A DNA stretch of 64,000 nucleotides from Chitinophaga niabensis. Lineage in GTDB: Bacteria; Bacteroidota; Bacteroidia; Chitinophagales; Chitinophagaceae. A program made the position numbers and the translations under genes. The stretch is from the NCBI RefSeq assembly GCF_039545795.1, contig NZ_CP154260.1, positions 1,059,001 through 1,123,000 of the forward strand, read 5' to 3'. Positions 1-64,000 of this stretch are shown piece after piece (the stretch's first letter is position 1; each line of letters opens with the position of its first letter). Below the pieces are notes generated by a model that ran no database searches, was not told the DNA's origin, and worked only from the letters and a program-made list of their open reading frames with translations.

Positions 1-1742
1 CCATAAGGGAGGATCTCTCTCTGATTGGCCACAAAGCTTCCAGCCCAGTCGCTCGCGAAAGTATTTCCATATGCTGATGCCCAGTTCACACTTGAATAAC
101 CTGCAGGCGGATTAGCAGCAGAAGGTTGGTAATAGCTGGCAGAATACACAATGCCGGTGGTTGAATTATTGAGGAAATACATCCTGGCAGGCATATTGGT
201 GAAAGGAGCCTGCCGCAGCCTGAATTTCTCCAGCTTATCACGGGTGTCAGCAAATACGGTGCTGATCAGGTTCCAGCGGATGAGGTCCCACTTCCTTAAT
301 CCTTCACCACCTAATTCAAACATCCGTTCATCGGTAATGGCTTTGAAAAAACCGGCATAGTCAGCAGGAATAGTGCCCATTTTACTTTCGTCACCATTGA
401 ACCCTCTTACGCGCACCTGCTTAAAGGCGGTAATAGCTGCTGCTGTAGGTGCCTGGTTGAGTTCATTCTCTGCTTCCGCAAACATCAATAGCACATCCGA
501 ATAACGGATCATCGGCCAGCTGATGCCTGTATAAGCAAAGTTGCTGTTGGCTGGTGTAGCGGGATTGGAATGCCAGTCCCTCCTGAACTTTGCCATCACA
601 AAAGGCCCGTAAACAGTGGCGATACCAACATACTGCCCTGATCCGTTGATGGCATAGCTGGCGATAGTAACATCTCTTCTTATATCCAGGCTGTCGAACT
701 TATAAAAATAAGTAGGTAGCGCCCAGCTGGAACCACTGCCATTGCCGTTTACGCGGGTACCATCGATAAAGCCCACCCTGCCGTCTGAAACACCGTTTCC
801 GCCAGACAGTCCTACCTGGAACAATACTTCTCCATTAGGTTCTATCTTGTGCGCGTTGAAATTATCCTTGAACACTGCCATGAAGCTGGGGTTCAGCTTA
901 TGTTTGCCGGAAAGCATAATATCATTGCATTCATCCCGGGCTATCTGGTAATATTTAATGTAATCGGAAGGCCGCTCCATTTTCTTAGATGCAGCCCGCA
1001 GTGAATATCCTGCTCTGAACAGCGCAATCCTTGCCCTGAGTGCTTTTGCTGCTCCTTTGGTGATCCGCTCATCTATAGTAACGCCCGGATCGCCGCGCCA
1101 TGGTAAAAGCGTGGCGGCCATCGCCAGATCATTCAGGATATGATCGTAGATGGAATCCCTGTTTGTTGCCGGCAGGTTGAGATCGGGTGCGTCTATGGAA
1201 GGAATATAAGGAGCCGGCACATCTCCCCAGAATTTAATAATGTCGAAGAAGAATTGTGCCCTTAGCGTCAGTGCTTCGCCATGCAGCCTTCTCAGGCTTG
1301 CTTTATCGTTATCTGAGCCACTGGTGTATAAATGCATCTTTGGAATGTTCTTGATACATTGATTGGCACGGTCGATCCCTGCGTAATAGATATTCCATTC
1401 CGCGTCCAGCTCTGTATTAGTGGCCAGTGCATTATACCGGCAAAGTGCCTTCGCTCCGTTATCACCGCCAATGGCTACAGTATTACTGGCATTACAGTAG
1501 GATTCATCACAATCGTTGGAAAAGTAGTACTGGATCCTTCCGCCATATCCCCTGTCGCCGGCGAGCGTTGCATAGGTGCCTAATACGGCGCCATAAGCAT
1601 CATTCACACTGCCAAAAACATAAGTGTCATCAAAAGCGGAATCAGGGCTCAGTGTTAAGAATTTCTTGCACGAATTAAGTGAAATGGCCAGGACGAATAA
1701 TCCTATAAGAGCCGCCAGTTTTTTTGAATGAATATTGTTCAT
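1..1742 (-). CDS. SusD/RagB-family surface glycan-binding lipoprotein (3' end cut by window)
   Basis: This is the outer-membrane lipoprotein partner of SusC, which captures glycan at the cell surface and caps the transporter. The frame is open from the ATG at 1740-1742 to the left edge, about 580 residues, with no stop, so the C-terminus lies outside the window. Residues 1-25 form a lipoprotein signal ending in LNSC, with Cys25 as the lipidated residue, followed by KKFL as is common in SusD. The middle carries typical SusD text (ITKGAAKALRARIALFRAGY around residues 230-250; RYSDVLLMFAEAENEL near 415-430), matching the TPR-like helices of the family. It starts 12 bp after the SusC stop, so the two are co-transcribed. 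Specificity cannot be read from it. Confidence 0.93.
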   Translation of the reverse strand, partial: MNNIHSKKLAALIGLFVLAISLNSCKKFLTLSPDSAFDDTYVFGSVNDAYGAVLGTYATLAGDRGYGGRIQYYFSNDCDESYCNASNTVAIGGDNGAKALCRYNALATNTELDAEWNIYYAGIDRANQCIKNIPKMHLYTSGSDNDKASLRRLHGEALTLRAQFFFDIIKFWGDVPAPYIPSIDAPDLNLPATNRDSIYDHILNDLAMAATLLPWRGDPGVTIDERITKGAAKALRARIALFRAGYSLRAASKKMERPSDYIKYYQIARDECNDIMLSGKHKLNPSFMAVFKDNFNAHKIEPNGEVLFQVGLSGGNGVSDGRVGFIDGTRVNGNGSGSSWALPTYFYKFDSLDIRRDVTIASYAINGSGQYVGIATVYGPFVMAKFRRDWHSNPATPANSNFAYTGISWPMIRYSDVLLMFAEAENELNQAPTAAAITAFKQVRVRGFNGDESKMGTIPADYAGFFKAITDERMFELGGEGLRKWDLIRWNLISTVFADTRDKLEKFRLRQAPFTNMPARMYFLNNSTTGIVYSASYYQPSAANPPAGYSSVNWASAYGNTFASDWAGSFVANQREILPY

Positions 1743-1754
1743 ATGCTGAATGAT

Positions 1755-4700
1755 CTAGAATTTAACATTAATACCGGCAATGAATGTTCTGCTGCGTGGG
1801 TAAGGAGAAGAGTCTACACCAGGCGTTACATAATTGGAATTTTTGGTGCTCACCTCAGGATCAAGACCAGTGTATTTTGTGATAATACCGGCATTGTTTA
1901 CCGTAGCATACACCCGCAGGCTGCTGATCTTTTTCTTTAGCAGGGATTCCACCGGTAAGTTGTATCCAAGTGTTATATTACTGAAGCGGAGGAAAGAGCC
2001 GTCTTCAACAGCCCAGGAATCGAGCAACAGGTAATTGCCTCCTTTGATAGGCTGCCAGATCTTTGCGTCCTTGTTGATGGCACCCAGTACTTCCGGAGAT
2101 GCACCGGCAGGTAATGTTTTGCCAGCTACATTTACTACCCATTGAACAGCATTGCCATTTGCATCTATGGTCTTCCACCGATCGTTCATGATACCGGTAA
2201 GGTTGGAAAAACTGCCTGCATAGGCATTACTGAATTCCACCTTATCGCCATTCAGTATTTTATTTCCATACACAAAGTTGACGAATACACTCAGATCAAA
2301 TCTTTTGTAGGTAAGCTGGTTATTCAAGCCGCCGGTGAATTTTGGTTGTGCACTGCCAAGGATAGTGCGGTCATCTGCATTTACGATGCCATCACCGGTC
2401 CGGTCCTTTAGTTTCTTTGTTCCCGGAGCAGGGATCCCTACGGAGGCTGTATTGTCTGCCACACCTTTCTTCAATACATACGCGCCATTGGCGGGATTGT
2501 AATCAAAATCATTCAGGGTGTACATACCATCAGACTCATAGCCAAAAATAGTACCTACGGGCTGCCCTACCTTTACCAGGTATTCATTACCCGGCCCCCA
2601 GCCGGAGCTGGCAAAGTATTGGTTGGAAACATTGGATAATTTGATGATCTCATTCCGGTTAGTGGAGATATTGAAATTGATGTTCCACTTAAAATCATTA
2701 TTTGAAATGGGCGTTGTGCTCAATTGTAATTCCAGTCCGCGGTTCCGCACGCTGCCTACATTCTGCAATTGTGTGCTGAATCCCGAGTTGGCAGCAATGG
2801 GCACATTGATCAGCAGGTCCCGCACATCATTCAGATAAGCGTCCAGGCTTACCTGGAAAAGGTTATTAAAGAGGCTCACGTCCAATCCTATATTGCGCGA
2901 TAAAGTAGTTTCCCATTTGAGGTTAGGATTCGCCAGGTTAGCAATGGCATAACCCGGGATCAGGGTATTGTTCAGGCTGTAGGGAGTGGCGTTGGACCTG
3001 AACAGGGAAGCGTACAGGAAATCACCGATCCGGTTGTTACCTGCCAGGCCATAGCTCACACGGAGTTTAACATCTGAGGCAAAGTTGTTTTTGTTAAAGA
3101 AATCTTCGTTGGAAATGCGCCAGGCAACAGATGCTGATGGGAAATATCCCCATTGTTTGCCCGGAGCAAACTTTGAAGAGCCATCTGCCCGCAGGTTGAA
3201 TGTGGCCAGGTATTTATTCTTATGCGTATACCCTATCCTGGTAAAGAAGGAAACGATCCTGCTTTTGGCATCTGTGGAAGCAGGGTACAGGGGAGTGGAG
3301 GTACCGAGGCTTAGTTGGGAAAATGCTTTTTGCGGTGTAATACCTACAGGGAAATATCTTACCTGGTCAGTCTGTGAATTGGAAGAAAGCTGGTAGATCT
3401 CCTGACCTATCAGTGCATTGATAGCATTGTTCTTATGAAAATCAGACTTGAATGCGCTGTTGTTAAAGCTCAATACGGCATTCTCGTTAACAGACATCAT
3501 ACTGCTGTTCACGATATTGATGATAGGCTTTCCTGCGCTGTTGGTGATCGCATTCCAGGTTATGTAATCATCGAACGTGTTCAGCTTTCCTTCCGTTTTG
3601 TTGATGCCACCGGTGATGCGTAACGACAGGTATTTAGTGAGTGCGTATTGCAGATAGGAACTGATGGTGGTATTCACAGCACGGTTGCGCCGGTAAGATG
3701 CATTCGAAAATTCGATGGGGTTGATGAGGTAATAGCCTGTGGCATTTGTCTGTGCAAAATAAGCTGCATCGTTTGAAGCGTTGGGATCTTCTGAATTAAC
3801 CAGGAAGGGCCTGTATTTAATGGAATTGCGCAGACGGTTGTTGGTTACATTGCCGGATGCGCTTGTTCCGGGGCCATTGATCTCCTGGTCGTTATAAACC
3901 ACGTTCAGCCCTACTTTGAATTTATCCGAAACGGTGTGATCAAGGCGCAGGTTCAGGAGATTCCTTAAATAGCTGGAATTGATCATTACACTTTTCTCAT
4001 TGTTATTGGTGTAGCTGATGTTGAAAGTGGTGAACTTATCTCCTCCGGTGATGCTCACATTATGGGTTTGAAGAGGAGCATTCTTTCCGAAGGTAAGGTC
4101 CTGCCAGTCTATATGCTGTGCATTCCTGATGGAATCCAGTCCTACCCAGCTGTTGCCATATTGGGAAGTAAAGGCACTGCTGTCAGCCAGGGTATTCCTT
4201 GTTTTTTCCCAGTTGTATTCGATGAACTCTTTCGGGTTCATCACATCAAATTTTTTCGCCAGCTTATTAACTCCATAGAAATAGTTATAGGCCACCACTG
4301 TTTTCATGGGTTTGCCGCCTTTGGTGGTGATAATAACAACCCCGTTAGCTCCCCTGGCCCCGTAGATGGAAGTGGCGGCGGCATCCTTCAATACATCCAC
4401 AGATTCAATATCCTGCGGGGCTATTTTTGAAAGTGCGTCTTCTACCTGGATACCATCTACTACATACAATGGGGTATTATCCTGCGTGATAGAGCCACCA
4501 CCTCTTACTTTGATGGTAACGGCTGCGCCCGGGCCTCCTTCCGTTGTTGAAATATTAACGCCGGCGAGCCTGCCCTGCAATGCCTGCATGGCAGAGCTGA
4601 GCGGAATGTCTTTTATCTGCGAGGCGCTGACGGATGATACAGAACCTGTGAGGTCACGCCGCCGCTGGGTAGCATAACCTATCACTACCACATCGTTCAG

Positions 4701-5045
4701 TTCCTTTGCCTGGTCTGCCAGGGATATATTCAGTACCTGGCCGGCAGTTACCTGCACTTCTTTAGTAGCTAAGTTGATGGCCGAAAACACCAGCGTAGCC
4801 GGCGTTTTCGAGATGCGGATGCGGAAATCGCCACGGATGTCTGTCTGTGAAAAATTGGCCGTACCTTTTTCCGTGACTGTGATTCCCGCCATTGGCTCAC
4901 CTTTTTCGTTGGTAACATGCCCGCTGACGACATTAGCAGCCGGTGGAGGACTGGCTGGCTGTTGAGCAGATGCTGTGATGAAGAGATATTGTATTCCTGC
5001 GGAAACACACAAAACCCGCCAGAACATAGGTAAGAATTTTAACAT
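1755..5045 (-). CDS. SusC/RagA-family TonB-dependent outer-membrane transporter
   Basis: This 1096-residue TonB-dependent transporter imports oligosaccharides across the outer membrane with its SusD partner. Residues 1-28 are a signal peptide ending at SAQ. About 39-120 is a carboxypeptidase-regulatory-like beta domain (SGHVTNEKGEPMAGITV), followed by a TonB-box-like stretch (NDVVVIGYATQ). The plug domain shows the SusC hallmarks PLYVVDGIQ and SIYGARGANGVVIITTKGG, and the rest is the beta-barrel ending in GINVKF. It lacks the STN domain, so it is not of the anti-sigma signalling kind, in agreement with control by the AraC-type regulator of this locus. It is first in its operon, read from the promoter at 5126-5133 beside operator 5161-5201. 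Confidence 0.96.
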   Translation of the reverse strand: MLKFLPMFWRVLCVSAGIQYLFITASAQQPASPPPAANVVSGHVTNEKGEPMAGITVTEKGTANFSQTDIRGDFRIRISKTPATLVFSAINLATKEVQVTAGQVLNISLADQAKELNDVVVIGYATQRRRDLTGSVSSVSASQIKDIPLSSAMQALQGRLAGVNISTTEGGPGAAVTIKVRGGGSITQDNTPLYVVDGIQVEDALSKIAPQDIESVDVLKDAAATSIYGARGANGVVIITTKGGKPMKTVVAYNYFYGVNKLAKKFDVMNPKEFIEYNWEKTRNTLADSSAFTSQYGNSWVGLDSIRNAQHIDWQDLTFGKNAPLQTHNVSITGGDKFTTFNISYTNNNEKSVMINSSYLRNLLNLRLDHTVSDKFKVGLNVVYNDQEINGPGTSASGNVTNNRLRNSIKYRPFLVNSEDPNASNDAAYFAQTNATGYYLINPIEFSNASYRRNRAVNTTISSYLQYALTKYLSLRITGGINKTEGKLNTFDDYITWNAITNSAGKPIINIVNSSMMSVNENAVLSFNNSAFKSDFHKNNAINALIGQEIYQLSSNSQTDQVRYFPVGITPQKAFSQLSLGTSTPLYPASTDAKSRIVSFFTRIGYTHKNKYLATFNLRADGSSKFAPGKQWGYFPSASVAWRISNEDFFNKNNFASDVKLRVSYGLAGNNRIGDFLYASLFRSNATPYSLNNTLIPGYAIANLANPNLKWETTLSRNIGLDVSLFNNLFQVSLDAYLNDVRDLLINVPIAANSGFSTQLQNVGSVRNRGLELQLSTTPISNNDFKWNINFNISTNRNEIIKLSNVSNQYFASSGWGPGNEYLVKVGQPVGTIFGYESDGMYTLNDFDYNPANGAYVLKKGVADNTASVGIPAPGTKKLKDRTGDGIVNADDRTILGSAQPKFTGGLNNQLTYKRFDLSVFVNFVYGNKILNGDKVEFSNAYAGSFSNLTGIMNDRWKTIDANGNAVQWVVNVAGKTLPAGASPEVLGAINKDAKIWQPIKGGNYLLLDSWAVEDGSFLRFSNITLGYNLPVESLLKKKISSLRVYATVNNAGIITKYTGLDPEVSTKNSNYVTPGVDSSPYPRSRTFIAGINVKF

Positions 5046-5125
5046 AACGGAAACCTGTTTATAGTGATGAGGAGTTGGTTTTAGAAATTAGTAATACGTG
5101 GAAATCAACATAAAAGAGTACTCTG

Positions 5126-5133
5126 TAAAAATA
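5126..5133 (-). promoter_or_regulatory. -7 element of the susC promoter
   Basis: On the minus strand this reads TATTTTTA and continues CAGA, close to the Bacteroidota -7 box TAnnTTTG. It lies exactly 27 bp from the operator at 5161-5201, the same distance as at the two other copies. No good -33 box lies at 19-21 bp, which fits an activator-dependent promoter. Transcription would start near 5119, about 75 nt before the susC ATG. Confidence 0.7.
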
Positions 5134-5160
5134 GTGACTCCTTTCAAGGGCGGGAGCGCG

Positions 5161-5201
5161 TTCTTTTATCTTAAAATAGCTGTTTTTTACGCTAAAGCGA
5201 C
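5161..5201 (-). promoter_or_regulatory. PUL operator copy A (41 bp), between susC and the TIM-barrel gene
   Basis: Read on the minus strand it fits the consensus GTCGYTWYAGCGTA, then AAACAG, then ATAAAAGAW, with the spacing of copies B (7327-7367) and C (10305-10345). It matches B at 37 of 41 positions by eye. Inside is an imperfect inverted repeat: the plus strand has TTTTATCTTA at 5164-5173 and TACGCTAAAG at 5188-5197, separated by 14 bp. It sits between two divergent start sites. The local AraC-type regulator (9468-10304) is the obvious candidate to bind it, which is inference. Confidence 0.82.
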
Positions 5202-5230
5202 TTTTGGCAACATTCCCCTGCAGATGTATT

Positions 5231-5238
5231 TACTTTAC
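5231..5238 (+). promoter_or_regulatory. Probable -7 element for the divergent TIM-barrel gene
   Basis: TACTTTAC at this site lies within a block, TGCAGATGTATTTACTTTAC, that recurs with two changes on the minus strand at 7290-7309 before the GH26 gene. In both cases the element lies 29 bp from the outer edge of the 41-bp operator. It is one or two bases off TAnnTTTG. The repeated position is the main evidence. Confidence 0.55.
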
Positions 5239-5312
5239 GAAAGCAAGACAGAGGCTTGCGGAACACTATAATTACCTTGTTGGACCTTATTGCGCATAAA
5301 CACATTTCTACT

Positions 5313-6137
5313 ATGAACAACAATTTTGAGCTCAGGATCATGGCTACCAATTGGGGCTTCCCTGGTACCATCGATGAATTTTGCCATAAAGCAAAAAAGG
5401 AAGGATATGATGGAATTGAAGTCCTGTGGTCCTCCGAAAAGGAAGCACAGGAAGCATTATTTACTGCACTGAAGAAACATCAGCTGGAAGTAGGCATACT
5501 GTGCGCAGGTTTCGACAGCCATTTTCCCAGGCATCTTGAACAGTTTATAATGATGATGGATGAAGCGGCTACTCAAACCATCCAGCGGCCGCTGTATATT
5601 AATTGCCATTCCGGAAGGGATTTTTTCAGCTATGAGCAGAACAAAGCTTTCATTGATCATACCATACAGTTATCCAGGCAAACGGGCATTGATATCTGTC
5701 ATGAAACACATCGTGCAAGGATACTGTATTCCGCACCGACGGCGAGGCATTATATAGATACCATTCCCGGGCTGCGTATTACTTTCGATGTATCGCACTG
5801 GTGTAATGTAAGTGAAACTTTGCTGGAGGATCAGCAGGAAACTGTTGATCTTGCATTGGCACGTGTGGATCATATTCATGCACGCATCGGCCATCCGGAA
5901 GGCCCACAGGTAAATGATCCCAGGGCTCCGGAATGGGAACCGGCACTGAACGCGCATCTCAGCTGGTGGGATAAAGTGGTGGAAGCAAAAAAGAAAGCGG
6001 GTAAAAATCTTACCATACTGACTGAATTTGGCCCGCCCGATTATATGCCTACGCTTCCGTACACACGGGATCCTTTGTCTGATCAATGGGCTATTAATGT
6101 GCATATGATGCAATTGCTGCGGAAACGATATCAGTAA
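5313..6137 (+). CDS. Sugar phosphate isomerase/epimerase family TIM-barrel protein
   Basis: This 274-residue cytoplasmic protein of the xylose-isomerase-like/AP-endonuclease-2 TIM-barrel superfamily probably isomerises or epimerises a sugar released by the PUL. Candidate metal ligands at the usual strand ends are Glu131 (CHETHR), Asp159 (TFDVSHW), the His residues of DHIHARIGH (187/189) and Glu238 (LTEFGPP). An upstream TTG at 5256 would add 19 residues (RNTIITLLD...), but ATG 5313 gives the normal family start, MNNNFELRIMATNWGFPGT, and lies after the likely transcription start. It is divergent from susC across operator A and ends 21 bp from the convergent GH26 gene. The substrate is unknown. 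Confidence 0.85.
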   Translation: MNNNFELRIMATNWGFPGTIDEFCHKAKKEGYDGIEVLWSSEKEAQEALFTALKKHQLEVGILCAGFDSHFPRHLEQFIMMMDEAATQTIQRPLYINCHSGRDFFSYEQNKAFIDHTIQLSRQTGIDICHETHRARILYSAPTARHYIDTIPGLRITFDVSHWCNVSETLLEDQQETVDLALARVDHIHARIGHPEGPQVNDPRAPEWEPALNAHLSWWDKVVEAKKKAGKNLTILTEFGPPDYMPTLPYTRDPLSDQWAINVHMMQLLRKRYQ

Positions 6138-6158
6138 AAGGCAACGCTTGTTTGATAT

Positions 6159-7235
6159 TTAATAGTTGATATCACTGGCCCATGCTACCCAGCTGTGATT
6201 GATGAGGTTGCTGTAATTATTCTTGTACATGGATTTGTAGATCCATCCCAGCTGTGTAGTGTTCCAGTCATGCCAGCAGAGCCAGCCTATCACATTTGGA
6301 TAAGTGGTCCTGATCTTTTCTGCCAGCAGGTTATAGTCGAAAGTGCCGTTCAGGTTTGGATCGCTGTTTCCTCTTACGCCGTGGCCTGTACCAAATTCCG
6401 TGAGCATAATAGGTTTTGCCAGGGTCCTTATCACGCTGTAGTCATTGATCACCATATTATCGGCATATACATCAGCGCCCACAATATCCACGTAACCGGT
6501 ACCAGGGTAATAATTGGTATAGGCGCCGTCTCCCACTACATTGTTGTTGGGTGCATAGATCCAGATAAGGTTATTCAGTTGTTTGGTGGTGGTGAAGTAG
6601 TTGAAAAGATCCGCCCACAATGCTCTGAAGTTTGCATGGTTAGTCGTGTAATACCAGCACCAGCTGCCATTCATTTCGTGGAAAGGCCGGTATAATATGC
6701 TCACGCCGTTTGTCTGAAAGTAAGCCAGTTTCGCCGCCATAGCATCCATGTTGGCTACCCACTGAGTTCTCAGGGAGCCGCCTGGCAGTAATGCACTCAG
6801 GTCGCTTCCGCTGGAAACACCGGGATTATTAAGCCCGCCGCAGATCTCAATGATGCAATCATGCAGCTTGTTGAGGTCTTTTAAAAAAGGGGAATGATAA
6901 TTCCAGTTATCTATATCATTAAAATCAGAGCCCACAATAGCCGGATATTTTCCGGTGGCCTGCGCAAAAGGATGAATGATCTGATCATCTCCCAGTTTAT
7001 ACTGTGTTTTATGGGAGATATTGCTGTTCTGTCCGGCCAGTATCCGTTTACCCGGTTGATTCTTCAGGTTCTGGATGAACCTGAGCAGGGAGTCGGTACT
7101 TTTGTTCAGTTTAGGATTGGCGCCCATGAGCATATTGGCGCGCGAAGCGGGTTCCCGCGTAATTTTATTTTCCTGTTTCGCACAGCTTGAATTAAGCAGC
7201 ACCAATGCAAATAGTTTCAGGATAGTTATTTTCAT
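6159..7235 (-). CDS. GH26-family endo-beta-mannanase-like lipoprotein
   Basis: This 358-residue glycoside hydrolase of family 26 is probably surface-anchored and cuts beta-mannan or a related beta-glycan. The signal peptide ends in LLNSSC, with Cys18 lipidated. The clan GH-A barrel shows the GH26 signature RPFHEMNG with the acid/base Glu187, followed by SWCWY, and the nucleophile region MLTEFGTG with Glu280. It is read away from the neighbouring six-hairpin glycosidase gene through the shared control region around operator B. GH26 also contains beta-1,3-xylanases and lichenases, so mannan is the likeliest but not the only substrate. Confidence 0.9.
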   Translation of the reverse strand: MKITILKLFALVLLNSSCAKQENKITREPASRANMLMGANPKLNKSTDSLLRFIQNLKNQPGKRILAGQNSNISHKTQYKLGDDQIIHPFAQATGKYPAIVGSDFNDIDNWNYHSPFLKDLNKLHDCIIEICGGLNNPGVSSGSDLSALLPGGSLRTQWVANMDAMAAKLAYFQTNGVSILYRPFHEMNGSWCWYYTTNHANFRALWADLFNYFTTTKQLNNLIWIYAPNNNVVGDGAYTNYYPGTGYVDIVGADVYADNMVINDYSVIRTLAKPIMLTEFGTGHGVRGNSDPNLNGTFDYNLLAEKIRTTYPNVIGWLCWHDWNTTQLGWIYKSMYKNNYSNLINHSWVAWASDINY

Positions 7236-7289
7236 AACGTTTAATTTTTAGGTTGACAAAAGCATATCCACAAGCGTTGCCTTGTTATT

Positions 7290-7297
7290 GTAAGGTA
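7290..7297 (-). promoter_or_regulatory. Probable -7 element for the GH26 gene
   Basis: Read on the minus strand this is TACCTTAC, within GTTTACCTTACAA. It is 29 bp from the outer edge of operator B and matches the element before the TIM-barrel gene in sequence and spacing. The leader to the ATG at 7235 would be about 50 nt. Confidence 0.55.
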
Positions 7298-7326
7298 AAC
7301 ACATCTGCATGGGAATATTGGCCGGC

Positions 7327-7367
7327 GTCGTTTTAGCGTAGCAAACAGTTATTTTAAGATAAAAGAA
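7327..7367 (+). promoter_or_regulatory. PUL operator copy B (41 bp), between GH26 and six-hairpin glycosidase genes
   Basis: It fits the same consensus as copies A and C. It contains the cleanest inverted repeat of the three: TTTTAGCGTA at 7331-7340 and TAAGATAAAA at 7355-7364, 14 bp apart. The flanks also match copy A without gaps: 29 of 39 positions on the GH26 side, and the TTGA and TATTTTTACAGA blocks on the other side. The whole region is therefore a mirror image of the susC/TIM-barrel control region. Confidence 0.85.
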
Positions 7368-7394
7368 GAGGTATTCCTCCTTGAGATCAGGGAC

Positions 7395-7402
7395 TATTTT
7401 TA
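7395..7402 (+). promoter_or_regulatory. -7 element of the six-hairpin glycosidase-araC operon
   Basis: TATTTTTA followed by CAGA, identical to the susC promoter over 12 bases and also 27 bp from its operator. The start would be near 7409 with a leader of about 20 nt to the ATG at 7429. An earlier ATG at 7410 meets a stop after one codon, which supports 7429. Confidence 0.7.
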
Positions 7403-7428
7403 CAGAATAATGAATTAATTTCCACCAG

Positions 7429-9465
7429 ATGAAAATACGCTTTCTCATATTCCTGCTTACCTGTTATTGCTCTCAGATCTTTGCCCAGTCCAAATGGAAG
7501 CTGGCGGATTTTGCGGTGGACCTGAACAGCCTGGTTACGCCTCCCGGCCATCTCTGGGTAGGGAGTGGTTTTACCAGTGTAAACCCGGTTTTAAATTCAG
7601 TGTTAGGTGTGGGGGATGTAATGTCGCCGCCTGTTTCAGGCCGAGGGTTCAGGTTTGAAGCCAGGTTTATAGCGAATGGTGATACCATCAGGGATCATTT
7701 TGTATGGGGCAGCAAGGTGAGGAATATCCTTTATACCGGCGGGCAATGGCAGCCGGACAGGATTATACGCAGGGGCACTTATCACCGGATGCACGAACAG
7801 GGGCTTATATCTTTTGAGATCAATTCCCATCTTATTCCATTGGCAGACAGACCGGGCTTTTTAATACGTTATGAGGTAAAGAACAGAACAGCCGTTGCTT
7901 TGAAACTGGATATGATCCCGCTGATCACTAACGGCAGGCCCGCAGTATATCCGCTAAAGGAGTGGGGCTTTATGCCGCCTGCTGATCCAATGAACAATGA
8001 TACGGTGAAAGTAAATGTATTGCAGGAAGGGCAGCGCCTGAGCATAGCCCCGCAGCAAAGCCGTACAGCATATATAGCTGTAGTGTTCAGCAAAGATGCT
8101 GTACCAGCTCCTGAAGGTTTGGCTGCCTGGGAAAAACAAACCGCTGCAATATGGGAAACCCGCCTGGGCTGGGCCTTGAAAAATATCCCCGTTCTTACAA
8201 CTAATAATGCAGCACTCGAAAACTATTATAAAAGATCTGTTGCTTCCGGATTGGTCTGCATCTGGGAAAAACCGGAATTTAAACTGCGGCCGGCTATTGT
8301 TACCAGCGGATTAGATGGAGGTGGTATGAACACCTATCTATGGGATGTTGCCGGATATGCGCCGGGGCTTGTTTCCCTGATGATGGGAGATAAGCTGCTG
8401 GATATTGCACGCACCATGACGGCCATAGACCTGGAACAATATTATGCTTTTGCGCAGGATGGAACCGGCTTGGGTGTAAGATACGCATACAGTACCGCTG
8501 CCTTTACTTCTCTCGTATATGCCATGGCCTGCCAGGACAGCGTTTATCCTGATCTGTTAGAACAGGTGAAAAAGCTGGTGTTGAGCGATGAAAAAAGACC
8601 CATGACAAATGGTGTGATCGATTATGGCGGCCAGCATAATTTACTGGAGATGCGGGGCATGGGCTGGGAACATATGGTGCCAAGTCCAAATGCAGAACGG
8701 GTATGGTGTTTGAGGAGATTAGCGGATATGGGAGAAAAGACCGGTTATGATAAAACGGCCATTGCGCAATGGCGAAAAAAAGCCGATGTTATTGCAGCCG
8801 ATATCAGGCAGGAGCTTTGGGATGAACCGGCTGGATGGTTCTCCTGCAAGTATCCGGACGGGCATAAGGAAATGGTATATTCCATCCAGGTGTTCGATAT
8901 GCTGAGGACTGGTGTATGTACTCCTGCTATGAAGAAAAGAATGCTGGAACAACTGGAAGAAGGCAAATTCCTTTTTCCTTACGGCGTTAGCAGTGTATCC
9001 AAAGCAGATTCCATTCATTATGAAGTAACGGATACCGATTGGGGAGGAGGAGGCGCTTATTCAGGAGATCTTCCTCAACTGGCATTGGACCTTTACCACG
9101 AGAACCTTCCGGGTAAAGCCTGGGATGTATTGCAACGCCAGTTCTGGATGGGCTCGCAACTTCCTTATTTTCCGCAGGAACATTATTGTGACCGCCCCGG
9201 TTCTCCTTCTTTTAAAAGAGCCAATGTTGTTGCCGGATTAATGGGCGCCGCTGCTATCCTGTACGGTATGGCAGGCCTGGAGCCACGTTTGGACGGCAGC
9301 CTATGGATCCATCCAAGACCCACCATCAAAGATACGGTTGCAATAAAAGGTTTTGTTCACCGGAAGCATGTGATAGATGTGGAGTTCTCTGCTTCCTTTT
9401 GTAAGATCACCCTGGACGGTAAAGTGAAGTACCAGGGGAAACCCGGAGTTATAAAGATATTCTGA
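7429..9465 (+). CDS. Secreted six-hairpin glycosidase-like glycoside hydrolase
   Basis: This 678-residue secreted or periplasmic protein has a signal peptide at 1-19 (ending IFAQ), an N-terminal beta-rich domain to about residue 220, and an alpha/alpha barrel of the six-hairpin glycosidase superfamily. Superfamily features include NTYLWDVAGYAPGL near 300, TDTDWGGGGAYSGD near 535 and the closing ANVVAGLMGAAAILYGMAGL with a C-terminal beta cap. The text resembles bacterial trehalase, amylo-glucosidase and GH63/GH78-like enzymes, but I cannot name a family or assign catalytic acids with confidence. The gene is first in an operon with the AraC-type regulator (2 bp gap) and is driven by operator B. 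It probably removes residues from oligosaccharides made by the GH26 enzyme. Confidence 0.75.
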   Translation: MKIRFLIFLLTCYCSQIFAQSKWKLADFAVDLNSLVTPPGHLWVGSGFTSVNPVLNSVLGVGDVMSPPVSGRGFRFEARFIANGDTIRDHFVWGSKVRNILYTGGQWQPDRIIRRGTYHRMHEQGLISFEINSHLIPLADRPGFLIRYEVKNRTAVALKLDMIPLITNGRPAVYPLKEWGFMPPADPMNNDTVKVNVLQEGQRLSIAPQQSRTAYIAVVFSKDAVPAPEGLAAWEKQTAAIWETRLGWALKNIPVLTTNNAALENYYKRSVASGLVCIWEKPEFKLRPAIVTSGLDGGGMNTYLWDVAGYAPGLVSLMMGDKLLDIARTMTAIDLEQYYAFAQDGTGLGVRYAYSTAAFTSLVYAMACQDSVYPDLLEQVKKLVLSDEKRPMTNGVIDYGGQHNLLEMRGMGWEHMVPSPNAERVWCLRRLADMGEKTGYDKTAIAQWRKKADVIAADIRQELWDEPAGWFSCKYPDGHKEMVYSIQVFDMLRTGVCTPAMKKRMLEQLEEGKFLFPYGVSSVSKADSIHYEVTDTDWGGGGAYSGDLPQLALDLYHENLPGKAWDVLQRQFWMGSQLPYFPQEHYCDRPGSPSFKRANVVAGLMGAAAILYGMAGLEPRLDGSLWIHPRPTIKDTVAIKGFVHRKHVIDVEFSASFCKITLDGKVKYQGKPGVIKIF

Positions 9466-9467
9466 TC

Positions 9468-10304
9468 ATGGGCGTCAAGAAATTTCTGTTAAAGAATTTT
9501 ATAAGAGGCGATGAAGTGTTTCACCTGGCAAGGGTTACCATTCATTCCCGTCACGACCTGTCGCTGCACAGGCATGATTTTGCCGAGATCTTCTGGGTGG
9601 AGAGCGGAAGCGGTACCCATTTGGTCAATGGCTGTAAGATCATGCTGGAACCCGGCCACCTGGTGATGATCCGCCCTAATGACCAGCATACGTTCAATGC
9701 GGTCAGAGGAGGCGTTACGCTCATGAACCTCGCTTTTCCAATGGAAACTTTACACCATTTAAGGAACCGCTATTTTGCCGGTGTTGATTCATTTTTCTGG
9801 ACCCGGGATATTGTTCCCTATCAGACACTGCTGGCGGTTTCGTCCATCCGCAGAATTTCTCAGCGGGCAGAAGAGGTGCTGCAGAACCGTAAATCCAGTT
9901 TTTACCTGGATCATTTGCTGTTGTTCATTTTCCGTTTATTGCTGGATAACGATAACCTGTCTGCCGATCAGAAAATACCTGCCTGGCTGAATCATGCCAT
10001 CAGGGGTTATTCCACCCCGGTATTGTTTAAACAGGGTGTACGCGGTTTTGCCGACCTGGCGGAAAGGAATATAGATCATGTGAACAGAACAGTGCAAAGG
10101 ATCCTGCATAAAACATTGACGGACCTGGTAACTGAACTGCGTATGAATTTTGCTTCCAAACAACTCTCCATCACCAACACACCTATCAAAACAATCTGCA
10201 ACGATTGCGGGTTTACCAACCTCGGACATTTTTACAAAACCTTTAAGCAGGTATACCAGCAAACCCCTTCAGCATACAGGAAAAGCAGCCAGACTATTGT
10301 GTAA
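9468..10304 (+). CDS. AraC-family transcriptional regulator with cupin sensing domain
   Basis: This 278-residue cytoplasmic regulator has an N-terminal cupin-like sugar-sensing domain at about 20-95 (LHRHDFAEIFWVESG, GHLVMIRPNDQHTF). A C-terminal AraC DNA-binding domain of two helix-turn-helix units covers about 180-275 (NHVNRTVQRILHKT-like first helix and GFTNLGHFYKTFKQVY, the family signature). It starts 2 bp after the glycosidase stop, so operator B would place it under its own control. It is the only regulator inside the PUL and the likely owner of the three 41-bp operators. Its stop codon abuts operator C. Most Bacteroidota PULs use hybrid two-component or ECF regulators; a one-component AraC protein is less common. 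Confidence 0.9.
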   Translation: MGVKKFLLKNFIRGDEVFHLARVTIHSRHDLSLHRHDFAEIFWVESGSGTHLVNGCKIMLEPGHLVMIRPNDQHTFNAVRGGVTLMNLAFPMETLHHLRNRYFAGVDSFFWTRDIVPYQTLLAVSSIRRISQRAEEVLQNRKSSFYLDHLLLFIFRLLLDNDNLSADQKIPAWLNHAIRGYSTPVLFKQGVRGFADLAERNIDHVNRTVQRILHKTLTDLVTELRMNFASKQLSITNTPIKTICNDCGFTNLGHFYKTFKQVYQQTPSAYRKSSQTIV

Positions 10305-10345
10305 GTCGTTACAGCGTAAAAAACAGCTGCTCAGGAATAAAAGAT
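10305..10345 (+). promoter_or_regulatory. PUL operator copy C (41 bp), before the dioxygenase gene
   Basis: It begins at the base after the araC-type stop codon. GTCGTTACAGCGTA, AAACAG and ATAAAAGAT match the other copies at 30/41 (A) and 28/41 (B) positions, and the half-sites (10309-10318 and 10333-10342) again lie 14 bp apart. The second half-site is weaker. Only the downstream side carries a promoter: upstream is coding sequence and lacks the divergent block seen at A and B. Confidence 0.75.
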
Positions 10346-10372
10346 AAGCCACATTCCAATGCCTGTGCTCGC

Positions 10373-10380
10373 TACATTTA
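10373..10380 (+). promoter_or_regulatory. -7 element of the dioxygenase gene
   Basis: TACATTTA, again exactly 27 bp from the operator as at copies A and B. The start near 10387 would leave a leader of only about 10 nt before the ATG at 10397. Confidence 0.6.
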
Positions 10381-10396
10381 TACCAAAAAATCGGGT

Positions 10397-11155
10397 ATGA
10401 GAACAGCAGAAAACACACGGCTCTCCCTGGAAGAAATTTCCTTTTACAAAAACAATGGATATCTGCTTACAGACAGGCCGTTATTCAGTGAAAAAAAATT
10501 CAAGCGGTTGTTCGATATTTTTGAAGAACACCTGAATAACCGGGGAAACCTGAGGCCGGATGAGCTGGATGTGCCGCACATGAAGGACGCACGTTTGTTT
10601 GAATTTTTAATGGCTCCCGAAATACTGGATATTGTGGAGGGACTAATAGGGCCGGATATAGGATTGTGGAGCAGCCACTTCATCTGCAAAGAACCCCGAA
10701 CAGGGAAGAAAACCCCCTGGCATGAGGACAGTGCCTATTGGAATGGCCGCTTCAACCGTTTTGATAATATTGTTACGCTCTGGCTGGCCATAGATGAATC
10801 TGTAAAAGAGAATGGTTGCATGGGTGTAATTCCCGGATCGCACCATAATGGGTTTTCTGAATACGAAAAAATGGATACAGATCACAGCATCTTTAATATT
10901 GAGATTAAAAAGTCTGCTGTAGATGAAAACCAGGTGGTATGGTTTGAGTTAAAGCAAAATCATTATTCCCTGCATGATTGCCGTATTATTCATGGTGCCA
11001 ATCCCAATACAAGTGATAAAAGAAGGACGGGTTATACTATGCGGTATTTCAATACGGACCTTGTGATGAACCAGCAACATCCGGATAATCTGCATCATAA
11101 AGTATATCATTGCCGTGGGGAGAACAGGGGAAATAATCCGCTGATCTTCCTGTAG
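10397..11155 (+). CDS. Phytanoyl-CoA dioxygenase (PhyH) family Fe(II)/2-oxoglutarate oxygenase
   Basis: This 252-residue cytoplasmic protein belongs to the PhyH non-haem iron oxygenases. The iron-binding facial triad is visible as His109-x-Asp111 (PWHEDSAYW) and His199 (RIIHGANPN), with Arg210 (KRRTGY) as the likely 2-oxoglutarate anchor. Such enzymes hydroxylate small molecules and sometimes O- or N-methyl groups or lipids. It follows the AraC-type gene and carries its own operator copy, so it is expected to be induced with the PUL. Oxidation of a modified sugar or of a sugar-derived acid is one possibility. No sequence feature tells the substrate. Confidence 0.87.
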   Translation: MRTAENTRLSLEEISFYKNNGYLLTDRPLFSEKKFKRLFDIFEEHLNNRGNLRPDELDVPHMKDARLFEFLMAPEILDIVEGLIGPDIGLWSSHFICKEPRTGKKTPWHEDSAYWNGRFNRFDNIVTLWLAIDESVKENGCMGVIPGSHHNGFSEYEKMDTDHSIFNIEIKKSAVDENQVVWFELKQNHYSLHDCRIIHGANPNTSDKRRTGYTMRYFNTDLVMNQQHPDNLHHKVYHCRGENRGNNPLIFL

Positions 11156-11176
11156 TTTTTAGATCGTGTAATGTGT

Positions 11177-11216
11177 AAAAACCGTCTTAAGAGGACTCTT
11201 GAGACGGTTTTCTTGT
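11177..11216 (+). terminator. Rho-independent terminator after the dioxygenase gene
   Basis: Long inverted repeat AAAACCGTCTTAAGAG (11178-11193) and CTCTTGAGACGGTTTT (11196-11211), with one G-U pair, followed by a T-rich CTTGTTT. It closes the PUL on its right side. Confidence 0.85.
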
Positions 11217-11278
11217 TTAGCTACGCCATCTTTGATATTCTACGAATTTTCCGTAGATTATGATTCTAAATATTTACC

Positions 11279-12469
11279 ATGTGGCGTAAATTCATCCTTC
11301 TTCTGTTCGGTTTAACCTGTTACTTTCAAGCATTTCCGCAGATCAAAAGCGGAGAAACAGCGCTTCCGCTCAACATTACACACTGGATCAGTAATGTACC
11401 GGCAGATAAGAAACTCCAGGGTAAGTTCCTGGTTATTGATTTCTGGGCAACCTGGTGTGCGCCCTGCATTGCCGGAGTGCCACACTTCAATTCCATATCA
11501 GATCGCTACAAGCAGGATAAACGGCTGCGTTTTCTTTCGCTCACAGATGAAAACGAAGCAAAAGTGAAAAAACTGCTCGCCAAAGTAGCATTTACCACCG
11601 CAGTAGTAGCTGATACTACGGGCAAAACGTTTGAAAATTTTAAGATCAATTCTATCCCTTTCTGCGCACTTATAGATGACCGTATGCAGGTGCAATGGGC
11701 GGGTGCAGCTTATGAGCTCACAGAAGGCATGGTAAACGATTTTCTTGCGCGCAAAAAGGTAATTGCCCCTCCGTCCGCAGATCTGGCTGTTCGTACCACG
11801 CCCATTTATGATTCTTTAAAAATTGCTTTCAACGCTGTACAGGATAACAGGGACATCAAAGAGTACTTCAGCGTTGGTCCATTGGAGAGTGTACCTAAGG
11901 GCTCAAGTTTTCTTACCACCCGTCCCGGTAAGTTGTATAATGAAACCAGGGTGGGCATTAATACGCAATATGCCTTTGCACAATTACTGAATGTAAGCAA
12001 TATACAAGTGATATTACCACCTGCTATGACCAGTTCGTTTATTTCCTATTGTTATAAAAGCGAAACAAAAACGGAAGCAGCGAATGTGCTGGACACGCTG
12101 ATGAACAACTTTGAATTAAAGTGGGAAACGCGCGATAGCCTGCTGGAAGTACTTACACTGGAGGTAACGGACACCACTAAGCTGCTGGCGAACCTTGCAG
12201 ATCCGAAAGCAAAGCTCAGTAAGGTCAGCGATGCGGATGGTGTTGTTTCAATGGAAAACCACAACCTCTCGGCCATGATCATACCATTACAGGGGCCATT
12301 TCCGGGCATAGTCGTTATCAAAAATGGCGAGCCGTTCAGCAACCGGAAATTCAACCTCACTATCTTTACTAAAGACCTTTCTAAATTACAGGAATCCCTG
12401 GCACCAATGGGTATTACGGCTACATTCGGCAAACAAATGCAGAAGGTTTACCATTTTGGATATAAGTAG
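11279..12469 (+). CDS. Secreted TlpA-like thioredoxin-fold protein with C-terminal DUF3738/TIGR03435-like domain
   Basis: This 396-residue protein has a signal peptide at 1-20 (ending AFPQ) and a thioredoxin-fold domain at about 25-165. The active site FWATWCAPC gives Cys60 and Cys63, as in TlpA/ResA-type periplasmic reductases. The remaining 230 residues are not thioredoxin. They show a region with DTLMNNFELKWETRDSLLEV and a later NLSAMIIPLQG-like stretch that resembles the DUF3738/TIGR03435 domain attached to TlpA-like proteins in Chitinophagaceae and Acidobacteria; this is a memory-based family call. The two genes it lies between each carry a terminator, so it is monocistronic. The role of the C-terminal part is unknown. 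Confidence 0.8.
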   Translation: MWRKFILLLFGLTCYFQAFPQIKSGETALPLNITHWISNVPADKKLQGKFLVIDFWATWCAPCIAGVPHFNSISDRYKQDKRLRFLSLTDENEAKVKKLLAKVAFTTAVVADTTGKTFENFKINSIPFCALIDDRMQVQWAGAAYELTEGMVNDFLARKKVIAPPSADLAVRTTPIYDSLKIAFNAVQDNRDIKEYFSVGPLESVPKGSSFLTTRPGKLYNETRVGINTQYAFAQLLNVSNIQVILPPAMTSSFISYCYKSETKTEAANVLDTLMNNFELKWETRDSLLEVLTLEVTDTTKLLANLADPKAKLSKVSDADGVVSMENHNLSAMIIPLQGPFPGIVVIKNGEPFSNRKFNLTIFTKDLSKLQESLAPMGITATFGKQMQKVYHFGYK

Positions 12470-12492
12470 GGAACTCAGCAGTACCAGCTATA

Positions 12493-12545
12493 TGAAGCAT
12501 CCGCTGCGTTGTACACTTGTACGGCAGTGGATGCTTCAACTTTTT
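12493..12545 (+). terminator. Terminator after the TlpA-like gene
   Basis: TGAAGCATCCGCTGC (12493-12507) pairs with GCAGTGGATGCTTCA (12524-12538) with one G-U pair, then AC and TTTTT at 12541-12545. Confidence 0.82.
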
Positions 12546-12671
12546 ATTCTGGTATCATGGTACCATTTCAATTTGAAATGTGTGATGTAATTGCTTTCCC
12601 TGGGAATAAAAATAAGAGGATCTGTTTCACGTTGCATTAAAATTTGGGTTAAAAAATGAATGACGGGCCGG

Positions 12672-13286
12672 CTATTCAACAGCAAATTTTATAGTCAGGT
12701 AGTAGTCCTGACCTACAGGTTGCTTATAAAAGAAATTATCTTCAGCACCTGCATCCAGCGGGGCATACTCCGTGACCGTAAGTACAGCTCCCAGTTTTTT
12801 GTTAAAGGCCTTTGCAATACCTGCAGCTCTTTCTTTACCGTTGCGGAAGGCGGCATCGAAGAGCTTTTCTTCGTCCTTCAATGGCCCGAACTTTAACCGT
12901 GTACTCGTGATCGTGATAACGCCGCCGCCATTTGCCAGTTTAGCTGCTTTCAGCAGTTCTTCCTTATTACGGGTTTCAAATGTGAATAGACTCCCTTCCC
13001 TGTATAGCTGCAGGGCCTGGTATCCCATTTTATCTTCTTTAAACCGGCTTTCTTCAAAACCGGCGGCTTTTGCTTTGGCAAAAAAGGCGCTTTTCAGGTC
13101 CTCGAAAGACTTTCTGCCTTCCATTTCACCATAATCCACCGCTATGGCAAAATCGATTAGGTAGGATTCAACCTCGCGGGTTATTTTGGCCTCACCTCTG
13201 ACTTCTATGGTGGTTTCCTTTGCCTCCTGGGCATGGCTGTTCAATGCTGCCATCGATACGATGGCAGCGAGTATTAATTTTTTCAT
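12672..13286 (-). CDS. SIMPL-domain (DUF541) secreted protein
   Basis: This 204-residue exported protein of the SIMPL/DUF541 family (periplasmic/outer-membrane oligomeric proteins such as BP26, with unclear biochemical role). ATG 13286 gives a proper signal peptide (MKKLILAAIVSMAALNSHAQ); the longer frame from 13337 overlaps the preceding gene and adds a non-signal sequence. Family features include TTIEVRGEAKITREVESYLI at the mature N-terminus and KERAAGIAKAFNKKLGAVL near the C-terminus. It follows the four-helix membrane protein by 11 bp, so the two form an operon from the promoter at 13747-13777. Confidence 0.88.
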   Translation of the reverse strand: MKKLILAAIVSMAALNSHAQEAKETTIEVRGEAKITREVESYLIDFAIAVDYGEMEGRKSFEDLKSAFFAKAKAAGFEESRFKEDKMGYQALQLYREGSLFTFETRNKEELLKAAKLANGGGVITITSTRLKFGPLKDEEKLFDAAFRNGKERAAGIAKAFNKKLGAVLTVTEYAPLDAGAEDNFFYKQPVGQDYYLTIKFAVE

Positions 13287-13297
13287 TTGATTACTTT

Positions 13298-13723
13298 TTA
13301 AGCAATTGTAAATAAGAAGGAAGCAACGATCATCCATACACCTACGATGATGCCCAGTATGCCAAGCTGGCCTTGTCTGGGTGCAACTTTCGCCCTGATG
13401 CCTGCGGCTTTTTCACGAGCTTTTTCGTTTTTGGAGAGGAACAGTTTGTTGATGAGCGGGAAACCCAGCAAAAATCCAAGGCAGGCTTCTACCACGCTGC
13501 CTGCCATCAATGTTCCCCACCAGATAGGAGCGGAGGTAAGCCAGCCTATGTTTAATACAGCAGACACAATGCCCCATATTCCCCAGAAGCAGAAAATGAT
13601 ACCGATCCATCCCTGGTATGGCTCCACTTTTTCCAGGAGTTCCTTTGCGTTGGGTTTTTTAGACAAGATAAGAGAAGGTACAGCAATGATGCTGAGCAGG
13701 ATTAAGGTGATTCCGTAGATCAT
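13298..13723 (-). CDS. Small integral membrane protein, function unknown
   Basis: A 141-residue protein with four predicted membrane segments at roughly 2-20, 38-60, 68-92 and 118-140. The loop between the last two is basic ([20 protein letters not shown]). It resembles conserved Bacteroidota inner-membrane proteins of no known role; I do not recognise a named family. It is first in a two-gene operon with the SIMPL protein. Confidence 0.75.
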
Positions 13724-13746
13724 AATATTAGGTTTTTGTTATGCAA

Positions 13747-13777
13747 CAAAGGTATCCTGGCACGATGGGGGCAACAA
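13747..13777 (-). promoter_or_regulatory. Promoter of the membrane protein-SIMPL operon
   Basis: Minus-strand TTG (13777-13775), 20 bp, then TACCTTTG (13754-13747), an exact TAnnTTTG. Predicted start near 13740, with a 17-nt leader. Confidence 0.75.
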
Positions 13778-13817
13778 CATCGTTTCCAGTGAAAATCAAT
13801 ACCCTGTTTTCAGGGGG

Positions 13818-14459
13818 TTAGCTGAGCAGTCCTAACTTTACGGCATACCTGGTGAGGCCTGCCAGGTTGCGTACCTTTAACTTTAGTATGAGGGTTTTAC
13901 GGTAGCTTTCAATAGTATGTTTGCTTAAAAAGAGCTTATCGGCAATTTCCTGCGTTGTGTACTCCTCCGCAATTAATTTCAGTACATCCTTTTCGCGGGA
14001 GGTGAGCATTTCCAGTGTTTCTTTTTCCTTATTGAAAACACTGTTCATGTAATCCTTTTTGATGGCTTCTGAAAAGTATTTCCCACCTTTCAGGATGGCT
14101 TTGATCGCGGCAAGTAACTCATCTGAATCTGCGTTCTTTGATATATAACCGTCTACGTTCTGCTGAATGAGTGCATCGATCATGTTATTGTCGGTATGCA
14201 TACTTACCACCAGGGTGCTGATCTCCGGCCTTGTTTCCTTGATATGGTTATTCAGCACAATACCGTTCACATCGGGCATACTGATGTCTGTAATCACAAG
14301 ATCAACCTGCTGATCGGGATGCTGGTCCAGGTAATTCATGACGAGTTTGCCATTATGGGCATAATACAGCACATGAAGGTCCGCTTCCTTCTCTATTAGT
14401 TTTATCAGTCCTTCCAGGAACAATTTATGATCGTCTGCCAGGATAATATTATGCTTCAT
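13818..14459 (-). CDS. NarL/LuxR-type response regulator
   Basis: A 213-residue response regulator. The receiver domain (1-125) has the phospho-acceptor Asp58 in LVITDISMPDVNG and acidic Asp9-Asp10. The C-terminal LuxR-type helix-turn-helix (about 147-205) reads LTSREKDVLKLIAEEY and FLSKHTIESYRKTL. Its first codons overlap the last 11 bp of the upstream kinase gene, so the two are a co-translated two-component pair. Target genes cannot be told from this window. Confidence 0.93.
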   Translation of the reverse strand: MKHNIILADDHKLFLEGLIKLIEKEADLHVLYYAHNGKLVMNYLDQHPDQQVDLVITDISMPDVNGIVLNNHIKETRPEISTLVVSMHTDNNMIDALIQQNVDGYISKNADSDELLAAIKAILKGGKYFSEAIKKDYMNSVFNKEKETLEMLTSREKDVLKLIAEEYTTQEIADKLFLSKHTIESYRKTLILKLKVRNLAGLTRYAVKLGLLS

Positions 14460-16290
14460 ATTTCAATGGTATTTCAATGTCTATTACGGTGCCTTTTGAT
14501 GGGAATGAATCAATGGAAAGTACGCCATCGAATAACTTTAACCGTTCCCTGATATTTTGTAACCCTATACCATGCCGGGTGGTTTCTGTGGAAAAGCCTT
14601 TACCATTGTCTTCAAACAGCAGCTTCAGCATGCCATCAAACTGTGTGAGTTGTATTTCAACTTTTGATGCCTGGCTATGCTTTTGTGCATTGGTGATCAG
14701 TTCCTGCATTATTTTATAGATCTCTACCTTCAGCGTTGTTTCGATGAGATCTATTTCTTCCGGGGGATAAGCCTGAAATGATATTTTAGCGTTTCCCGGA
14801 AGGTTGAATTGCCTGAGATAGCCCGCTATCAGTTCGGTAAATCCTGTGTTGCTGAATTTCTGTGGAACGAGATCATGTGAAAGATCCCGTACCTGGTGGT
14901 AAGTTTCGTCTACCTGTTTGGTTAGTTCTTTTATTCCAAGGTTAGAAAGCTGAAGTTTGATGGCGGCAAGGTTACCTCCAATACTGTCATGTAATTCTCC
15001 TGCGATCCGTTTCCGCTCTTTTTCCTGCCCGTTTACGGAGGCCTTCAGCAATTCCAGTTCTTTATCTTTTAGCAGTGTGGTGATCTTTTGCTGGTTCATT
15101 TCCTCCATTGTTGCATTCAGCTTGCTTTGCGCCTGCAGCTTTTGGTAGTACATGTACAGTAAGCCGATCACGGGTAACAGGATGGCCAGGAACCCGATCA
15201 ACAGGCTGTATTTTATTGTTTTTTGCTGGCTCAGTTCGTTTTCCTTATTCAGGATCTCTTTTTCTTTCTGCGCGGTTTGGTATTTTATTTCCAGTTCATT
15301 GATCTCTCTTTTATTTTGTTTGTCCTGTACCTCCCTGGAAATACCCATTAATTGCGTCATGAGTGCATAGGCGTTTTTATAATCACCTATAGCCGCATGC
15401 AGGTTGCGCAGGCTGTTCAGCACTTTCAGCTGCGCCTTCATGTCGTTCCATTGCATGGCATTAGCATATACCATGGTAAGCATGCCTCTGGCATTTTCGT
15501 AATCCTGCTTTGCTATAAGGAGGTCACCTAATCTTTGGCCTGCATTGATATAGATATCAAAGAACTGGCTTTGCTGGGCGGTGTTTATTACTTCGTTATA
15601 AATGGAAAACGCCGTATCGGTATGCTGGTTGAGTTCTGCAATGATGCCCAGGGTTAGTTTGGCCTGGAGTTCGTTTTTTAACTGGCCGGACTGCCGGAAG
15701 AAGGAGAGTGCCTTTTCAGCGTAAGCTTGTGCTTTTGTTAGTTCCTTTTGTTCTAAGTGAATTTGGCTCAATTGCCTGTATACAATATGTTTGATTTGTT
15801 CATCCCCGGTGGTGGCCAGTAATTCGTTGTATGCGGTAATAGCTTTGTTATATTCATTACGGGCAAAATATACATTGGCCATGCCCAGTTTATTGTCGTT
15901 TACGGCTGCACTATCACCCAGCGTTTCTGTTAATTTGATACCTTCCAGGTAAAAGCGCAATGCTTCTTCAAACAATCCCTTTTCCTGGTAGGCCTTCGCC
16001 AGGGTATTGTAGAGCATGGCCTTATCAGGACTTTCACTTACCTGGGCGATCAGTTGCTGTGCGTAAAAGATGACAGAATCTGTTGTGCCATGGGAGGCGT
16101 GAAATGCCAACAGGGGTTGTGCTGCCAGTATTTTCTCTTTTATATCGCCGGCATGTTTCAATCGCCGCAATAACGAATCAGGTGTTTTAACGGGAAGTGT
16201 TCCGTAGCCAACAAAGGTCCCCGGGTTTTGTGCCAGGCCGGAAATGGTGATCATCAGCATCCATGTAATAAACAATGCCCTTTTATTCAT
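14449..16290 (-). CDS. TPR-containing histidine kinase (HisKA_3 type)
   Basis: This 613-residue sensor kinase starts at ATG 16290 with signal peptide MNKRALFITWMLMITISGLAQ. The longer frame to 16335 adds an unlikely leader. Residues about 60-330 are tetratricopeptide repeats facing the periplasm. A coiled coil precedes one membrane helix (KYSLLIGFLAILLPVIGLLYMYY) and another follows it. The HisKA_3 motif KRIAGELHDSIGGN carries the phospho-His, and the HATPase_c domain shows NAQKHSQ and FEDNGKGFS. This TPR-TM-HisKA_3 layout is common in Bacteroidota. It pairs with the overlapping NarL-type regulator. The 101-bp divergent gap to the esterase gene holds the promoter. Confidence 0.92.
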   Translation of the reverse strand: MNKRALFITWMLMITISGLAQNPGTFVGYGTLPVKTPDSLLRRLKHAGDIKEKILAAQPLLAFHASHGTTDSVIFYAQQLIAQVSESPDKAMLYNTLAKAYQEKGLFEEALRFYLEGIKLTETLGDSAAVNDNKLGMANVYFARNEYNKAITAYNELLATTGDEQIKHIVYRQLSQIHLEQKELTKAQAYAEKALSFFRQSGQLKNELQAKLTLGIIAELNQHTDTAFSIYNEVINTAQQSQFFDIYINAGQRLGDLLIAKQDYENARGMLTMVYANAMQWNDMKAQLKVLNSLRNLHAAIGDYKNAYALMTQLMGISREVQDKQNKREINELEIKYQTAQKEKEILNKENELSQQKTIKYSLLIGFLAILLPVIGLLYMYYQKLQAQSKLNATMEEMNQQKITTLLKDKELELLKASVNGQEKERKRIAGELHDSIGGNLAAIKLQLSNLGIKELTKQVDETYHQVRDLSHDLVPQKFSNTGFTELIAGYLRQFNLPGNAKISFQAYPPEEIDLIETTLKVEIYKIMQELITNAQKHSQASKVEIQLTQFDGMLKLLFEDNGKGFSTETTRHGIGLQNIRERLKLFDGVLSIDSFPSKGTVIDIEIPLKYEA

Positions 16291-16391
16291 TCGCTCAGTT
16301 GGGTTAAAATATATGGAAGGTAATAAATAAAACAATTCCGGATGACATCGGCAAACGGGAACAGTTTTTGTTTCATTCTTAAAAACATCAA

Positions 16392-17306
16392 ATGAAACAT
16401 TTTGTTGCTTACCTCTTTATCAGTTCCTGCTTCCTGCTTTTTTCCTGTAAGAAGGATAAAGAAAGCGCTGCTGCAGCGAAGGTTATCACGGATGTTAGTT
16501 TTGGTGATGACGCGAAACAAAAAATGGATATATACCTTCCTGAAGGTAGAAATGGACAAACGCCTGTGGTGGTAATGCTACATGGCGGGGGATTTGTGGC
16601 CGGCGATAAATCAGAATTTTCTGCACGTGCGGAGCAATTTTCGGCTAAGGGATTTGCTGTACTTAATGTAAACTATCGCCTGGTGAGTGTGGACGGCGTA
16701 CTAAATAACCCTATTGTACATAAACCCAGCCCGGTAAAGATAGCCGACCAGCTGAATGACATTCAGGCTGCTATTAACCTGGCAGCATCCAGATCCGGTG
16801 AATGGGGTATAAGTGCCGATAAATGGGCCATTGCCGGACATAGTGCCGGTGGTACCTTAGCCCTGCTTTATGCTTATGGCGATAAGAATTCAGGCAACCG
16901 TGTTAAAGTTGCAGGTAACTGGGCGGGTGCAACCAATTTTGCATTTCAGAATGAGGCGGAGGTACAGGCGCTGGACCCAAGGATCCGTGAAGTGATCTAT
17001 AGGGCTGTGGGAGCTGACCCCGTGCAGGCTAATGTGCTGGCGTATATGGCGGCAAGCCCCTTGTGGGTGGCTTACCAGGGGCGTGGCAAAGCAACCATCA
17101 ATATCAGGCCGGAATCCAATGCAGTAGGCGATCTTCCGGATGGCAGCAAGGCAGAATATCAGCAGTTTACCAATATCCTGAATGATAAAGGTGTACCGAA
17201 TAAATGGGTAGAGGTTGCAGGTGCCGATCATGGGTTTTCGCAGGCAGGCAAATGGGAGTTGGTTATTGGTGAAACAGCTGCTTTCTTTAATGCCCGCTTG
17301 CAGTAA
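16392..17306 (+). CDS. Alpha/beta-hydrolase (hormone-sensitive-lipase-like esterase) lipoprotein
   Basis: A 304-residue lipoprotein esterase with signal LLFSC (Cys19 lipidated). It shows the oxyanion-hole motif HGGG (64-67) and the nucleophile elbow GHSAGG (149-154, Ser151). The catalytic His lies in ADHGF near residue 280, as in the BD-FAE/HSL branch of alpha/beta-hydrolases. It probably removes ester groups from small substrates or glycans at the cell envelope. It is divergent from the TPR kinase, which may or may not control it. Confidence 0.88.
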   Translation: MKHFVAYLFISSCFLLFSCKKDKESAAAAKVITDVSFGDDAKQKMDIYLPEGRNGQTPVVVMLHGGGFVAGDKSEFSARAEQFSAKGFAVLNVNYRLVSVDGVLNNPIVHKPSPVKIADQLNDIQAAINLAASRSGEWGISADKWAIAGHSAGGTLALLYAYGDKNSGNRVKVAGNWAGATNFAFQNEAEVQALDPRIREVIYRAVGADPVQANVLAYMAASPLWVAYQGRGKATINIRPESNAVGDLPDGSKAEYQQFTNILNDKGVPNKWVEVAGADHGFSQAGKWELVIGETAAFFNARLQ

Positions 17307-17328
17307 AGATATTATCGTGCTATTTTTA
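17298..17328 (+). promoter_or_regulatory. Promoter inside the end of the esterase gene
   Basis: TTG (17298-17300), 20 bp, TATTTTTA (17321-17328), one base off TAnnTTTG. Start near 17334. It would read the small ORF at 17334 and the MaoC-GH130 cluster. Confidence 0.5.
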
Positions 17329-17333
17329 CCGTT

Positions 17334-17477
17334 ATGAGATTTTTTATCTGTTGGATGCTGGCAGCCTGCCTGTTTACCGGATCTGCATATGCAGTTAAAA
17401 AAACTGATAGGGGCGGAGAAATAGTAGTAGTTATAAAATTCATGTATCTTGGCGGCATACATTATATCACCAGGTAA
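17334..17477 (+). CDS. Small ORF (47 residues) with signal-peptide-like start; possible gene remnant
   Basis: ATG 17334 opens a 47-residue frame beginning MRFFICWMLAACLFTGSAYA, a convincing signal peptide, followed by a short basic tail VKKTDRGGEIVVVIKF and a stop at 17475-17477. It lies in the 192-bp gap between the esterase and MaoC genes. The start lies at the predicted transcription start, so it would be almost leaderless. It may be a small exported peptide or the decayed head of a longer secreted protein. I recognise no family. Confidence 0.35.
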   Translation: MRFFICWMLAACLFTGSAYAVKKTDRGGEIVVVIKFMYLGGIHYITR

Positions 17478-17498
17478 TAATAATAAACAAAAAGAGTT

Positions 17499-17954
17499 AT
17501 GGTAATTGTCAATAGTTTCGCAGAATATCAGGCATTCGAGGGTAAAGAAATAGGTAGTTCTGAATGGCATACAATAGATCAGGCGCAGATCAATAAGTTT
17601 GCGGATGCAACGCTTGATCATCAATGGATCCATACCGATGAGGAAAGAGCCAAAAATGAAGGGCCTTTCGGATCTACCATTGCCCACGGTTACCTGACGT
17701 TAGCGTTAATTCCTTATTTATGGAAGCAGATTGCAGACATCCGTAATGTTAAAATGGAAATCAACTACGGTATAGAGCAATTTAAATTTGGCCAGCCGGT
17801 GCTTGTGAACGATGAAGTTCAATTGAAAGCGAAACTCAATTCTATTGTTGATCTGAGAGGTGTTACGAAAGTGATCATCGGCGCCACGCTCAGTATTAAA
17901 GGCAAAGCGAAACCGGCTTACACGGGTGATGTGGTATTCCTGTATCATTTTTAA
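17499..17954 (+). CDS. MaoC-like hot-dog (R)-specific enoyl-CoA hydratase
   Basis: A 151-residue MaoC-family protein. The hydratase motif FADATLDHQWIHTDEE has Asp40 and His45 as the catalytic pair, followed by IAHGYLTLAL. It would hydrate trans-2-enoyl-CoA to (R)-3-hydroxyacyl-CoA in the cytoplasm. The length and motif match single-domain PhaJ/NodN-like members. It is followed 5 bp later by the GH130 gene, an unexpected operon partner. Confidence 0.9.
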   Translation: MVIVNSFAEYQAFEGKEIGSSEWHTIDQAQINKFADATLDHQWIHTDEERAKNEGPFGSTIAHGYLTLALIPYLWKQIADIRNVKMEINYGIEQFKFGQPVLVNDEVQLKAKLNSIVDLRGVTKVIIGATLSIKGKAKPAYTGDVVFLYHF

Positions 17955-17959
17955 AAAGT

Positions 17960-19093
17960 ATGACCAAGTATTTTCTCCTATTCAGCTTTGTATTCAGTTT
18001 AAATACATCAGCACAAAATAAAAATGTACTTCCCGGTTGGGCGCTTGGCGGCTTCGTCAGGCCCGCCGGTGTAAATCCTGTTATCTCAGCAGATTCAACC
18101 ACAACATTTCCGGATCCAATGACCAATGCACCGGTTCAGTGGGAGACCAATGATACCTTTAACCCGGGAGCTGCTGTCAGGGACGGTAAGATTGTTGTTC
18201 TCTATCGTTCAGAAGACAAGAGCGGGATAAAAATTGGCCGCCGTACTTCAAGGCTGGGTTATGCCATAAGTGCGGACGGGCAGCATTTTACCCGCAAAAC
18301 GGAACCTGTTCTTTACCCTGCTGACGATGACCAGAAAGAGTATGAATGGCCGGGAGGATGTGAAGATCCCCGCATAGCCGTAACAGAGGATGGAACTTAT
18401 GTGATGTTATATACGCAATGGAACCGAAAAGTACCGAGGCTGGGAGTTGCTACATCAAAGGACCTGGAACACTGGACAAAACATGGGCCGATATTTCAGG
18501 ATGCTTATGAAGGGAAATTCCTTAATATGGCTACAAAGTCCGCCTCCATTTTAACGCAGGTTAAAAAGGATAAACAGGTTATTGTTAAGCTCAATGGCAA
18601 ATACTTCATGTACTGGGGTGAAAGACATGTATATGGCGCAACGTCAACAAACCTGCTTGATTGGACGCCATTAGTGGATGCTCAGGGAGCATTGCTGAAA
18701 CTGGCATCGCCACGAAATGGTTTTTTCGATAGCGATATGACGGAATGCGGCCCGCCTGCTGTTATGACCAAAGAAGGAATTGTTTTGCTCTATAATGGCA
18801 GGAACAATCCTGGCGAGAGAGGGGACAAACGATATAACGGAGGTGCATATTGCGCAGGTCAAATGTTGTTTGATAAAACTGATCCTACCAAATTGCTGGC
18901 CCGCCTTGACGTTCCTTTTTTCAAACCGATGGAACCGTTTGAAAAAAGCGGGCAATATCAGAACGGCACTGTATTTATAGAAGGTATGGCATGGTTTAAG
19001 GGGAAATGGTTCCTCTATTACGGCTGTGCTGATTCAAGAGTTGGTGTGGCAATATATGATCCGGCCAAACCAGTGGATGCGGACCCGATATGA
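17960..19093 (+). CDS. GH130-family beta-mannoside phosphorylase/hydrolase-like secreted protein
   Basis: This 377-residue five-bladed propeller enzyme has signal peptide MTKYFLLFSFVFSLNTSAQ. The GH130 motif GGCEDPRI (132-139) is clear. NPGAAV near 69, the Asp/Arg-rich YNGRNNPGERGD and the closing WFLYYGCADSRVGVA also match the family. Cytoplasmic GH130 members are phosphorylases of beta-mannosides, while exported ones are often beta-1,2-mannosidases, so the signal peptide favours a hydrolase. This links it loosely to the GH26 PUL 8 kb away, although no copy of the PUL operator was seen before it. Its stop overlaps the next start (ATGATGA). Confidence 0.85.
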   Translation: MTKYFLLFSFVFSLNTSAQNKNVLPGWALGGFVRPAGVNPVISADSTTTFPDPMTNAPVQWETNDTFNPGAAVRDGKIVVLYRSEDKSGIKIGRRTSRLGYAISADGQHFTRKTEPVLYPADDDQKEYEWPGGCEDPRIAVTEDGTYVMLYTQWNRKVPRLGVATSKDLEHWTKHGPIFQDAYEGKFLNMATKSASILTQVKKDKQVIVKLNGKYFMYWGERHVYGATSTNLLDWTPLVDAQGALLKLASPRNGFFDSDMTECGPPAVMTKEGIVLLYNGRNNPGERGDKRYNGGAYCAGQMLFDKTDPTKLLARLDVPFFKPMEPFEKSGQYQNGTVFIEGMAWFKGKWFLYYGCADSRVGVAIYDPAKPVDADPI

Positions 19094-19560
19094 TGACAAA
19101 CGTGGAAATGATCAGCTTTAAAGCCAGCTTGAAAAAACAAGCTGAGCTCCTTATCAGAGAACGAATAGCAACAACAAAATTGGCTATTGACAACGCGCAG
19201 GAGGCCGCTAATAATGAAGGGAAAAGTTCAGCGGGTGATAAATACGAAACCGGGAGAGCGATGGGGCACCTGGAGAAAGATATGTACGCAAGGCAGCAGG
19301 CAGAAAATATGAAAGAACTTGACCTGTTGCAGAAAGTAAATACAGATATTATTTATACCCATGCCCAGACGGGTGCTTACGTGAGATGTTCTGATCATTC
19401 TTTTTTTATTGGAGTTGGCCTGGGTAAGCAGCAGGTAGATGATCAGCTGATATTTTTCCTTTCACCATACGCTCCGGTTGCGAAGTTATTGTTACATAAA
19501 AAAGCCGGAGATAGTTTTCTTTTTAATAAGAAAGAAACGGTTATCCTTGAAATATTCTGA
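19090..19560 (+). CDS. GreA/GreB C-terminal-like protein with coiled-coil head
   Basis: A 156-residue cytoplasmic protein. The N-terminal half is a helical coiled coil (RERIATTKLAIDNAQEAANN, then SSAGDKYETGRAMGHLEKD). The C-terminal half ends in AGDSFLFNKKETVILEI, like the FKBP-like domain of GreA-type transcript cleavage factors. Bacteroidota homologues are often labelled 3-oxoacyl-ACP synthase, which the sequence does not support. Its start overlaps the GH130 stop by 4 bp, so translation is probably coupled. It may bind RNA polymerase; this is inference. Confidence 0.72.
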   Translation: MMTNVEMISFKASLKKQAELLIRERIATTKLAIDNAQEAANNEGKSSAGDKYETGRAMGHLEKDMYARQQAENMKELDLLQKVNTDIIYTHAQTGAYVRCSDHSFFIGVGLGKQQVDDQLIFFLSPYAPVAKLLLHKKAGDSFLFNKKETVILEIF

Positions 19561-19568
19561 AGTTATAA

Positions 19569-20678
19569 ATGGATACGCATAAAAACTCCGCCACAATCCT
19601 GCAAACCAAACAACATTTCGAAATCCTCGATGGATTAAGGGGCGTAGCCTCCCTTGCCGTAGTAGTATTTCATTTTATGGAATGGGTTTATCCCGATGCA
19701 AGCAGGAACTTTATCGGGCACGGTTTTTTAGCGGTGGATTTCTTCTTCTGCCTTTCGGGATTTGTGATAGCATATGCCTATGACGATCGTATAGCCAAAA
19801 TGGGTATCCTGGAGTTTTTTAAATCGAGGGTTATCAGGTTACACCCGCTGGTGATAGCAGGATCGGTGTTGGGCTTGCTGGCATTTTTGTTTGATCCGTT
19901 TGGCGGGGATCCCGGATTGTTTAGTACCGGTAAGATCATCCTGCTGTTTGTATGCTCGGCACTGCTTATTCCCTTTCCTGTAATGGGAGATCGTGGATTT
20001 AACCTGTTCGGTCTCAATGCACCTTCATGGTCTTTGTTTTGGGAATATGTGGCCAATATCGTTTACGCGTTTGTACTTTATAAGATCAAACGCGTTTACC
20101 TGATACTGTTAACCATCATTTCCGCGGTGGCGATCTGTTTTGTATGTTACCGTTCCGGCAATTTATTGGGCGGCTGGAGTGGCCCCACCTTTTGGGAGGG
20201 GTGCGCCCGGATATCCTATTCTTTCTTAGCAGGACTGCTAATTTACCGTTCCAACCGGATCATCAAAAACAAGCTGGGTTTCATTGGTTTGGCCATATTA
20301 TTATCCCTGGCCTTTATAATGCCGTTCTCAAACTGGAATTGGTTGTCTGAAGCTTTGGTGGTACTGTTTTACTTTCCCTTGCTCATAGCTTTAGGAGCAG
20401 GGGCTGCATTAAAACCCGGATTAAAGAAGGTTTGTGTGTTTTCCGGGAAGATCTCTTACCCATTATACATGACGCATTATGCTGCTTTATGGATGTTTGG
20501 TAATTATTACACCAATCATAAGCCCGGCGGTACAGAGCTGACTTTCGTAATCATAGGCGGGATAATCCTGCTGGTTGGATTTGCTTATTTGGTGATGGTG
20601 GTTTTTGATATTCCTGTAAGGAAATATTTGAATGATAAACGGAATGAAAGGCTTGCCAGGCAAAAAGCTGTATTGTGA
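19569..20678 (+). CDS. Acyltransferase 3 family (OafA/YrhL-like) membrane protein
   Basis: A 369-residue membrane O-acyltransferase with about ten membrane segments. It has the family opening FEILDGLRGVASLAVVVFHF, with the conserved His, and the loop RVIRLHPLVIAG containing the R-x-x-R/H motif typical of the family. It would acetylate surface sugars. It begins 8 bp after the GreA-like gene. Confidence 0.9.
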   Translation: MDTHKNSATILQTKQHFEILDGLRGVASLAVVVFHFMEWVYPDASRNFIGHGFLAVDFFFCLSGFVIAYAYDDRIAKMGILEFFKSRVIRLHPLVIAGSVLGLLAFLFDPFGGDPGLFSTGKIILLFVCSALLIPFPVMGDRGFNLFGLNAPSWSLFWEYVANIVYAFVLYKIKRVYLILLTIISAVAICFVCYRSGNLLGGWSGPTFWEGCARISYSFLAGLLIYRSNRIIKNKLGFIGLAILLSLAFIMPFSNWNWLSEALVVLFYFPLLIALGAGAALKPGLKKVCVFSGKISYPLYMTHYAALWMFGNYYTNHKPGGTELTFVIIGGIILLVGFAYLVMVVFDIPVRKYLNDKRNERLARQKAVL

Positions 20679-20739
20679 AAAAAAGAAACCGCCAAAAATC
20701 AATTTTCCCATATACCACTTTCATCAAGCTGATTATCGT

Positions 20740-21639
20740 ATGACATCATTAAGGCCTTCTAATGAAAATAAGCGTTTTATCAGGAAATATCCGATTGGAA
20801 CTTTTATTGTACTGACCTTTTTTATTACGCATGTTTTAAATCCCATAATAGTAGAAGGGTTACACATTCTGTTTCCCGGTTTTTCCTTCTCTTTCCCAAT
20901 AGCGCAATTAAATCATGCAAGCCTCATAGCACAATATGGGCCCACATTAGCTGCTATATTCTTGGTAGTAAAGCTGTACGGATTTAAGGGATTAAGATCA
21001 ACGCTCAGGTTCAGCAGGCTGAACGGGGATCAAATGGTATGGTTAATGGTAAGTGTACTATTGCCTTTAGCTATGATTGTTTTGTCCTACTCCTTTGCAG
21101 GTGTCAGTTTGGGTGTTCTTTATAATACTTTATCCGATAACTGGCAATTGTATTTATTGACAATTGGAGGTTTTATTATATCTGCCGGTCTTGCCGAGGA
21201 ATATGGATGGCGTGGTTTTTTACTGCCTCAGTTATTGAGGACCCTATCTCCTCTGAAAGCAACTATCCTGCTATTTTTGATATTAAGTCTGTGGCACTTT
21301 CCGGCATTGCTTTCAGGTTGGAAGAACGAGCCATTATGGCCCTGGCTGATATTGTCATTTAGTCTTGCTATCATTCACGCATGGCTTTTCTTCAGATCTG
21401 CCGGAAACTTACTTGTTGTAATCCTTTTCCATGCATGTTTTGATGCTCAATATGCTTTCTTCTCAAGGTTCATTTCCGGGGAAACGCTGCAGAATAAGCC
21501 GTTTCATCAAGGTTGGAGCTATGTTCTATCGTATGCTTTTTTGGCTTTGCTGTTAATAGTGATCACCAAGGGCAATTTAGGGTATAATAGAACGAAGTTC
21601 GATATAGATGATTATTTTGGAAGCCGGCTTGAAATATAG
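20740..21639 (+). CDS. CPBP-family intramembrane metalloprotease
   Basis: A 299-residue membrane protein of the CAAX-protease/bacteriocin-processing (ABI) family. The motifs AEEYGWRGF (Glu153-Glu154, Arg158), LWHFPAL (His186) and FHACFDA are the expected metal and catalytic residues. The start at ATG 20740 is preferred, since the longer frame from 20632 overlaps the acyltransferase gene and begins with a lysine-rich stretch. About eight membrane helices. The substrate is unknown. Confidence 0.87.
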   Translation: MTSLRPSNENKRFIRKYPIGTFIVLTFFITHVLNPIIVEGLHILFPGFSFSFPIAQLNHASLIAQYGPTLAAIFLVVKLYGFKGLRSTLRFSRLNGDQMVWLMVSVLLPLAMIVLSYSFAGVSLGVLYNTLSDNWQLYLLTIGGFIISAGLAEEYGWRGFLLPQLLRTLSPLKATILLFLILSLWHFPALLSGWKNEPLWPWLILSFSLAIIHAWLFFRSAGNLLVVILFHACFDAQYAFFSRFISGETLQNKPFHQGWSYVLSYAFLALLLIVITKGNLGYNRTKFDIDDYFGSRLEI

Positions 21640-21719
21640 GCCTTAAAGCCCCCTTTTTTGGCACATAATACCCCCAAAATGTTTAATGCCTCGCTTAATT
21701 TTGGCTTAAATGCTATAAA

Positions 21720-22277
21720 ATGAGAACTGTATCATTTACTATGAACATTAGCTTAGATGGCTATTGCGACCATACCATGGCTAGTCCGGGTGGAGAGCTC
21801 ATGGATTATTTTACAGGAACGATGGACGATGTGGATCTGCTCTTTTTCGGCCGTGTCATGTACCAGCTCATGTTTCCTTATTGGGGCGATGTTGCGAAAG
21901 ATCAATCCGGCACAGCAGAAGAGAATAGATTTGCCCAAAGGTTTAGCGCTATTGATCGCGTTGTTGTTTCACGATCATTGGAGCTGGACAGCGATGACGT
22001 AAAAACGCAGATTGTGCGTAGCAACCCTGCGGCAGAGCTCCTGAAACTGAAACAGCAGCCCGGTGGAAAGATTTCGGTGGATAGTGTAAGTATGCTTCCG
22101 GAGCTGATCGGAGCAGGCCTTATTGATGAATTTAACCTGATTGTTCATCCGGTGATCATGGGAAAGGGAAGACTATTGCTACCTCCCGGGAGCCTTCAGG
22201 AGAAACTTGATCTAAAGCTGGTCAATACCATACATTTCAAAAACGGATGTACGGCACTTCATTATTTGAAACAGTGA
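21720..22277 (+). CDS. RibD C-terminal-like dihydrofolate reductase family protein
   Basis: A 185-residue reductase-fold protein (RibD_C/DHFR-like, COG0262). It opens with MRTVSFTMNISLDGYCD, then LLFFGRVMYQLMFPYW, and ends in IVHPVIMGKGRLLLP, all family features. It would bind NADPH. No substrate is known for most stand-alone members. A TAATTTTG -7 box (21696-21703) lies 16 bp before the start, but no matching -33 was found. Confidence 0.88.
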   Translation: MRTVSFTMNISLDGYCDHTMASPGGELMDYFTGTMDDVDLLFFGRVMYQLMFPYWGDVAKDQSGTAEENRFAQRFSAIDRVVVSRSLELDSDDVKTQIVRSNPAAELLKLKQQPGGKISVDSVSMLPELIGAGLIDEFNLIVHPVIMGKGRLLLPPGSLQEKLDLKLVNTIHFKNGCTALHYLKQ

Positions 22278-22440
22278 AGGATAAATTAATAATAAGATAA
22301 TTTCCATATTTTCAGGTCTTTAGCCTGTATACCGCATTACATGCAGCGCATAAATTGCCGTTCATCAGGCGCTTCAAACCCCCGGAATAACATTTTGATA
22401 AAAATGTAACTATATCTTTGCGTCCGCAAGATAATTTGTA

Positions 22441-23019
22441 ATGGATAAAAACACTTTGGATGATGCCGCATTATGGCAACAGGTAAAGCGGGGTGATGCA
22501 GTATCGTTTACGTGTTTGTTTGAGCGGTATTGGGATGAGATGTTTTCGATGGCTTACCGCAGACTTGCTGATGAAGCTACGGCTAAAGATTATGTACAGA
22601 ATATCTTTATTCATGCCTGGGAAAACCGGCATCGGATCACCGTTGAGGATAAGTTAAGCCCCTATTTATTTACTGCTTTAAAATATAGTCTTATCCGCCA
22701 TATTTACCGGGTGGCCAAACAAGGCACCACAGATCTGCCCTTATCTGTATACAGCCTGCCTGATGAAGCGGAGCAAAAAAAGCAGGACCATTACGAATTT
22801 GACAGATTAAGGGAAAAGGTCCAATCGGAAATTGCCGGTATGCCCGATAAAATGCGGGAGGTCTTTACGCTTAGTTATGAAAAGGAGCTTTCCATCAGGG
22901 AAATAGCGCTCCGCCTGTCTATTTCAGAACAAACAGTTAAAAATCAATTACACAATGCCCTTAAGCGGCTTCGCTACCGCTTGCAGGGCCAGGCGTTTTT
23001 CCTTCCTTTTATCCTGTAA
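22441..23019 (+). CDS. ECF-type RNA polymerase sigma factor (FecI-like)
   Basis: A 192-residue extracytoplasmic-function sigma factor. Region 2 (about 25-95, DEMFSMAYRRLADEATAKDY, QNIFIHAWENR) and region 4 (about 125-185, MPDKMREVFTLSYEKELSI and ISEQTVKNQLHNALKRLR) are clear. It stands before a FecR-type anti-sigma and an STN-domain receptor, the usual cell-surface signalling order. A TATCTTTG -7 box (22413-22420) lies 20 bp before the ATG with an imperfectly spaced TTTG at 22394-22397. Confidence 0.93.
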   Translation: MDKNTLDDAALWQQVKRGDAVSFTCLFERYWDEMFSMAYRRLADEATAKDYVQNIFIHAWENRHRITVEDKLSPYLFTALKYSLIRHIYRVAKQGTTDLPLSVYSLPDEAEQKKQDHYEFDRLREKVQSEIAGMPDKMREVFTLSYEKELSIREIALRLSISEQTVKNQLHNALKRLRYRLQGQAFFLPFIL

Positions 23020-23113
23020 CCCGGGACCCGTTTTGGGAATTCACAATTCGGTAACATTGAAGTTATAGTACCACATGCCCAAACCGGTATGTATATAGCA
23101 GGAGGACTGTTAT

Positions 23114-24067
23114 ATGAAACTACACAACCGGTTAAAACTACTTCGGCATTATTTATTAGGGAAGGCAAATGAAGATCAGCGCAGGCTTGTAGACGACTGG
23201 TATCATTCGGTGGATGATTCAAAGCCGATAGAACTTTGGGAAGAAGAGGGGAAAAGAAGTGCCATCAAGGGGATGATCCAATTACAGATCCTGGAACGGA
23301 TAAATAATCATCCGGCCGGCAGGAAGGTTGTGCCTATGGGTAGCCGGCTGCTGGCTGCAGCCTGTATTGTGGCGCTGCTGATCAGTGCTTCCTGGTTTTT
23401 CCTGGCTAACCGCCATCCCACAACATATTTTACAATAACAGCACCTTTCGGTGAGATCAAACAACTGGTTTTGCCGGACAGTACACTGGTATGGCTGAAA
23501 TCCGGCACTACGCTGCGATACAGTTCCCAATACGGAAGGCAGAACAGGCGGCTTGAACTGGTGGAAGGGGAAGCATTTTTTGAGGTGCAAAAAGATGTTT
23601 CAAGACCATTTATTGTGAAGTCAGGGAAGCTGGAAACTAAAGTGCTGGGCACAGCCTTCAACATACAGGCATACAGCAACCGGCCGTCCATACAGGTATG
23701 GGTACAAACCGGGCGGGTACAGGTGAGCGACAGTTTACAGGTATTAACGGAGCTTTCAAAAGGAAAAAGATTCCAATGGGACCGGGCTGACGGCCAATCC
23801 CGTGTTGATAGCCTGAACTGGAAACAGGCGCTGGCCTGGCAGCAGGGCATTTTGTTACTGGAGTCCGCTACATTTTCAGAACTGGCTTTTGAGTTAAAGG
23901 AAATATATGGGGTAGAGCTGACAACATCAAATGCTGATATCCGCGATCTGCATTATGATGCCAAATTCTTTATACATACAACTTCAGTGAACGACATTAT
24001 TACCACCCTTGCAGAGGTGCATGGAATACGGTACAGGTTACACGGAAAAACAATCACATTGTATTAA
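23114..24067 (+). CDS. FecR-type anti-sigma factor with DUF4974
   Basis: A 317-residue inner-membrane anti-sigma factor. A short cytoplasmic part (1-75) would hold the sigma factor, followed by a membrane helix at about 79-98. The periplasmic FecR domain (QLVLPDSTLVWLKSGTTLRY, VLGTAFNIQAY) and the C-terminal DUF4974 domain (FSELAFELKEIYGVEL) come next. It relays the occupancy of the next-door TonB receptor to the sigma factor. It lies 94 bp after the sigma gene and 100 bp before the receptor start. Confidence 0.93.
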   Translation: MKLHNRLKLLRHYLLGKANEDQRRLVDDWYHSVDDSKPIELWEEEGKRSAIKGMIQLQILERINNHPAGRKVVPMGSRLLAAACIVALLISASWFFLANRHPTTYFTITAPFGEIKQLVLPDSTLVWLKSGTTLRYSSQYGRQNRRLELVEGEAFFEVQKDVSRPFIVKSGKLETKVLGTAFNIQAYSNRPSIQVWVQTGRVQVSDSLQVLTELSKGKRFQWDRADGQSRVDSLNWKQALAWQQGILLLESATFSELAFELKEIYGVELTTSNADIRDLHYDAKFFIHTTSVNDIITTLAEVHGIRYRLHGKTITLY

Positions 24068-24166
24068 AAAGCAAATCCCGTTATCAGCGGGATCTGCCAA
24101 ACATTTTGGTAATGCCATTTTTTGACGAAAGCAACATTACCATCTAAAAAAAGCAATCATAAAGGT

Positions 24167-27100
24167 ATGGAAAAAAAAGCAAAGGGGACGCTGGTCCCAC
24201 CCAGGCTAAGACTTATGTTGATGTTGTATTGCCTGATGCTGGCAGCATCCGGGTTAAAAGCGCAATCTCCTGAAACGGTAAAGTTATCTATCAGATTTGC
24301 GAATGTTACATTGGATGTGGCTATGCGGCAAGTGAAGGAAGCCAGCCCGGTAAATATAGCGTACGATGCCGGGAAATTACGGCTTGCACAGTGGAGTATC
24401 TCCCCGAAAGAATTTAAACAGGCTGACTTATCCGAAATCCTGCACTATTTACTACAGAAAGCAAATGTGGGGTTTAAAGAAGTGGCCGGCGGAATTGTAT
24501 TATTTGAAAAAGAGAAAGCAGTTCCTGCCCCTGCTAAAAAAGATCCGGGACGTATTACAGGTAAGGTCATCGATGAAGAGAACGGTGAGCCGGTGATCGG
24601 AGCTACCATCCGTATTGGTGATGTGGGATCGGTTACAGATGATGCAGGTAGTTTTTCATTACCGCTGTCCAAAGGAAGTTATACGGTGATGATCAGTTCA
24701 ATGGGGTATGGCATCAAGGAGATTAGTGGCATTACAATAAATGAAAACGAAACGTTTACCTTAAACGCCACCCTTAAAAGAAAGAAAGGAAACCTGGCGA
24801 TGGTGGTGGTGAAATCCTCTGCCAAAAAGGAATCCACAGCCTCCCTGTACAGCCGTCAAAAAAACGAAGCCGGTATCTCCAACGGGATCAGTCGTGAGCA
24901 GATGGCAGTATTGCCCGATAAGAATATCGGGGAAACATTGAAACGTATTTCGGGAGTAAGCACAACGGATAACAGGCGGGTAGTAGTACGTGGTATAGCT
25001 GAGCGGTATAACATAGCCATGATGGACGGCGCTGCGCTGCCAAGTACCGATGTGCAGGTGCGCGACTTTGAATTTGACATAGTTCCCAGTAACCTGGTAG
25101 ATAACGTGATCGTATCTAAAACAGCTACACCCGATATGGGTTTCGGTTTTGGCGGAGGAATGGTACAGATCAATACCATGGCCGTGCCGGAAAACAATTT
25201 TACCACCATCAGCTTTGGCAGCAAATACATCAGTGGCAGCACAGGTAAAGAATTCCTGGGCTATCAGCGTGGTAAAAATGATTACCTGGGATTTGATGAT
25301 GGAGGCAGGGATCATTTTCCCAAAGAAATCATGACGTTCACACCCGGTAATTACGACCCCTCAAATCCTTACAACCATATCCCGCCTGCCGGTGGGGAAA
25401 AGATCACCCCGGAAATGATCACGGCGCAGAATAAAAGGATTGGCGGCCTGGAAAGATTGGGCACCCGTAATCATAAAGCTGCACCAGGGCAGAACTATCA
25501 GTTTAGCCTGGGGCGTAGTTATATCCTGAAGAGCAGCCGTATCGGTTTAGTGGGTTCGCTGAGCTATCGCAACGAGCAGGCCATAGATGATATCCTGCAT
25601 TTTGAACGCGGCTCCTTCAGCATGGCGGGCAACAATTTGTATGATCCGAAAACAGGGGCGGAGATTAATGAATCAAAAGCCCGGCAATACAATTTCACCA
25701 CCAGCTGGGGGGCATTGCTGAATGCAGGATGGCATGGCAGGAACCATCAGATCACTTCCCGCAATTTCTATTCGAGGGTATTTGCTAACCAGTTTTTCCG
25801 CATAAGAGGCTGGGGTGAAGATATATCTACTCAAAATAATCCTGCTATCAATGAATACGACAGGCCCAAGTTTATAGACCTGTTGCAGAACAGGATAAAC
25901 GGAGAGCATCGCTTCGGCCGTTTTAAGTTTGACTGGAGCGCGGCCCGCAATGAGGTGACCAACCATGAACAGGATGCAGTAGATGCCTACCTGGGGGCTG
26001 TTTCAACCTTGAATGGCACTGGTTACAATTATGCGCCTCAGGCTGGCCCCAGTAACAATCCGGGTACACTGAGCCGCTCTTCCTACAGGTATGTTGAAAC
26101 CAACTGGTTGGCCGATGCAGCATTGAGCTACCGGTTCAATACCGGAAAACAGGCCCAGGTGTTCAAGGCCGGTTACCAGTACATGAATAAAAAGGGACAC
26201 TACGACTGGAATGTTCTGCCCATCGGGGTAGCCAAAGGCTTTAACGATGGCTATAAGCCGATACATCAATGGAGTATTGATTTTGCCGATCCCCTGGGAG
26301 ACATGTATTATTTCCCGGCAGCCTTCAACAACAATAGCTATACTGGCAGAAACAATAACCAGGCCTTGTATGCCATGATGGATAACCGTTTTACCAGCTG
26401 GCTCCGTTTGGTATGGGGCATCAGGGCAGAGTACTATGAATATGAGAAGATAAAAGATGAGGCCGCGGATAAGGTCTCGCAGGCAGACCTGGATAATGCG
26501 AATAAGCAGCGCTATGTAGATCCCGCAACCGGTAAGGTGGTTCACCGGACCCTCGATGCCAGCGCCGAAGATAAAAAGTGGCTGTACCTGCCCTCCGGTA
26601 ACCTCACCATTACGCCGTTTTCCAACTTCAACATCAGGGCTTCCTACGCGGAATCAGCTATCCGTCCGGCATTGATAGAGAATTCCAGCTTTTCCCGTTT
26701 CAACTATCTCTATGGCCGCATACAGCGCAATACAGGTGTGATCTCTACCATAATCAAACATTACGATCTGCGCCTGGAATGGTACCCTGCACCGGGAGAA
26801 GTGATCTCTGCAGGTTACTTTAAAAAGCATTTCAAAAACCCGGTAGAAATGTACCTGGATATTACCAACACCAGTGGCGCAATTGACCTGCTTACTGCCA
26901 ACTCTGATTATGCGGATGTAACAGGCTGGGAACTGGACCTGCGCAAAAGCCTTGGGTTTATTTATAAAAAAGCGAAGTTTTTAAACGACCTGTATTTCAG
27001 TGGCAACCTCACCATACAAAACTCTGAAGTACAGGCCAGTGCTTTCCGTTACGAAACCATGGCAGGTGGCCAGGACAACAATGGTATATCTTATGCTTAC

Positions 27101-27607
27101 CGCACAAAAACATACCTCCGGGAAAAACGTCCTTTGTACGGACAGGTACCTGTGTTGTACAATATAGGGTTGCAATATGCAGGTGAACGACTGGGCGCCA
27201 ACATTGCCTTCAACCACTCAGGCTATAAAACCTTTACGGTAGGCATGCAGCCTCATTATTCAGAAATGGAGCGGCCGCGCGACCAGGTGGATGCCCAATT
27301 GAGCTACAGGTTCCTGAAGGATAAAAAATTGCAGGTAAGGGTGAACATGAGCAACCTTACTAATAGCCCCTATCGGTTCTTCATTAATGGAAAGAATACC
27401 TATCAGATAAAACCGGGCGCAAATAGCATGACCATGACGGAATGGTCTGATGTATATGAATGGAAGTATGGCTTTTCTCAGAAGTATGAAGAAGGGTATT
27501 ATGTAGATGAGCCCAACGGAAAAGGAAAGGTCCGCATTGGCGATACGGATACTTTTATCCGCAAGGTGGGCGCTTCCTTCAGTTTCGCCGTATCATATAA
27601 TTTCTAA
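24167..27607 (+). CDS. TonB-dependent receptor with STN signalling domain (FecA-like)
   Basis: This 1146-residue outer-membrane receptor starts at ATG 24167 (a TTG at 24122 is less likely). A signal peptide (ending LKAQS) is followed by the STN domain at about 40-110 (SIRFANVTLDVAMRQVKE, LLQKANVGF), which contacts the FecR protein. A carboxypeptidase-regulatory-like domain (GRITGKVIDEENGEPVIGAT), the plug (KRISGVSTTDNRRVVVRGI) and the barrel ending in FAVSYNF follow. It differs from SusC in lacking the YGARGANGV text and has no SusD partner, so it probably imports a siderophore, haem or another small ligand or peptide. The two following lipoproteins belong to the same unit. Confidence 0.93.
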   Translation: MEKKAKGTLVPPRLRLMLMLYCLMLAASGLKAQSPETVKLSIRFANVTLDVAMRQVKEASPVNIAYDAGKLRLAQWSISPKEFKQADLSEILHYLLQKANVGFKEVAGGIVLFEKEKAVPAPAKKDPGRITGKVIDEENGEPVIGATIRIGDVGSVTDDAGSFSLPLSKGSYTVMISSMGYGIKEISGITINENETFTLNATLKRKKGNLAMVVVKSSAKKESTASLYSRQKNEAGISNGISREQMAVLPDKNIGETLKRISGVSTTDNRRVVVRGIAERYNIAMMDGAALPSTDVQVRDFEFDIVPSNLVDNVIVSKTATPDMGFGFGGGMVQINTMAVPENNFTTISFGSKYISGSTGKEFLGYQRGKNDYLGFDDGGRDHFPKEIMTFTPGNYDPSNPYNHIPPAGGEKITPEMITAQNKRIGGLERLGTRNHKAAPGQNYQFSLGRSYILKSSRIGLVGSLSYRNEQAIDDILHFERGSFSMAGNNLYDPKTGAEINESKARQYNFTTSWGALLNAGWHGRNHQITSRNFYSRVFANQFFRIRGWGEDISTQNNPAINEYDRPKFIDLLQNRINGEHRFGRFKFDWSAARNEVTNHEQDAVDAYLGAVSTLNGTGYNYAPQAGPSNNPGTLSRSSYRYVETNWLADAALSYRFNTGKQAQVFKAGYQYMNKKGHYDWNVLPIGVAKGFNDGYKPIHQWSIDFADPLGDMYYFPAAFNNNSYTGRNNNQALYAMMDNRFTSWLRLVWGIRAEYYEYEKIKDEAADKVSQADLDNANKQRYVDPATGKVVHRTLDASAEDKKWLYLPSGNLTITPFSNFNIRASYAESAIRPALIENSSFSRFNYLYGRIQRNTGVISTIIKHYDLRLEWYPAPGEVISAGYFKKHFKNPVEMYLDITNTSGAIDLLTANSDYADVTGWELDLRKSLGFIYKKAKFLNDLYFSGNLTIQNSEVQASAFRYETMAGGQDNNGISYAYRTKTYLREKRPLYGQVPVLYNIGLQYAGERLGANIAFNHSGYKTFTVGMQPHYSEMERPRDQVDAQLSYRFLKDKKLQVRVNMSNLTNSPYRFFINGKNTYQIKPGANSMTMTEWSDVYEWKYGFSQKYEEGYYVDEPNGKGKVRIGDTDTFIRKVGASFSFAVSYNF

Positions 27608-27626
27608 CACAACAAAAACAGGAGTG

Positions 27627-28400
27627 ATGAAAATAATTAAACTCAGCATGGTCGCATTTTTGCTGGCCGCCTGTAATAAAGGCAATGATAATTTTCTCTA
27701 TAACGAGCAGGTATTACCCATTACCATCAAAGGATATAACGCTACCACAGAAGACCTGACGGTGAAAGTGGATACGTTCAATGCACGTCAGACAATCCTG
27801 GCAGGATCATTTGCACTAACAGAAGGTTTCATCTTCAAAGGCAACCAGCAGTCGGTGAAGTTGAACATCAGTACAAAAAACACCGGAAAGCTGGTGCTGG
27901 AAAAGGAATTGAAAAAAGGGGACAGTGCGGTTAACTTAAATTTCCTGTACATGGATGGCAAGGCAAGCGATATGCCGGAGAAGCCGGCTGTAGTCAATGA
28001 AAAGATCAGCCTTGTTTATATGTTCGTTCCCGATGTTACCAAATATAGCGAACCGGTGGATTTTGTGATCGGTAAATATTTCGTAACGCCAAAGGTATTT
28101 GAGGAAGTTGCCCGGATCAAAAACGTGAAGCCGAATGAATTTAGTAAGCCGGCGACAATTTCAACCTTCTCCACGGCCAGGCAGGACTACAATGGCGTAA
28201 TGACCTCAGTTCTTTTCCAGGTAAAGATCTGTAAAACAGGTACCAATACAATTTATACGGACGGTACGGCGTACACCTGGAACGACCTTTCCTCTACTGC
28301 ACCCAAACCAACGGCGTCTGTGGCTGCTTCCAAGCTCTACATCTTCTCAGAGGCTCCGGCAGGAACGGTCATGCGATTTTTAACCCGTTTAGATTATTAA
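27627..28400 (+). CDS. Lipoprotein of the receptor operon (first of two), function unknown
   Basis: A 257-residue lipoprotein starting at ATG 27627, preceded by AGGAG at 27620-27624. The longer frame from 27507 lies inside the receptor gene. The signal MKIIKLSMVAFLLAAC puts the lipid on Cys16. The body is beta-rich (PITIKGYNATTEDLTVKVDT). I recognise no named family. It shares layout with the next gene: a short GYN.. strand, a repeated KLVLEKEL/KEVFQQKL strand and NFLYMDG/PFVCING, which suggests distant paralogues. It may sit at the outer membrane beside the receptor. Confidence 0.82.
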   Translation: MKIIKLSMVAFLLAACNKGNDNFLYNEQVLPITIKGYNATTEDLTVKVDTFNARQTILAGSFALTEGFIFKGNQQSVKLNISTKNTGKLVLEKELKKGDSAVNLNFLYMDGKASDMPEKPAVVNEKISLVYMFVPDVTKYSEPVDFVIGKYFVTPKVFEEVARIKNVKPNEFSKPATISTFSTARQDYNGVMTSVLFQVKICKTGTNTIYTDGTAYTWNDLSSTAPKPTASVAASKLYIFSEAPAGTVMRFLTRLDY

Positions 28401-28414
28401 AAATAAAACTGATC

Positions 28415-29161
28415 ATGTTGAATATAAGATTACTGGGACTGCTGGTCCTTTTGAATGTGTTTATCTCCTGTAATAAAGAGGAAGAAGAGACAAGAGCGAT
28501 CGGTGTTGAAGTTTGGGGTTATAATGTTGGCAATGCTGAACTGGAAGCGTCAATAGACACCACCATTTACCGCAATTTTGCCACGCTGCCCGATAAGCCG
28601 GTTGTTTTTAGTAAAGTATATACCTTTCCTTTCGCTAAAAAAGAGGCATTATTAAAAATAAAAGATAAAACATCCGGCAAAGAGGTGTTTCAGCAAAAGT
28701 TAAACCTTGGCGGCAGCGAGCTGGAACTGTTCTTTCCTTTTGTATGCATTAACGGGAATGCACTGAAAATAGAACTGCCTGTTGCGGACCCTGCTACCAA
28801 CAAAATGGGCTTTTATATCCATTACCCGCAAAGTGAAGAGGCGCTTGATATTTTTCTAAGGAATGAAGCCGGGCAAATAGCGTACATCGCTCAAAATGTA
28901 AAACCCGGCGCCTGGATATATGCCAGTTATCTGCCGCAGGAAGGATTCAAAGATAAAAGTAAATCCTATGACCTTTGCTTCACCAAAACCGGCACTACGG
29001 ATAGCTGGTATTTTGAAGACAGTGAGATGATAAGTAAGGCAGGCGAGTCTGGTTTGCTTATCCCTAAAGGCGAAGAAAAAGGATTGGTACGTACCTACTT
29101 TGTTACGCCTGCTACGCTTCAGCTCGAAGTGATGCGTTTATTCAAAAGGCCGAAAGCATAA
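28415..29161 (+). CDS. Lipoprotein of the receptor operon (second of two), function unknown
   Basis: A 248-residue lipoprotein, signal MLNIRLLGLLVLLNVFISC with Cys19 lipidated, starting 14 bp after the previous gene. The N-terminal half resembles that of the previous lipoprotein (VEVWGYNVGNAELEASIDTT). The C-terminal part differs (DLCFTKTGTTDSWYFEDSEM). No family recognised. A terminator follows at 29175-29209, closing the sigma-receptor-lipoprotein unit. Confidence 0.82.
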   Translation: MLNIRLLGLLVLLNVFISCNKEEEETRAIGVEVWGYNVGNAELEASIDTTIYRNFATLPDKPVVFSKVYTFPFAKKEALLKIKDKTSGKEVFQQKLNLGGSELELFFPFVCINGNALKIELPVADPATNKMGFYIHYPQSEEALDIFLRNEAGQIAYIAQNVKPGAWIYASYLPQEGFKDKSKSYDLCFTKTGTTDSWYFEDSEMISKAGESGLLIPKGEEKGLVRTYFVTPATLQLEVMRLFKRPKA

Positions 29162-29174
29162 TAGCAATTGCCTG

Positions 29175-29209
29175 AGTGTGCGGTGATGGTGCCGCACACT
29201 TTCTTTTTT
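29175..29209 (+). terminator. Terminator of the receptor-lipoprotein operon
   Basis: AGTGTGCGG (29175-29183) pairs with CCGCACACT (29192-29200), followed by TTCTTTTTT. Confidence 0.87.
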
Positions 29210-29298
29210 GCCTGGTATTATCTAATCACCCGTAATTCTCCTGACTGCGGTCACGATTTTCTCCGTAAAAAAACAAGCTTTTTAACTAGCTGTATGGA

Positions 29299-30228
29299 TT
29301 ACGACTTTTTATATTCTTCGAAACTTCTGTTCAGGGCCGCATAGAAGATAGCATAAGTTTCTTCATTGAAAGAAATAGCTGCTGTCCATTGTTTTTGTGC
29401 TTCCCAATCCAGGCTTTCATAGTGATCCAATTTACCCCATAATTCGTAAAACTTCATTTCAAAATCAGCTTTGCCATTAATACTGTCAAGCATAAATTTA
29501 TGCAGTTGAGGATCTGCAACCAGTTGATCTTCCCATAAATGGCCATTTAAGGATCCCTGAATGAATTGTAATACTTCAGGGGTATTATAACCCAATTCAA
29601 CGGAAGAGGACTGATTACTGACTTTGAGGTACCTGTTATCAAACAGCCATTTAATCAGCATCGCATAAAGATGCACCTGGTTGCTTTTTTTAAGGTCAAA
29701 TTCGCTCTGGTGCAAAAGCTCATCAGTTTCCTTTATTTGAGCAAAATAGCCGTTGATCCTGCTTTCTTCAGATAATAGCGTAACAATGATTTCTACCTGG
29801 CTGTTATAGGAAGTGCGTTGTTGCGGGTATTTCCTGTTTGTATCAAATTTGCCAAAATAGTTTGTGATAGTCTCCATATCACCTTCCGGTGATGGGGATG
29901 CGTCCCAAAAGCCGGGAGGTTCTTTCCTTTCCCGTTTTTGATACAATTTGCCATCAAAAATAATCTGGCTAAAGTATGGGATGTAGTTTTTGCCTGCTTT
30001 GATTACCGGGAAATTTTCATTTAGCAGTTCTGATCTGAAGTAATAAGAAAATCCCCACTCTTTGTCATGAATTCCTACGCTGTTTTTTATGGACAGCGGT
30101 GTTGTGCTATTAGGTTTCATCACCGGGATGGATTGAGGAGGTGACAATCTCCGTTCTTCAAAGAAAAGGGTCAGGCCTGGGTCCGTTACCGGAGAACCCA
30201 GTAATGCCAATAAATCGCTTTGTTTCAT
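29299..30228 (-). CDS. Uncharacterised cytoplasmic protein (309 residues)
   Basis: The protein has no signal peptide or membrane helix and is rich in aromatic and acidic residues. Its opening, MKQSDLLALLGSPVTDPGLT, followed by a beta-sheet-like region (KEWGFSYYF, GKNYIPYFSQIIFDG), looks like the start of proteins seen in polymorphic-toxin immunity loci. That likeness is weak and no toxin gene is adjacent. The middle and C-terminus are helical. I do not recognise a family. It is isolated on the minus strand. Confidence 0.65.
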   Translation of the reverse strand: MKQSDLLALLGSPVTDPGLTLFFEERRLSPPQSIPVMKPNSTTPLSIKNSVGIHDKEWGFSYYFRSELLNENFPVIKAGKNYIPYFSQIIFDGKLYQKRERKEPPGFWDASPSPEGDMETITNYFGKFDTNRKYPQQRTSYNSQVEIIVTLLSEESRINGYFAQIKETDELLHQSEFDLKKSNQVHLYAMLIKWLFDNRYLKVSNQSSSVELGYNTPEVLQFIQGSLNGHLWEDQLVADPQLHKFMLDSINGKADFEMKFYELWGKLDHYESLDWEAQKQWTAAISFNEETYAIFYAALNRSFEEYKKS

Positions 30229-30561
30229 TTTTTTTCTTACCTGGTTTCAGAAATAAAATTCCGGATATCAGCATTTATTTCCAAGCTTAAGCTGACTACA
30301 AGATGTATACACAAGGCGACAGAGCGTCTACAGAATGTCTACATTGATGAAACTATTGATAATTATTTGTACTATATTAGTAAAAATTATAATGGCAAGG
30401 CAACAGATGCCCTGCCGTTATAGCGTCAGGCCATCAGTTATATTAATATTTCCACAGCGAATTTCTTGATCGTTAATTCTATAAAATAGATTTTTCCCCT
30501 TTAGGTTACCCGTTCGCAAGGTGCCATCAGGTAGTGTCTCAGTTTGAAATTTCTGCGGCTA
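30229..30561. other. Gene-poor intergenic stretch
   Basis: 333 bp, AT-rich. One open frame on the plus strand (30220-30423) is not convincing. No promoter, hairpin or RNA gene is clear. It would contain the promoter of the minus-strand gene that starts at 30228. Confidence 0.4.
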
Positions 30562-30816
30562 TTATTTCATTTTCTCAAGACTATCAATTGACGATTGAAT
30601 AGCTATTAACCGGGCATGAACGGCTCCAAGTTGCTCCTTTTTAGCCTCTGCGCTGTCGTAAACGCCTTTTTGCATGCAGCCACCTATCCTTTCTCTTATA
30701 TTATTAGCGCTATCTTTTAGGATTTCCTGTTCGTTCAAAAGTTTTGTCCTCGCTTCAGTACGATTGCATCCGCAGGCAAACAGGACGAGAATGCTTAAAA
30801 CGGCTGAATATTTCAT
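30562..30816 (-). CDS. Small lipoprotein, function unknown
   Basis: An 84-residue protein with a lipoprotein signal (MKYSAVLSILVLFACGC, lipidation at Cys15 or Cys17) and a helical, charged body (KLLNEQEILKDSANNIRERI, then LIAIQSSIDSLEKM) that could form a short coiled coil. It lies 50 bp after the propeller-YceI gene on the same strand, so it may be co-transcribed with it. Not a known family. Confidence 0.6.
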   Translation of the reverse strand: MKYSAVLSILVLFACGCNRTEARTKLLNEQEILKDSANNIRERIGGCMQKGVYDSAEAKKEQLGAVHARLIAIQSSIDSLEKMK

Positions 30817-30866
30817 GTGAATTTTTAATTAAGTTGGAAAAAGCGGTGCAAGGTGGATTCAGATAT

Positions 30867-32492
30867 TTATTTTTTTGCTACGATTTTTATAAAGAGTTTA
30901 ACCTCGTCCGAAATAGTTCCATCACCAGACTTATCGAAGAACTTTTCTGATCCATAATTGATACCCCAATCTGTTCGATCAATGATTAGCGCGCCATTCA
31001 CCACGACAGTTCCGTCCATTCGGTCCTTAAAATCCATTGTGGCTGGAAAAGTAACTGCCTTCGTGATACCTTCAATGGTCAGGTTCCCTGTAACTTTTAT
31101 ATAATCCCCTGTAACTTTTTTATCTCTATTATTCCATGTTTCAACCTTCGTAATTGCGAATGTAGAAACAGGGAATTTTTTGACATCAAAAAGTGCAGGT
31201 AATTTATTGTGTGGACCCTGATCATCAAATTTTTGCTCAATTGTATTCATGTCCACTTCAACAGTACCGCCCACCAGATGACTGTTTTCGATCAGCAATT
31301 CTCCTTTTAATATATCAACGTCCCCTGTACTGGAACCATCACCAAGTAACGTAGAACCTTCCCATGCACCAAGTAGCATAGAACTTTTCCATATTACAGC
31401 ACTTTGCTTCGTATCTATGATATATTTTTTCTGACCTTCTTTATTATAAAAGTCCGTGATAGTGGTTCCATCATAACGATACACGCCGGTCGCAGATCCA
31501 AACCAGATACTTCCATCATTAGCTTCCAAAAGCCCCATAAAAGCATTTCCTGACATAATTTCGGTTACAGCGGGCTTATTATTATACAAGGACTTTGCAT
31601 CATAACGGGAAAGTGCCTGGATAGCCCAATTAGCAGGGTTTACTGAACCAGTAGTCCAGATGTTTCCTTTTTTATCTTCGATTATAGTATAAGCACCTCT
31701 CTGCGATACCTTAGTAAAGGTACTGCCGTCATAGCGCCAAAGGCCACCGGTCTGGCTTACTTTCCAGCCATTGAAACCGCTGAGCCAGATATTGCCTTCT
31801 CTATCTTCCGCTATACCCCAAACGTCGAGAAAGGGTTCGCCTCCATGGGTTAAAGTGGTAATTTTTTCTCCGTCATAAACAAAGGCATCGCCCCGTGTAC
31901 CAACCCACAATTTCCCTGTTTTATCTTCAATGATTGTATTAATATCATTATTCAAATTCCCTTCTTTATAAAAAAGCGGGGCGTTCGGGTTTTTAAAATT
32001 TTGAAAAGACTTCCCATCGTAACGGCTCAGGCCATTTCCGGTGCCGAACCAAATAATACCTGCTTTATCTTCATAAACAGACATAACCCGGTTATCTGCA
32101 AGTCCATCCCTGGTAGTGAAATGTCTTAGCGCTGCCTGTCCATCAGACACATGGGCGTTGAATAAAAAAACACCTGAATCAGTAGTAGCGAACCAAAGAT
32201 TTCCATTGCGATCTTCCAGGGCGTCCCAGAATCTATGCTGACCTATTTTACTTGTGAGATTAGTAAAAGATTTTCCATCGTATCGAAAAACATCACCAAA
32301 TGATGAGTTGTTCGGGCCAGCGATCAAAATGGTGTTATTTTTGCCTTTTTTTATATTACGAACCATCATGTTAGGCCCTATGTCTTTAATTTCGGACCTG
32401 ATATTATCTTTAGGTACGTTTGTTTGGCTTTGTCCACAGGAAGTGAGAAAAATAGACATTAAGAATAAAGCATATACGCGTACGTGTTTCAT
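30867..32492 (-). CDS. Two-component-regulator-type beta-propeller fused to a YceI domain (lipoprotein)
   Basis: A 541-residue lipoprotein (signal MKHVRVYALFLMSIFLTSC, Cys19). Residues about 40-350 are Reg_prop propeller repeats (FRYDGKSFTNLT, NGNLWFATTDSGVFLF, AGIIWFGTGNGLSRYDG, GSIWFGSATGVYRYDG), normally the sensor part of hybrid two-component proteins. Residues about 360-541 match YceI (STLLGDGSSTGDVDILKGEL, PVSTFAITKVETWN, NLTIEGITKAVTFPATMDF), a lipocalin-like barrel that binds polyisoprenoids. No kinase is present. It is divergent from a membrane-bound winged-helix regulator. Confidence 0.85.
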   Translation of the reverse strand: MKHVRVYALFLMSIFLTSCGQSQTNVPKDNIRSEIKDIGPNMMVRNIKKGKNNTILIAGPNNSSFGDVFRYDGKSFTNLTSKIGQHRFWDALEDRNGNLWFATTDSGVFLFNAHVSDGQAALRHFTTRDGLADNRVMSVYEDKAGIIWFGTGNGLSRYDGKSFQNFKNPNAPLFYKEGNLNNDINTIIEDKTGKLWVGTRGDAFVYDGEKITTLTHGGEPFLDVWGIAEDREGNIWLSGFNGWKVSQTGGLWRYDGSTFTKVSQRGAYTIIEDKKGNIWTTGSVNPANWAIQALSRYDAKSLYNNKPAVTEIMSGNAFMGLLEANDGSIWFGSATGVYRYDGTTITDFYNKEGQKKYIIDTKQSAVIWKSSMLLGAWEGSTLLGDGSSTGDVDILKGELLIENSHLVGGTVEVDMNTIEQKFDDQGPHNKLPALFDVKKFPVSTFAITKVETWNNRDKKVTGDYIKVTGNLTIEGITKAVTFPATMDFKDRMDGTVVVNGALIIDRTDWGINYGSEKFFDKSGDGTISDEVKLFIKIVAKK

Positions 32493-32524
32493 AATTTATT
32501 TATTTTAGTATTGGTAATAGCTGC

Positions 32525-32541
32525 ACGGTTCAATTAACCGT
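32525..32541. promoter_or_regulatory. Perfect 17-bp palindrome in the propeller/regulator divergent region
   Basis: ACGGTT-CAATT-AACCGT. It lies 33 bp before the propeller-YceI start and 94 bp before the regulator start, a suitable place for an operator of the winged-helix protein. This is inference from symmetry and position. Confidence 0.4.
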
Positions 32542-32634
32542 CAATCATATAAAAGCTGATACAACGAAATTACTTTGATATCTTTCAGGGGCGGGCATTT
32601 GGATTGTAAATAGAAATGTAAACTTTGTAAATAA

Positions 32635-33552
32635 ATGGTAAATAGTATGTCTTATAGCCGAAATCTCCTCTCCGGGAAACGCAAGTACCTGGTAGGATTG
32701 ATATTACTCTCGTTTAGTGCTGTAATCTGCGCGGCTTTCAGTATGACCGGCAGTGGCGACTTTTTTACCGCCAGAAGGGAAGTTTTGCTCCGCAAGATCG
32801 GAGATGAATTACTCCTGCAGTCGGGGGACAGTACATCACGGGTACTTCCGGTAAAAAAGATTGCTGAAAATGAATACCTGATCAGGTTTGAGAAGGATCT
32901 TACTTTTCACCCGGAGTCCCTGGTGAATACTACCCGGCGTTTGTTAGCCAAAGACCCCCTCGCAAGTGATTATATTGTTAACGTTCTGAACAGTGGAGAC
33001 TCTAGTGTAGCCTATGGATACGCTATATCCAACAATAAAAAGGATGATATTGTAGCATGTAAAAGAAGGGTGCAACCCAGAGCAGGCTACATGATCAACA
33101 TTAAATTCAAACCGACAGGGATAAGTACTGCAAAGAATGTATATCTCCTGGGTGGCCTGCCATTTTTAGCATTTGTTGGTTTTGTTTTTCTGAGATCTGT
33201 TAAGCCGCGGGGAGTTTTACCTGAAAGAGCTTTACCTGAGGATGGTCAGAATATGGGCATGATCACTTTGGGCTCAGTTTTGTTCGATCCGAAGAACCGG
33301 AACCTCCTGATAAATGGAGAGACAATAGAGCTGACCGGAACGGAAACACGTGTATTGCACATTTTTGCATTGTCTCCCAATGAGACCATCGAGAGAAGCC
33401 GGCTGCAAAAAGAGATATGGGAAGATGAAGGTGTTATTGTGGGGCGCAGCCTGGATATGTTCATATCAAAACTCAGAAAAAAACTGGAATCTGATCCGAA
33501 CATCAGGATTGCTGTTATACGGGGAAAAGGATATAAGCTTGAAATTAATTAG
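32635..33552 (+). CDS. Membrane-anchored winged-helix transcriptional regulator (OmpR/PhoB-type domain at the C-terminus)
   Basis: A 305-residue protein. One membrane helix at about 17-38 is followed by a periplasmic domain (40-165, LIRFEKDLTFHPESLVN) and a second helix at about 172-192. A cytoplasmic C-terminal winged helix (210-305) reads LTGTETRVLHIFALSPNETI, ISKLRKKLESDP and IRGKGYKL. The layout mirrors ToxR/CadC with the DNA-binding part at the opposite end. It is divergent from the propeller-YceI gene and probably regulates it. There is no receiver domain, so it is a one-component sensor. Confidence 0.85.
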   Translation: MVNSMSYSRNLLSGKRKYLVGLILLSFSAVICAAFSMTGSGDFFTARREVLLRKIGDELLLQSGDSTSRVLPVKKIAENEYLIRFEKDLTFHPESLVNTTRRLLAKDPLASDYIVNVLNSGDSSVAYGYAISNNKKDDIVACKRRVQPRAGYMINIKFKPTGISTAKNVYLLGGLPFLAFVGFVFLRSVKPRGVLPERALPEDGQNMGMITLGSVLFDPKNRNLLINGETIELTGTETRVLHIFALSPNETIERSRLQKEIWEDEGVIVGRSLDMFISKLRKKLESDPNIRIAVIRGKGYKLEIN

Positions 33553-33572
33553 CAGTTTTTTTAAACTAAAAA

Positions 33573-33598
33573 CCCCTCTTTACTTACGTAAAAAGGGG
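33573..33598 (-). terminator. Terminator of the SRPBCC operon (minus strand)
   Basis: CCCCTCTTTAC (33573-33583) and GTAAAAAGGGG (33588-33598) pair with one mismatch. On the minus strand the hairpin is followed by TTTTTAGTTT, so it ends the SRPBCC transcript. It may also stop the opposing regulator transcript. Confidence 0.6.
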
Positions 33599-33654
33599 AG
33601 GGGAAGGAGAACGGAGATCTAAAACACCTTTCATAGGCGTATTGCCTGCAAAAA

Positions 33655-34098
33655 TTAATAGGCAGTATCGGGAGTGCCAATGCCACCATTTAGAAGATTG
33701 CCCAAACTAATTTGAATATATCCTGTCCAGCCTTTTAAGCAACCTTCAAAACACGCGCATGTTGGCACCAATCCTTTATGGGTAAATTTCATCACTGTGT
33801 TGCTACCATTTTCAAAAATGTCAAACTGAACCGTTGTGCCACTCCATTCATATTGATCTTCATTCCAGGGCATATAGCTTCCGGTGCATTTCCACACCAC
33901 CTTTTGTCCTGGTATAGTTTCGATAATTTTGAAGGTCCACCAATGTTGTTTGAAATCAATCAAAAACTCATCATGCAGATTACTGGTTTTGCCATTGACA
34001 CCGGCAGACCACCAGCCACGTACATTGTTGATGGCTAAGTAGACCTCCTGAGCGGATCTCCCAACAGTAATACTTGTACTTAAGTCATTATTTTCCAT
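33655..34098 (-). CDS. SRPBCC-domain protein, third of three tandem paralogues
   Basis: A 147-residue START/AHSA1-like (SRPBCC) protein. It shares with its two neighbours the pattern T.TV..S..E....I.N..GWW, an EWSGTTVQFDIFE strand and the C-terminal signature FTHKGLVPTCACFEGC. The two Cys in this signature are kept in all three. SRPBCC domains bind hydrophobic small ligands. It is 14 bp after the second copy. Confidence 0.87.
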   Translation of the reverse strand: MENNDLSTSITVGRSAQEVYLAINNVRGWWSAGVNGKTSNLHDEFLIDFKQHWWTFKIIETIPGQKVVWKCTGSYMPWNEDQYEWSGTTVQFDIFENGSNTVMKFTHKGLVPTCACFEGCLKGWTGYIQISLGNLLNGGIGTPDTAY

Positions 34099-34112
34099 TC
34101 ACCAGGAATAAT

Positions 34113-34559
34113 TTATGCCAGATTAAGTTGCAGGCCTTTTCCGGCTGTTATTAACGAAAACAGACTGTGGTGCACCAACTGTGTCCATGAGTTTGAACAG
34201 CTATCAAAACATTCTACTTCAGGAACTAATCCCGAGTGAGTGAAACGAAGGTTAGTTTGAGCATCCTTTTCAAAAACCTCAAAGATGATCTGCGTTCCTG
34301 TCCATTCTTCTTTGTCTTCAGCGTAGTTGATAATGCTTTCTATTACATCCCAGACCACTTTTTCCCCGGGGATCAACGTTGTGACCCGCTGCCTTGAAAA
34401 ATGGAAGTCTTTGAATTTATAGGTAAACTCGTCATGCATTTTTAAAGCATGGCCTTCGACCTCGCCTGACCACCAGTTTTGTGGTTGGCAAATCGCATTA
34501 AATACCTCCATCGGACTTTTATCAACCACTAAGGTGGTAGTGAAATTTGCTGTTTGCAT
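34113..34559 (-). CDS. SRPBCC-domain protein, second of three tandem paralogues
   Basis: A 148-residue SRPBCC protein. ATG 34559 gives MQTANFTTTLVVDKSPMEVF, aligned with its neighbours; a longer frame reaches back into the first copy. Shared features are WWSGEVEG, IPGEKVVWDVIES, EWTGTQIIFEVFE and FTHSGLVPEVECFDSC. It starts 16 bp after the stop of the first copy. Confidence 0.87.
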   Translation of the reverse strand: MQTANFTTTLVVDKSPMEVFNAICQPQNWWSGEVEGHALKMHDEFTYKFKDFHFSRQRVTTLIPGEKVVWDVIESIINYAEDKEEWTGTQIIFEVFEKDAQTNLRFTHSGLVPEVECFDSCSNSWTQLVHHSLFSLITAGKGLQLNLA

Positions 34560-34575
34560 AGTTCTATAATTGTAA

Positions 34576-35193
34576 TTAATGTTTAATCTTCCATTTGTCA
34601 GCCAATTCCGCATTAAAACCGTCTTTACCTTTGGGATTCGGTTTGCCCTCACCGGTAGCAATAAGGCTGTGCAAGCTGTTATTTATGTAGTTTCCCCAGG
34701 CATCAAAGCATACCTTATAACATTCATATTCCGGCACCAGACCCACATGAGTAAATTTAACTTTGGTTTTACCACCATCGTTCGAAATATCAAAAACCAA
34801 CTTTGTGCCGATCCATTCACTTTTGTCATTGATAAAACTAAACTGGTTATCAAGAACCTGGTAAACCAGTTTTTTATCAGGAATGTATTCAATGAGCTTC
34901 ATTTTGCATATGTGAACATCTTTGTAGTGATATACAAAGACTTCATTCAGTTTATCTGTAGGCCCTTCGATCTCCTCAGACCACCAGCCGCGAAAGTTTT
35001 TAACCGCGTTAAAGGCAGTCTTCTGACTTTTATCTACTGTGATAGTTGCTGTATAACTTTGTGTTTCCATGGTCTTTGATTTAATTGAGTTTTCATTAAT
35101 GCTTTTCTTTTGACTGGCAATTTCCTGCGCGATGCCGCTGTAGGCTGATAATAGTATAGCGGCTAAGGCGAATAATAAGCGTTGTTTTTTCAT
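34576..35193 (-). CDS. SRPBCC-domain protein with signal peptide, first of three tandem paralogues
   Basis: A 205-residue protein. ATG 35193 gives a signal peptide (MKKQRLLFALAAILLSAYSG, then IAQ), so this copy would be exported, while an internal ATG at 35070 would give a cytoplasmic form aligned with its paralogues. The promoter at 35231-35259 lies about 30 nt before 35193 and favours the long form. It has the shared FTHVGLVPEYECYKVC signature and a longer C-terminal tail (KGKDGFNAELADKWKIKH). Confidence 0.83.
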   Translation of the reverse strand: MKKQRLLFALAAILLSAYSGIAQEIASQKKSINENSIKSKTMETQSYTATITVDKSQKTAFNAVKNFRGWWSEEIEGPTDKLNEVFVYHYKDVHICKMKLIEYIPDKKLVYQVLDNQFSFINDKSEWIGTKLVFDISNDGGKTKVKFTHVGLVPEYECYKVCFDAWGNYINNSLHSLIATGEGKPNPKGKDGFNAELADKWKIKH

Positions 35194-35230
35194 TTTGATT
35201 AAGCTTGCATTTTGAGATTATATATACCAA

Positions 35231-35259
35231 CAAAACTACCTCAGGTTGAAATTCTCCAA
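35231..35259 (-). promoter_or_regulatory. Promoter of the SRPBCC operon
   Basis: Minus-strand TTG (35259-35257), 18 bp, TAGTTTTG (35238-35231), an exact TAnnTTTG box. Start near 35225. Confidence 0.7.
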
Positions 35260-35332
35260 GTAGGTCTAAATAGACAATATAGGGGGGTGATTTGGACATA
35301 GAAACCTTCTTATCTTTACCGGTAAAAAAAGC

Positions 35333-36325
35333 ATGAAGCACATTACTATAATAACTCCTGACGGTCAGACAAATCTCAGCACGGTGGCCTGTATTGCCGG
35401 TGCTTATGAGATTCTGAGTATGGCCGATGAATATTTCAGGGATAACGGTGGCAGAAGTTTGTTTAAAATCGAGATGGCCGGTATCAGATCTGAAACAGAT
35501 TTAGCGCAGGGGCTATTCTCGGTCAGGTCCCATAAGCCTGTTTCCGCAATAGCAAAGACAAACCTGATCATCATTCCTTCCCTGGACAGTAACTTTGAAA
35601 AAGTCCAGAAAAGCAATATAAAGTTGCTGGAATGGATCACCCGGCAGTACAAAAAAGGTGCTGAAATAGCTACCATGTGCAGCGGTGCCTTTCTGCTGGC
35701 CTCAACCGGCCTGTTGGATGGGAAAAACTGTTCGACCCACTGGAACCATGCTGATAAGTTCAGGGCCATGTTTCCAAAAGTGCATCTTCAGGCCGATGAA
35801 TTGATCACTGACGAAAACGGTATTTATACCAATGGAGGAGCTTATTCCTTTTTGAATCTTGTACTATATATCGTTGAGAAATATTACAACAGACAGACTG
35901 CAATATATTGTTCAAAGGTTTTTCAGATTGAACTCGACAGGCAAAGCCAGTCTTCCTTTATCATATTCAAAGGTCAGAAGCAGCACGGGGATACAATGGT
36001 CAGGGAAGCTCAGGCTTATATTGAAAGCCAGTTAACAAGCAAGATCTCTGTGGAAAGCTTATCTGCTCAATTTGCGACTGGAAGAAGGAATTTCGACAGG
36101 AGGTTTATAAAAGCTACAGGGAATACGCCGATCGAATATGCTCAGCGCGTAAAAATTGAAAGTGCGAAAAAATCATTTGAGACCACCCGGAAAACGATAA
36201 ATGAAGTAATGTATGAGGTAGGTTATTCTGACCTCAAAGCGTTTCGTGAATTGTTCAGGAGGTTTACCGGACTATCGCCCCTTGTTTATAGGAACAGGTA
36301 CAATAAAGAAGCGTTAACCAGGTAA
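35333..36325 (+). CDS. GlxA-type AraC-family regulator (DJ-1/PfpI domain plus helix-turn-helix)
   Basis: A 330-residue regulator with an N-terminal DJ-1/PfpI-like domain (1-190) containing the elbow ATMCSGAFLLASTG and a C-terminal AraC DNA-binding domain (about 225-325: ISVESLSAQFATGRRNFDRR, VMYEVGYSDLKAFRELFRRF). It is divergent from the three SRPBCC genes with 139 bp between starts, so it probably controls them. GlxA-type regulators often respond to amino compounds; the ligand here is unknown. Confidence 0.9.
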   Translation: MKHITIITPDGQTNLSTVACIAGAYEILSMADEYFRDNGGRSLFKIEMAGIRSETDLAQGLFSVRSHKPVSAIAKTNLIIIPSLDSNFEKVQKSNIKLLEWITRQYKKGAEIATMCSGAFLLASTGLLDGKNCSTHWNHADKFRAMFPKVHLQADELITDENGIYTNGGAYSFLNLVLYIVEKYYNRQTAIYCSKVFQIELDRQSQSSFIIFKGQKQHGDTMVREAQAYIESQLTSKISVESLSAQFATGRRNFDRRFIKATGNTPIEYAQRVKIESAKKSFETTRKTINEVMYEVGYSDLKAFRELFRRFTGLSPLVYRNRYNKEALTR

Positions 36326-36379
36326 GCTAAATGCGCTATTCGGGTTCGGAATGACTTAATACAGAAGGTATTTGCCAGT

Positions 36380-36417
36380 AAAAATAAAAAAGGGCTAACA
36401 ATTTGATTGTTAGCCCT
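36380..36417 (-). terminator. Terminator downstream of the tRNA genes (minus strand)
   Basis: AGGGCTAACAA (36391-36401) and TTGTTAGCCCT (36407-36417) form a perfect stem. On the minus strand it is followed by TTTTTTATTTTTAC. Confidence 0.85.
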
Positions 36418-36446
36418 CAAAAGAAGGTGTTTCAAATCCCCTCTTG

Positions 36447-36532
36447 TACCCCAGACGGGAGTCGAACCCGTACGAGCCTTGCAGCTCACAGGATTTTAAG
36501 TCCGGCGTGTCTACCAATTCCACCACCAGGGT
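36447..36532 (-). tRNA. tRNA-Leu (anticodon UAA)
   Basis: 86 nt, read on the minus strand. The D-arm text TGGTGGAATTGGTAGACAC, anticodon loop CTTAAAA with TAA, a long variable arm and the T-loop GGGTTCGACTCCC identify a class II tRNA-Leu. The acceptor stem pairs ACCCTGG with CTGGGGT (two G-U pairs). CCA is not encoded. Confidence 0.93.
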
Positions 36533-36615
36533 ATCCTGCCTTGTAAATGTAAATAAACATTCACAAAGAACTTTAAACAAAAATTCCAAACTGTAGGCAG
36601 TTTGGAATGCTTGTA

Positions 36616-36691
<76 letters not shown>

Positions 36692-36764
36692 GTATGAATA
36701 AGAACTTTTTTTGTTGGGATTGCAAAGATAGGAATTGTTTTAAATCTGCCAAGTATTTTTTTAC

Positions 36765-37604
36765 TTATTGAAAATATTCATACGTATAACGCACCATGCC
36801 TAAGGTCGTTTTCTCCTTACCAGAGCACTCTTCAGCCTGAGGTAATCCTTTATCATCATAACTGTATTTCCAGATCAGGTAGTCACCGCTCTCAATATTC
36901 ACTACCGTCATCTGTGTTACTTTTCCATTCGCGTCATACTCAAAACTATAGTCCGGCAGCAGCCTTTTCCGGGTAGGGTGGAAGCGGAGTACATCGGTTA
37001 AACGGCCTTTGCTGTCGTAGTTGTAATATACGCGCTGGCGGCCGGGCTGTGCCTCCTCGGTCACCCTGCCTTCAGGATCTGTTGTGAATTTCACCACGGT
37101 GGAATCCAGCCCGCCTTTTTTCAGGATCATCTGCTGCAGGCGGCCTGAAGTATCATACACGTACCGGCGGTTCTCCGTCATTCTGAACTTATCTTCCCTT
37201 CCGCGAGAACCTGTCTGGATCTCCTCCAGGCGGCCATCCGGGGTATATTGGTATTGCATGGTGCTGATGCTGTTCTCCACGCTGTCTACTGATTTGGTGA
37301 GTCTGCCGGCATTGTTAAAGGTGGAAACAACTACAGAACGCCCGCTCACGCTGCTTTGGGTAAGGGTGCGCATCTGCCGGTAAGTAGGGTTCATGCCGCG
37401 GATGCAGATAAAATTACGGTCCTCTTCCTGGTTGGCGTCCAGTGTTTTAACATGCTGGAAGCTTACCTTATTGCTCTTGAATAAGGCCATTGTAGCCGCT
37501 GTTTGCTGCGTAATGTATACGTCCTGGTAATAGTACTGCGCATTGGCGCTGGAAATAACCAGCAACAGGCCGGCGGCGGATATGAATGTTCTTAATATGC
37601 CCAT
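36765..37604 (-). CDS. Secreted YD-repeat-like protein, function unknown
   Basis: A 279-residue exported protein with signal peptide ending ISSANAQ. The body has several YD-type repeats (YQYTPDGRLEEIQ, YVYDTSGRLQQMI, YNYDSKGRLTDVL, YEYDANGKVTQM, YSYDDKGLPQAEE), as in RHS proteins, but without the RHS core or a toxin end. Small proteins of this sort are frequent in Bacteroidota with no known function. A TATTTTTG -7 box (37641-37634, minus strand) lies upstream. Confidence 0.8.
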   Translation of the reverse strand: MGILRTFISAAGLLLVISSANAQYYYQDVYITQQTAATMALFKSNKVSFQHVKTLDANQEEDRNFICIRGMNPTYRQMRTLTQSSVSGRSVVVSTFNNAGRLTKSVDSVENSISTMQYQYTPDGRLEEIQTGSRGREDKFRMTENRRYVYDTSGRLQQMILKKGGLDSTVVKFTTDPEGRVTEEAQPGRQRVYYNYDSKGRLTDVLRFHPTRKRLLPDYSFEYDANGKVTQMTVVNIESGDYLIWKYSYDDKGLPQAEECSGKEKTTLGMVRYTYEYFQ

Positions 37605-37716
37605 AGATTGAGAATGCTCCGTTTAGGAACGCACAAAAATAAACAAAACGTATATCCCGGGAATATAATTTATAATTCCGCTATCTTTAGCCATCCTAAC
37701 TTGCCAAATCTAGATC

Positions 37717-38733
37717 GTGAAAACACAACATTTAAGAAGCGACCCAACATGCCTTAACTGCGGTACTGAAGTTACAGACCGCTTCTGTTCCCATTGCGGC
37801 CAGGAGAACATAGAAACCAAGGAACCTTTCAGCCATCTGGTAAGCCATTTTTTCCAGGATATCACTCACTATGATTCCAAGTTCCTGCTCACTTTCAAAT
37901 ACCTCTTTACCAAACCCGGATTGCTCACAAAGCAATATGTGGACGGGCGCCGGATGGATTATGTAAATCCTATCCGCCTGTATATTTTCACTTCTTTCGT
38001 TTTCTTCCTGGTGCTGAGCTTTTTCAGTCATTCTTCAGACGAAAAGGACCTGGATAAAATGAATACCAGGCTGGAGAAAACAACAAAGAAACTGGAAAAA
38101 AGGAGGTCATTATTGCTGGATTCCATTGCAAGAGGTGCAGGGGATTCCGCTGAGCTGAGAGAAAAAGTGAACGCCATTAATACGGGTACTGTTTTTACGC
38201 AAGGCTCCGGTACCACTGTAAAAGAGGCAATTGCCAGGTATGATTCCCTTCAGCAGACATTGCCGGAGGATGAAAAGGATGGGTTTGTCATGCGCGCCAT
38301 CATGCACCGCAGTTTAAAAGTACAGTATGGAGGTGGTGATGCACAGAAAACAGTAAGTGAAACTATGAAGCATAATTTACCGAAGCTCATGTTCATTCTG
38401 CTGCCTTTCTTTGCGCTGCTATTAAAAATGGCCTATTTCCGAAGAAAGATGTATTACACGGAGCATGCCATTTTCACCATTCACATCCATACGCTGATCT
38501 TCATTTTATCCCTCATTGCATTGCTGATCTATCAGCTATGGCATTATGACGGCCTGTATGGCTGGATGACACTGATCGTCTATATTTATTTCATTATTGC
38601 ATTGAAGCGGTTCTATGGTGGCTCTCTGGGTAAAGCGCTGTTAAAATCAATTTTAATCTTAGCATGTTACGGAACCGGGGCGATTATCATACTTTTGGCT
38701 TACGTTATAACTATAGCCGCAATTGCATTGTAA
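37717..38733 (+). CDS. DUF3667 membrane protein with N-terminal zinc ribbon
   Basis: A 338-residue membrane protein with a GTG start. The zinc ribbon has Cys12, Cys15, Cys24 and Cys27 (CLNCGTEV and FCSHCGQEN). The DUF3667 motif KPGLLTKQYVDGRRMDYVNP is followed by a membrane segment near 90-108, a long charged region and three to four C-terminal membrane segments. The role is unknown. The next start follows the stop by one base. Confidence 0.88.
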   Translation: MKTQHLRSDPTCLNCGTEVTDRFCSHCGQENIETKEPFSHLVSHFFQDITHYDSKFLLTFKYLFTKPGLLTKQYVDGRRMDYVNPIRLYIFTSFVFFLVLSFFSHSSDEKDLDKMNTRLEKTTKKLEKRRSLLLDSIARGAGDSAELREKVNAINTGTVFTQGSGTTVKEAIARYDSLQQTLPEDEKDGFVMRAIMHRSLKVQYGGGDAQKTVSETMKHNLPKLMFILLPFFALLLKMAYFRRKMYYTEHAIFTIHIHTLIFILSLIALLIYQLWHYDGLYGWMTLIVYIYFIIALKRFYGGSLGKALLKSILILACYGTGAIIILLAYVITIAAIAL

Positions 38734-38734
38734 T

Positions 38735-39508
38735 ATGGAATTCATCATCATACACCAACAGGCGCAGCCTTTTATTGCGCATATCCAGCTAAACCGCCCC
38801 AAGGAACTGAATGCCCTCAACCTCCAGCTGATGCAGGAATTAAGGGATACCTTAAAGGCCTTGGACGAAGATGATCAGGTACGTGTGATCATTATCAGCG
38901 GAAACGATAAAGCTTTTGCCGCAGGAGCGGACATTAAGCAGATGGCGGGTAAAACTGCCATAGACATGTATAATGTAGACCAGTTCAGCACCTGGGATAC
39001 GATTAAGAAAATAAAGAAACCCATCATAGCAGCCGTCAGCGGTTTTGCATTGGGTGGGGGCTGCGAACTGGCTATGCTCTGCGATATGATCGTTGCCAGC
39101 GAATCCGCCCGTTTCGGGCAACCGGAGATCAGGATAGGGGTAATGCCCGGCGCCGGCGGTACGCAGCGTTTAACCAGGGCCGTAGGCAAAGCACTGGCCA
39201 TGGAAATGGTGCTCACCGGAAAATTTATTACGGCTGAAGAAGCTTTACAGGCAGGTTTGATCAACAAAATTGTTCCTGTTGAGTTATATTTAACAGAAGC
39301 ATTCCGGCTGGCTGCCGAAATTGCCCAGTTAAGCCCCCTGGCCGTGAAGATGGCTAAAGAGTCTGTACTCAGGGCTTTTGACAGTACATTGGAAGAAGGG
39401 TTGCATTTTGAACGTAAGAACTTTTACCTCCTTTTTGCTTCAGAAGATCAGAAGGAAGGTATGCAGGCTTTTATGGAGAAAAGAGCACCCGTATTTACCG
39501 GCAAATAA
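38735..39508 (+). CDS. Enoyl-CoA hydratase/isomerase family (crotonase)
   Basis: A 257-residue crotonase-fold enzyme that hydrates 2-enoyl-CoA in fatty-acid or butyrate metabolism. It shows LNRPKELNALNLQL, the oxyanion-hole AFAAGADIKQMAG, the second loop SGFALGGGCELAM and PEIRIGVMPGAGGTQRL with the catalytic Glu pair. The start at 38735 is used, since 38723 lies in the previous gene. It probably shares a transcript with the DUF3667 and carbonic anhydrase genes. Confidence 0.93.
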   Translation: MEFIIIHQQAQPFIAHIQLNRPKELNALNLQLMQELRDTLKALDEDDQVRVIIISGNDKAFAAGADIKQMAGKTAIDMYNVDQFSTWDTIKKIKKPIIAAVSGFALGGGCELAMLCDMIVASESARFGQPEIRIGVMPGAGGTQRLTRAVGKALAMEMVLTGKFITAEEALQAGLINKIVPVELYLTEAFRLAAEIAQLSPLAVKMAKESVLRAFDSTLEEGLHFERKNFYLLFASEDQKEGMQAFMEKRAPVFTGK

Positions 39509-39520
39509 AAGATTAAACAG

Positions 39521-40150
39521 ATGGATGTATTTGAACAATTACTGGCGAACAACAAAGTATGGGCTGCAAATAAAGTAGCAGCTGATAAGGATTTTTTCAA
39601 ACGCCTGCAAAACCAGCAGTCGCCTAAATTCCTCTGGATCGGTTGCTCAGATAGCCGCGTGCCGGCCAACGAGATCACCAATACAGAACCCGGGGAAATA
39701 TTCGTGCATCGGAATGTAGCCAATATGGTGGTGGCTACGGACATGAACCTGCTCACCGTGCTGGAATATGCCGTGAAAGTATTAAAGGTGGAGCATGTAC
39801 TGGTAGTAGGCCACTATGGTTGCGGAGGGGTGAAAGCTGCCCTCACCAACCAGAACTTCGGCATTATCAATCCCTGGCTGAAACACATCAAAGATGTATA
39901 CCGCTTCCACAGGGATGAAATTGATGCGCTGGATTCTGAAGATAAACGGGTAGACCGCCTCATAGAACTGAACGTACAGGAACAGGTAATGAACCTGGCC
40001 AAGACCATCACCATCCAGGAAGCATGGGCCAAAGAACAACGGCCCACTTTGCACGGTTGGGTTTACGGTATTAAAGACGGCCTGATCAATCCTTTATTTG
40101 ATATGGAACCCGGTACACATATTGATCCTATTTATGAATTCAATGTATAA
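39521..40150 (+). CDS. can: Beta-class carbonic anhydrase
   Basis: A 209-residue zinc enzyme that interconverts CO2 and bicarbonate. The zinc ligands Cys42 (CSDSRVP), His98 and Cys101 (VVGHYGCGGV) and the Asp44/Arg46 dyad are present. HRNVANMV is typical of the plant-type beta class. It starts 12 bp after the hydratase gene and its last codons overlap the next lipoprotein start. Confidence 0.93.
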   Translation: MDVFEQLLANNKVWAANKVAADKDFFKRLQNQQSPKFLWIGCSDSRVPANEITNTEPGEIFVHRNVANMVVATDMNLLTVLEYAVKVLKVEHVLVVGHYGCGGVKAALTNQNFGIINPWLKHIKDVYRFHRDEIDALDSEDKRVDRLIELNVQEQVMNLAKTITIQEAWAKEQRPTLHGWVYGIKDGLINPLFDMEPGTHIDPIYEFNV

Positions 40151-40655
40151 ACCCGCTATCCTTTGCATATTGTTGGCCGCCTGTGGCAGTCCTTCTGAAA
40201 GCAGCAGGAATAAGAAAGCACCGGACTCTGTGACCATGATCCCCACGGATACCATGATCCAGACAACGGATACCTCTATCATTCCCTCACTCGTAGAATC
40301 CTGGAAAACCTACGAGGCGTTTAACGGCAAGTATGCACTGGATGTAAAACTCCTGCAGCAGCATCCCCTGAAGAACCGCCTGAAAGCTATCCTGGGAGAG
40401 GAGGAGAAAGAGTTTATGCTGCGTTATAAAGTAACGCCGCCCATTGAAGTGGAATCCGGCATCCTGTTCAATGAAGGCTGTAAACCGCATGATTGTACCG
40501 TAGAAGAAGCAGCTATTGCTATTGATATGCGGAAGGATGTGATCTATGTGGGTATTGCACGGAACAAAGCAGTGAAGTTATTCGGGGAGCGGGGAGACTC
40601 TGCTTATCCGGAAAAGCTACTGCAATGGATGATGAAATTTGAAGAAGGAAAATAA
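40143..40655 (+). CDS. Lipoprotein, function unknown
   Basis: A 170-residue lipoprotein starting at ATG 40143, overlapping the carbonic anhydrase stop. The signal MYKPAILCILLAAC gives Cys14. The mature part is Thr/Ser-rich, then a compact domain with EVESGILFNEGCKPHDCTVE, a two-Cys loop that may form a disulfide or bind metal. The Cys-His-Asp-Cys stretch and its position after a zinc enzyme are notable, but no family is recognised. Confidence 0.75.
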   Translation: MYKPAILCILLAACGSPSESSRNKKAPDSVTMIPTDTMIQTTDTSIIPSLVESWKTYEAFNGKYALDVKLLQQHPLKNRLKAILGEEEKEFMLRYKVTPPIEVESGILFNEGCKPHDCTVEEAAIAIDMRKDVIYVGIARNKAVKLFGERGDSAYPEKLLQWMMKFEEGK

Positions 40656-40658
40656 AAC

Positions 40659-40691
40659 AAAAAGGCCCGATGGATTCCATCGGGCCTTTTT
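40659..40691. terminator. Bidirectional terminator between the lipoprotein and tex genes
   Basis: AAAAAGGCCCGATGG (40659-40673), loop ATT, CCATCGGGCCTTTTT (40677-40691): perfect 15-bp stem with T-runs on both strands, between convergent genes. Confidence 0.93.
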
Positions 40692-40740
40692 AATATTAGT
40701 TGTGAAAGACTTTGAAAGCAAGCCGCAACCATTATAACTA

Positions 40741-43005
40741 TTAGTCCTTGAACTTGGATTTCAGGGCTAAGAGCTTAGCCTGAAAATCATTCAATGGTGC
40801 TTCTTTCTTTTCTTTACCGCCACCCTGTGCTGGTTTTCCTGTGTTGCTGCGTTCACGTGGTTCACGTTTAGGAGCAGGCTCATTATCTTTCATGGATAAA
40901 GAGATCCTTTTACGGGCGATATCTATTTCCAGTACCGTTACCGTTACTTTCTGGTTCAGCTTCACCGCTTCATTCGGATTGCTGATGAATTTGTTGGAAA
41001 GGTGAGAGATGTGCACCAGTCCATCCTGTTTAACCCCGATATCCACGAACGCACCAAAAGCTGTGATGTTCGTTACCACGCCGGGTAAGGTCATGCCTGG
41101 TTTCACATCTTCCATGGATTTGATGCCTTCTGCATATTCAAAGATGGCTATTTCATCACGTGGGTCGCGGCTGGGTTTAGCCAATTCTTTCAGGATATCT
41201 TCCAGTGTAAGCTGGCCTACTTCTTCGCTGATGTAATCTTTTACATTGATCACCTTGCGGAGGTCTTCACGGCCCATCAGTTCTTCCACGGTACATTTCT
41301 GACCGGCAGCGATGGCTTCTACCACGGCGTAACGTTCAGGGTGAACTGCAGAGTTATCCAGCGGGTTATCGCCATGCTCAATACGGAGGAAACCCGCGCA
41401 TTGTTCAAATGCTTTTTCACCGAGGCGGGTCACTTTCTTCAATTCCTTACGGTTTTTGAAAGCGCCATTCTCTTTACGGTATTTAACGATGTTCTCTGCG
41501 AGGGAAGGACCAAGACCTGAAATATATGCCAGCAGGTGTTTGGAGGCGGTGTTAAGGTTAACACCCACCATGTTCACACAGCTTACCACAATACGGTCAA
41601 GGCTCTGTTTCAGGTGGCTCTGGTTCACATCGTGCTGGTATTGCCCTACACCGATGGATTTAGGATCTATCTTCACCAGTTCCGCCAGTGGATCTATCAG
41701 GCGCCTGCCGATAGATACGGAACCACGCACGGTCACATCATGATCAGGGAATTCTTCACGGGCTACTTCAGAAGCGGAGTACACAGAGGCACCACTTTCA
41801 TTCACCATAAACACATTCACCTTACGGCCGAAGTCGATCTTTTTGATGAACTCTTCTGTTTCACGGCCTGCCGTACCATTCCCTACGGCTATGGCAGCAA
41901 TATCATATTTATTCACCCAGTTGCGCAGCAGGTTCTCTGCATCCTGGCTTTTGTAATTCTTTTCCAGTGGATAGATCACATCATTGTCCACCATGTTGCC
42001 CTGTTCGTCCAGCGCTACTGTTTTACAACCGGTACGGTAACCGGGGTCAACGGCGATCACTGCCTTGGGGCCTAATGGCGCTGCCAGCAGTAATTGGCGG
42101 AGGTTTTCCGCAAACACTTCAATGGCTTCGGTATCTGCTTTTTCTTTTGCCGTAGCGCGGAATTCGTTTTCCAGGGAAGGACGCAGCAAACGTTTATAGG
42201 CATCTGCAGCGGCTTTGCTCACCTGCTCGCTGGCAGCATTATTACCGGTAACAAATTGTTTGTTGATGATCTCTGTTGCCTCTTCTTCAGCAGGCGTAAT
42301 GTTACCAAAGAGGATGCCTTCTGCTTCGGCGCGTAAAATGGCCAGCACCCGGTGTGAGGGGATGGAGTGGAGTTCTTCGGAAAAGTCGAAGTAATCCTTG
42401 TATTTCACACCTTCTGCTTCTTTTCCTTCAATTACTTTTGAAGTGAATACGGCAGTATTGGTAAAGAGTTTACGCAGCTTATCACGCAACTCGGCATTTT
42501 CATTGATCCATTCTGCAATAATATCCCGGGCGCCTTTGAGGGCTTCTTCGGAAGTTGCCACCTGTTCGTTGATGAAAGTTTTGGCTGTTTCATCCAGGCT
42601 GCCGTCCTGCTGATCAAAGATCAGTTTGGCCAGCGGTTCCAGTCCTTTTTCAATAGCAACGGTAGCGCGGGTTTTGCGTTTAGGCTTGTAGGGGAGGTAC
42701 ATATCCTCCAGTTCTGCGATCACCCAGCTGTTTTCCAGCTTTTCCAGCAGTTCAGGCGTCATTTTTTCCTGTTCTGTGATGGTTTTGATGATGAAAGCCC
42801 GGCGGTCGTCCACTTCTTCAAAGCGTTTCTTCAGATCCTCTACCTTGCCTATCTGTACCTCATCCAGGCTACCGGTCTGTTCTTTCCGGTAACGACTGAT
42901 AAAGGGTACGGTAGAGCCTTCAGCCAGCAGGCTCATGGTACTCTCAGCCTGCTTCATCGATATTGCCAGCTCAGCAGAAATGAGCGCCACGTGTTTCGGA
43001 TTCAT
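40741..43005 (-). CDS. tex: Tex-family RNA-binding protein with S1 domain
   Basis: A 754-residue cytoplasmic nucleic-acid-binding protein, a conserved transcription accessory factor. Tex order is clear: N-terminal helical domain (FISRYRKEQTGSLDEVQI), YqgF-like RNase-H fold (IAVDPGYRTGCKTVALDEQG), helix-hairpin-helix repeats (SKHLLAYISGLGPSLAENIV) and an S1 RNA-binding domain near 640-710 (GVVTNITAFGAFVDIGVKQD). The tail is Lys-rich. Its promoter is at 43037-43066. Confidence 0.97.
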   Translation of the reverse strand: MNPKHVALISAELAISMKQAESTMSLLAEGSTVPFISRYRKEQTGSLDEVQIGKVEDLKKRFEEVDDRRAFIIKTITEQEKMTPELLEKLENSWVIAELEDMYLPYKPKRKTRATVAIEKGLEPLAKLIFDQQDGSLDETAKTFINEQVATSEEALKGARDIIAEWINENAELRDKLRKLFTNTAVFTSKVIEGKEAEGVKYKDYFDFSEELHSIPSHRVLAILRAEAEGILFGNITPAEEEATEIINKQFVTGNNAASEQVSKAAADAYKRLLRPSLENEFRATAKEKADTEAIEVFAENLRQLLLAAPLGPKAVIAVDPGYRTGCKTVALDEQGNMVDNDVIYPLEKNYKSQDAENLLRNWVNKYDIAAIAVGNGTAGRETEEFIKKIDFGRKVNVFMVNESGASVYSASEVAREEFPDHDVTVRGSVSIGRRLIDPLAELVKIDPKSIGVGQYQHDVNQSHLKQSLDRIVVSCVNMVGVNLNTASKHLLAYISGLGPSLAENIVKYRKENGAFKNRKELKKVTRLGEKAFEQCAGFLRIEHGDNPLDNSAVHPERYAVVEAIAAGQKCTVEELMGREDLRKVINVKDYISEEVGQLTLEDILKELAKPSRDPRDEIAIFEYAEGIKSMEDVKPGMTLPGVVTNITAFGAFVDIGVKQDGLVHISHLSNKFISNPNEAVKLNQKVTVTVLEIDIARKRISLSMKDNEPAPKREPRERSNTGKPAQGGGKEKKEAPLNDFQAKLLALKSKFKD

Positions 43006-43036
43006 ATTCGTTTCTTTTGTGATTTTACTAAGGCCG

Positions 43037-43066
43037 CAAAGCTAATTAAATTGGCTTTTCTGCCAA
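43037..43066 (-). promoter_or_regulatory. Promoter of tex
   Basis: Minus-strand TTG (43066-43064), 19 bp, TAGCTTTG (43044-43037), exact TAnnTTTG. Start near 43030, leader about 25 nt. Confidence 0.8.
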
Positions 43067-43172
43067 GAAAAAGAAATTAACACTGATCCGGCCGGAAATT
43101 TGCGGAAAGGAGGATTCCTGAATTTGCATTATTTTTCCGTTTCTTAGCACAGGATCCTTAATATTTAATGTT

Positions 43173-43937
43173 ATGCAGCCGGAACAAGCCTTTAGCCGAT
43201 TATTGCAGATCATGGACGATTTACGGGAAAAATGCCCCTGGGATAAAAAACAGACCCTCCAATCGCTCCGCCAGCAAACAATCGAGGAATTGTATGAATT
43301 GACAGATGCTATCACCAACGAAGATTTTAAAGGCATCCGGGAAGAACTGGGCGACCTGCTGCTGCATATTGTTTTCTATGCCAAAATAGGTACTGAACAG
43401 CAACAGTTTACCATTACAGACGTGATCACGGGCATCTGCGATAAGCTGGTAGCCCGCCATCCGCATATTTACGGGGATGTGAAAGTGGAAAATGAAGAAG
43501 ATGTAAAACGCAACTGGGAAAGATTAAAACTTAAGGAAGGAAAGAAATCCGTGCTCAGCGGTGTACCTGTTTCCCTGCCCGCATTGGTGAAATCTATGCG
43601 CCTCCAGGAAAAGGCCAAACAGGTTGGTTTTGAGTGGGACACCCGGGAGCAGGTATGGGATAAAGTAGAAGAAGAAACAAAGGAGTTGACAGAAGCAGTG
43701 GAATTGGACGATAAAGACGAAATGGAGGCCGAATTCGGGGATCTGCTCTTTGCTTTGGTGAACTATAGCCGCTTCCTGAAAATAGACGCGGAAAACGCCC
43801 TGGAACGCACAAATAAGAAATTCATCCGCCGGTTCTCCCGGATGGAAGTAATGGCAGCAGATGAAGGAAAACGGCTGGATGAAATGAGCCTCACTGAAAT
43901 GGATGGCTTATGGAATAAAGTAAAGGAAGAGGAATAA
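43173..43937 (+). CDS. mazG: MazG nucleoside triphosphate pyrophosphohydrolase
   Basis: A 254-residue two-domain MazG. The first domain has EKCPWDKKQTLQSLRQQTIE and the metal-binding ExxE...ExxD pattern in EELYELTDA and REELGDLLLH. The second repeats it with EETKELTEAVELDD and EAEFGDLLFALVN. It hydrolyses NTPs to NMP and pyrophosphate, clearing damaged nucleotides or tuning ppGpp. It stops 4 bp before the large kinase gene, so they are co-transcribed. Confidence 0.95.
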   Translation: MQPEQAFSRLLQIMDDLREKCPWDKKQTLQSLRQQTIEELYELTDAITNEDFKGIREELGDLLLHIVFYAKIGTEQQQFTITDVITGICDKLVARHPHIYGDVKVENEEDVKRNWERLKLKEGKKSVLSGVPVSLPALVKSMRLQEKAKQVGFEWDTREQVWDKVEEETKELTEAVELDDKDEMEAEFGDLLFALVNYSRFLKIDAENALERTNKKFIRRFSRMEVMAADEGKRLDEMSLTEMDGLWNKVKEEE

Positions 43938-43941
43938 CATT

Positions 43942-46900
43942 ATGCTCGATATCAAGGAAATAAGGCTGTTCATCCTCCGTAACGGTTACCTGCTGATCAT
44001 AGCAGCATGGCTGTTCACGTTTGCCTTCCTGTTCAATAATTACTGGAGTTACTACTCTTCCCCCCACGGTGTGCAGCGCAGCCTGGAAAGTGATATCCGC
44101 AGCCGCCAGAAAGCCTTTAACGAACTGTCCGCAGATACGGCCCTCGTTAAAAAGCTCATGGATGGCACCTATTCGGAAGAAACACTGAAATCCATTTATG
44201 ACGAGAACTATTTTGTTTTCGGGTACGATTCTGTAGCCATTGGTTACCGGATGGTGTTCTGGAGCACAAATACTGTACAGCCGCCCGTTTTTGAAGGTTT
44301 ACATGCGGGCGTTACCTTCCGCAAACTACCCAATGGTTATTATGTAATGCTCTGCCATCCTTTGGAGCAGGGTAAATATTTAATAGGCCTCATTCCCGTA
44401 AAGCAGGAGTATGCCATCAACAACGATTACCTGGGCAGCCAGTTCTACGGGCGTTCTGCCATAGGGGAGGAGTATGCCATCAATGTACGCCCGCCCGGTT
44501 TGCCGGTGCTGGACCTGAATGAGCGTATCCTTTTTTACCTGCATTACGATCCTGCCAAATCAGACCCGGCCCCCAGCCTGGTAAGTGTATTGCTGCTGGT
44601 GGTAGGCTGCATCTTCGTACTCATTTTTATTAACCTCTTTGCCACACTGCTGGCAAAAAGCCTTACGCCGCTCTGGGGATTCCTCTTTCTCCTGGGCATT
44701 GTGCTGCTGTTCCGGTTCCTCAGTTACGTGTACAATTTCCCGATGGACCTCAGCACACTTAATCTCTTCAAGTCCATCATCTATGCAAAGGACGAAGTGT
44801 TCCGGTCTTTGGGAGACCTTTTGCTGAACGTGCTCCTGGCTTTCTGGCTCATCCTCTTTTTCCGCCAGCATGTGCGCACCATCCATCCCCCGGTATTAAG
44901 GGAAAGATGGCAGCGCTGGCTGATCATTGGTATTGCGGGACTGATGATGTTCATTGCAGGCCAGTTCCTGCTGGATCTGATCCGCAGTCTGGTTATAGAC
45001 TCCAACATCTCCTATGATGTAACCAACTTTTTCAGTCTGAATGAATACAGTGTGATAGGCAGCATGAGCCTTGGTTTCATCGCTATCAGCTTTTTATTCT
45101 TCTCGCAGATCGTGAACTACCTGCTGAACCAGCTTACGGATTTTCAATACCGCAGTAAATATATTTCCCTGGCTGTAGTAGGACTGGTATGGCTGGCTTT
45201 CCGTTTTAACAAGCCTGACCTGAGTACTTCCATTGTGTTCATGTTCTGGCTGTTAGGATATGTATTGCTGCTGGACCTCCTGGAGCGCCGTTTCAGCGAG
45301 GGTTCCTCTACTTTGCCCTTTATTGTGTGGATGCTGACGATGACCATCACTACTTCCGCAGTGCTTATTTACTATAATAACCAGAAGGAACTGGAGCAGC
45401 GGGAACGGGTAGCCAAAAACATCTCGCGGCAGCGGGACCCTTATATGGAAACCCTGCTGAATGATGCCGGGGAGCGGCTTACAAAGGATCCCTTTGTCCG
45501 GCAGTTTTTCCTGGAACGCACCCAGGATTATAAAATGATGCTGGAAAGAACACTGGAGGATAAATATTTCTCCCGTTATCTCAGCCGTTATGATGTATCC
45601 TTTTATACGTTTGATGAAGAAGGGCAATCCCTGTATAACCATGATTCCACCACGCTGGATGAATTGAACAAACGCATCATGGTGGATAGCAGGCTGCCGC
45701 ATGTAATGGGTACAGATCTTTACTATGATGAAAGAAGTTTTAATGACTACAGTTATATCGGCAAGAAAGAATTCACCCGGTTTGGTGATACGGTTTCAGG
45801 TTATCTTTTTTACGAAGTAAGATCACAACCGGAAACGCAGCGGCCGGACAGGTTGTATCCTGAACTGCTGATAGAGAGCGGGTTACAGACCCCCGACCAG
45901 CAATACGTGGAACTGTATTCCTATGCGGTATACGATAAAGGGAACCTGGTAAGCAATCACAACAACTATCCATTCAAAGTAAAATTATCGCCATCAGAAA
46001 TGCCTGCGGCGGACATCGTTTTCCGGGAGGAGAACGGATATTCCCTGCTCTACTTCAAAGCCTCGAGAGATAAGCTGGTGGTAGTGGTGAAGCCTACCAG
46101 GAACTTCCTGGAATTCATCACGCTCTTTGCCTACATGTTCTGTCTCTTCCTGCTGATCATTGGTATTTACAGCCTGCTCGATCTGCTGATCAAAGCGCGG
46201 TTGCGGATCTCCAACCTTACCGCTACGATGAAGCTGAGCATCCGTACCAAAGTGCAGAGCACGATCATCTTTGCAGTAGTGTTCTCTTTCCTGTCACTGG
46301 GGATAGCTACCATCCTTTTCTTTATCAGCCGCTACAGGGCGGAGAATGCGGAAAAACTGAGCAATACGGTGAATGGCATTGCCAAGGATATAGAAGATGT
46401 GTTCTATGAACAGCGGATGTTTGATGAGATGGATATGATCTATGATTCCATCTTCTTAAAAAGTTTATCCGGCCGTATCAGTGAAATTGCAACAGAACAT
46501 AATGTTGATCTGAATATCTATGATAACGCAGGCAGGCTGCAACTTTCAGCGCAGCCGCTGATGGTGGAAAAGGGGCTGCTTTCCGAGTCCATGAACCCTG
46601 TGGCTTTCTACCAGTTGTCCAAACTGAATAAGATCCAGTTCATCCAGGAGGAGCAGATCGGTACTATGAAGTATATCAGTGGTTACATTCCGCTGCGGGA
46701 TAAAGGAGGGGTGTTTGCTTACCTGAATGCTCCCTATTTTGCCACGCAAACGGAATTGAACCAGCAGATCTCCACCTTCCTGGTGGCCCTGATCAATATC
46801 AACGCTTTCATTTTCCTGATAGCAGGATTGCTGGTGTTATTAATCTCCAATACCATCACCAAATCTTTCTCGCTGATCACGGAAAAGATCCGGAACGTGA

Positions 46901-47697
46901 ACCTGGGGCAGCATAATGACGTGATAGAATGGAATAAAGAAGATGAAATAGGCATGCTGGTGAAGGAATACAATAAGATGGTGCAGAAGCTGGAAGTGAG
47001 TGCGGCCATGCTGGCTAAAAGCGAGCGGGAAGGAGCCTGGCGGGAAATGGCACGGCAGGTGGCGCATGAGATCAAGAATCCGCTTACGCCTATGAAGCTA
47101 AGCATTCAATATCTGCAGCGGGCTATTGCCAATGATTCTCCTGATGTAAAGGCACTCTCTAAAAATGTGGCCGGTACATTGGTGGAACAGATAGATCACT
47201 TAGCCAACATCGCTTCGGACTTTGCGGCATTTGCCCAGATCGGTAAAGGTAATAATGAGAAATTCTCCCTGAGTGAGGTGCTGCAATCAGTTACAGGTTT
47301 GTATATGAGCAACCCGGAGATCAATATCTATTTTGAAAGGCAGGAGAAACCCTACCTGGTAGATGCGGATAAAACACAGATCAACCGTTTATTCACCAAC
47401 CTGGTGCAGAATGCTGTTCAGGCTATTCCGGAAGGCCGGGAGGGGCATGTGGTGATCAGTGTGAAAGACGAAGGGGAGAACGCGGTGATTGTGGAAGTGA
47501 TAGATAATGGACATGGTATACCTGTGGAAGTGCAACCCAAGATCTTTGTGCCCAACTTTACAACAAAATCATCCGGTACTGGATTGGGGCTGGCCATGTG
47601 CAGGAATATTGTGGAGCAGGCGAGGGGAGAGATCTGGTTCAGAACTACTCCGGGAGTTGGTACTACCTTCTTTGTGAAGTTACCTTTAGTTAGTTGA
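43942..47697 (+). CDS. Large NtrY-like membrane histidine kinase
   Basis: A 1251-residue sensor kinase. It has an N-terminal membrane helix (about 17-35), a periplasmic domain to about 200, a run of seven or eight membrane segments to about 480, a second extracytoplasmic region, two more helices near 730 and 780, a further sensor domain and a HAMP-like region. The kinase core shows the phospho-His motif MARQVAHEIKNPLTPMKLSI and the HATPase motifs NLVQNAVQAIPEG, DNGHGIP and SSGTGLGLAM. The kinase part is of NtrY type. No response regulator lies beside it. Confidence 0.9.
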   Translation: MLDIKEIRLFILRNGYLLIIAAWLFTFAFLFNNYWSYYSSPHGVQRSLESDIRSRQKAFNELSADTALVKKLMDGTYSEETLKSIYDENYFVFGYDSVAIGYRMVFWSTNTVQPPVFEGLHAGVTFRKLPNGYYVMLCHPLEQGKYLIGLIPVKQEYAINNDYLGSQFYGRSAIGEEYAINVRPPGLPVLDLNERILFYLHYDPAKSDPAPSLVSVLLLVVGCIFVLIFINLFATLLAKSLTPLWGFLFLLGIVLLFRFLSYVYNFPMDLSTLNLFKSIIYAKDEVFRSLGDLLLNVLLAFWLILFFRQHVRTIHPPVLRERWQRWLIIGIAGLMMFIAGQFLLDLIRSLVIDSNISYDVTNFFSLNEYSVIGSMSLGFIAISFLFFSQIVNYLLNQLTDFQYRSKYISLAVVGLVWLAFRFNKPDLSTSIVFMFWLLGYVLLLDLLERRFSEGSSTLPFIVWMLTMTITTSAVLIYYNNQKELEQRERVAKNISRQRDPYMETLLNDAGERLTKDPFVRQFFLERTQDYKMMLERTLEDKYFSRYLSRYDVSFYTFDEEGQSLYNHDSTTLDELNKRIMVDSRLPHVMGTDLYYDERSFNDYSYIGKKEFTRFGDTVSGYLFYEVRSQPETQRPDRLYPELLIESGLQTPDQQYVELYSYAVYDKGNLVSNHNNYPFKVKLSPSEMPAADIVFREENGYSLLYFKASRDKLVVVVKPTRNFLEFITLFAYMFCLFLLIIGIYSLLDLLIKARLRISNLTATMKLSIRTKVQSTIIFAVVFSFLSLGIATILFFISRYRAENAEKLSNTVNGIAKDIEDVFYEQRMFDEMDMIYDSIFLKSLSGRISEIATEHNVDLNIYDNAGRLQLSAQPLMVEKGLLSESMNPVAFYQLSKLNKIQFIQEEQIGTMKYISGYIPLRDKGGVFAYLNAPYFATQTELNQQISTFLVALININAFIFLIAGLLVLLISNTITKSFSLITEKIRNVNLGQHNDVIEWNKEDEIGMLVKEYNKMVQKLEVSAAMLAKSEREGAWREMARQVAHEIKNPLTPMKLSIQYLQRAIANDSPDVKALSKNVAGTLVEQIDHLANIASDFAAFAQIGKGNNEKFSLSEVLQSVTGLYMSNPEINIYFERQEKPYLVDADKTQINRLFTNLVQNAVQAIPEGREGHVVISVKDEGENAVIVEVIDNGHGIPVEVQPKIFVPNFTTKSSGTGLGLAMCRNIVEQARGEIWFRTTPGVGTTFFVKLPLVS

Positions 47698-47720
47698 TTG
47701 GGGGGTATCTATGGCTCAAC

Positions 47721-47764
47721 CATGGGCCATCCATGGGCCATCCCCGGAGCATCCCCGGGCCATC
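47721..47764. repeat. Four tandem copies of an 11-bp repeat
   Basis: CATGGGCCATC (47721-47731), CATGGGCCATC (47732-47742), CCCGGAGCATC (47743-47753), CCCGGGCCATC (47754-47764). The first two are identical and the others diverge only in the first half. Non-coding, between two convergent genes. Confidence 0.85.
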
Positions 47765-47810
47765 TCTGTGTTATCTTCGGAGCAGCATTGGGAATGCAAT
47801 CTTTATATAT

Positions 47811-47846
47811 AAAAAAAGATGGTGATCTCCCGACCACCATCTTTAC
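47811..47846. terminator. Terminator between the NtrY-like kinase and plsX
   Basis: AAAGATGGTG (47815-47824) pairs with CACCATCTTT (47835-47844), with A-runs on the left side that become a T-run for the plsX transcript on the minus strand. Confidence 0.75.
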
Positions 47847-47867
47847 AAATATCATCATTTCTTAAGC

Positions 47868-48824
47868 TTAATTCTCTTTTGCTACTTCTACAAAGCTCTC
47901 CCTGATCTTATCCATCAGTTTGCTTTCTATCATCTGCTGGGCTGTTTTGATCATGTTTTTGAAAGCTTCCGATCTGGCAATACCGTGACCAATGATCACT
48001 GGCTCAGCCACACCCAGAACAGGGGTACCGCCATATTGCTCATGATCGAAACGGTCCATGTATTCATCCTTGATATTGCGTCTTACCGCCACATCATGGA
48101 AGGACTCTGCCATTTTTAGTACCACATTGCCGGTAAAACCTTCACAAACGATCACATCCACGGTTTCTTTGAAGATATCCCTTCCTTCTACGTTGCCGAT
48201 GAAGTTCAGTAAAGTGTTCTCTTTCAGCAGGGGGTAGGTGGCTTGTGCCAGGAGGTTACCTTTTCCTTCTTCCTCACCAATGTTCAGCAATCCAACCCTT
48301 GGCGTGGCAGTGCCCATGATGTACTGGGAGTAGAGGGAACCAAGAATGGCGAACTGCACCAGGTTTTCCGGTTTGCAATCCGCATTGATCCCTACGTCCA
48401 GTAACAGGCCATTTGAGCCGTCTTCCCTTGGTAAGATGGTGGAAATAGTGGGGCGTTGAACGCCCGGAATGAGTTTGATGGAGTATATGGCACCCACCAT
48501 CATAGCGCCGGTATTGCCCGCGCTGATGAATGCATCTACTTTTTTACTTTGCAGGAGGTGAAAGCCGATGGAGATAGAAGATTGCGGCTTTTCTTTCAGT
48601 GCTTTGGTAGGATGTTCATTCATCCCGATCACCTGGGACGAATGAACAACTGTATATCTTGACTGGTCTAACCGGGCATCCGAAATTAACGGTGCTAAGG
48701 CCTGCTCATCACCTATCAATACAAGATGCACTTCCGGTGCAGCGTTGTCTAAAAATAATCTTACTCCTTTTACTGCTTCTGCGGGTGCATAGTCGCCACC
48801 CATCATATCTAGCCCGATTCTCAT
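47868..48824 (-). CDS. plsX: Phosphate acyltransferase PlsX
   Basis: A 318-residue enzyme that makes acyl-phosphate from acyl-ACP for phospholipid synthesis. It starts with RIGLDMMGGDYAPAEAVKG and has the family signatures SAGNTGAMMVGAIY, DVGINADCKPENLVQFA and CEGFTGNVVLKMAES. It is third in the conserved yceD-rpmF-plsX operon. fabH, often next, is not found here. Confidence 0.97.
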   Translation of the reverse strand: MRIGLDMMGGDYAPAEAVKGVRLFLDNAAPEVHLVLIGDEQALAPLISDARLDQSRYTVVHSSQVIGMNEHPTKALKEKPQSSISIGFHLLQSKKVDAFISAGNTGAMMVGAIYSIKLIPGVQRPTISTILPREDGSNGLLLDVGINADCKPENLVQFAILGSLYSQYIMGTATPRVGLLNIGEEEGKGNLLAQATYPLLKENTLLNFIGNVEGRDIFKETVDVIVCEGFTGNVVLKMAESFHDVAVRRNIKDEYMDRFDHEQYGGTPVLGVAEPVIIGHGIARSEAFKNMIKTAQQMIESKLMDKIRESFVEVAKEN

Positions 48825-48872
48825 GAACTTTATTTTGTCTAGTTAGCTCGGGTGTAAAATTAGTAAAAATTA

Positions 48873-49067
48873 TTATTTAGCAGCAGCTTGTTTTTCCAAA
48901 ACAACTTTTCCTTTGTAGAACAGTTTGTTTTCTACCCAATGTGCGCGATGTCTCAGATGCGCTTCACCGGTTACGCTGTCTGTACTTAAAGTTTCAGCGA
49001 AAGCCTTGTAATGCGTTCTTCTCTTAGCTGATCTTTGCTGCGAATGTCTACGTTTAGGATTCGGCAT
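48873..49067 (-). CDS. rpmF: 50S ribosomal protein L32
   Basis: A 64-residue basic ribosomal protein, MPNPKRRHSQQRSAKRRTHY, with the L32 layout but no C-x-x-C zinc motif, as in many Bacteroidota. It lies between yceD and plsX, the usual place. Confidence 0.95.
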   Translation of the reverse strand: MPNPKRRHSQQRSAKRRTHYKAFAETLSTDSVTGEAHLRHRAHWVENKLFYKGKVVLEKQAAAK

Positions 49068-49099
49068 TTTATTTGAATTTTAATTGTCCGTTTTTAAAA

Positions 49100-49636
49100 T
49101 TAATTGTCTCTGAATTTTTCCAATCCTTTCCAGATCGGGTTTGTTTTGTCTTCGCCCTGTTCTTTCATCTTGTCCAGCATTTCAAGAACCTTCGGATCAC
49201 AACCGCTTTTGCCGTTTGCATCATCCGGATGGATGCGCTGCATCGGGAAGCTCAGGTTGATGAATTCGTACACAAAATCCGCTACGTTCAGGTGTGATTC
49301 CGTCCTTGGGATGTATGTAACATCCGGATCTTCATCCCCATTCATCTCCTCCGGATTTTCCACCAGTTTTACAACCTGGTTGAAATCGTCCCACAACTGC
49401 AGTTCGAATGGTTGCCCGCAACGATCGCAAACAACAGTTGCTGTACCGCCAACTTCGAATTTCAGCAAAAAGAAGTTACTTTTCTTATCAAATTGTAACT
49501 TTACGGTAGCGTTACAATTCGAGAAATCCTGTTGACCATAGTTTTCAAAGAAACTGTCAGTGATCTGGTATTGGAATGTGTGCACTCCGGGCGTCAGACC
49601 TACAAAAGCTATGTCGAATTCGCGGAGATGCTTCAT
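49100..49636 (-). CDS. YceD/DUF177 family protein
   Basis: A 178-residue protein of the DUF177 family, needed in other bacteria for 23S rRNA accumulation. It shows the two-Cys motif VVCDRCGQPFELQL and the C-terminal DPKVLEMLDKMKEQ...NPIWKGLEKF. It is first in the operon with rpmF and plsX, 32 bp before the L32 start. Promoter at 49666-49695. Confidence 0.92.
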   Translation of the reverse strand: MKHLREFDIAFVGLTPGVHTFQYQITDSFFENYGQQDFSNCNATVKLQFDKKSNFFLLKFEVGGTATVVCDRCGQPFELQLWDDFNQVVKLVENPEEMNGDEDPDVTYIPRTESHLNVADFVYEFINLSFPMQRIHPDDANGKSGCDPKVLEMLDKMKEQGEDKTNPIWKGLEKFRDN

Positions 49637-49665
49637 ATCAAATAAACCTCACTTTTAGAGGGATG

Positions 49666-49695
49666 CAAAGGTAATAAAATATTTCCAAAAGCAAA
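49666..49695 (-). promoter_or_regulatory. Promoter of the yceD-rpmF-plsX operon
   Basis: Minus-strand TTTG (49695-49692), 18 bp, TACCTTTG (49673-49666), exact TAnnTTTG. Start near 49660, leader about 24 nt. Confidence 0.8.
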
Positions 49696-49830
49696 AATTT
49701 CCTACTTTTGCTGATAGTCAACCGATAATTATATATAAAAATTTATAAAAATGTCAGATATTTACTGATAAGCACTTGTGTTAATTTTGTAACTTCATAT
49801 CCGCATGAATAAATTCCGAATGAATGCCTT

Positions 49831-52296
49831 ATGAAATCCTATAATGCCCCCTATTCCGCAAACGATATGACTCCCAAAGGAAGAATAGGCCGCAATACAT
49901 CTCGTTCCTTGAAGTCGAAGCCCACCTCTACGGAGGGCTTACCGGATATTTTTGCCCTTCCCATCGCTGTTTACCTCCAAAATACAAATGCAGGTGTTTT
50001 AGTGTCAGACGAACGTCACCGTTTCGTCTGGGGTAATAATGTGTTCATGGAGTATTTCAACACCGGCCCCTACAAAGGTAACATGATCGACAAGGCTTTC
50101 CGCCCCTTCATCGATTATTGTGCCGAACATCTTACCGATCCTATAGCTTTTGAGTTGAAAATGAAAGAGTTAAAGCGCAGAAAGAAACCTTTCTTTGGCT
50201 GGGAACTCGTTTTCAAAACTGGTCACATCCGTGAAATCAGCTATATACCTGTATTTGACAACGGCCGTTTTGCCGGCAGCATCTGGCAGATCGTGGATGT
50301 TACCCGCCACCGCCAGTGGCAGGAGGAACTGATCCGTACAGACGAAAAATACCGGGTGATCCTGGATAATCTCAATGCCGCCCTCTGTGAAACTGATCTG
50401 GATGGCGTTATTGTTAAAGTATATGAAAGCTTCTGCCGCCTTTCCGGTTATACGGAGGACGAACTGATAGGCCGTAACATCACGGATATCTTTGTTCCGG
50501 AGGAAAACAGGGAATATGCCCGCAATCTCCGCCGGTACCGGGTAGAGAAAAAGGTAGCCCTGCTCTATGATATGGAGATTGTGCTGAAAGACGGTTCCCG
50601 TAAATGGGTGCTGGCCAGCTCCGGCAATATTTACGACCGGGACGGGAATGCGGTAGGCGGGGTAGGCATCCATATGGATATTACCCCCCAGAAGATCCTG
50701 CAAATGGAGCTGGAGGCCGCTAAACAGGCTGCCGAAGAAGCCCAGCGTACCCAGAAGGAGTTCCTGGCCAATATGAGCCATGAGATCCGTACGCCCCTGA
50801 ATGCCATCATTGGTATGGCCCACCTGCTGGATGAAACAACATTAAGCGAAGAACAGAAGGAATACATCAAAATATTAAAGCACTCTTCCGGCATCCTGCA
50901 TGGCCTGATCACGGATATCCTGGATATTTCGAAGATCGAAGCGGGCAAACAGGAAATAAATGCCCGGGAGTTTGACCTGAAGGAACTGATCCAAAGCATG
51001 AAGAACACCTTCCAGCTGAAATTGGGTCAAAGACCGGTGAAAGTGACGGTGGACTTCGATAAACGGATCGATACCCTGCTGATAGGGGATGATATGATCC
51101 TGAACCAGATTTTGATGAATTTACTGGGAAATGCAGAGAAATTCACAAAAGAAGGCGAAATTGCCATTAAAGTATCCCTGGATGATATCCAGGGAAATGC
51201 ACTCTGGATCAAATTCATGATCTGCGATACGGGGATCGGCATTCAGAAAGATAAACTGGAACTGATCTTCCACAACTATAAACAAGCAGAAAAAGATATC
51301 AGGGAGCGTTACGGCGGCACAGGTCTTGGCCTGGCCATCGCTAAACAGCTGGTGGAATTACAGGGCGGGCAGATCAGTGTGGAGGAAGGCCCTGTGTACA
51401 AAACATCTTTCAGTTTTAACCTGCCCTTTATGGATACGCGCAAACGTTCCGTACATGTGGCAGACGGGGAGCTGGAAAATAAGTATTCGAAGATCGACTT
51501 TGGCAATGCAAAGGTACTGGTGGTAGAAGATAACGCCATGAACCTTAAATATATACTCAGCCTGCTGGAGAAATACAGGATCAATTATCAGCTGGCCACC
51601 AATGGCCCTGATGCGCTGTACTTCCTGGAATCCAGGCAATACGACCTGGTACTGATGGATATCCGGATCCCGGGAATGGACGGTTTTGAACTGGCCAAAA
51701 AGATACGGGAAGATGAAACCAGGCCCAACGTAGCAACGCCGGTAATAGCCACCACAGCAGCAGCTATGCCCAGCACAATTGCGCTGGCAAGGAATATCGG
51801 GATCACAGACATACTAACAAAGCCATACACACCTGACCAGTTACTCCAGGTGCTCAATAAATATCTAAATGAGGATGAAACCGAAATCATTATGGAAGTG
51901 CAAAATTTAAGCGGTTACGAATTCCACCCCAGTCTGGATGTTCGCTACCTTAATACCCTATACGAAAGTAACATCGGATACGCCATCGACCTGTTCGAGA
52001 TCTTTGTGATGACGAACAAGGAAGAAGTGGGCAAACTGCAAGCCCTGGCAGATAATAAAGATTGGGACGGACTCAAGTTCCAGGTACACAAGATCAAACC
52101 TAACTTTTCCATGGTGGGCCTTACATGGATCACCACTAAAATGGAAACGCTGGAGAATTACCTCAACAAAGCTGTTTCACTGGAAACGATCCCTGTTATG
52201 CTGCGGGAGATCACAGATGAACTGAAAGGGCTGTTCCCGATCATTGAACAGGAATTACAGAAAATGTATGAGTTTGTGAAAATGCAGGAAAGATAA
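49831..52296 (+). CDS. PAS hybrid histidine kinase with receiver and HPt domains
   Basis: An 821-residue cytoplasmic sensor without signal or membrane helices. Order: two PAS domains (about 45-170 and 175-295, the second with RYRVEKKVALLYDMEIVLKD), HisKA (EFLANMSHEIRTPLNAIIGM), HATPase_c (NQILMNLLGNAEKFTKEG, RYGGTGLGLAIAKQLV), a receiver (VLVVEDNAMN, YDLVLMDIRIPGMDG with the phospho-Asp) and a C-terminal HPt domain (DGLKFQVHKIKPNFSMVGL). It holds three phospho-relay modules in one chain, so it needs an external output protein; none is adjacent. A TAATTTTG box (49782-49789) lies upstream. Confidence 0.93.
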   Translation: MKSYNAPYSANDMTPKGRIGRNTSRSLKSKPTSTEGLPDIFALPIAVYLQNTNAGVLVSDERHRFVWGNNVFMEYFNTGPYKGNMIDKAFRPFIDYCAEHLTDPIAFELKMKELKRRKKPFFGWELVFKTGHIREISYIPVFDNGRFAGSIWQIVDVTRHRQWQEELIRTDEKYRVILDNLNAALCETDLDGVIVKVYESFCRLSGYTEDELIGRNITDIFVPEENREYARNLRRYRVEKKVALLYDMEIVLKDGSRKWVLASSGNIYDRDGNAVGGVGIHMDITPQKILQMELEAAKQAAEEAQRTQKEFLANMSHEIRTPLNAIIGMAHLLDETTLSEEQKEYIKILKHSSGILHGLITDILDISKIEAGKQEINAREFDLKELIQSMKNTFQLKLGQRPVKVTVDFDKRIDTLLIGDDMILNQILMNLLGNAEKFTKEGEIAIKVSLDDIQGNALWIKFMICDTGIGIQKDKLELIFHNYKQAEKDIRERYGGTGLGLAIAKQLVELQGGQISVEEGPVYKTSFSFNLPFMDTRKRSVHVADGELENKYSKIDFGNAKVLVVEDNAMNLKYILSLLEKYRINYQLATNGPDALYFLESRQYDLVLMDIRIPGMDGFELAKKIREDETRPNVATPVIATTAAAMPSTIALARNIGITDILTKPYTPDQLLQVLNKYLNEDETEIIMEVQNLSGYEFHPSLDVRYLNTLYESNIGYAIDLFEIFVMTNKEEVGKLQALADNKDWDGLKFQVHKIKPNFSMVGLTWITTKMETLENYLNKAVSLETIPVMLREITDELKGLFPIIEQELQKMYEFVKMQER

Positions 52297-52298
52297 GA

Positions 52299-53177
52299 TC
52301 AGATGCCGTTCAGCACTTCCTTTACATCATTGTAGTAATTTCCGCCGAAGAGGTTCAGGTGTACCATTAAAGGGTATAACTGGCATAAACCGATCCTTTT
52401 CTGCCATCCCGGTGCAAGCGGGCGGATGGCCTGATAGGTATAATAGAAGCGGGTATCAAATCCGCCAAACAACCTCGTCATGGCCAGTTCCATTTCCCGA
52501 TGACCGAAGTAAACAGCGGGATCAAATATGCAGGCTTTTCCATCCGTACCTACCAGAAAATTTCCACTCCACAGGTCACCATGCAAAAGGGCAGGGGGCT
52601 CTTCAGGAAAGAGTTCAGGCAGCCGTTTGCAGATAGCTTCCAGCTGACCGAGCATGGTTTTATCCATCCGGTGTTTGTCGTATGCCATTTTTGCCAGGGG
52701 CATCAGGCGGTTGAACGCATAGAAAACCGGCCAGCTCACATAAGGCGTGTTGTATTGTTTAATGGAACCGATATAGTTGGAACCGCTGAGTCCGAAATAA
52801 CTTTGGGTGGTTTGATGCATACGGGCCACTGCGGCTGCGAAGCTCTCCCAGAAATCAGGAGCTGCTGTTCCCTTTTCAAGGAACTGGGTAACCAGGAAGG
52901 CGCGGTTACCGGCTATGCCATGTGCTACAGGTTTGGGAACGGCAATCACATTTGCCTGGCGAAGCTCTTCAAGGCCATCGTGCTCACGGAGGAACATATC
53001 CGGAAAACGCCTGGCATCATTCAATTTCAGGAACCAGTCTCCCTCATTGGTCATTAAACGATATGTTTCATTTATATCTCCGCCATGTACTCTCTCTGCC
53101 TGATTTATCTGTATTTTCACAGATAATTTGTGGGACAGGGCGCTGGCTAATTCCCGTTTAATAATTTCATCTATCAT
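52299..53177 (-). CDS. Fructosamine kinase family protein
   Basis: A 292-residue aminoglycoside-phosphotransferase-fold kinase that phosphorylates ketosamines and so repairs glycated proteins. Motifs: HGGDINETYRLMTNEGDWFL near the N-terminus, the catalytic loop LLHGDLWSGNFLV and the metal-binding FDPAVYFGHREMELAM. It is convergent with the hybrid kinase (2 bp apart) and divergent from the DUF3810 gene with only 16 bp between the start codons. Confidence 0.92.
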   Translation of the reverse strand: MIDEIIKRELASALSHKLSVKIQINQAERVHGGDINETYRLMTNEGDWFLKLNDARRFPDMFLREHDGLEELRQANVIAVPKPVAHGIAGNRAFLVTQFLEKGTAAPDFWESFAAAVARMHQTTQSYFGLSGSNYIGSIKQYNTPYVSWPVFYAFNRLMPLAKMAYDKHRMDKTMLGQLEAICKRLPELFPEEPPALLHGDLWSGNFLVGTDGKACIFDPAVYFGHREMELAMTRLFGGFDTRFYYTYQAIRPLAPGWQKRIGLCQLYPLMVHLNLFGGNYYNDVKEVLNGI

Positions 53178-53193
53178 GTTCCTTCAAGTTAAA

Positions 53194-54264
53194 ATGGAAA
53201 CGAACGACCTGGTTAAAAGACAATTAATTTCAATCGCCGTAAGCATTGTAGCTATCCTTGTATTAAACTGGGTTCTCGCAGCAGAAGGGTGGCTGTCAGC
53301 GCTTTATTTCCATAGGTGGTACGTTTTCATTAGTACACTTCTTAGAAAAGTTCTTGGCTTCGTGCCCTTTAGTATAGGCGATGTAATATACATCGTCTGG
53401 ATAATAGTTGGGATAATTTTTTTGTTAAGAACGCTGTGGAGCCTTATCCGTGGCCAGTGGAAGGACTTATTGTACAGGGTTTTAAAAGGGTTGAGGTCTA
53501 TACTATGGCTGTATTTTATTTTCCTTTTATTCTGGGGTGGGCATTACCGCCGCAATTCCCTCGCAGCGGACCTTGGTTTTGAAGTGAAGCGCTACACCAC
53601 TGCGGATCTTTACCTGCTCACAGATACGCTGGTGAAGCTCACCAACCATGATAAAGCAGTGCTGGATGCACTTTCGCCGGATACCAGTGCTAAGGCCACT
53701 TTTAAAACAGCTGCGGATAGTTACCGCCAGTTGTCGAAGATATGGCCGGGACTTCGTTATAATTATCCTTCCGTTAAATCTTCTTTATACGGCAAATATC
53801 TTAATTACGTTGGCGTTACAGGTTACCTGAACCCCTTTACCAATGAGGCACAGGTAAATACTTCGGTACCTGCTTTCCTGCAGCCCTTCACTACCTGCCA
53901 TGAGATCGCACATCAGTTGGGATATGCGCCGGAAGAGGATGCTAATTTCATTGGCTACTTAGCTGCCAGCAGAACTACCGATAGCCGTTTCCGTTATGCT
54001 GCCAATTTTGAAATGCTGCTGTACAGTGTACGGCAGTTGGGGCGCAGGAATGGTTACCTGGCAAGGCTTATGTGGGACAAAACATCTCCCGGTGTAAGGG
54101 AGGATGTACGTAAAATGATCCTCTTCTACCGCGAGTACGAAGGGCCAATTGACGATTATTCCGCTGTATTATATGATCAGTACCTGAAGGCAAACCAACA
54201 GGCAAAAGGGATCAGGAGTTATAGTGAAGTGGTGGGATGGCTGATGGCTTACTACCGGATCTAG
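53194..54264 (+). CDS. DUF3810 membrane protein with HExxH zinc-protease motif
   Basis: A 356-residue protein. ATG 53194 gives METNDLVKRQLISIAVSIVA with three membrane helices within the first 130 residues. A longer frame from 53128 would run into the fructosamine kinase gene. The soluble part carries TCHEIAHQLGYAPEEDANFI, an HExxH zinc motif with a downstream Glu, as in gluzincin-like metalloproteases. The stop shares the palindrome CTAG with the opposing gene's stop. The substrate is unknown. Confidence 0.87.
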   Translation: METNDLVKRQLISIAVSIVAILVLNWVLAAEGWLSALYFHRWYVFISTLLRKVLGFVPFSIGDVIYIVWIIVGIIFLLRTLWSLIRGQWKDLLYRVLKGLRSILWLYFIFLLFWGGHYRRNSLAADLGFEVKRYTTADLYLLTDTLVKLTNHDKAVLDALSPDTSAKATFKTAADSYRQLSKIWPGLRYNYPSVKSSLYGKYLNYVGVTGYLNPFTNEAQVNTSVPAFLQPFTTCHEIAHQLGYAPEEDANFIGYLAASRTTDSRFRYAANFEMLLYSVRQLGRRNGYLARLMWDKTSPGVREDVRKMILFYREYEGPIDDYSAVLYDQYLKANQQAKGIRSYSEVVGWLMAYYRI

Positions 54265-55208
54265 TTCATCATCAGCACATTCACGCTCCTTTGAAGGATG
54301 TTGAAAGCAATCTCTGCCATCAGGTTTTCCTTGTCCAGCGTAGGGTTCACTTCCGTTATCTCAAAACAGCAGATCTTGCGGTGCTGCATGAATTTGGAAA
54401 TAAGGTCTTCCGCTTCCCGTTCCCGCAGGCCATTGCTTACAGGTGTTCCGGTACCACGGGAAATAGAAGCATCCAGACTGTCCACATCAAAAGAGATATA
54501 AATGTGCTCGCAATCACTTAAGTAACGGAATACAGAGCGGGCAACATTCTCTGCCCCTTTGCGGCGTACTTCGTTTGTAGTGATCACCTTCATGCCGTAT
54601 TTCTTAATAAGATATTCCTCTTCCTTTTCATAATCCCGCAGGGAAATGAAAACAATGTCTTCGGGAAGTACCTTGGGGGCTATCTTCCCTATATTCTTCA
54701 ACTGGTTCCACATCCTGGCGGTGTTTTCATCCAGCTCGTGTACCTTATGTTCTTCATTATCCTCTGCAATGGAAGCCGCCAGCGGCATGCCATGCATATT
54801 GCCGGAAGGTGTGGTGTAAGGCGTGTGAAGATCTGCATGTGCGTCAATCCAGATCACGCCCAGTTTAGCTTTGGGCCTTGCCATTTTGAGGCCTGCAATG
54901 GTAGCGCCCGCGGTACTGTGGTCTCCGGAGAGGATCACAGGGAACCAGTTGGCTTTAATGGCCTCACTTACGCTTTTGCTGATCCTTTCGTATAAAGTAT
55001 AGGTGCCTTTGATACGTTTGGCAAAAGGGGATTCAATAGGTTCAAACAGGAGTTTATTTTCTGTTTCGATCTCTTCGGTAGGGAAATGAACGAAGAAACT
55101 GCTCATAAAGTCCAACGCAGCTATTTTGATAGCATCCACCCCCAAACTGGCGCCTCTTGTTCCTGCGCCTATTTCGGATTTAACCTCAATGATCTTAATG
55201 TTTTTCAT
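54261..55208 (-). CDS. Arginase/formimidoylglutamase family protein
   Basis: A 315-residue ureohydrolase. The manganese-binding motifs SGDHSTAGAT, WIDAHADLH and SFDVDSLD are present, with the closing CFEITEVNPTLDKEN. Arginase and formimidoylglutamase cannot be told apart by eye. It follows the acyl-CoA dehydrogenase gene by 31 bp. Confidence 0.9.
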   Translation of the reverse strand: MKNIKIIEVKSEIGAGTRGASLGVDAIKIAALDFMSSFFVHFPTEEIETENKLLFEPIESPFAKRIKGTYTLYERISKSVSEAIKANWFPVILSGDHSTAGATIAGLKMARPKAKLGVIWIDAHADLHTPYTTPSGNMHGMPLAASIAEDNEEHKVHELDENTARMWNQLKNIGKIAPKVLPEDIVFISLRDYEKEEEYLIKKYGMKVITTNEVRRKGAENVARSVFRYLSDCEHIYISFDVDSLDASISRGTGTPVSNGLREREAEDLISKFMQHRKICCFEITEVNPTLDKENLMAEIAFNILQRSVNVLMMN

Positions 55209-55239
55209 AAATTATTTTGGTGTAAGGCCGGCATCCCTG

Positions 55240-56379
55240 TTACCCCAGGATGCTTCGGCTGATCACGATCCGCTGTACTTCGGATGTGCCTTCATATATC
55301 TGTGTGATCTTTGCATCGCGCATAAGGCGCTCTACGTGGTATTCTTTTACATAACCGTAACCGCCGTGCACCTGCACTGCTTCTGTAGCTACCCACATGG
55401 CGGTTTCTGAAGCAAATACTTTTGCCATGGAGCCGCTGAGGGTATAATCCATTTTATTGTCTTTTTCCCATGCTGCGCGCAGGCACAATAAACGGGCTGC
55501 TTCCACCCTTGTGGCCATGTCTGCCAGTTTGAACTGGATGGCCTGGTGCTGGCTGATCTCTTTACCGAAAGCCTTCCGGGTTTTAGAGTATTTAAGGGCC
55601 AGTTCATAAGCACCGCTGGCAATGCCCAAAGCCTGGGAAGCAATACCTATACGGCCGCCGCCTAAGGTTTTCATGGCAAATTTGAACCCAAAGCCATCAT
55701 CGCCGATGCGGTTCTCTTTCGGCACTTTCACATCCTGGAACATGATACTGTGCGTATCACTGCCACGGATGCCCAGTTTATTTTCTTTGGCGCCGATGGT
55801 AACACCAGGAGAATTCTTTTCTATGATAAGGGTGTTGATGCCTTTGCTGCCCAGTTCAGGATGGGTTTGTACCATCACCAGGTATACGCTGGCAGAATTG
55901 CCGTTGGTGATCCAGTTTTTGGTACCGTTCACGAGGTAATGGTCCCCTTTATCTTCCCCGATCGTTCTTTGGGAAGTAGCGTCAGAACCGGCTTCCGGCT
56001 CACTTAACAGGAAGGCGCCGATTATCTGACCACTGGCCAGGGGCACCAGGTATTTTTGTTTTTGTTCTTCCGTACCATATGTTTCAAGACCCCAGCATAC
56101 CAGGGAATTGTTTACGCTCATCACTACAGATGCAGAGGCGTCTATTTTGGAGATCTCCTCCATAGCTAATACATAGGAAATGGTATCCAGGCCGGCACCG
56201 CCGTATTTAGGGTCAACCATCATTCCGAGGAAACCTAATTCTCCCATTTTTTTAACCTGTTCGGCCGGAAACTTTTGTAACTCATCCCGCTCTATAACAC
56301 CCGGCAGCAATTCATTCACTGCAAAATCTCTGGCTGCTTTTTGAATCATCAGGTGCTCTTCCGTTAACTGAAAATGCAT
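55240..56379 (-). CDS. Acyl-CoA dehydrogenase (short-chain/butyryl-type)
   Basis: A 379-residue FAD enzyme of fatty-acid beta-oxidation. Motifs: GAFLLSEPEAGSDATSQRT, MVQTHPELGSKGINTLIIEK, the FAD-binding VEAARLLCLRAAWEKD and the C-terminal GTSEVQRIVISRSILG, with the catalytic Glu in YEGTSEVQ. A TAGGTTTG -7 box (56412-56405, minus strand) lies 26 bp before the start without a clear -33. With the enoyl-CoA hydratase elsewhere, it supports a beta-oxidation role. Confidence 0.95.
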   Translation of the reverse strand: MHFQLTEEHLMIQKAARDFAVNELLPGVIERDELQKFPAEQVKKMGELGFLGMMVDPKYGGAGLDTISYVLAMEEISKIDASASVVMSVNNSLVCWGLETYGTEEQKQKYLVPLASGQIIGAFLLSEPEAGSDATSQRTIGEDKGDHYLVNGTKNWITNGNSASVYLVMVQTHPELGSKGINTLIIEKNSPGVTIGAKENKLGIRGSDTHSIMFQDVKVPKENRIGDDGFGFKFAMKTLGGGRIGIASQALGIASGAYELALKYSKTRKAFGKEISQHQAIQFKLADMATRVEAARLLCLRAAWEKDNKMDYTLSGSMAKVFASETAMWVATEAVQVHGGYGYVKEYHVERLMRDAKITQIYEGTSEVQRIVISRSILG

Positions 56380-56533
56380 ACGTAAATTGTTTTAGTGGTG
56401 TTTACAAACCTATTTTAAAATGAGGATGTAAAAAAATCGGCTCATAGAATTTTATGGAATCAAGCAATTATAGGGTATTGTTGAATATTTTGCAGGAATG
56501 TAGCCGCTTAATTTAGGCTTTTCACAATAACCT

Positions 56534-56566
56534 TTTGCTCAGATTGGTAAAAGTCTATTATTTTTG
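56534..56566 (+). promoter_or_regulatory. Promoter of the yggS-like gene
   Basis: TTTG (56534-56537), 21 bp, TATTTTTG (56559-56566), a full match. The start should be near 56573, so the ATG at 56574 is at or next to the first base of the transcript. This rules out the upstream start at 56535, which lies inside the promoter. Confidence 0.82.
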
Positions 56567-56573
56567 TAGGAAT

Positions 56574-57245
56574 ATGGCAGTGAATATAGCAGCCTATCAG
56601 CAGGTAATTAATGAGTTAAGATCCTTTAATGCCCGCCTGGTAGCCGTATCAAAAATCAAACCTGTATCGGATATCCTTGCATTATATGAAGCCGGCCAGC
56701 GGATCTTCGGAGAGAACTATGTGCAGGAGCTGGCGGATAAGCAAACCCAATTGCCGGAAGACATTCAATGGCACTTTATCGGGCATCTGCAAAGCAATAA
56801 GGTCAAATATATTGCGCCCTTTGTAAGTATGATCCATGGGGTGGACAGCCTGAAGTTATTACAGGAGATCAATAAACAGGCTGCTAAGAACAACCGGGTG
56901 ATCGATTGCCTGTTGCAGGTATTTATTGCGCAGGAAGAAACAAAGTTCGGGTTGAACGAAACAGAGCTGGATGAACTGCTTGCGCAGGCAGCAGGTTTGC
57001 AGAATGTGCGGATAGCCGGTTTAATGGGTATGGCCAGTAATACGGATGATGAGGCACAGATCAGCCGGGAGTTTAAAGGACTCGCTGCGCTGCAGGCCAG
57101 GCTGAAGGAAAAGTACTTCCCTGGTACAGATGATTTTAAAGAACTGTCCACCGGCATGAGCGGAGACTATAAACTGGCCCTTGCAGAAGGCAGTACGCTC
57201 GTAAGGATCGGCAGTTTACTTTTTGGTGCAAGAAACTATGCTTAA
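56574..57245 (+). CDS. yggS: YggS-family PLP-binding protein
   Basis: A 223-residue PLP-homeostasis protein of the alanine-racemase-like TIM-barrel fold. Lys27 in RLVAVSKIKPVSD forms the Schiff base. FGENYVQELADKQ, WHFIGHLQSNKVKYI and STGMSGDYKLALAEGSTLVRIGS are the family signatures. The start at 56574 is fixed by the promoter. The mRNA may be leaderless. Confidence 0.95.
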   Translation: MAVNIAAYQQVINELRSFNARLVAVSKIKPVSDILALYEAGQRIFGENYVQELADKQTQLPEDIQWHFIGHLQSNKVKYIAPFVSMIHGVDSLKLLQEINKQAAKNNRVIDCLLQVFIAQEETKFGLNETELDELLAQAAGLQNVRIAGLMGMASNTDDEAQISREFKGLAALQARLKEKYFPGTDDFKELSTGMSGDYKLALAEGSTLVRIGSLLFGARNYA

Positions 57246-57257
57246 ATATATTTCAGG

Positions 57258-58487
57258 ATGAAAAGATTATTGTTCATAACCTTCGCGGCATTGGCTGCGT
57301 GTGGTACGCAACAAAAAGCCCAACTGGCCACAGGTGCCTGGCAGGCTCATTTGTTGCGGGAAGACGGCGGAGACATTGTATTTAATTTCGATCTGCTGGA
57401 TAGTGCAGGAAAGAAGACCATTCATATCATCAATGCAGGCGAACGTATGCTGGTGGATGATGTGCGGCAGGAAGGAGATTCTGTTTTCATCCGCATGCCT
57501 TTCTTTGATAATGAATTCCGTGCAGCACTGCAGGCAGACGGCAGTTTGCAGGGATTATGGATCCGCCATCTGGCAAATAAGGATGCCAGCATTACCTTTA
57601 AAGCAAAACCGGGTATCTCAGAAAGGTTTGCCAGTACACAAGCTCCCAAATTCAATATCAGCGGCCGCTGGCCTACTTACTTCAGTTCCCCCAACGGGAA
57701 GGACAGCAGTTTTGCCATTGGTGAGTTTACCCAGAACGGAAGTGTTGTACATGGTACCTTTCTCACCACCACTGGCGATTACCGTTACCTGCAGGGTGTG
57801 GTAGATGGCGATTCCCTCAAACTTTCCACCTTTGATGGTTCTCATGCCTACCAGTTCAATGCGCTCATTACAAATGATTCTACGATCAGCAATGGTGTGT
57901 TTTACCAGGGTATCACTAATAAAGAAACATTCTCTGCGCGCAAAGACAGCAGCGCTAAACTGCAGGATGCCACCACGCTGGCCACTGTAAAAGAAGCAGG
58001 GGCAGTACTGGATTTCAGTTTTCCGGATCTGAACGGGAAGAAGGTATCTATCAAAGATGAGCAATTCAAAAATAAAGCAGTGATTGTGCAGCTCTCCGGA
58101 TCCTGGTGCCCTAACTGCATGGATGAAACGGCTTACCTGAGTGATTGGTATAAGCAGAATAAAGATCGTGGAGTAGCGATCATCATGCTTTGCTATGAGC
58201 GCACTACTGATTTTGAAAAGTCAAGGAAGGCAGCGGCCGGTTTTGCCAAACGTTTTGATGTGACCTATCCTGTATTGTTGACAGGCGTTACGCCTGCTGA
58301 TCCGCAGAAAGCGGAGAAAACACTGCCACAGCTGACAGGCATCAAGGGTTTCCCTACTACGATCTATATAGACAAAAGCGGCAAGGTGAAAGAAGTGCAT
58401 ACCGGGTTTAACGGACCGGGTACAGGAGAACATTATGAGGAATATAAGAAGGAGTTTAACGCGCTGATGGATGAGCTATTGAAGTAA
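57258..58487 (+). CDS. TlpA-like thiol-disulfide oxidoreductase lipoprotein
   Basis: A 409-residue lipoprotein (signal MKRLLFITFAALAAC, Cys15). The N-terminal 240 residues are a beta-rich domain of DUF4369-like kind. The C-terminal thioredoxin domain has SGSWCPNCMDE with Cys284 and Cys287 and the cis-Pro loop GIKGFPTTIYID. It is a periplasmic, membrane-tethered reductase. It follows yggS by 12 bp and ends at the terminator 58505-58544. Confidence 0.9.
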   Translation: MKRLLFITFAALAACGTQQKAQLATGAWQAHLLREDGGDIVFNFDLLDSAGKKTIHIINAGERMLVDDVRQEGDSVFIRMPFFDNEFRAALQADGSLQGLWIRHLANKDASITFKAKPGISERFASTQAPKFNISGRWPTYFSSPNGKDSSFAIGEFTQNGSVVHGTFLTTTGDYRYLQGVVDGDSLKLSTFDGSHAYQFNALITNDSTISNGVFYQGITNKETFSARKDSSAKLQDATTLATVKEAGAVLDFSFPDLNGKKVSIKDEQFKNKAVIVQLSGSWCPNCMDETAYLSDWYKQNKDRGVAIIMLCYERTTDFEKSRKAAAGFAKRFDVTYPVLLTGVTPADPQKAEKTLPQLTGIKGFPTTIYIDKSGKVKEVHTGFNGPGTGEHYEEYKKEFNALMDELLK

Positions 58488-58504
58488 TATTCTTGTTGAT
58501 AAAC

Positions 58505-58544
58505 AAAAAGGAGAAACAGGGCTGACCTTGTTTCTCCTTTTTTT
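58505..58544 (+). terminator. Terminator of the yggS-TlpA operon
   Basis: AAAAAGGAGAAACAGG (58505-58520) pairs with CCTTGTTTCTCCTTTTT (58526-58542), allowing one bulge, then T-run. Confidence 0.87.
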
Positions 58545-58724
58545 ATTCATTAAGGGCGATGAGAATATTCATTGCTTTTTTTGGTAAGTATTCATTGCTT
58601 GTATTGAAGATTTTTTCATTTGGAATAATTTATTCAAAGAATCGTAAACGTAGTTCCATGGCCTGTATGCTGGGAATATGATATGCTGTCTCTCAATATG
58701 ATAATAAGGCAGTCAGTGCTTTTT
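58545..58724 (+). other. Gene-free AT-rich stretch before the small-peptide unit
   Basis: No gene, hairpin or repeat of note. The stretch has several T-runs (TTTTTTT at 58577, 58611 and 58721 areas). The rest of the 58488-58994 gap is the terminator above and the peptide unit below. Confidence 0.5.
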
Positions 58725-58754
58725 TTTGTGGTTCTGATCCTTTCGTTATATTTG
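58725..58754 (+). promoter_or_regulatory. Promoter of the small-peptide unit
   Basis: TTTG (58725-58728), 18 bp, TATATTTG (58747-58754), exact TAnnTTTG. Start near 58761. Confidence 0.65.
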
Positions 58755-58769
58755 ATCAGGAGGATAGAC

Positions 58770-58808
58770 ATGTACGTTTTTGGGCTGGTAAAACAGTTCA
58801 TTTTTTAA
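58770..58808 (+). CDS. Leader peptide ORF, 12 residues
   Basis: ATG 58770 encodes MYVFGLVKQFIF and stops one base before the next ATG. A strong ribosome-binding sequence AGGAGG lies at 58758-58763, 6 nt before the ATG, unusual in this genome where most genes lack one. It may serve to couple translation into the 37-residue frame. Confidence 0.45.
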   Translation: MYVFGLVKQFIF

Positions 58809-58809
58809 G

Positions 58810-58923
58810 ATGAAAAAACCTCTCAACGAAAAGCCATCCAGGTTTAAAAAAATCCTGGATGGCCTCACAAAGATTGTAAGCTTGCTTACAAAGATGAAGA
58901 ACCTTTTTGATCTTTTTCACTAA
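58810..58923 (+). CDS. Small basic amphipathic peptide, 37 residues
   Basis: ATG 58810 to TAA 58923. The sequence starts MKKPLNEKPSRFKKILDGL and continues with LTKIVSLLTKMKNLFDLFH, nine basic and three acidic residues with hydrophobic residues spaced every three to four positions, so an amphipathic cationic helix is expected. It lies between its own promoter and terminator. An inverted repeat GCCATCCAGG (58833-58842) and CCTGGATGGC (58854-58863) sits inside the coding part. I recognise no family. An alternative is a structured small RNA that happens to be open. Confidence 0.5.
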   Translation: MKKPLNEKPSRFKKILDGLTKIVSLLTKMKNLFDLFH

Positions 58924-58928
58924 GGTTC

Positions 58929-58963
58929 GAAGCCTGGAGATTGCAGCTCCGGGCTTCTTTATT
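58929..58963 (+). terminator. Terminator of the small-peptide unit
   Basis: GAAGCCTGGAG (58929-58939) pairs with CTCCGGGCTTC (58947-58957) with one G-U pair, then TTTATT. Confidence 0.75.
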
Positions 58964-58994
58964 AAAATTACATCTTTTTTAGTACTTTTCTGAT

Positions 58995-60260
58995 ATGAAA
59001 AAGTTCTCCACGTTATTCCTGTTCCTTTGCATCGTATCATCTGCTTTTGCACAGCAGCAACAGTTCAAGCAGGCAGCCAATGCAGCGGCCGCCGGTTTCA
59101 GCGCAGAAAGGCTGGCCCGTATAGACAGTTTTTTCAATGCCATTATCAAAGAGGGGCTTGCACCCAATGCCGTTACTTTCATTGCCCGCAATGGCCAGAT
59201 CGTGCATAATAAAGCGTATGGTTTCAGTAACCTGGAAAAACATACGCCGGCACACACAACGGACATCTTCCGGATCGCCTCGCAGACAAAGCTGATCACT
59301 ACCATTGCTGTGCTGATGTTGTATGAAGAAGGACGTTTGCTGCTGGATGATCCTATTTACAAATACCTGCCGGAATTCAGGGATACAAAAGTGTTGGTGA
59401 AGTATGACAAAGAAACGGGTAAGGCAGAAACCCGCTGGCCCAGGCCAATGCCCACTATCCGGCACCTGCTTTCTCATTCAGCCGGGATACCTTATGAACA
59501 TCCGATGGACAGCCTGTTAAATGGCAGAACGATGTTGGGCCTCAGCTCACTGGATGCCGTTACAACAGAAGAACTGGTGAAGAAGGTAGCACAACGTCCC
59601 TTAGTGCATGATCCCGGTACACAGTTCACCTATGGTTACAATACAGATGTTGCAGGAAGGATCGTGGAAGTAGTATCTGGAAAAAGCCTGAGTGACTTCT
59701 TCATGGAAAGGATTTTTAAGCCCCTGGGCATGAACGATACTTATTTCTACCTGCCGGCTTCAAAAGCCAGTCGCCTGGTGGAGCTTTATTCCAAACAAAA
59801 ACTGGAAAGCCCGCTGACACTTCATTCCAATATCTCTAACAGAACATTCCCCATTGCCGGTAAACAAACGCTGCACCTGGGAGGCGCGGGGCTGGTAAGT
59901 ACTGCAACTGACTACGCAAAAGTTTGCCAATTCATTCTGAATGGCGGTACGTTCAACAATGTAAGATTGCTTTCCCGTAAAACGGTAGATATGATGGGGC
60001 GTAACCAGATAGGCGGAAGCCATGTATGGGACAGGAATGATAAGTTCGGCCTTGGATTCCAGATCATTACAGACAGTACAAGATATGGTGATCAGGCATC
60101 TCCGGGTTCATTGACCTGGGGTGGTGCCTATTGTTCGGAGCATACCATTGATCCAACAGAGAAGCTGATCTTACTGGTGTTTACGAATGTATCTCCTTAT
60201 GCATATTATGGAGATTTTGTGCGGAAGTTCCGGGTGCTTACTTACCAGGCGTTGCAGTAA
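58995..60260 (+). CDS. Secreted beta-lactamase-family serine hydrolase
   Basis: A 421-residue exported protein (signal MKKFSTLFLFLCIVSSAFAQ) of the class C beta-lactamase/DD-peptidase/esterase superfamily. The nucleophile motif SQTK gives Ser96 and Lys99, and the second motif is near Tyr213-Asn216 (FTYGYNTD). The third region is HLGGAGLVSTATDYA with TWGGAYCSEH near the end. It may be an esterase or peptidase; beta-lactam hydrolysis is not implied. Its 3' end overlaps the convergent mobA-like gene by 23 bp. Confidence 0.9.
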   Translation: MKKFSTLFLFLCIVSSAFAQQQQFKQAANAAAAGFSAERLARIDSFFNAIIKEGLAPNAVTFIARNGQIVHNKAYGFSNLEKHTPAHTTDIFRIASQTKLITTIAVLMLYEEGRLLLDDPIYKYLPEFRDTKVLVKYDKETGKAETRWPRPMPTIRHLLSHSAGIPYEHPMDSLLNGRTMLGLSSLDAVTTEELVKKVAQRPLVHDPGTQFTYGYNTDVAGRIVEVVSGKSLSDFFMERIFKPLGMNDTYFYLPASKASRLVELYSKQKLESPLTLHSNISNRTFPIAGKQTLHLGGAGLVSTATDYAKVCQFILNGGTFNNVRLLSRKTVDMMGRNQIGGSHVWDRNDKFGLGFQIITDSTRYGDQASPGSLTWGGAYCSEHTIDPTEKLILLVFTNVSPYAYYGDFVRKFRVLTYQALQ

Positions 60261-60852
60261 TTAATGCCTGGTACGCCTCTTCCGTATCAATATCGATGGC
60301 GCCCAGCGGGAAAGGGACCACGGCAGTATCAGCATCGTATTTTTCAATGATGTGTTTTGCGCCGGTATCGCCCGTGAGGGATAACAGTTCAGGGAAGAGC
60401 TTTCGGTGAAATAAGGCCGGAATACCTTTTCTGCCTTCATATAAGCTGGCCACGATCTTAGCGCCTGTTTCTTCCTGTTTGGCTATTAAAGCAGACAGAT
60501 GTGCTGCATCTACATGTGGCTGATCGCAGGTCATGAGCATGATATACTGGATCGGCCGCCTGTCGTATTTCAAATATTTAACACCGCAGCGGATGCTGGA
60601 TGCTATCCCATCTTTATATTGAAAGTTATATTGAGTGCGTACGTTGATGTCTTTTTCCAGGAGTTTTGCCTGCCTGCCGGCCGCCAATACCACTACCGTT
60701 GAATCCTCATTTATTTCGCAGGCCGTTTTAATGGCATTGTTCAGCAGTGTATCTCCTTTATACATGAGCAGCTGTTTAGGTGTACCTAACCTGATGGATC
60801 TGCCGGCAGCGAGGATAACGATACCAATGCCATAATAACGAAGGTTTCGCAT
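60238..60852 (-). CDS. MobA-like molybdopterin cytidylyltransferase (MocA type)
   Basis: A 204-residue NTP transferase. ATG 60852 gives MRNLRYYGIGIVILAAGRSI; the longer frame overlaps xdhC. It has the nucleotide-binding LAAGRSIRLGTPKQLL and the acceptor motif MLMTCDQPHVDA. The family member that works with xanthine-dehydrogenase-like enzymes adds CMP to molybdopterin to make MCD, which fits the neighbours. It is last of the four-gene operon, 4 bp after xdhC. Confidence 0.88.
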   Translation of the reverse strand: MRNLRYYGIGIVILAAGRSIRLGTPKQLLMYKGDTLLNNAIKTACEINEDSTVVVLAAGRQAKLLEKDINVRTQYNFQYKDGIASSIRCGVKYLKYDRRPIQYIMLMTCDQPHVDAAHLSALIAKQEETGAKIVASLYEGRKGIPALFHRKLFPELLSLTGDTGAKHIIEKYDADTAVVPFPLGAIDIDTEEAYQALITATPGK

Positions 60853-60856
60853 AAAC

Positions 60857-61999
60857 TTAATTGGTGTTAGAAGAGATGATCTCTGTTTTCCTTTCATGCA
60901 TTTTGCCTGTGAAGCTGCGCAGGTAAACACCTGATCTGCCGGCAAACACCGCCTTTATTTCAGTGAGAACCGCCAGTGCGATCTCTTCTGCTGTTTCAGC
61001 GCCGATATCCAGCCCTACAGGGCTGTAAACACGGGATAGTTGTTCTTCGGTGACCTTTGTTCCTTCTTCTTCATACTCCGTGAGCATCCTGCTGAGTTTT
61101 TTCCTCGGGCCCAGCATGCCGATGTAATTTACAGGCATAGCTATCAGGGCTTTCAGCAGAGCTTTATCGTAATTGTAGTTATGGGTCATCAGCACCACGG
61201 CTGTCTGATCATCTATCACCAGTTCCCGGAATGCACTTTCCGGATCAGCAACAATCAGCCGGCAGGCGGGGAAACGTTGGGTATTGGCATAAGCGGGGCG
61301 CCCATCCACCAAAGTGATATCCCATCCTAATACTTCACCGATCTGTACCAAAGGGAATACATCATTGCCGGCACCTGCTACTATAATAGAAACAGGAGGA
61401 GGGAGGTATTCATAGAATGCAGAGATGGGTTGACCATCATTAGGATACTCTATGAAAATGGATTCTTTCTGTTCCAGTATATTTTCAGCATCCTTTATGG
61501 CTGAGGGTAACAGAGCATTGGAGCGGAGAAAGTTTTTATCCGCTTTTAGCAGTAACCGTGTGCCTTGTTGTTCACTCCATTTGTTCTGAAGGGAAAAAAA
61601 AGTAACCAGCACAACTGCTTGTCTTTTTTGTACGATATGCTGCAACAGCACGATGGGATTTGTAACGTCTTCCGGTATGATAGGTTCTATGAGCACCTGG
61701 ATGATTCCGTTACAACCCAGCCCTATACCTATTACTGCATCTTCTTCATCAGAAGTATCATAAGTGGTGAGCAGGGGTTTTCCCTGCATCATTACCATTA
61801 ATGCTTTCCGCAGGGCATCTCCTTCCAGGCATCCTCCGCTGATAGCACCGGTAAGCATACCATCTTCCGTGATCAGCATCCGCGCGCCAGGTGCTCTGTA
61901 GGAAGAACCTGCAACGTGCACCACTGTGGCCAGTGCAGCCTTTTGCTGCTTTTTACAGGCCAGCTCATATGCATGTATGATCTGCTTAATCTCTTTCAT
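60857..61999 (-). CDS. XdhC/CoxI-family molybdenum cofactor insertion protein
   Basis: A 380-residue XdhC-type protein. The N-terminal CoxI part has VVHVAGSSYRAPGARMLITE and GAISGGCLEGDALRKA; the C-terminal Rossmann domain shows DPESAFRELVIDDQTAVVLM and YIGMLGPRKKLSRM. It binds the cofactor, guards it during sulfuration and inserts it into the hydroxylase. Its start overlaps the desulfurase end by 14 bp. Confidence 0.93.
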   Translation of the reverse strand: MKEIKQIIHAYELACKKQQKAALATVVHVAGSSYRAPGARMLITEDGMLTGAISGGCLEGDALRKALMVMMQGKPLLTTYDTSDEEDAVIGIGLGCNGIIQVLIEPIIPEDVTNPIVLLQHIVQKRQAVVLVTFFSLQNKWSEQQGTRLLLKADKNFLRSNALLPSAIKDAENILEQKESIFIEYPNDGQPISAFYEYLPPPVSIIVAGAGNDVFPLVQIGEVLGWDITLVDGRPAYANTQRFPACRLIVADPESAFRELVIDDQTAVVLMTHNYNYDKALLKALIAMPVNYIGMLGPRKKLSRMLTEYEEEGTKVTEEQLSRVYSPVGLDIGAETAEEIALAVLTEIKAVFAGRSGVYLRSFTGKMHERKTEIISSNTN

Positions 62000-63116
62000 A
62001 TACTAATTGTAATTTCCGCACAGTTTCCGTTAACAGGCCCACTGCAAAATTCACCTCTTCTTCTTTGGTAAAACGGCCCAGGCTGATACGGATAGAATTG
62101 CGTGCATTCTCCCGCGTTAGGCCCATGGCCAGCAGTACATGTGAAGGTTGTTGTACAATCCCGCTGCAGGCGCTTCCGCGGCTAAGGGCCAGGTGTTTGG
62201 ACACGGTAAGCAGTAATTGCTCACTATCTATGCCGGGGAACAGGATATTGCTGACATGGGGCAATCTGTTGTTGCCCCCATTTACGAATGAACCGGGTAA
62301 TAACTCCAGCAGTTCATGTTCCATTTTATCTCTCAGTGTTGAACTCTCCATGCTACAGATCTCAGCCGCTTTCCCAAAGCCCACAATACCGGGTGTATTC
62401 AGGGTGCCGCTGCGATTGCCTCTTTCATGTGCGCCGCCATGTAATTGCTGCAGGATGGTTTTATTGTTCCGTACATACAAAGCGCCTACGCCCTTCGGCC
62501 CATATAACTTGTGCGCGGAAAAAGGCATCAGATCAATGTCTTCTACGTTTACCGGTATCTTGCCGACCGCCTGTGTTGCATCACACATAAAACATACACC
62601 ATACTTCCTGGCGATAGCACCTATTGCTTTAACAGGATGGATCACGCCGGTTTCGTTGTTGGCGTACATCAATGCAATGCAAATCGTTTCTTTCCGGATG
62701 GATTGTTCCAGTTCATCCAGGGAGATCATGCCTTGTTGATCTGTGTGCAGATAAGTAACTGAAAATCCCTTTTCTTCCAGGTAAGCGCAGGTATCCAGTA
62801 CAGCGGTATGTTCTGTTTTAGCTGTAATGATATGTTGGCCTTTGGAAGCGTTTGCTTCCGCGAGCCCTTTCAGCGCTAAGTTGATGGCTTCTGTTGCGCC
62901 AGAGGTGAAAACAATCTGTTTAGGATTGGCCTGAATTAAATGTGCTACCTGTTCCCTGGCCTGTTCTGTTGCCTCTTTGGCCAGCCAGCCAAAACCATGG
63001 TCCCTGCTGGCAGTGTTTCCATAGTGTTGGGTGAAGTAAGGCAACATTTCTTCCACCACCCGCGGATCGCAGGGGGTGGTAGCGCAATAATCAAAATATA
63101 ACGGCGCTGTTATCAT
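61986..63116 (-). CDS. Cysteine desulfurase (NifS/IscS family)
   Basis: A 376-residue PLP enzyme that takes sulfur from cysteine. PLP-binding Lys203 in PFSAHKLYGPKG, NNETGV near 153 and the active Cys in SRGSACSG near 322 are seen. It lies between the hydroxylase large subunit and xdhC, overlapping the first by 4 bp and the second by 14 bp, so its job is probably to supply the sulfido ligand to the Mo cofactor, as described for the NifS4-XdhC pair of Rhodobacter. Confidence 0.92.
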   Translation of the reverse strand: MITAPLYFDYCATTPCDPRVVEEMLPYFTQHYGNTASRDHGFGWLAKEATEQAREQVAHLIQANPKQIVFTSGATEAINLALKGLAEANASKGQHIITAKTEHTAVLDTCAYLEEKGFSVTYLHTDQQGMISLDELEQSIRKETICIALMYANNETGVIHPVKAIGAIARKYGVCFMCDATQAVGKIPVNVEDIDLMPFSAHKLYGPKGVGALYVRNNKTILQQLHGGAHERGNRSGTLNTPGIVGFGKAAEICSMESSTLRDKMEHELLELLPGSFVNGGNNRLPHVSNILFPGIDSEQLLLTVSKHLALSRGSACSGIVQQPSHVLLAMGLTRENARNSIRISLGRFTKEEEVNFAVGLLTETVRKLQLVYERD

Positions 63117-64000
63117 GCGAACAGATCACTTTTAATAAAGGGCTGGCTGGTGAGCCTTACACCTGTTGCCGCAAAAACGGCATTTGCCAATGCCGCGCCG
63201 GCAGGGGGTAAGGCGGGTTCGCCAAGTCCTGTTGGTGCTACATTGCTTTTTATAAAATGAATTTCTATTTCAGGGATTTCGCTTAAGCGGATCATCCGGT
63301 AAGCAGAGAAATTGGTCTGGTCCGGTTTACCTTTTGTAAGTGTGATCTCTGCGAACATGGAGTGGCCTATACCATCAATGATACTGCCTTCCACCTGTGT
63401 TTCCGCACCACTTAAATTCACCACTGTTCCGCAATCCACCACGCAATACACCTTCTTCAGTTTCACCTTGCCGTCTGCCTGTTTTTCTACTTCTGCCACC
63501 TGCGCTACATAACTCTCAAAAGAGAAATGCGCGGCAAAACCAAGGAAGGTATTGGCTCCTTTGGATTTCCCCCATCCGCCTATCTCAGCAGCTTTTTTGA
63601 TAACCGCCGCAAAACGGTCCGGCTCATAATTCACTCTGCCTGTAGGGCTGCTCTTTGCCTGTTCCAAAAGTTCCAGGCGGAGTGTTACCGGGTCTTTACC
63701 TATTTTATGCGCAATCTCATCCAGGAAAGATTGTTCAGAGAAGGCAATGAAATTATGGGTTGGTCCTCTCCAGGGAGCTGTTGTAACAGGCGATTTATAT
63801 ACATGCGTATCCACCTGTAAATTCGCTACTGCTCCCGCCGGGAAACTATCCGGGCTCGCAGCACCGCCCACTCCTGCAGAATAGTGATGCCAGGCCACCA
63901 GCTTGTTATCTTTGTCAACTGCCGCCCTGTATTTATAGCTGTACATGGGGCGGTAATAACCACCACCCATATCATGTTCTCTTGACCAGATCACATTCAC
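63113..64000 (-). CDS. Molybdenum hydroxylase large subunit (IorB/aldehyde oxidase-type), C-terminal part
   Basis: Only the last 295 residues lie in the window; the N-terminus is off the right edge. The molybdopterin-binding text includes MGGGYYRPMYSYKY, APWRGPTHNFIAFSEQSFLD, DCGTVVNLSGAETQVEGSII and GLGEPALPPAGAALANAVFA, where the Glu of GEPAL is the catalytic base. The form is that of isoquinoline-1-oxidoreductase (IorB)-like enzymes, often with an IorA iron-sulfur partner, which would be upstream. Substrates may be aldehydes or N-heterocycles. The GTG near 64000 is not taken as the start. Confidence 0.92.
   Translation of the reverse strand: MNVIWSREHDMGGGYYRPMYSYKYRAAVDKDNKLVAWHHYSAGVGGAASPDSFPAGAVANLQVDTHVYKSPVTTAPWRGPTHNFIAFSEQSFLDEIAHKIGKDPVTLRLELLEQAKSSPTGRVNYEPDRFAAVIKKAAEIGGWGKSKGANTFLGFAAHFSFESYVAQVAEVEKQADGKVKLKKVYCVVDCGTVVNLSGAETQVEGSIIDGIGHSMFAEITLTKGKPDQTNFSAYRMIRLSEIPEIEIHFIKSNVAPTGLGEPALPPAGAALANAVFAATGVRLTSQPFIKSDLFA

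Follow-up and report, generated by a model that had tools for sequence, protein, structure and literature searches.

Activators of the AraC type are usually portrayed as working from a polar site in a single direction, and AraC-type operators within polysaccharide loci are known already. In Bacteroides polysaccharide loci, the predicted motifs of AraC-type HTCS regulators are described as direct repeats whose units lie 21 bp apart on average (PMC3878776). In the xylan locus of a marine Vibrio, a single regulator, XylRA, is described as serving five promoters of one locus (PMC12125979).

Here we analyze a polysaccharide locus of Chitinophaga niabensis (assembly GCF_039545795.1, contig NZ_CP154260.1). 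The window, by which we mean the whole stretch of DNA analyzed, covers positions 1,059,001–1,123,000 of the forward strand (64,000 nt), and the host genome (G000) is a single contig of 7.2 Mb. From left to right, the cluster consists of a GH28-family gene, a susD-like gene, and susC (all on the minus strand); site A; a TIM-barrel gene (plus); a GH26 gene (minus); site B; a glycosidase gene and araC (plus); site C; and a PhyH gene (plus; Table 1). With its susC-like gene near GH26 and GH28 genes, the cluster is a predicted SusC/SusD polysaccharide utilization locus. For the glycosidase at 7429–9465, an (alpha/alpha)6 fold is predicted, and none of the solved structures is related to it in sequence; it possibly represents an uncharacterized family. 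The window also contains two tRNA genes (Rfam), at 36447–36532 and 36619–36691 (minus strand).

Table 1. Genes, predicted operators, candidate promoter boxes, and repeat arms of the cluster, in window coordinates.
Feature	Position	Strand	Remark
GH28-family gene	outside the window, after the susD-like gene	-	family scan
susD-like gene (named from its position and by reading)	from 1742 to beyond the window start	-	ORF directly after susC
susC-like outer membrane transporter	1755..5045	-	TIGR04056, 818.7 bits
Site A left candidate -7 box, TATTTTTA	5126..5133	-	faces susC-susD-GH28
Inverted-repeat arm 1	5161..5250		90 nt, 81% complementary to 7278-7367
Predicted operator A core, half-sites TTTTAnnnTAAA then TTTTTACGCTAAAGCGAC, period 21 bp	5164..5201	+	
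Site A right candidate -7 box, TACTTTAC	5231..5238	+	faces TIM-barrel gene; 29 bp from core
Xylose-isomerase-like TIM-barrel protein	5313..6137	+	no counterpart at this place in G061
GH26 glycosidase	6159..7235	-	solved relatives mainly mannanases
Inverted-repeat arm 2	7278..7367		repeat finder
Site B right candidate -7 box, TACCTTAC	7290..7297	-	faces GH26; 29 bp from core
Predicted operator B core	7327..7364	-	mirror copy of A
Site B left candidate -7 box, TATTTTTA	7395..7402	+	faces glycosidase-araC pair
Glycosidase or phosphorylase, predicted (alpha/alpha)6 fold	7429..9465	+	araC begins two bases downstream
AraC-family regulator, proposed binder of A, B, and C	9468..10304	+	AraC-type ligand-binding/cupin domain, HTH_18
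Predicted operator C core, one-sided	10305..10342	-	directly after araC stop codon, before PhyH; absent from the first-pass annotation
Site C candidate -7 box, TACATTTA	10373..10380	+	faces PhyH; 68-bp distance as at A and B
PhyH-type dioxygenase	10397..11155	+	family models

The regulator has a C-terminal AraC-type helix-turn-helix domain (PF12833, E = 1.9e-17; PF00165, E = 6.3e-11). Its best named models in NCBIfam are ChbR (E = 1.1e-23) and RhaS (E = 1.7e-18). It scores 84.1 bits against a curated cut-off of 264 for ChbR and 67 bits against 288 for RhaS, so we filed it under neither.

To examine the distribution of the element, we searched 79 genomes of the genus, including this one (E ≤ 0.01, or E ≤ 1e-30 for the glycosidase). 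The element was found in three of them, and the cluster's glycosidase was found in the same three. Judging by the TIM-barrel gene (83%), the closest named relative is Chitinophaga sp. SYP-B3965, in which the gene order is identical (L098). The third genome, G061, has the same order minus the TIM-barrel gene, which is missing at this place (L099, 11809–12040), and we found no GH28-type neighbor in the stretch read of G061. Protein identities among the three genomes are 83–90% for the five genes compared, and are about equal for every pair.

The first-pass annotation of this DNA, which was made from the sequence and its open reading frames, had proposed that the gaps on either side of the TIM-barrel and GH26 genes carry one control region twice, in opposite orientations. 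It suggested aligning 5120–5245 to the reverse complement of 7285–7410, and this alignment bears the proposal out: 5120–5243 and 7285–7408 match at 93 of 124 positions, with a single offset and no gap. At the second-best offset, 43 of 126 positions match. Among 2,000 dinucleotide-shuffled pairs, taking the best of 41 offsets for each, the mean was 41.8 (sd 2.6) and the maximum was 54. When the 22 gaps in the window were compared in 462 ways, the A/B pair scored 104 and the runner-up, which was the site A gap against the site C gap, scored 33. In the list of inverted repeats for the 18-kb locus, A/B comes first (90 nt, 81% complementary), and a second block of 31 nt (81%) lies outside it. The repeat finder puts the A/B pair at the head of its list for all three genomes (90 nt and 81%; 108 nt and 77%; 87 nt and 85%). 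The cores of A and B agree at 34 of 38 positions; adding the three preceding bases gives the 37 of 41 that had been reported, and the reported box distances of 27 bp and 29 bp fit the core limits used at that time.

The similarity between A and B extends slightly past the candidate promoters: on the left, both have GTGGAAAT, shifted in register by five bases. There is also an inverted pair of GCAACGCTTGT (GCAACGCYTGT), at 6141 on the plus strand, just after the stop codon of the TIM-barrel gene, and at 7280 on the minus strand, in the GH26 leader. This pair is also present in G061 (at 10663 and 11835), where one arm comes directly after site A with no TIM-barrel gene in between; we looked for it in SYP-B3965 and did not find it. 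The inverted pair (6138–6158 and 7266–7284) suggests that the duplication reaches past the promoters and that the TIM-barrel gene sits within one arm. The TTGA block, which is part of the similarity between the two copies in this genome, is also present at site A of SYP-B3965, and is absent from site B of SYP-B3965 and from G061.

The core is built as a direct repeat, and in site A the period of TTTTAnnnTAAAnnnnCT is 21. Direct repeats about two helical turns apart are expected of AraC/XylS-family operators, and the best self-match is at lag 21 both for A and B together (0.51) and for C (0.54). Site C retains TTTTA and most of the second half-site, while its middle drifts. When the 7.2-Mb genome was scanned with a pattern for the second half-site, exactly three places matched perfectly. 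No place matched with a single mismatch, and 20 matched with two, for a total of 23 (versus 63 for the backward control pattern). Because there is no perfect or one-mismatch match beyond these three, the regulon of the predicted operator in this genome appears to be this cluster alone. The earlier picture of two regions that coordinate four transcription units was therefore incomplete: we find three predicted operators and five candidate promoters, and the third operator (C, at PhyH) is one-sided.

An inverted repeat that flanks about 2 kb could also mark the two termini of a DNA element that moves or inverts, in which case the two regions would have no shared regulatory role. We consider this vanishingly improbable. 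There is no further full copy in the 7.2 Mb, no recombinase among the nine window proteins that we scanned, and no difference in orientation across the three genomes. Also, the arms are only 77–85% complementary, and the one-sided copy has the same box spacing as the other two.

We also searched for homologs of the AraC protein, scoring up to 31 candidates in each genome. Homologs with E ≤ 1e-20 were found in 15 of the 79 genomes: the three genomes with the cluster; G059, which has a diverged paralogous locus with an AraC protein that is 64% identical; and 11 genomes with a paralog (53–57% identical). In all 11 paralogous loci, TTTTTTACGKTATAACGAT lies right behind the araC stop codon, with scores of 19.4–19.6 bits, where the runner-up within each 3.8-kb locus reached at most 11.6 bits. 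In this clade, the best self-match is at lag 20 (0.51; only 0.38 at lag 21), with box matches of 5/6. We made gene lists for four of the 11 loci. In L105, a GH130 gene (by Pfam) precedes araC and a GH47 gene follows it; the other three listed loci have genes of similar size in the same order. The 11 loci are related, and amount to one conserved block rather than 11 tests. In the 19-kb stretches of two of these loci, the start codon of a short ORF is overlapped by another sequence that matches the second half-site, at 22.5 bits (L105 3455–3492 and L106 3750–3787, both on the minus strand). This match may be a chance coding similarity or a further site.

In G059, the genes for araC, another TIM-barrel protein (34%), PhyH (71%), and GH47 follow one another in a row (L142, 5944–10630). 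There are two putative operators, one behind araC and the other beside the N-terminal remnant of a susC-like gene. The one after araC is weak (12.4 bits, with the next hits in the locus at 11.6 and 11.5). Lag 21 gives the best self-match for site A of G059 (0.48), and is second for site C (0.52, versus 0.54 at lag 18). The G059 locus appears to bridge this cluster and the paralogous loci with GH47 and GH130. The same stretch also has palindromic repeats that are rich in AGCAGAAAGC (L142, 9893–10003 and 11173–11284; 105 nt, 88% mutually complementary) and that resemble small repeat elements.

The recognition helices appear very similar, by eye, in the two paralogs that we aligned. This ties the predicted motif to the regulator family more closely than its position would. 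The core might instead be bound by another transcription factor, and there are further regulators nearby, such as a response regulator at 13818–14459. We think that this is quite unlikely: the AraC protein is the only regulator found in the block that is shared with the relatives, and related motifs adjoin 12 diverged AraC homologs, whose neighbors are largely different in the five loci listed. Of the first-pass reading, the AraC protein is supported as the likely regulator, which would bind the core directly.

At A and B, as had been claimed, the core is flanked on both sides by a box with a constant spacing. On the left side, a −7 box of the form TAnnTTTR starts 68 bp from the outer half-site (GTCG, read outward) in 8 of the 9 orthologous sites, and at 67 bp in the ninth. 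Within the range of offsets from 55 to 84, the summed box matches reach 51 at 68 and are 29 or fewer at every other offset. Both operators of G059 also have a full box at 68 (TACTTTTA and TACTTTTG). The background frequency of TAnnTTTR is 0.001 per position in the loci scanned and 0.0025 in the gaps. The orthologous sites share ancestry, so they are not independent tests. By sequence, the left boxes correspond to the TAnnTTTG at −7 of Bacteroidota sigma-A promoters: they agree with the consensus at all six positions and read TAnnTTTA in all nine sites, with A or G accepted at the last position. By eye, we saw no consistent TTTG at the distance expected for −33 on either side, which is what we would expect of promoters that need an activator. 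In Flavobacterium johnsoniae, a TTTG element near −33 is described as not being identifiable (PMC7366714).

On the right side, each of the five sites facing the TIM-barrel gene or GH26 has a TAnnTT 29–30 bp from the core, and this is its sole occurrence within the first 50 bp (the background in gaps is 0.013 per position). These boxes are weaker by hand count, with 4 of 6 consensus positions, or 5 of 6 at site B of G061. None of the six other sites (three copies of site C, two sites in G059, and site A of G061) has a box at 29–30 bp. The three copies of site C and one of the G059 sites run into araC on their right side. Site A of G061, which faces the 3' end of GH26, keeps its susC-side box; on its right side there is a full match (TATATTTA) at 24, so the loss of the right promoter at this site is not clean. 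Site A of G059 counts against a simple rule for right boxes, because a cytochrome-like ORF lies about 120 bp to its right and yet there is no right box.

The operator might activate leftwards only (toward susC, glycosidase-araC, and PhyH), with the right boxes of A and B being independent promoters or relics of the inverted duplication, and with the TIM-barrel gene and GH26 outside its control. This would fit with the stronger left boxes (6/6), which are present at all nine orthologous sites; with the polarity of the direct repeat; with site C and the two G059 sites, where no right box is found at 29–30 bp; and with the box at 24 that site A of G061 retains though no gene starts there. On the other hand, in the five sites with the TIM-barrel gene or GH26 on the right, the sole box of the first 50 bp stands at 29–30 bp from the core, within spacers that have otherwise diverged. 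We consider leftward-only activation to be unlikely, but it deserves to be taken seriously.

Across the six A and B sites, pairwise identities are 87–97% for the 38-bp core, 53–84% for the left flank (box included), and 17–76% for the right flank, where the low values involve site A of G061, with only 12 comparable columns. Outside the core (68 columns), A and B from the same genome are 68% identical, orthologous copies are 56% identical, and unlike copies from different genomes are 51.5% identical. For the difference between 68% and 56%, the bootstrap 95% interval is 0.04–0.20, and 0.18% of resamples were at or below zero. A tree that groups the copies by genome beats a tree that groups them by position by 15 log units (AU test, p = 0.049). 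In the free tree, support is 94% for the G061 pair and only 42% for the SYP-B3965 pair. Some letters are shared within a genome: GGAAnCAGTTTCC is in both SYP-B3965 copies and AGCTACAACA is in both G061 copies. In the C. niabensis genome, the left flank shows no effect (24/38 for A versus B, and 25/38 for A versus site A of SYP-B3965), and the right flank does (28/37 versus 25).

Outside the core, the closer match of A to B inside one genome than between orthologous copies suggests that the two evolve in concert. Gene conversion or another homogenizing process would be the simplest reading, which three genomes support moderately. Part of the similarity between the flanks of A and B would then be better read as homogenization within one genome, rather than as functional constraint.

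Overall, we think it probable that A and B are two copies of an operator for the cluster's AraC-family activator and that C is a third, one-sided copy, with a dimer that activates the left boxes and, at A and B, the right boxes too. The predicted operators, without further matches in the genome, their fixed spacing to the boxes, and the related motifs beside AraC relatives can all be read directly from the DNA. In the mechanism that we infer from them, an AraC dimer with bound sugar would contact two half-sites, 21 bp apart, on the same face of the DNA. The bound protein would assist RNA polymerase at the −7 box that lies some 30 bp beyond the core on its left side, and so turn on susC-susD-GH28, glycosidase-araC, and PhyH. 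At A and B, it would also assist the weaker box 29–30 bp from the right end, and so turn on the TIM-barrel gene and GH26. Sensing of the sugar would fire all five promoters together; because only two bases separate the glycosidase gene from araC, this would include araC itself, as positive feedback. The ligand may be a mannose-type sugar, as the solved relatives of GH26 are mainly mannanases and relatives of the regulator lie beside GH47 and GH130 genes. GH28 would indicate pectin as an alternative source.

We speculate, more tentatively, that a polar, head-to-tail AraC operator activates RNA polymerase with equal spacing at either end; that the two mirror-image hubs are homogenized by gene conversion, which keeps import, two glycosidases, the regulator, and the sugar-isomerase-like protein tuned alike; and that the right promoter is gained or lost with the gene that it serves. 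We rate this fuller account as possible but doubtful. The two-ended site with matched spacing, together with the one-sided site C and G061, which lacks one of the served genes, could be used to test how activators contact RNA polymerase in Bacteroidota. The mirror copies offer a small case for testing the concerted evolution of short inverted regulatory repeats.

It's useful to compare these sites with known systems. Bidirectional promoters of E. coli, as described in PMC12825309, resemble them in having divergent transcription (predicted, in our case) from one short region. The E. coli promoters are pseudo-symmetrical and engage RNA polymerase either way, whereas here two separate boxes, about 97 bp apart (5133 to 5231), flank an operator with a 38-bp core, so A and B are not of that type. 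The sites also resemble the predicted HTCS operators of Bacteroides, as described in PMC3878776: in both cases, a direct repeat of two sites about 21 bp apart precedes susC/susD and the glycosidase genes of the regulator's own locus. Unlike those regulators, the one here carries a sensor domain of the cupin type, and a Pfam scan showed no hybrid two-component parts in it; its operator is apparently used from both ends and is mirror-duplicated. The arabinan HTCS BT0366 of B. thetaiotaomicron is similar in that one regulator controls several units: according to PMC5061871, BT0366 binds the BT0366/BT0367 intergenic fragment and controls both genes. That control was demonstrated by experiment, unlike the control that we predict here. 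XylRA differs in having a LacI-type sensor domain and in being from another phylum, and its binding was tested there by gel shift (PMC12125979). What is new relative to these systems is that a polar predicted site has matched spacing on both sides, that it exists as a mirror-image pair, and that the two copies show signs of changing in concert.
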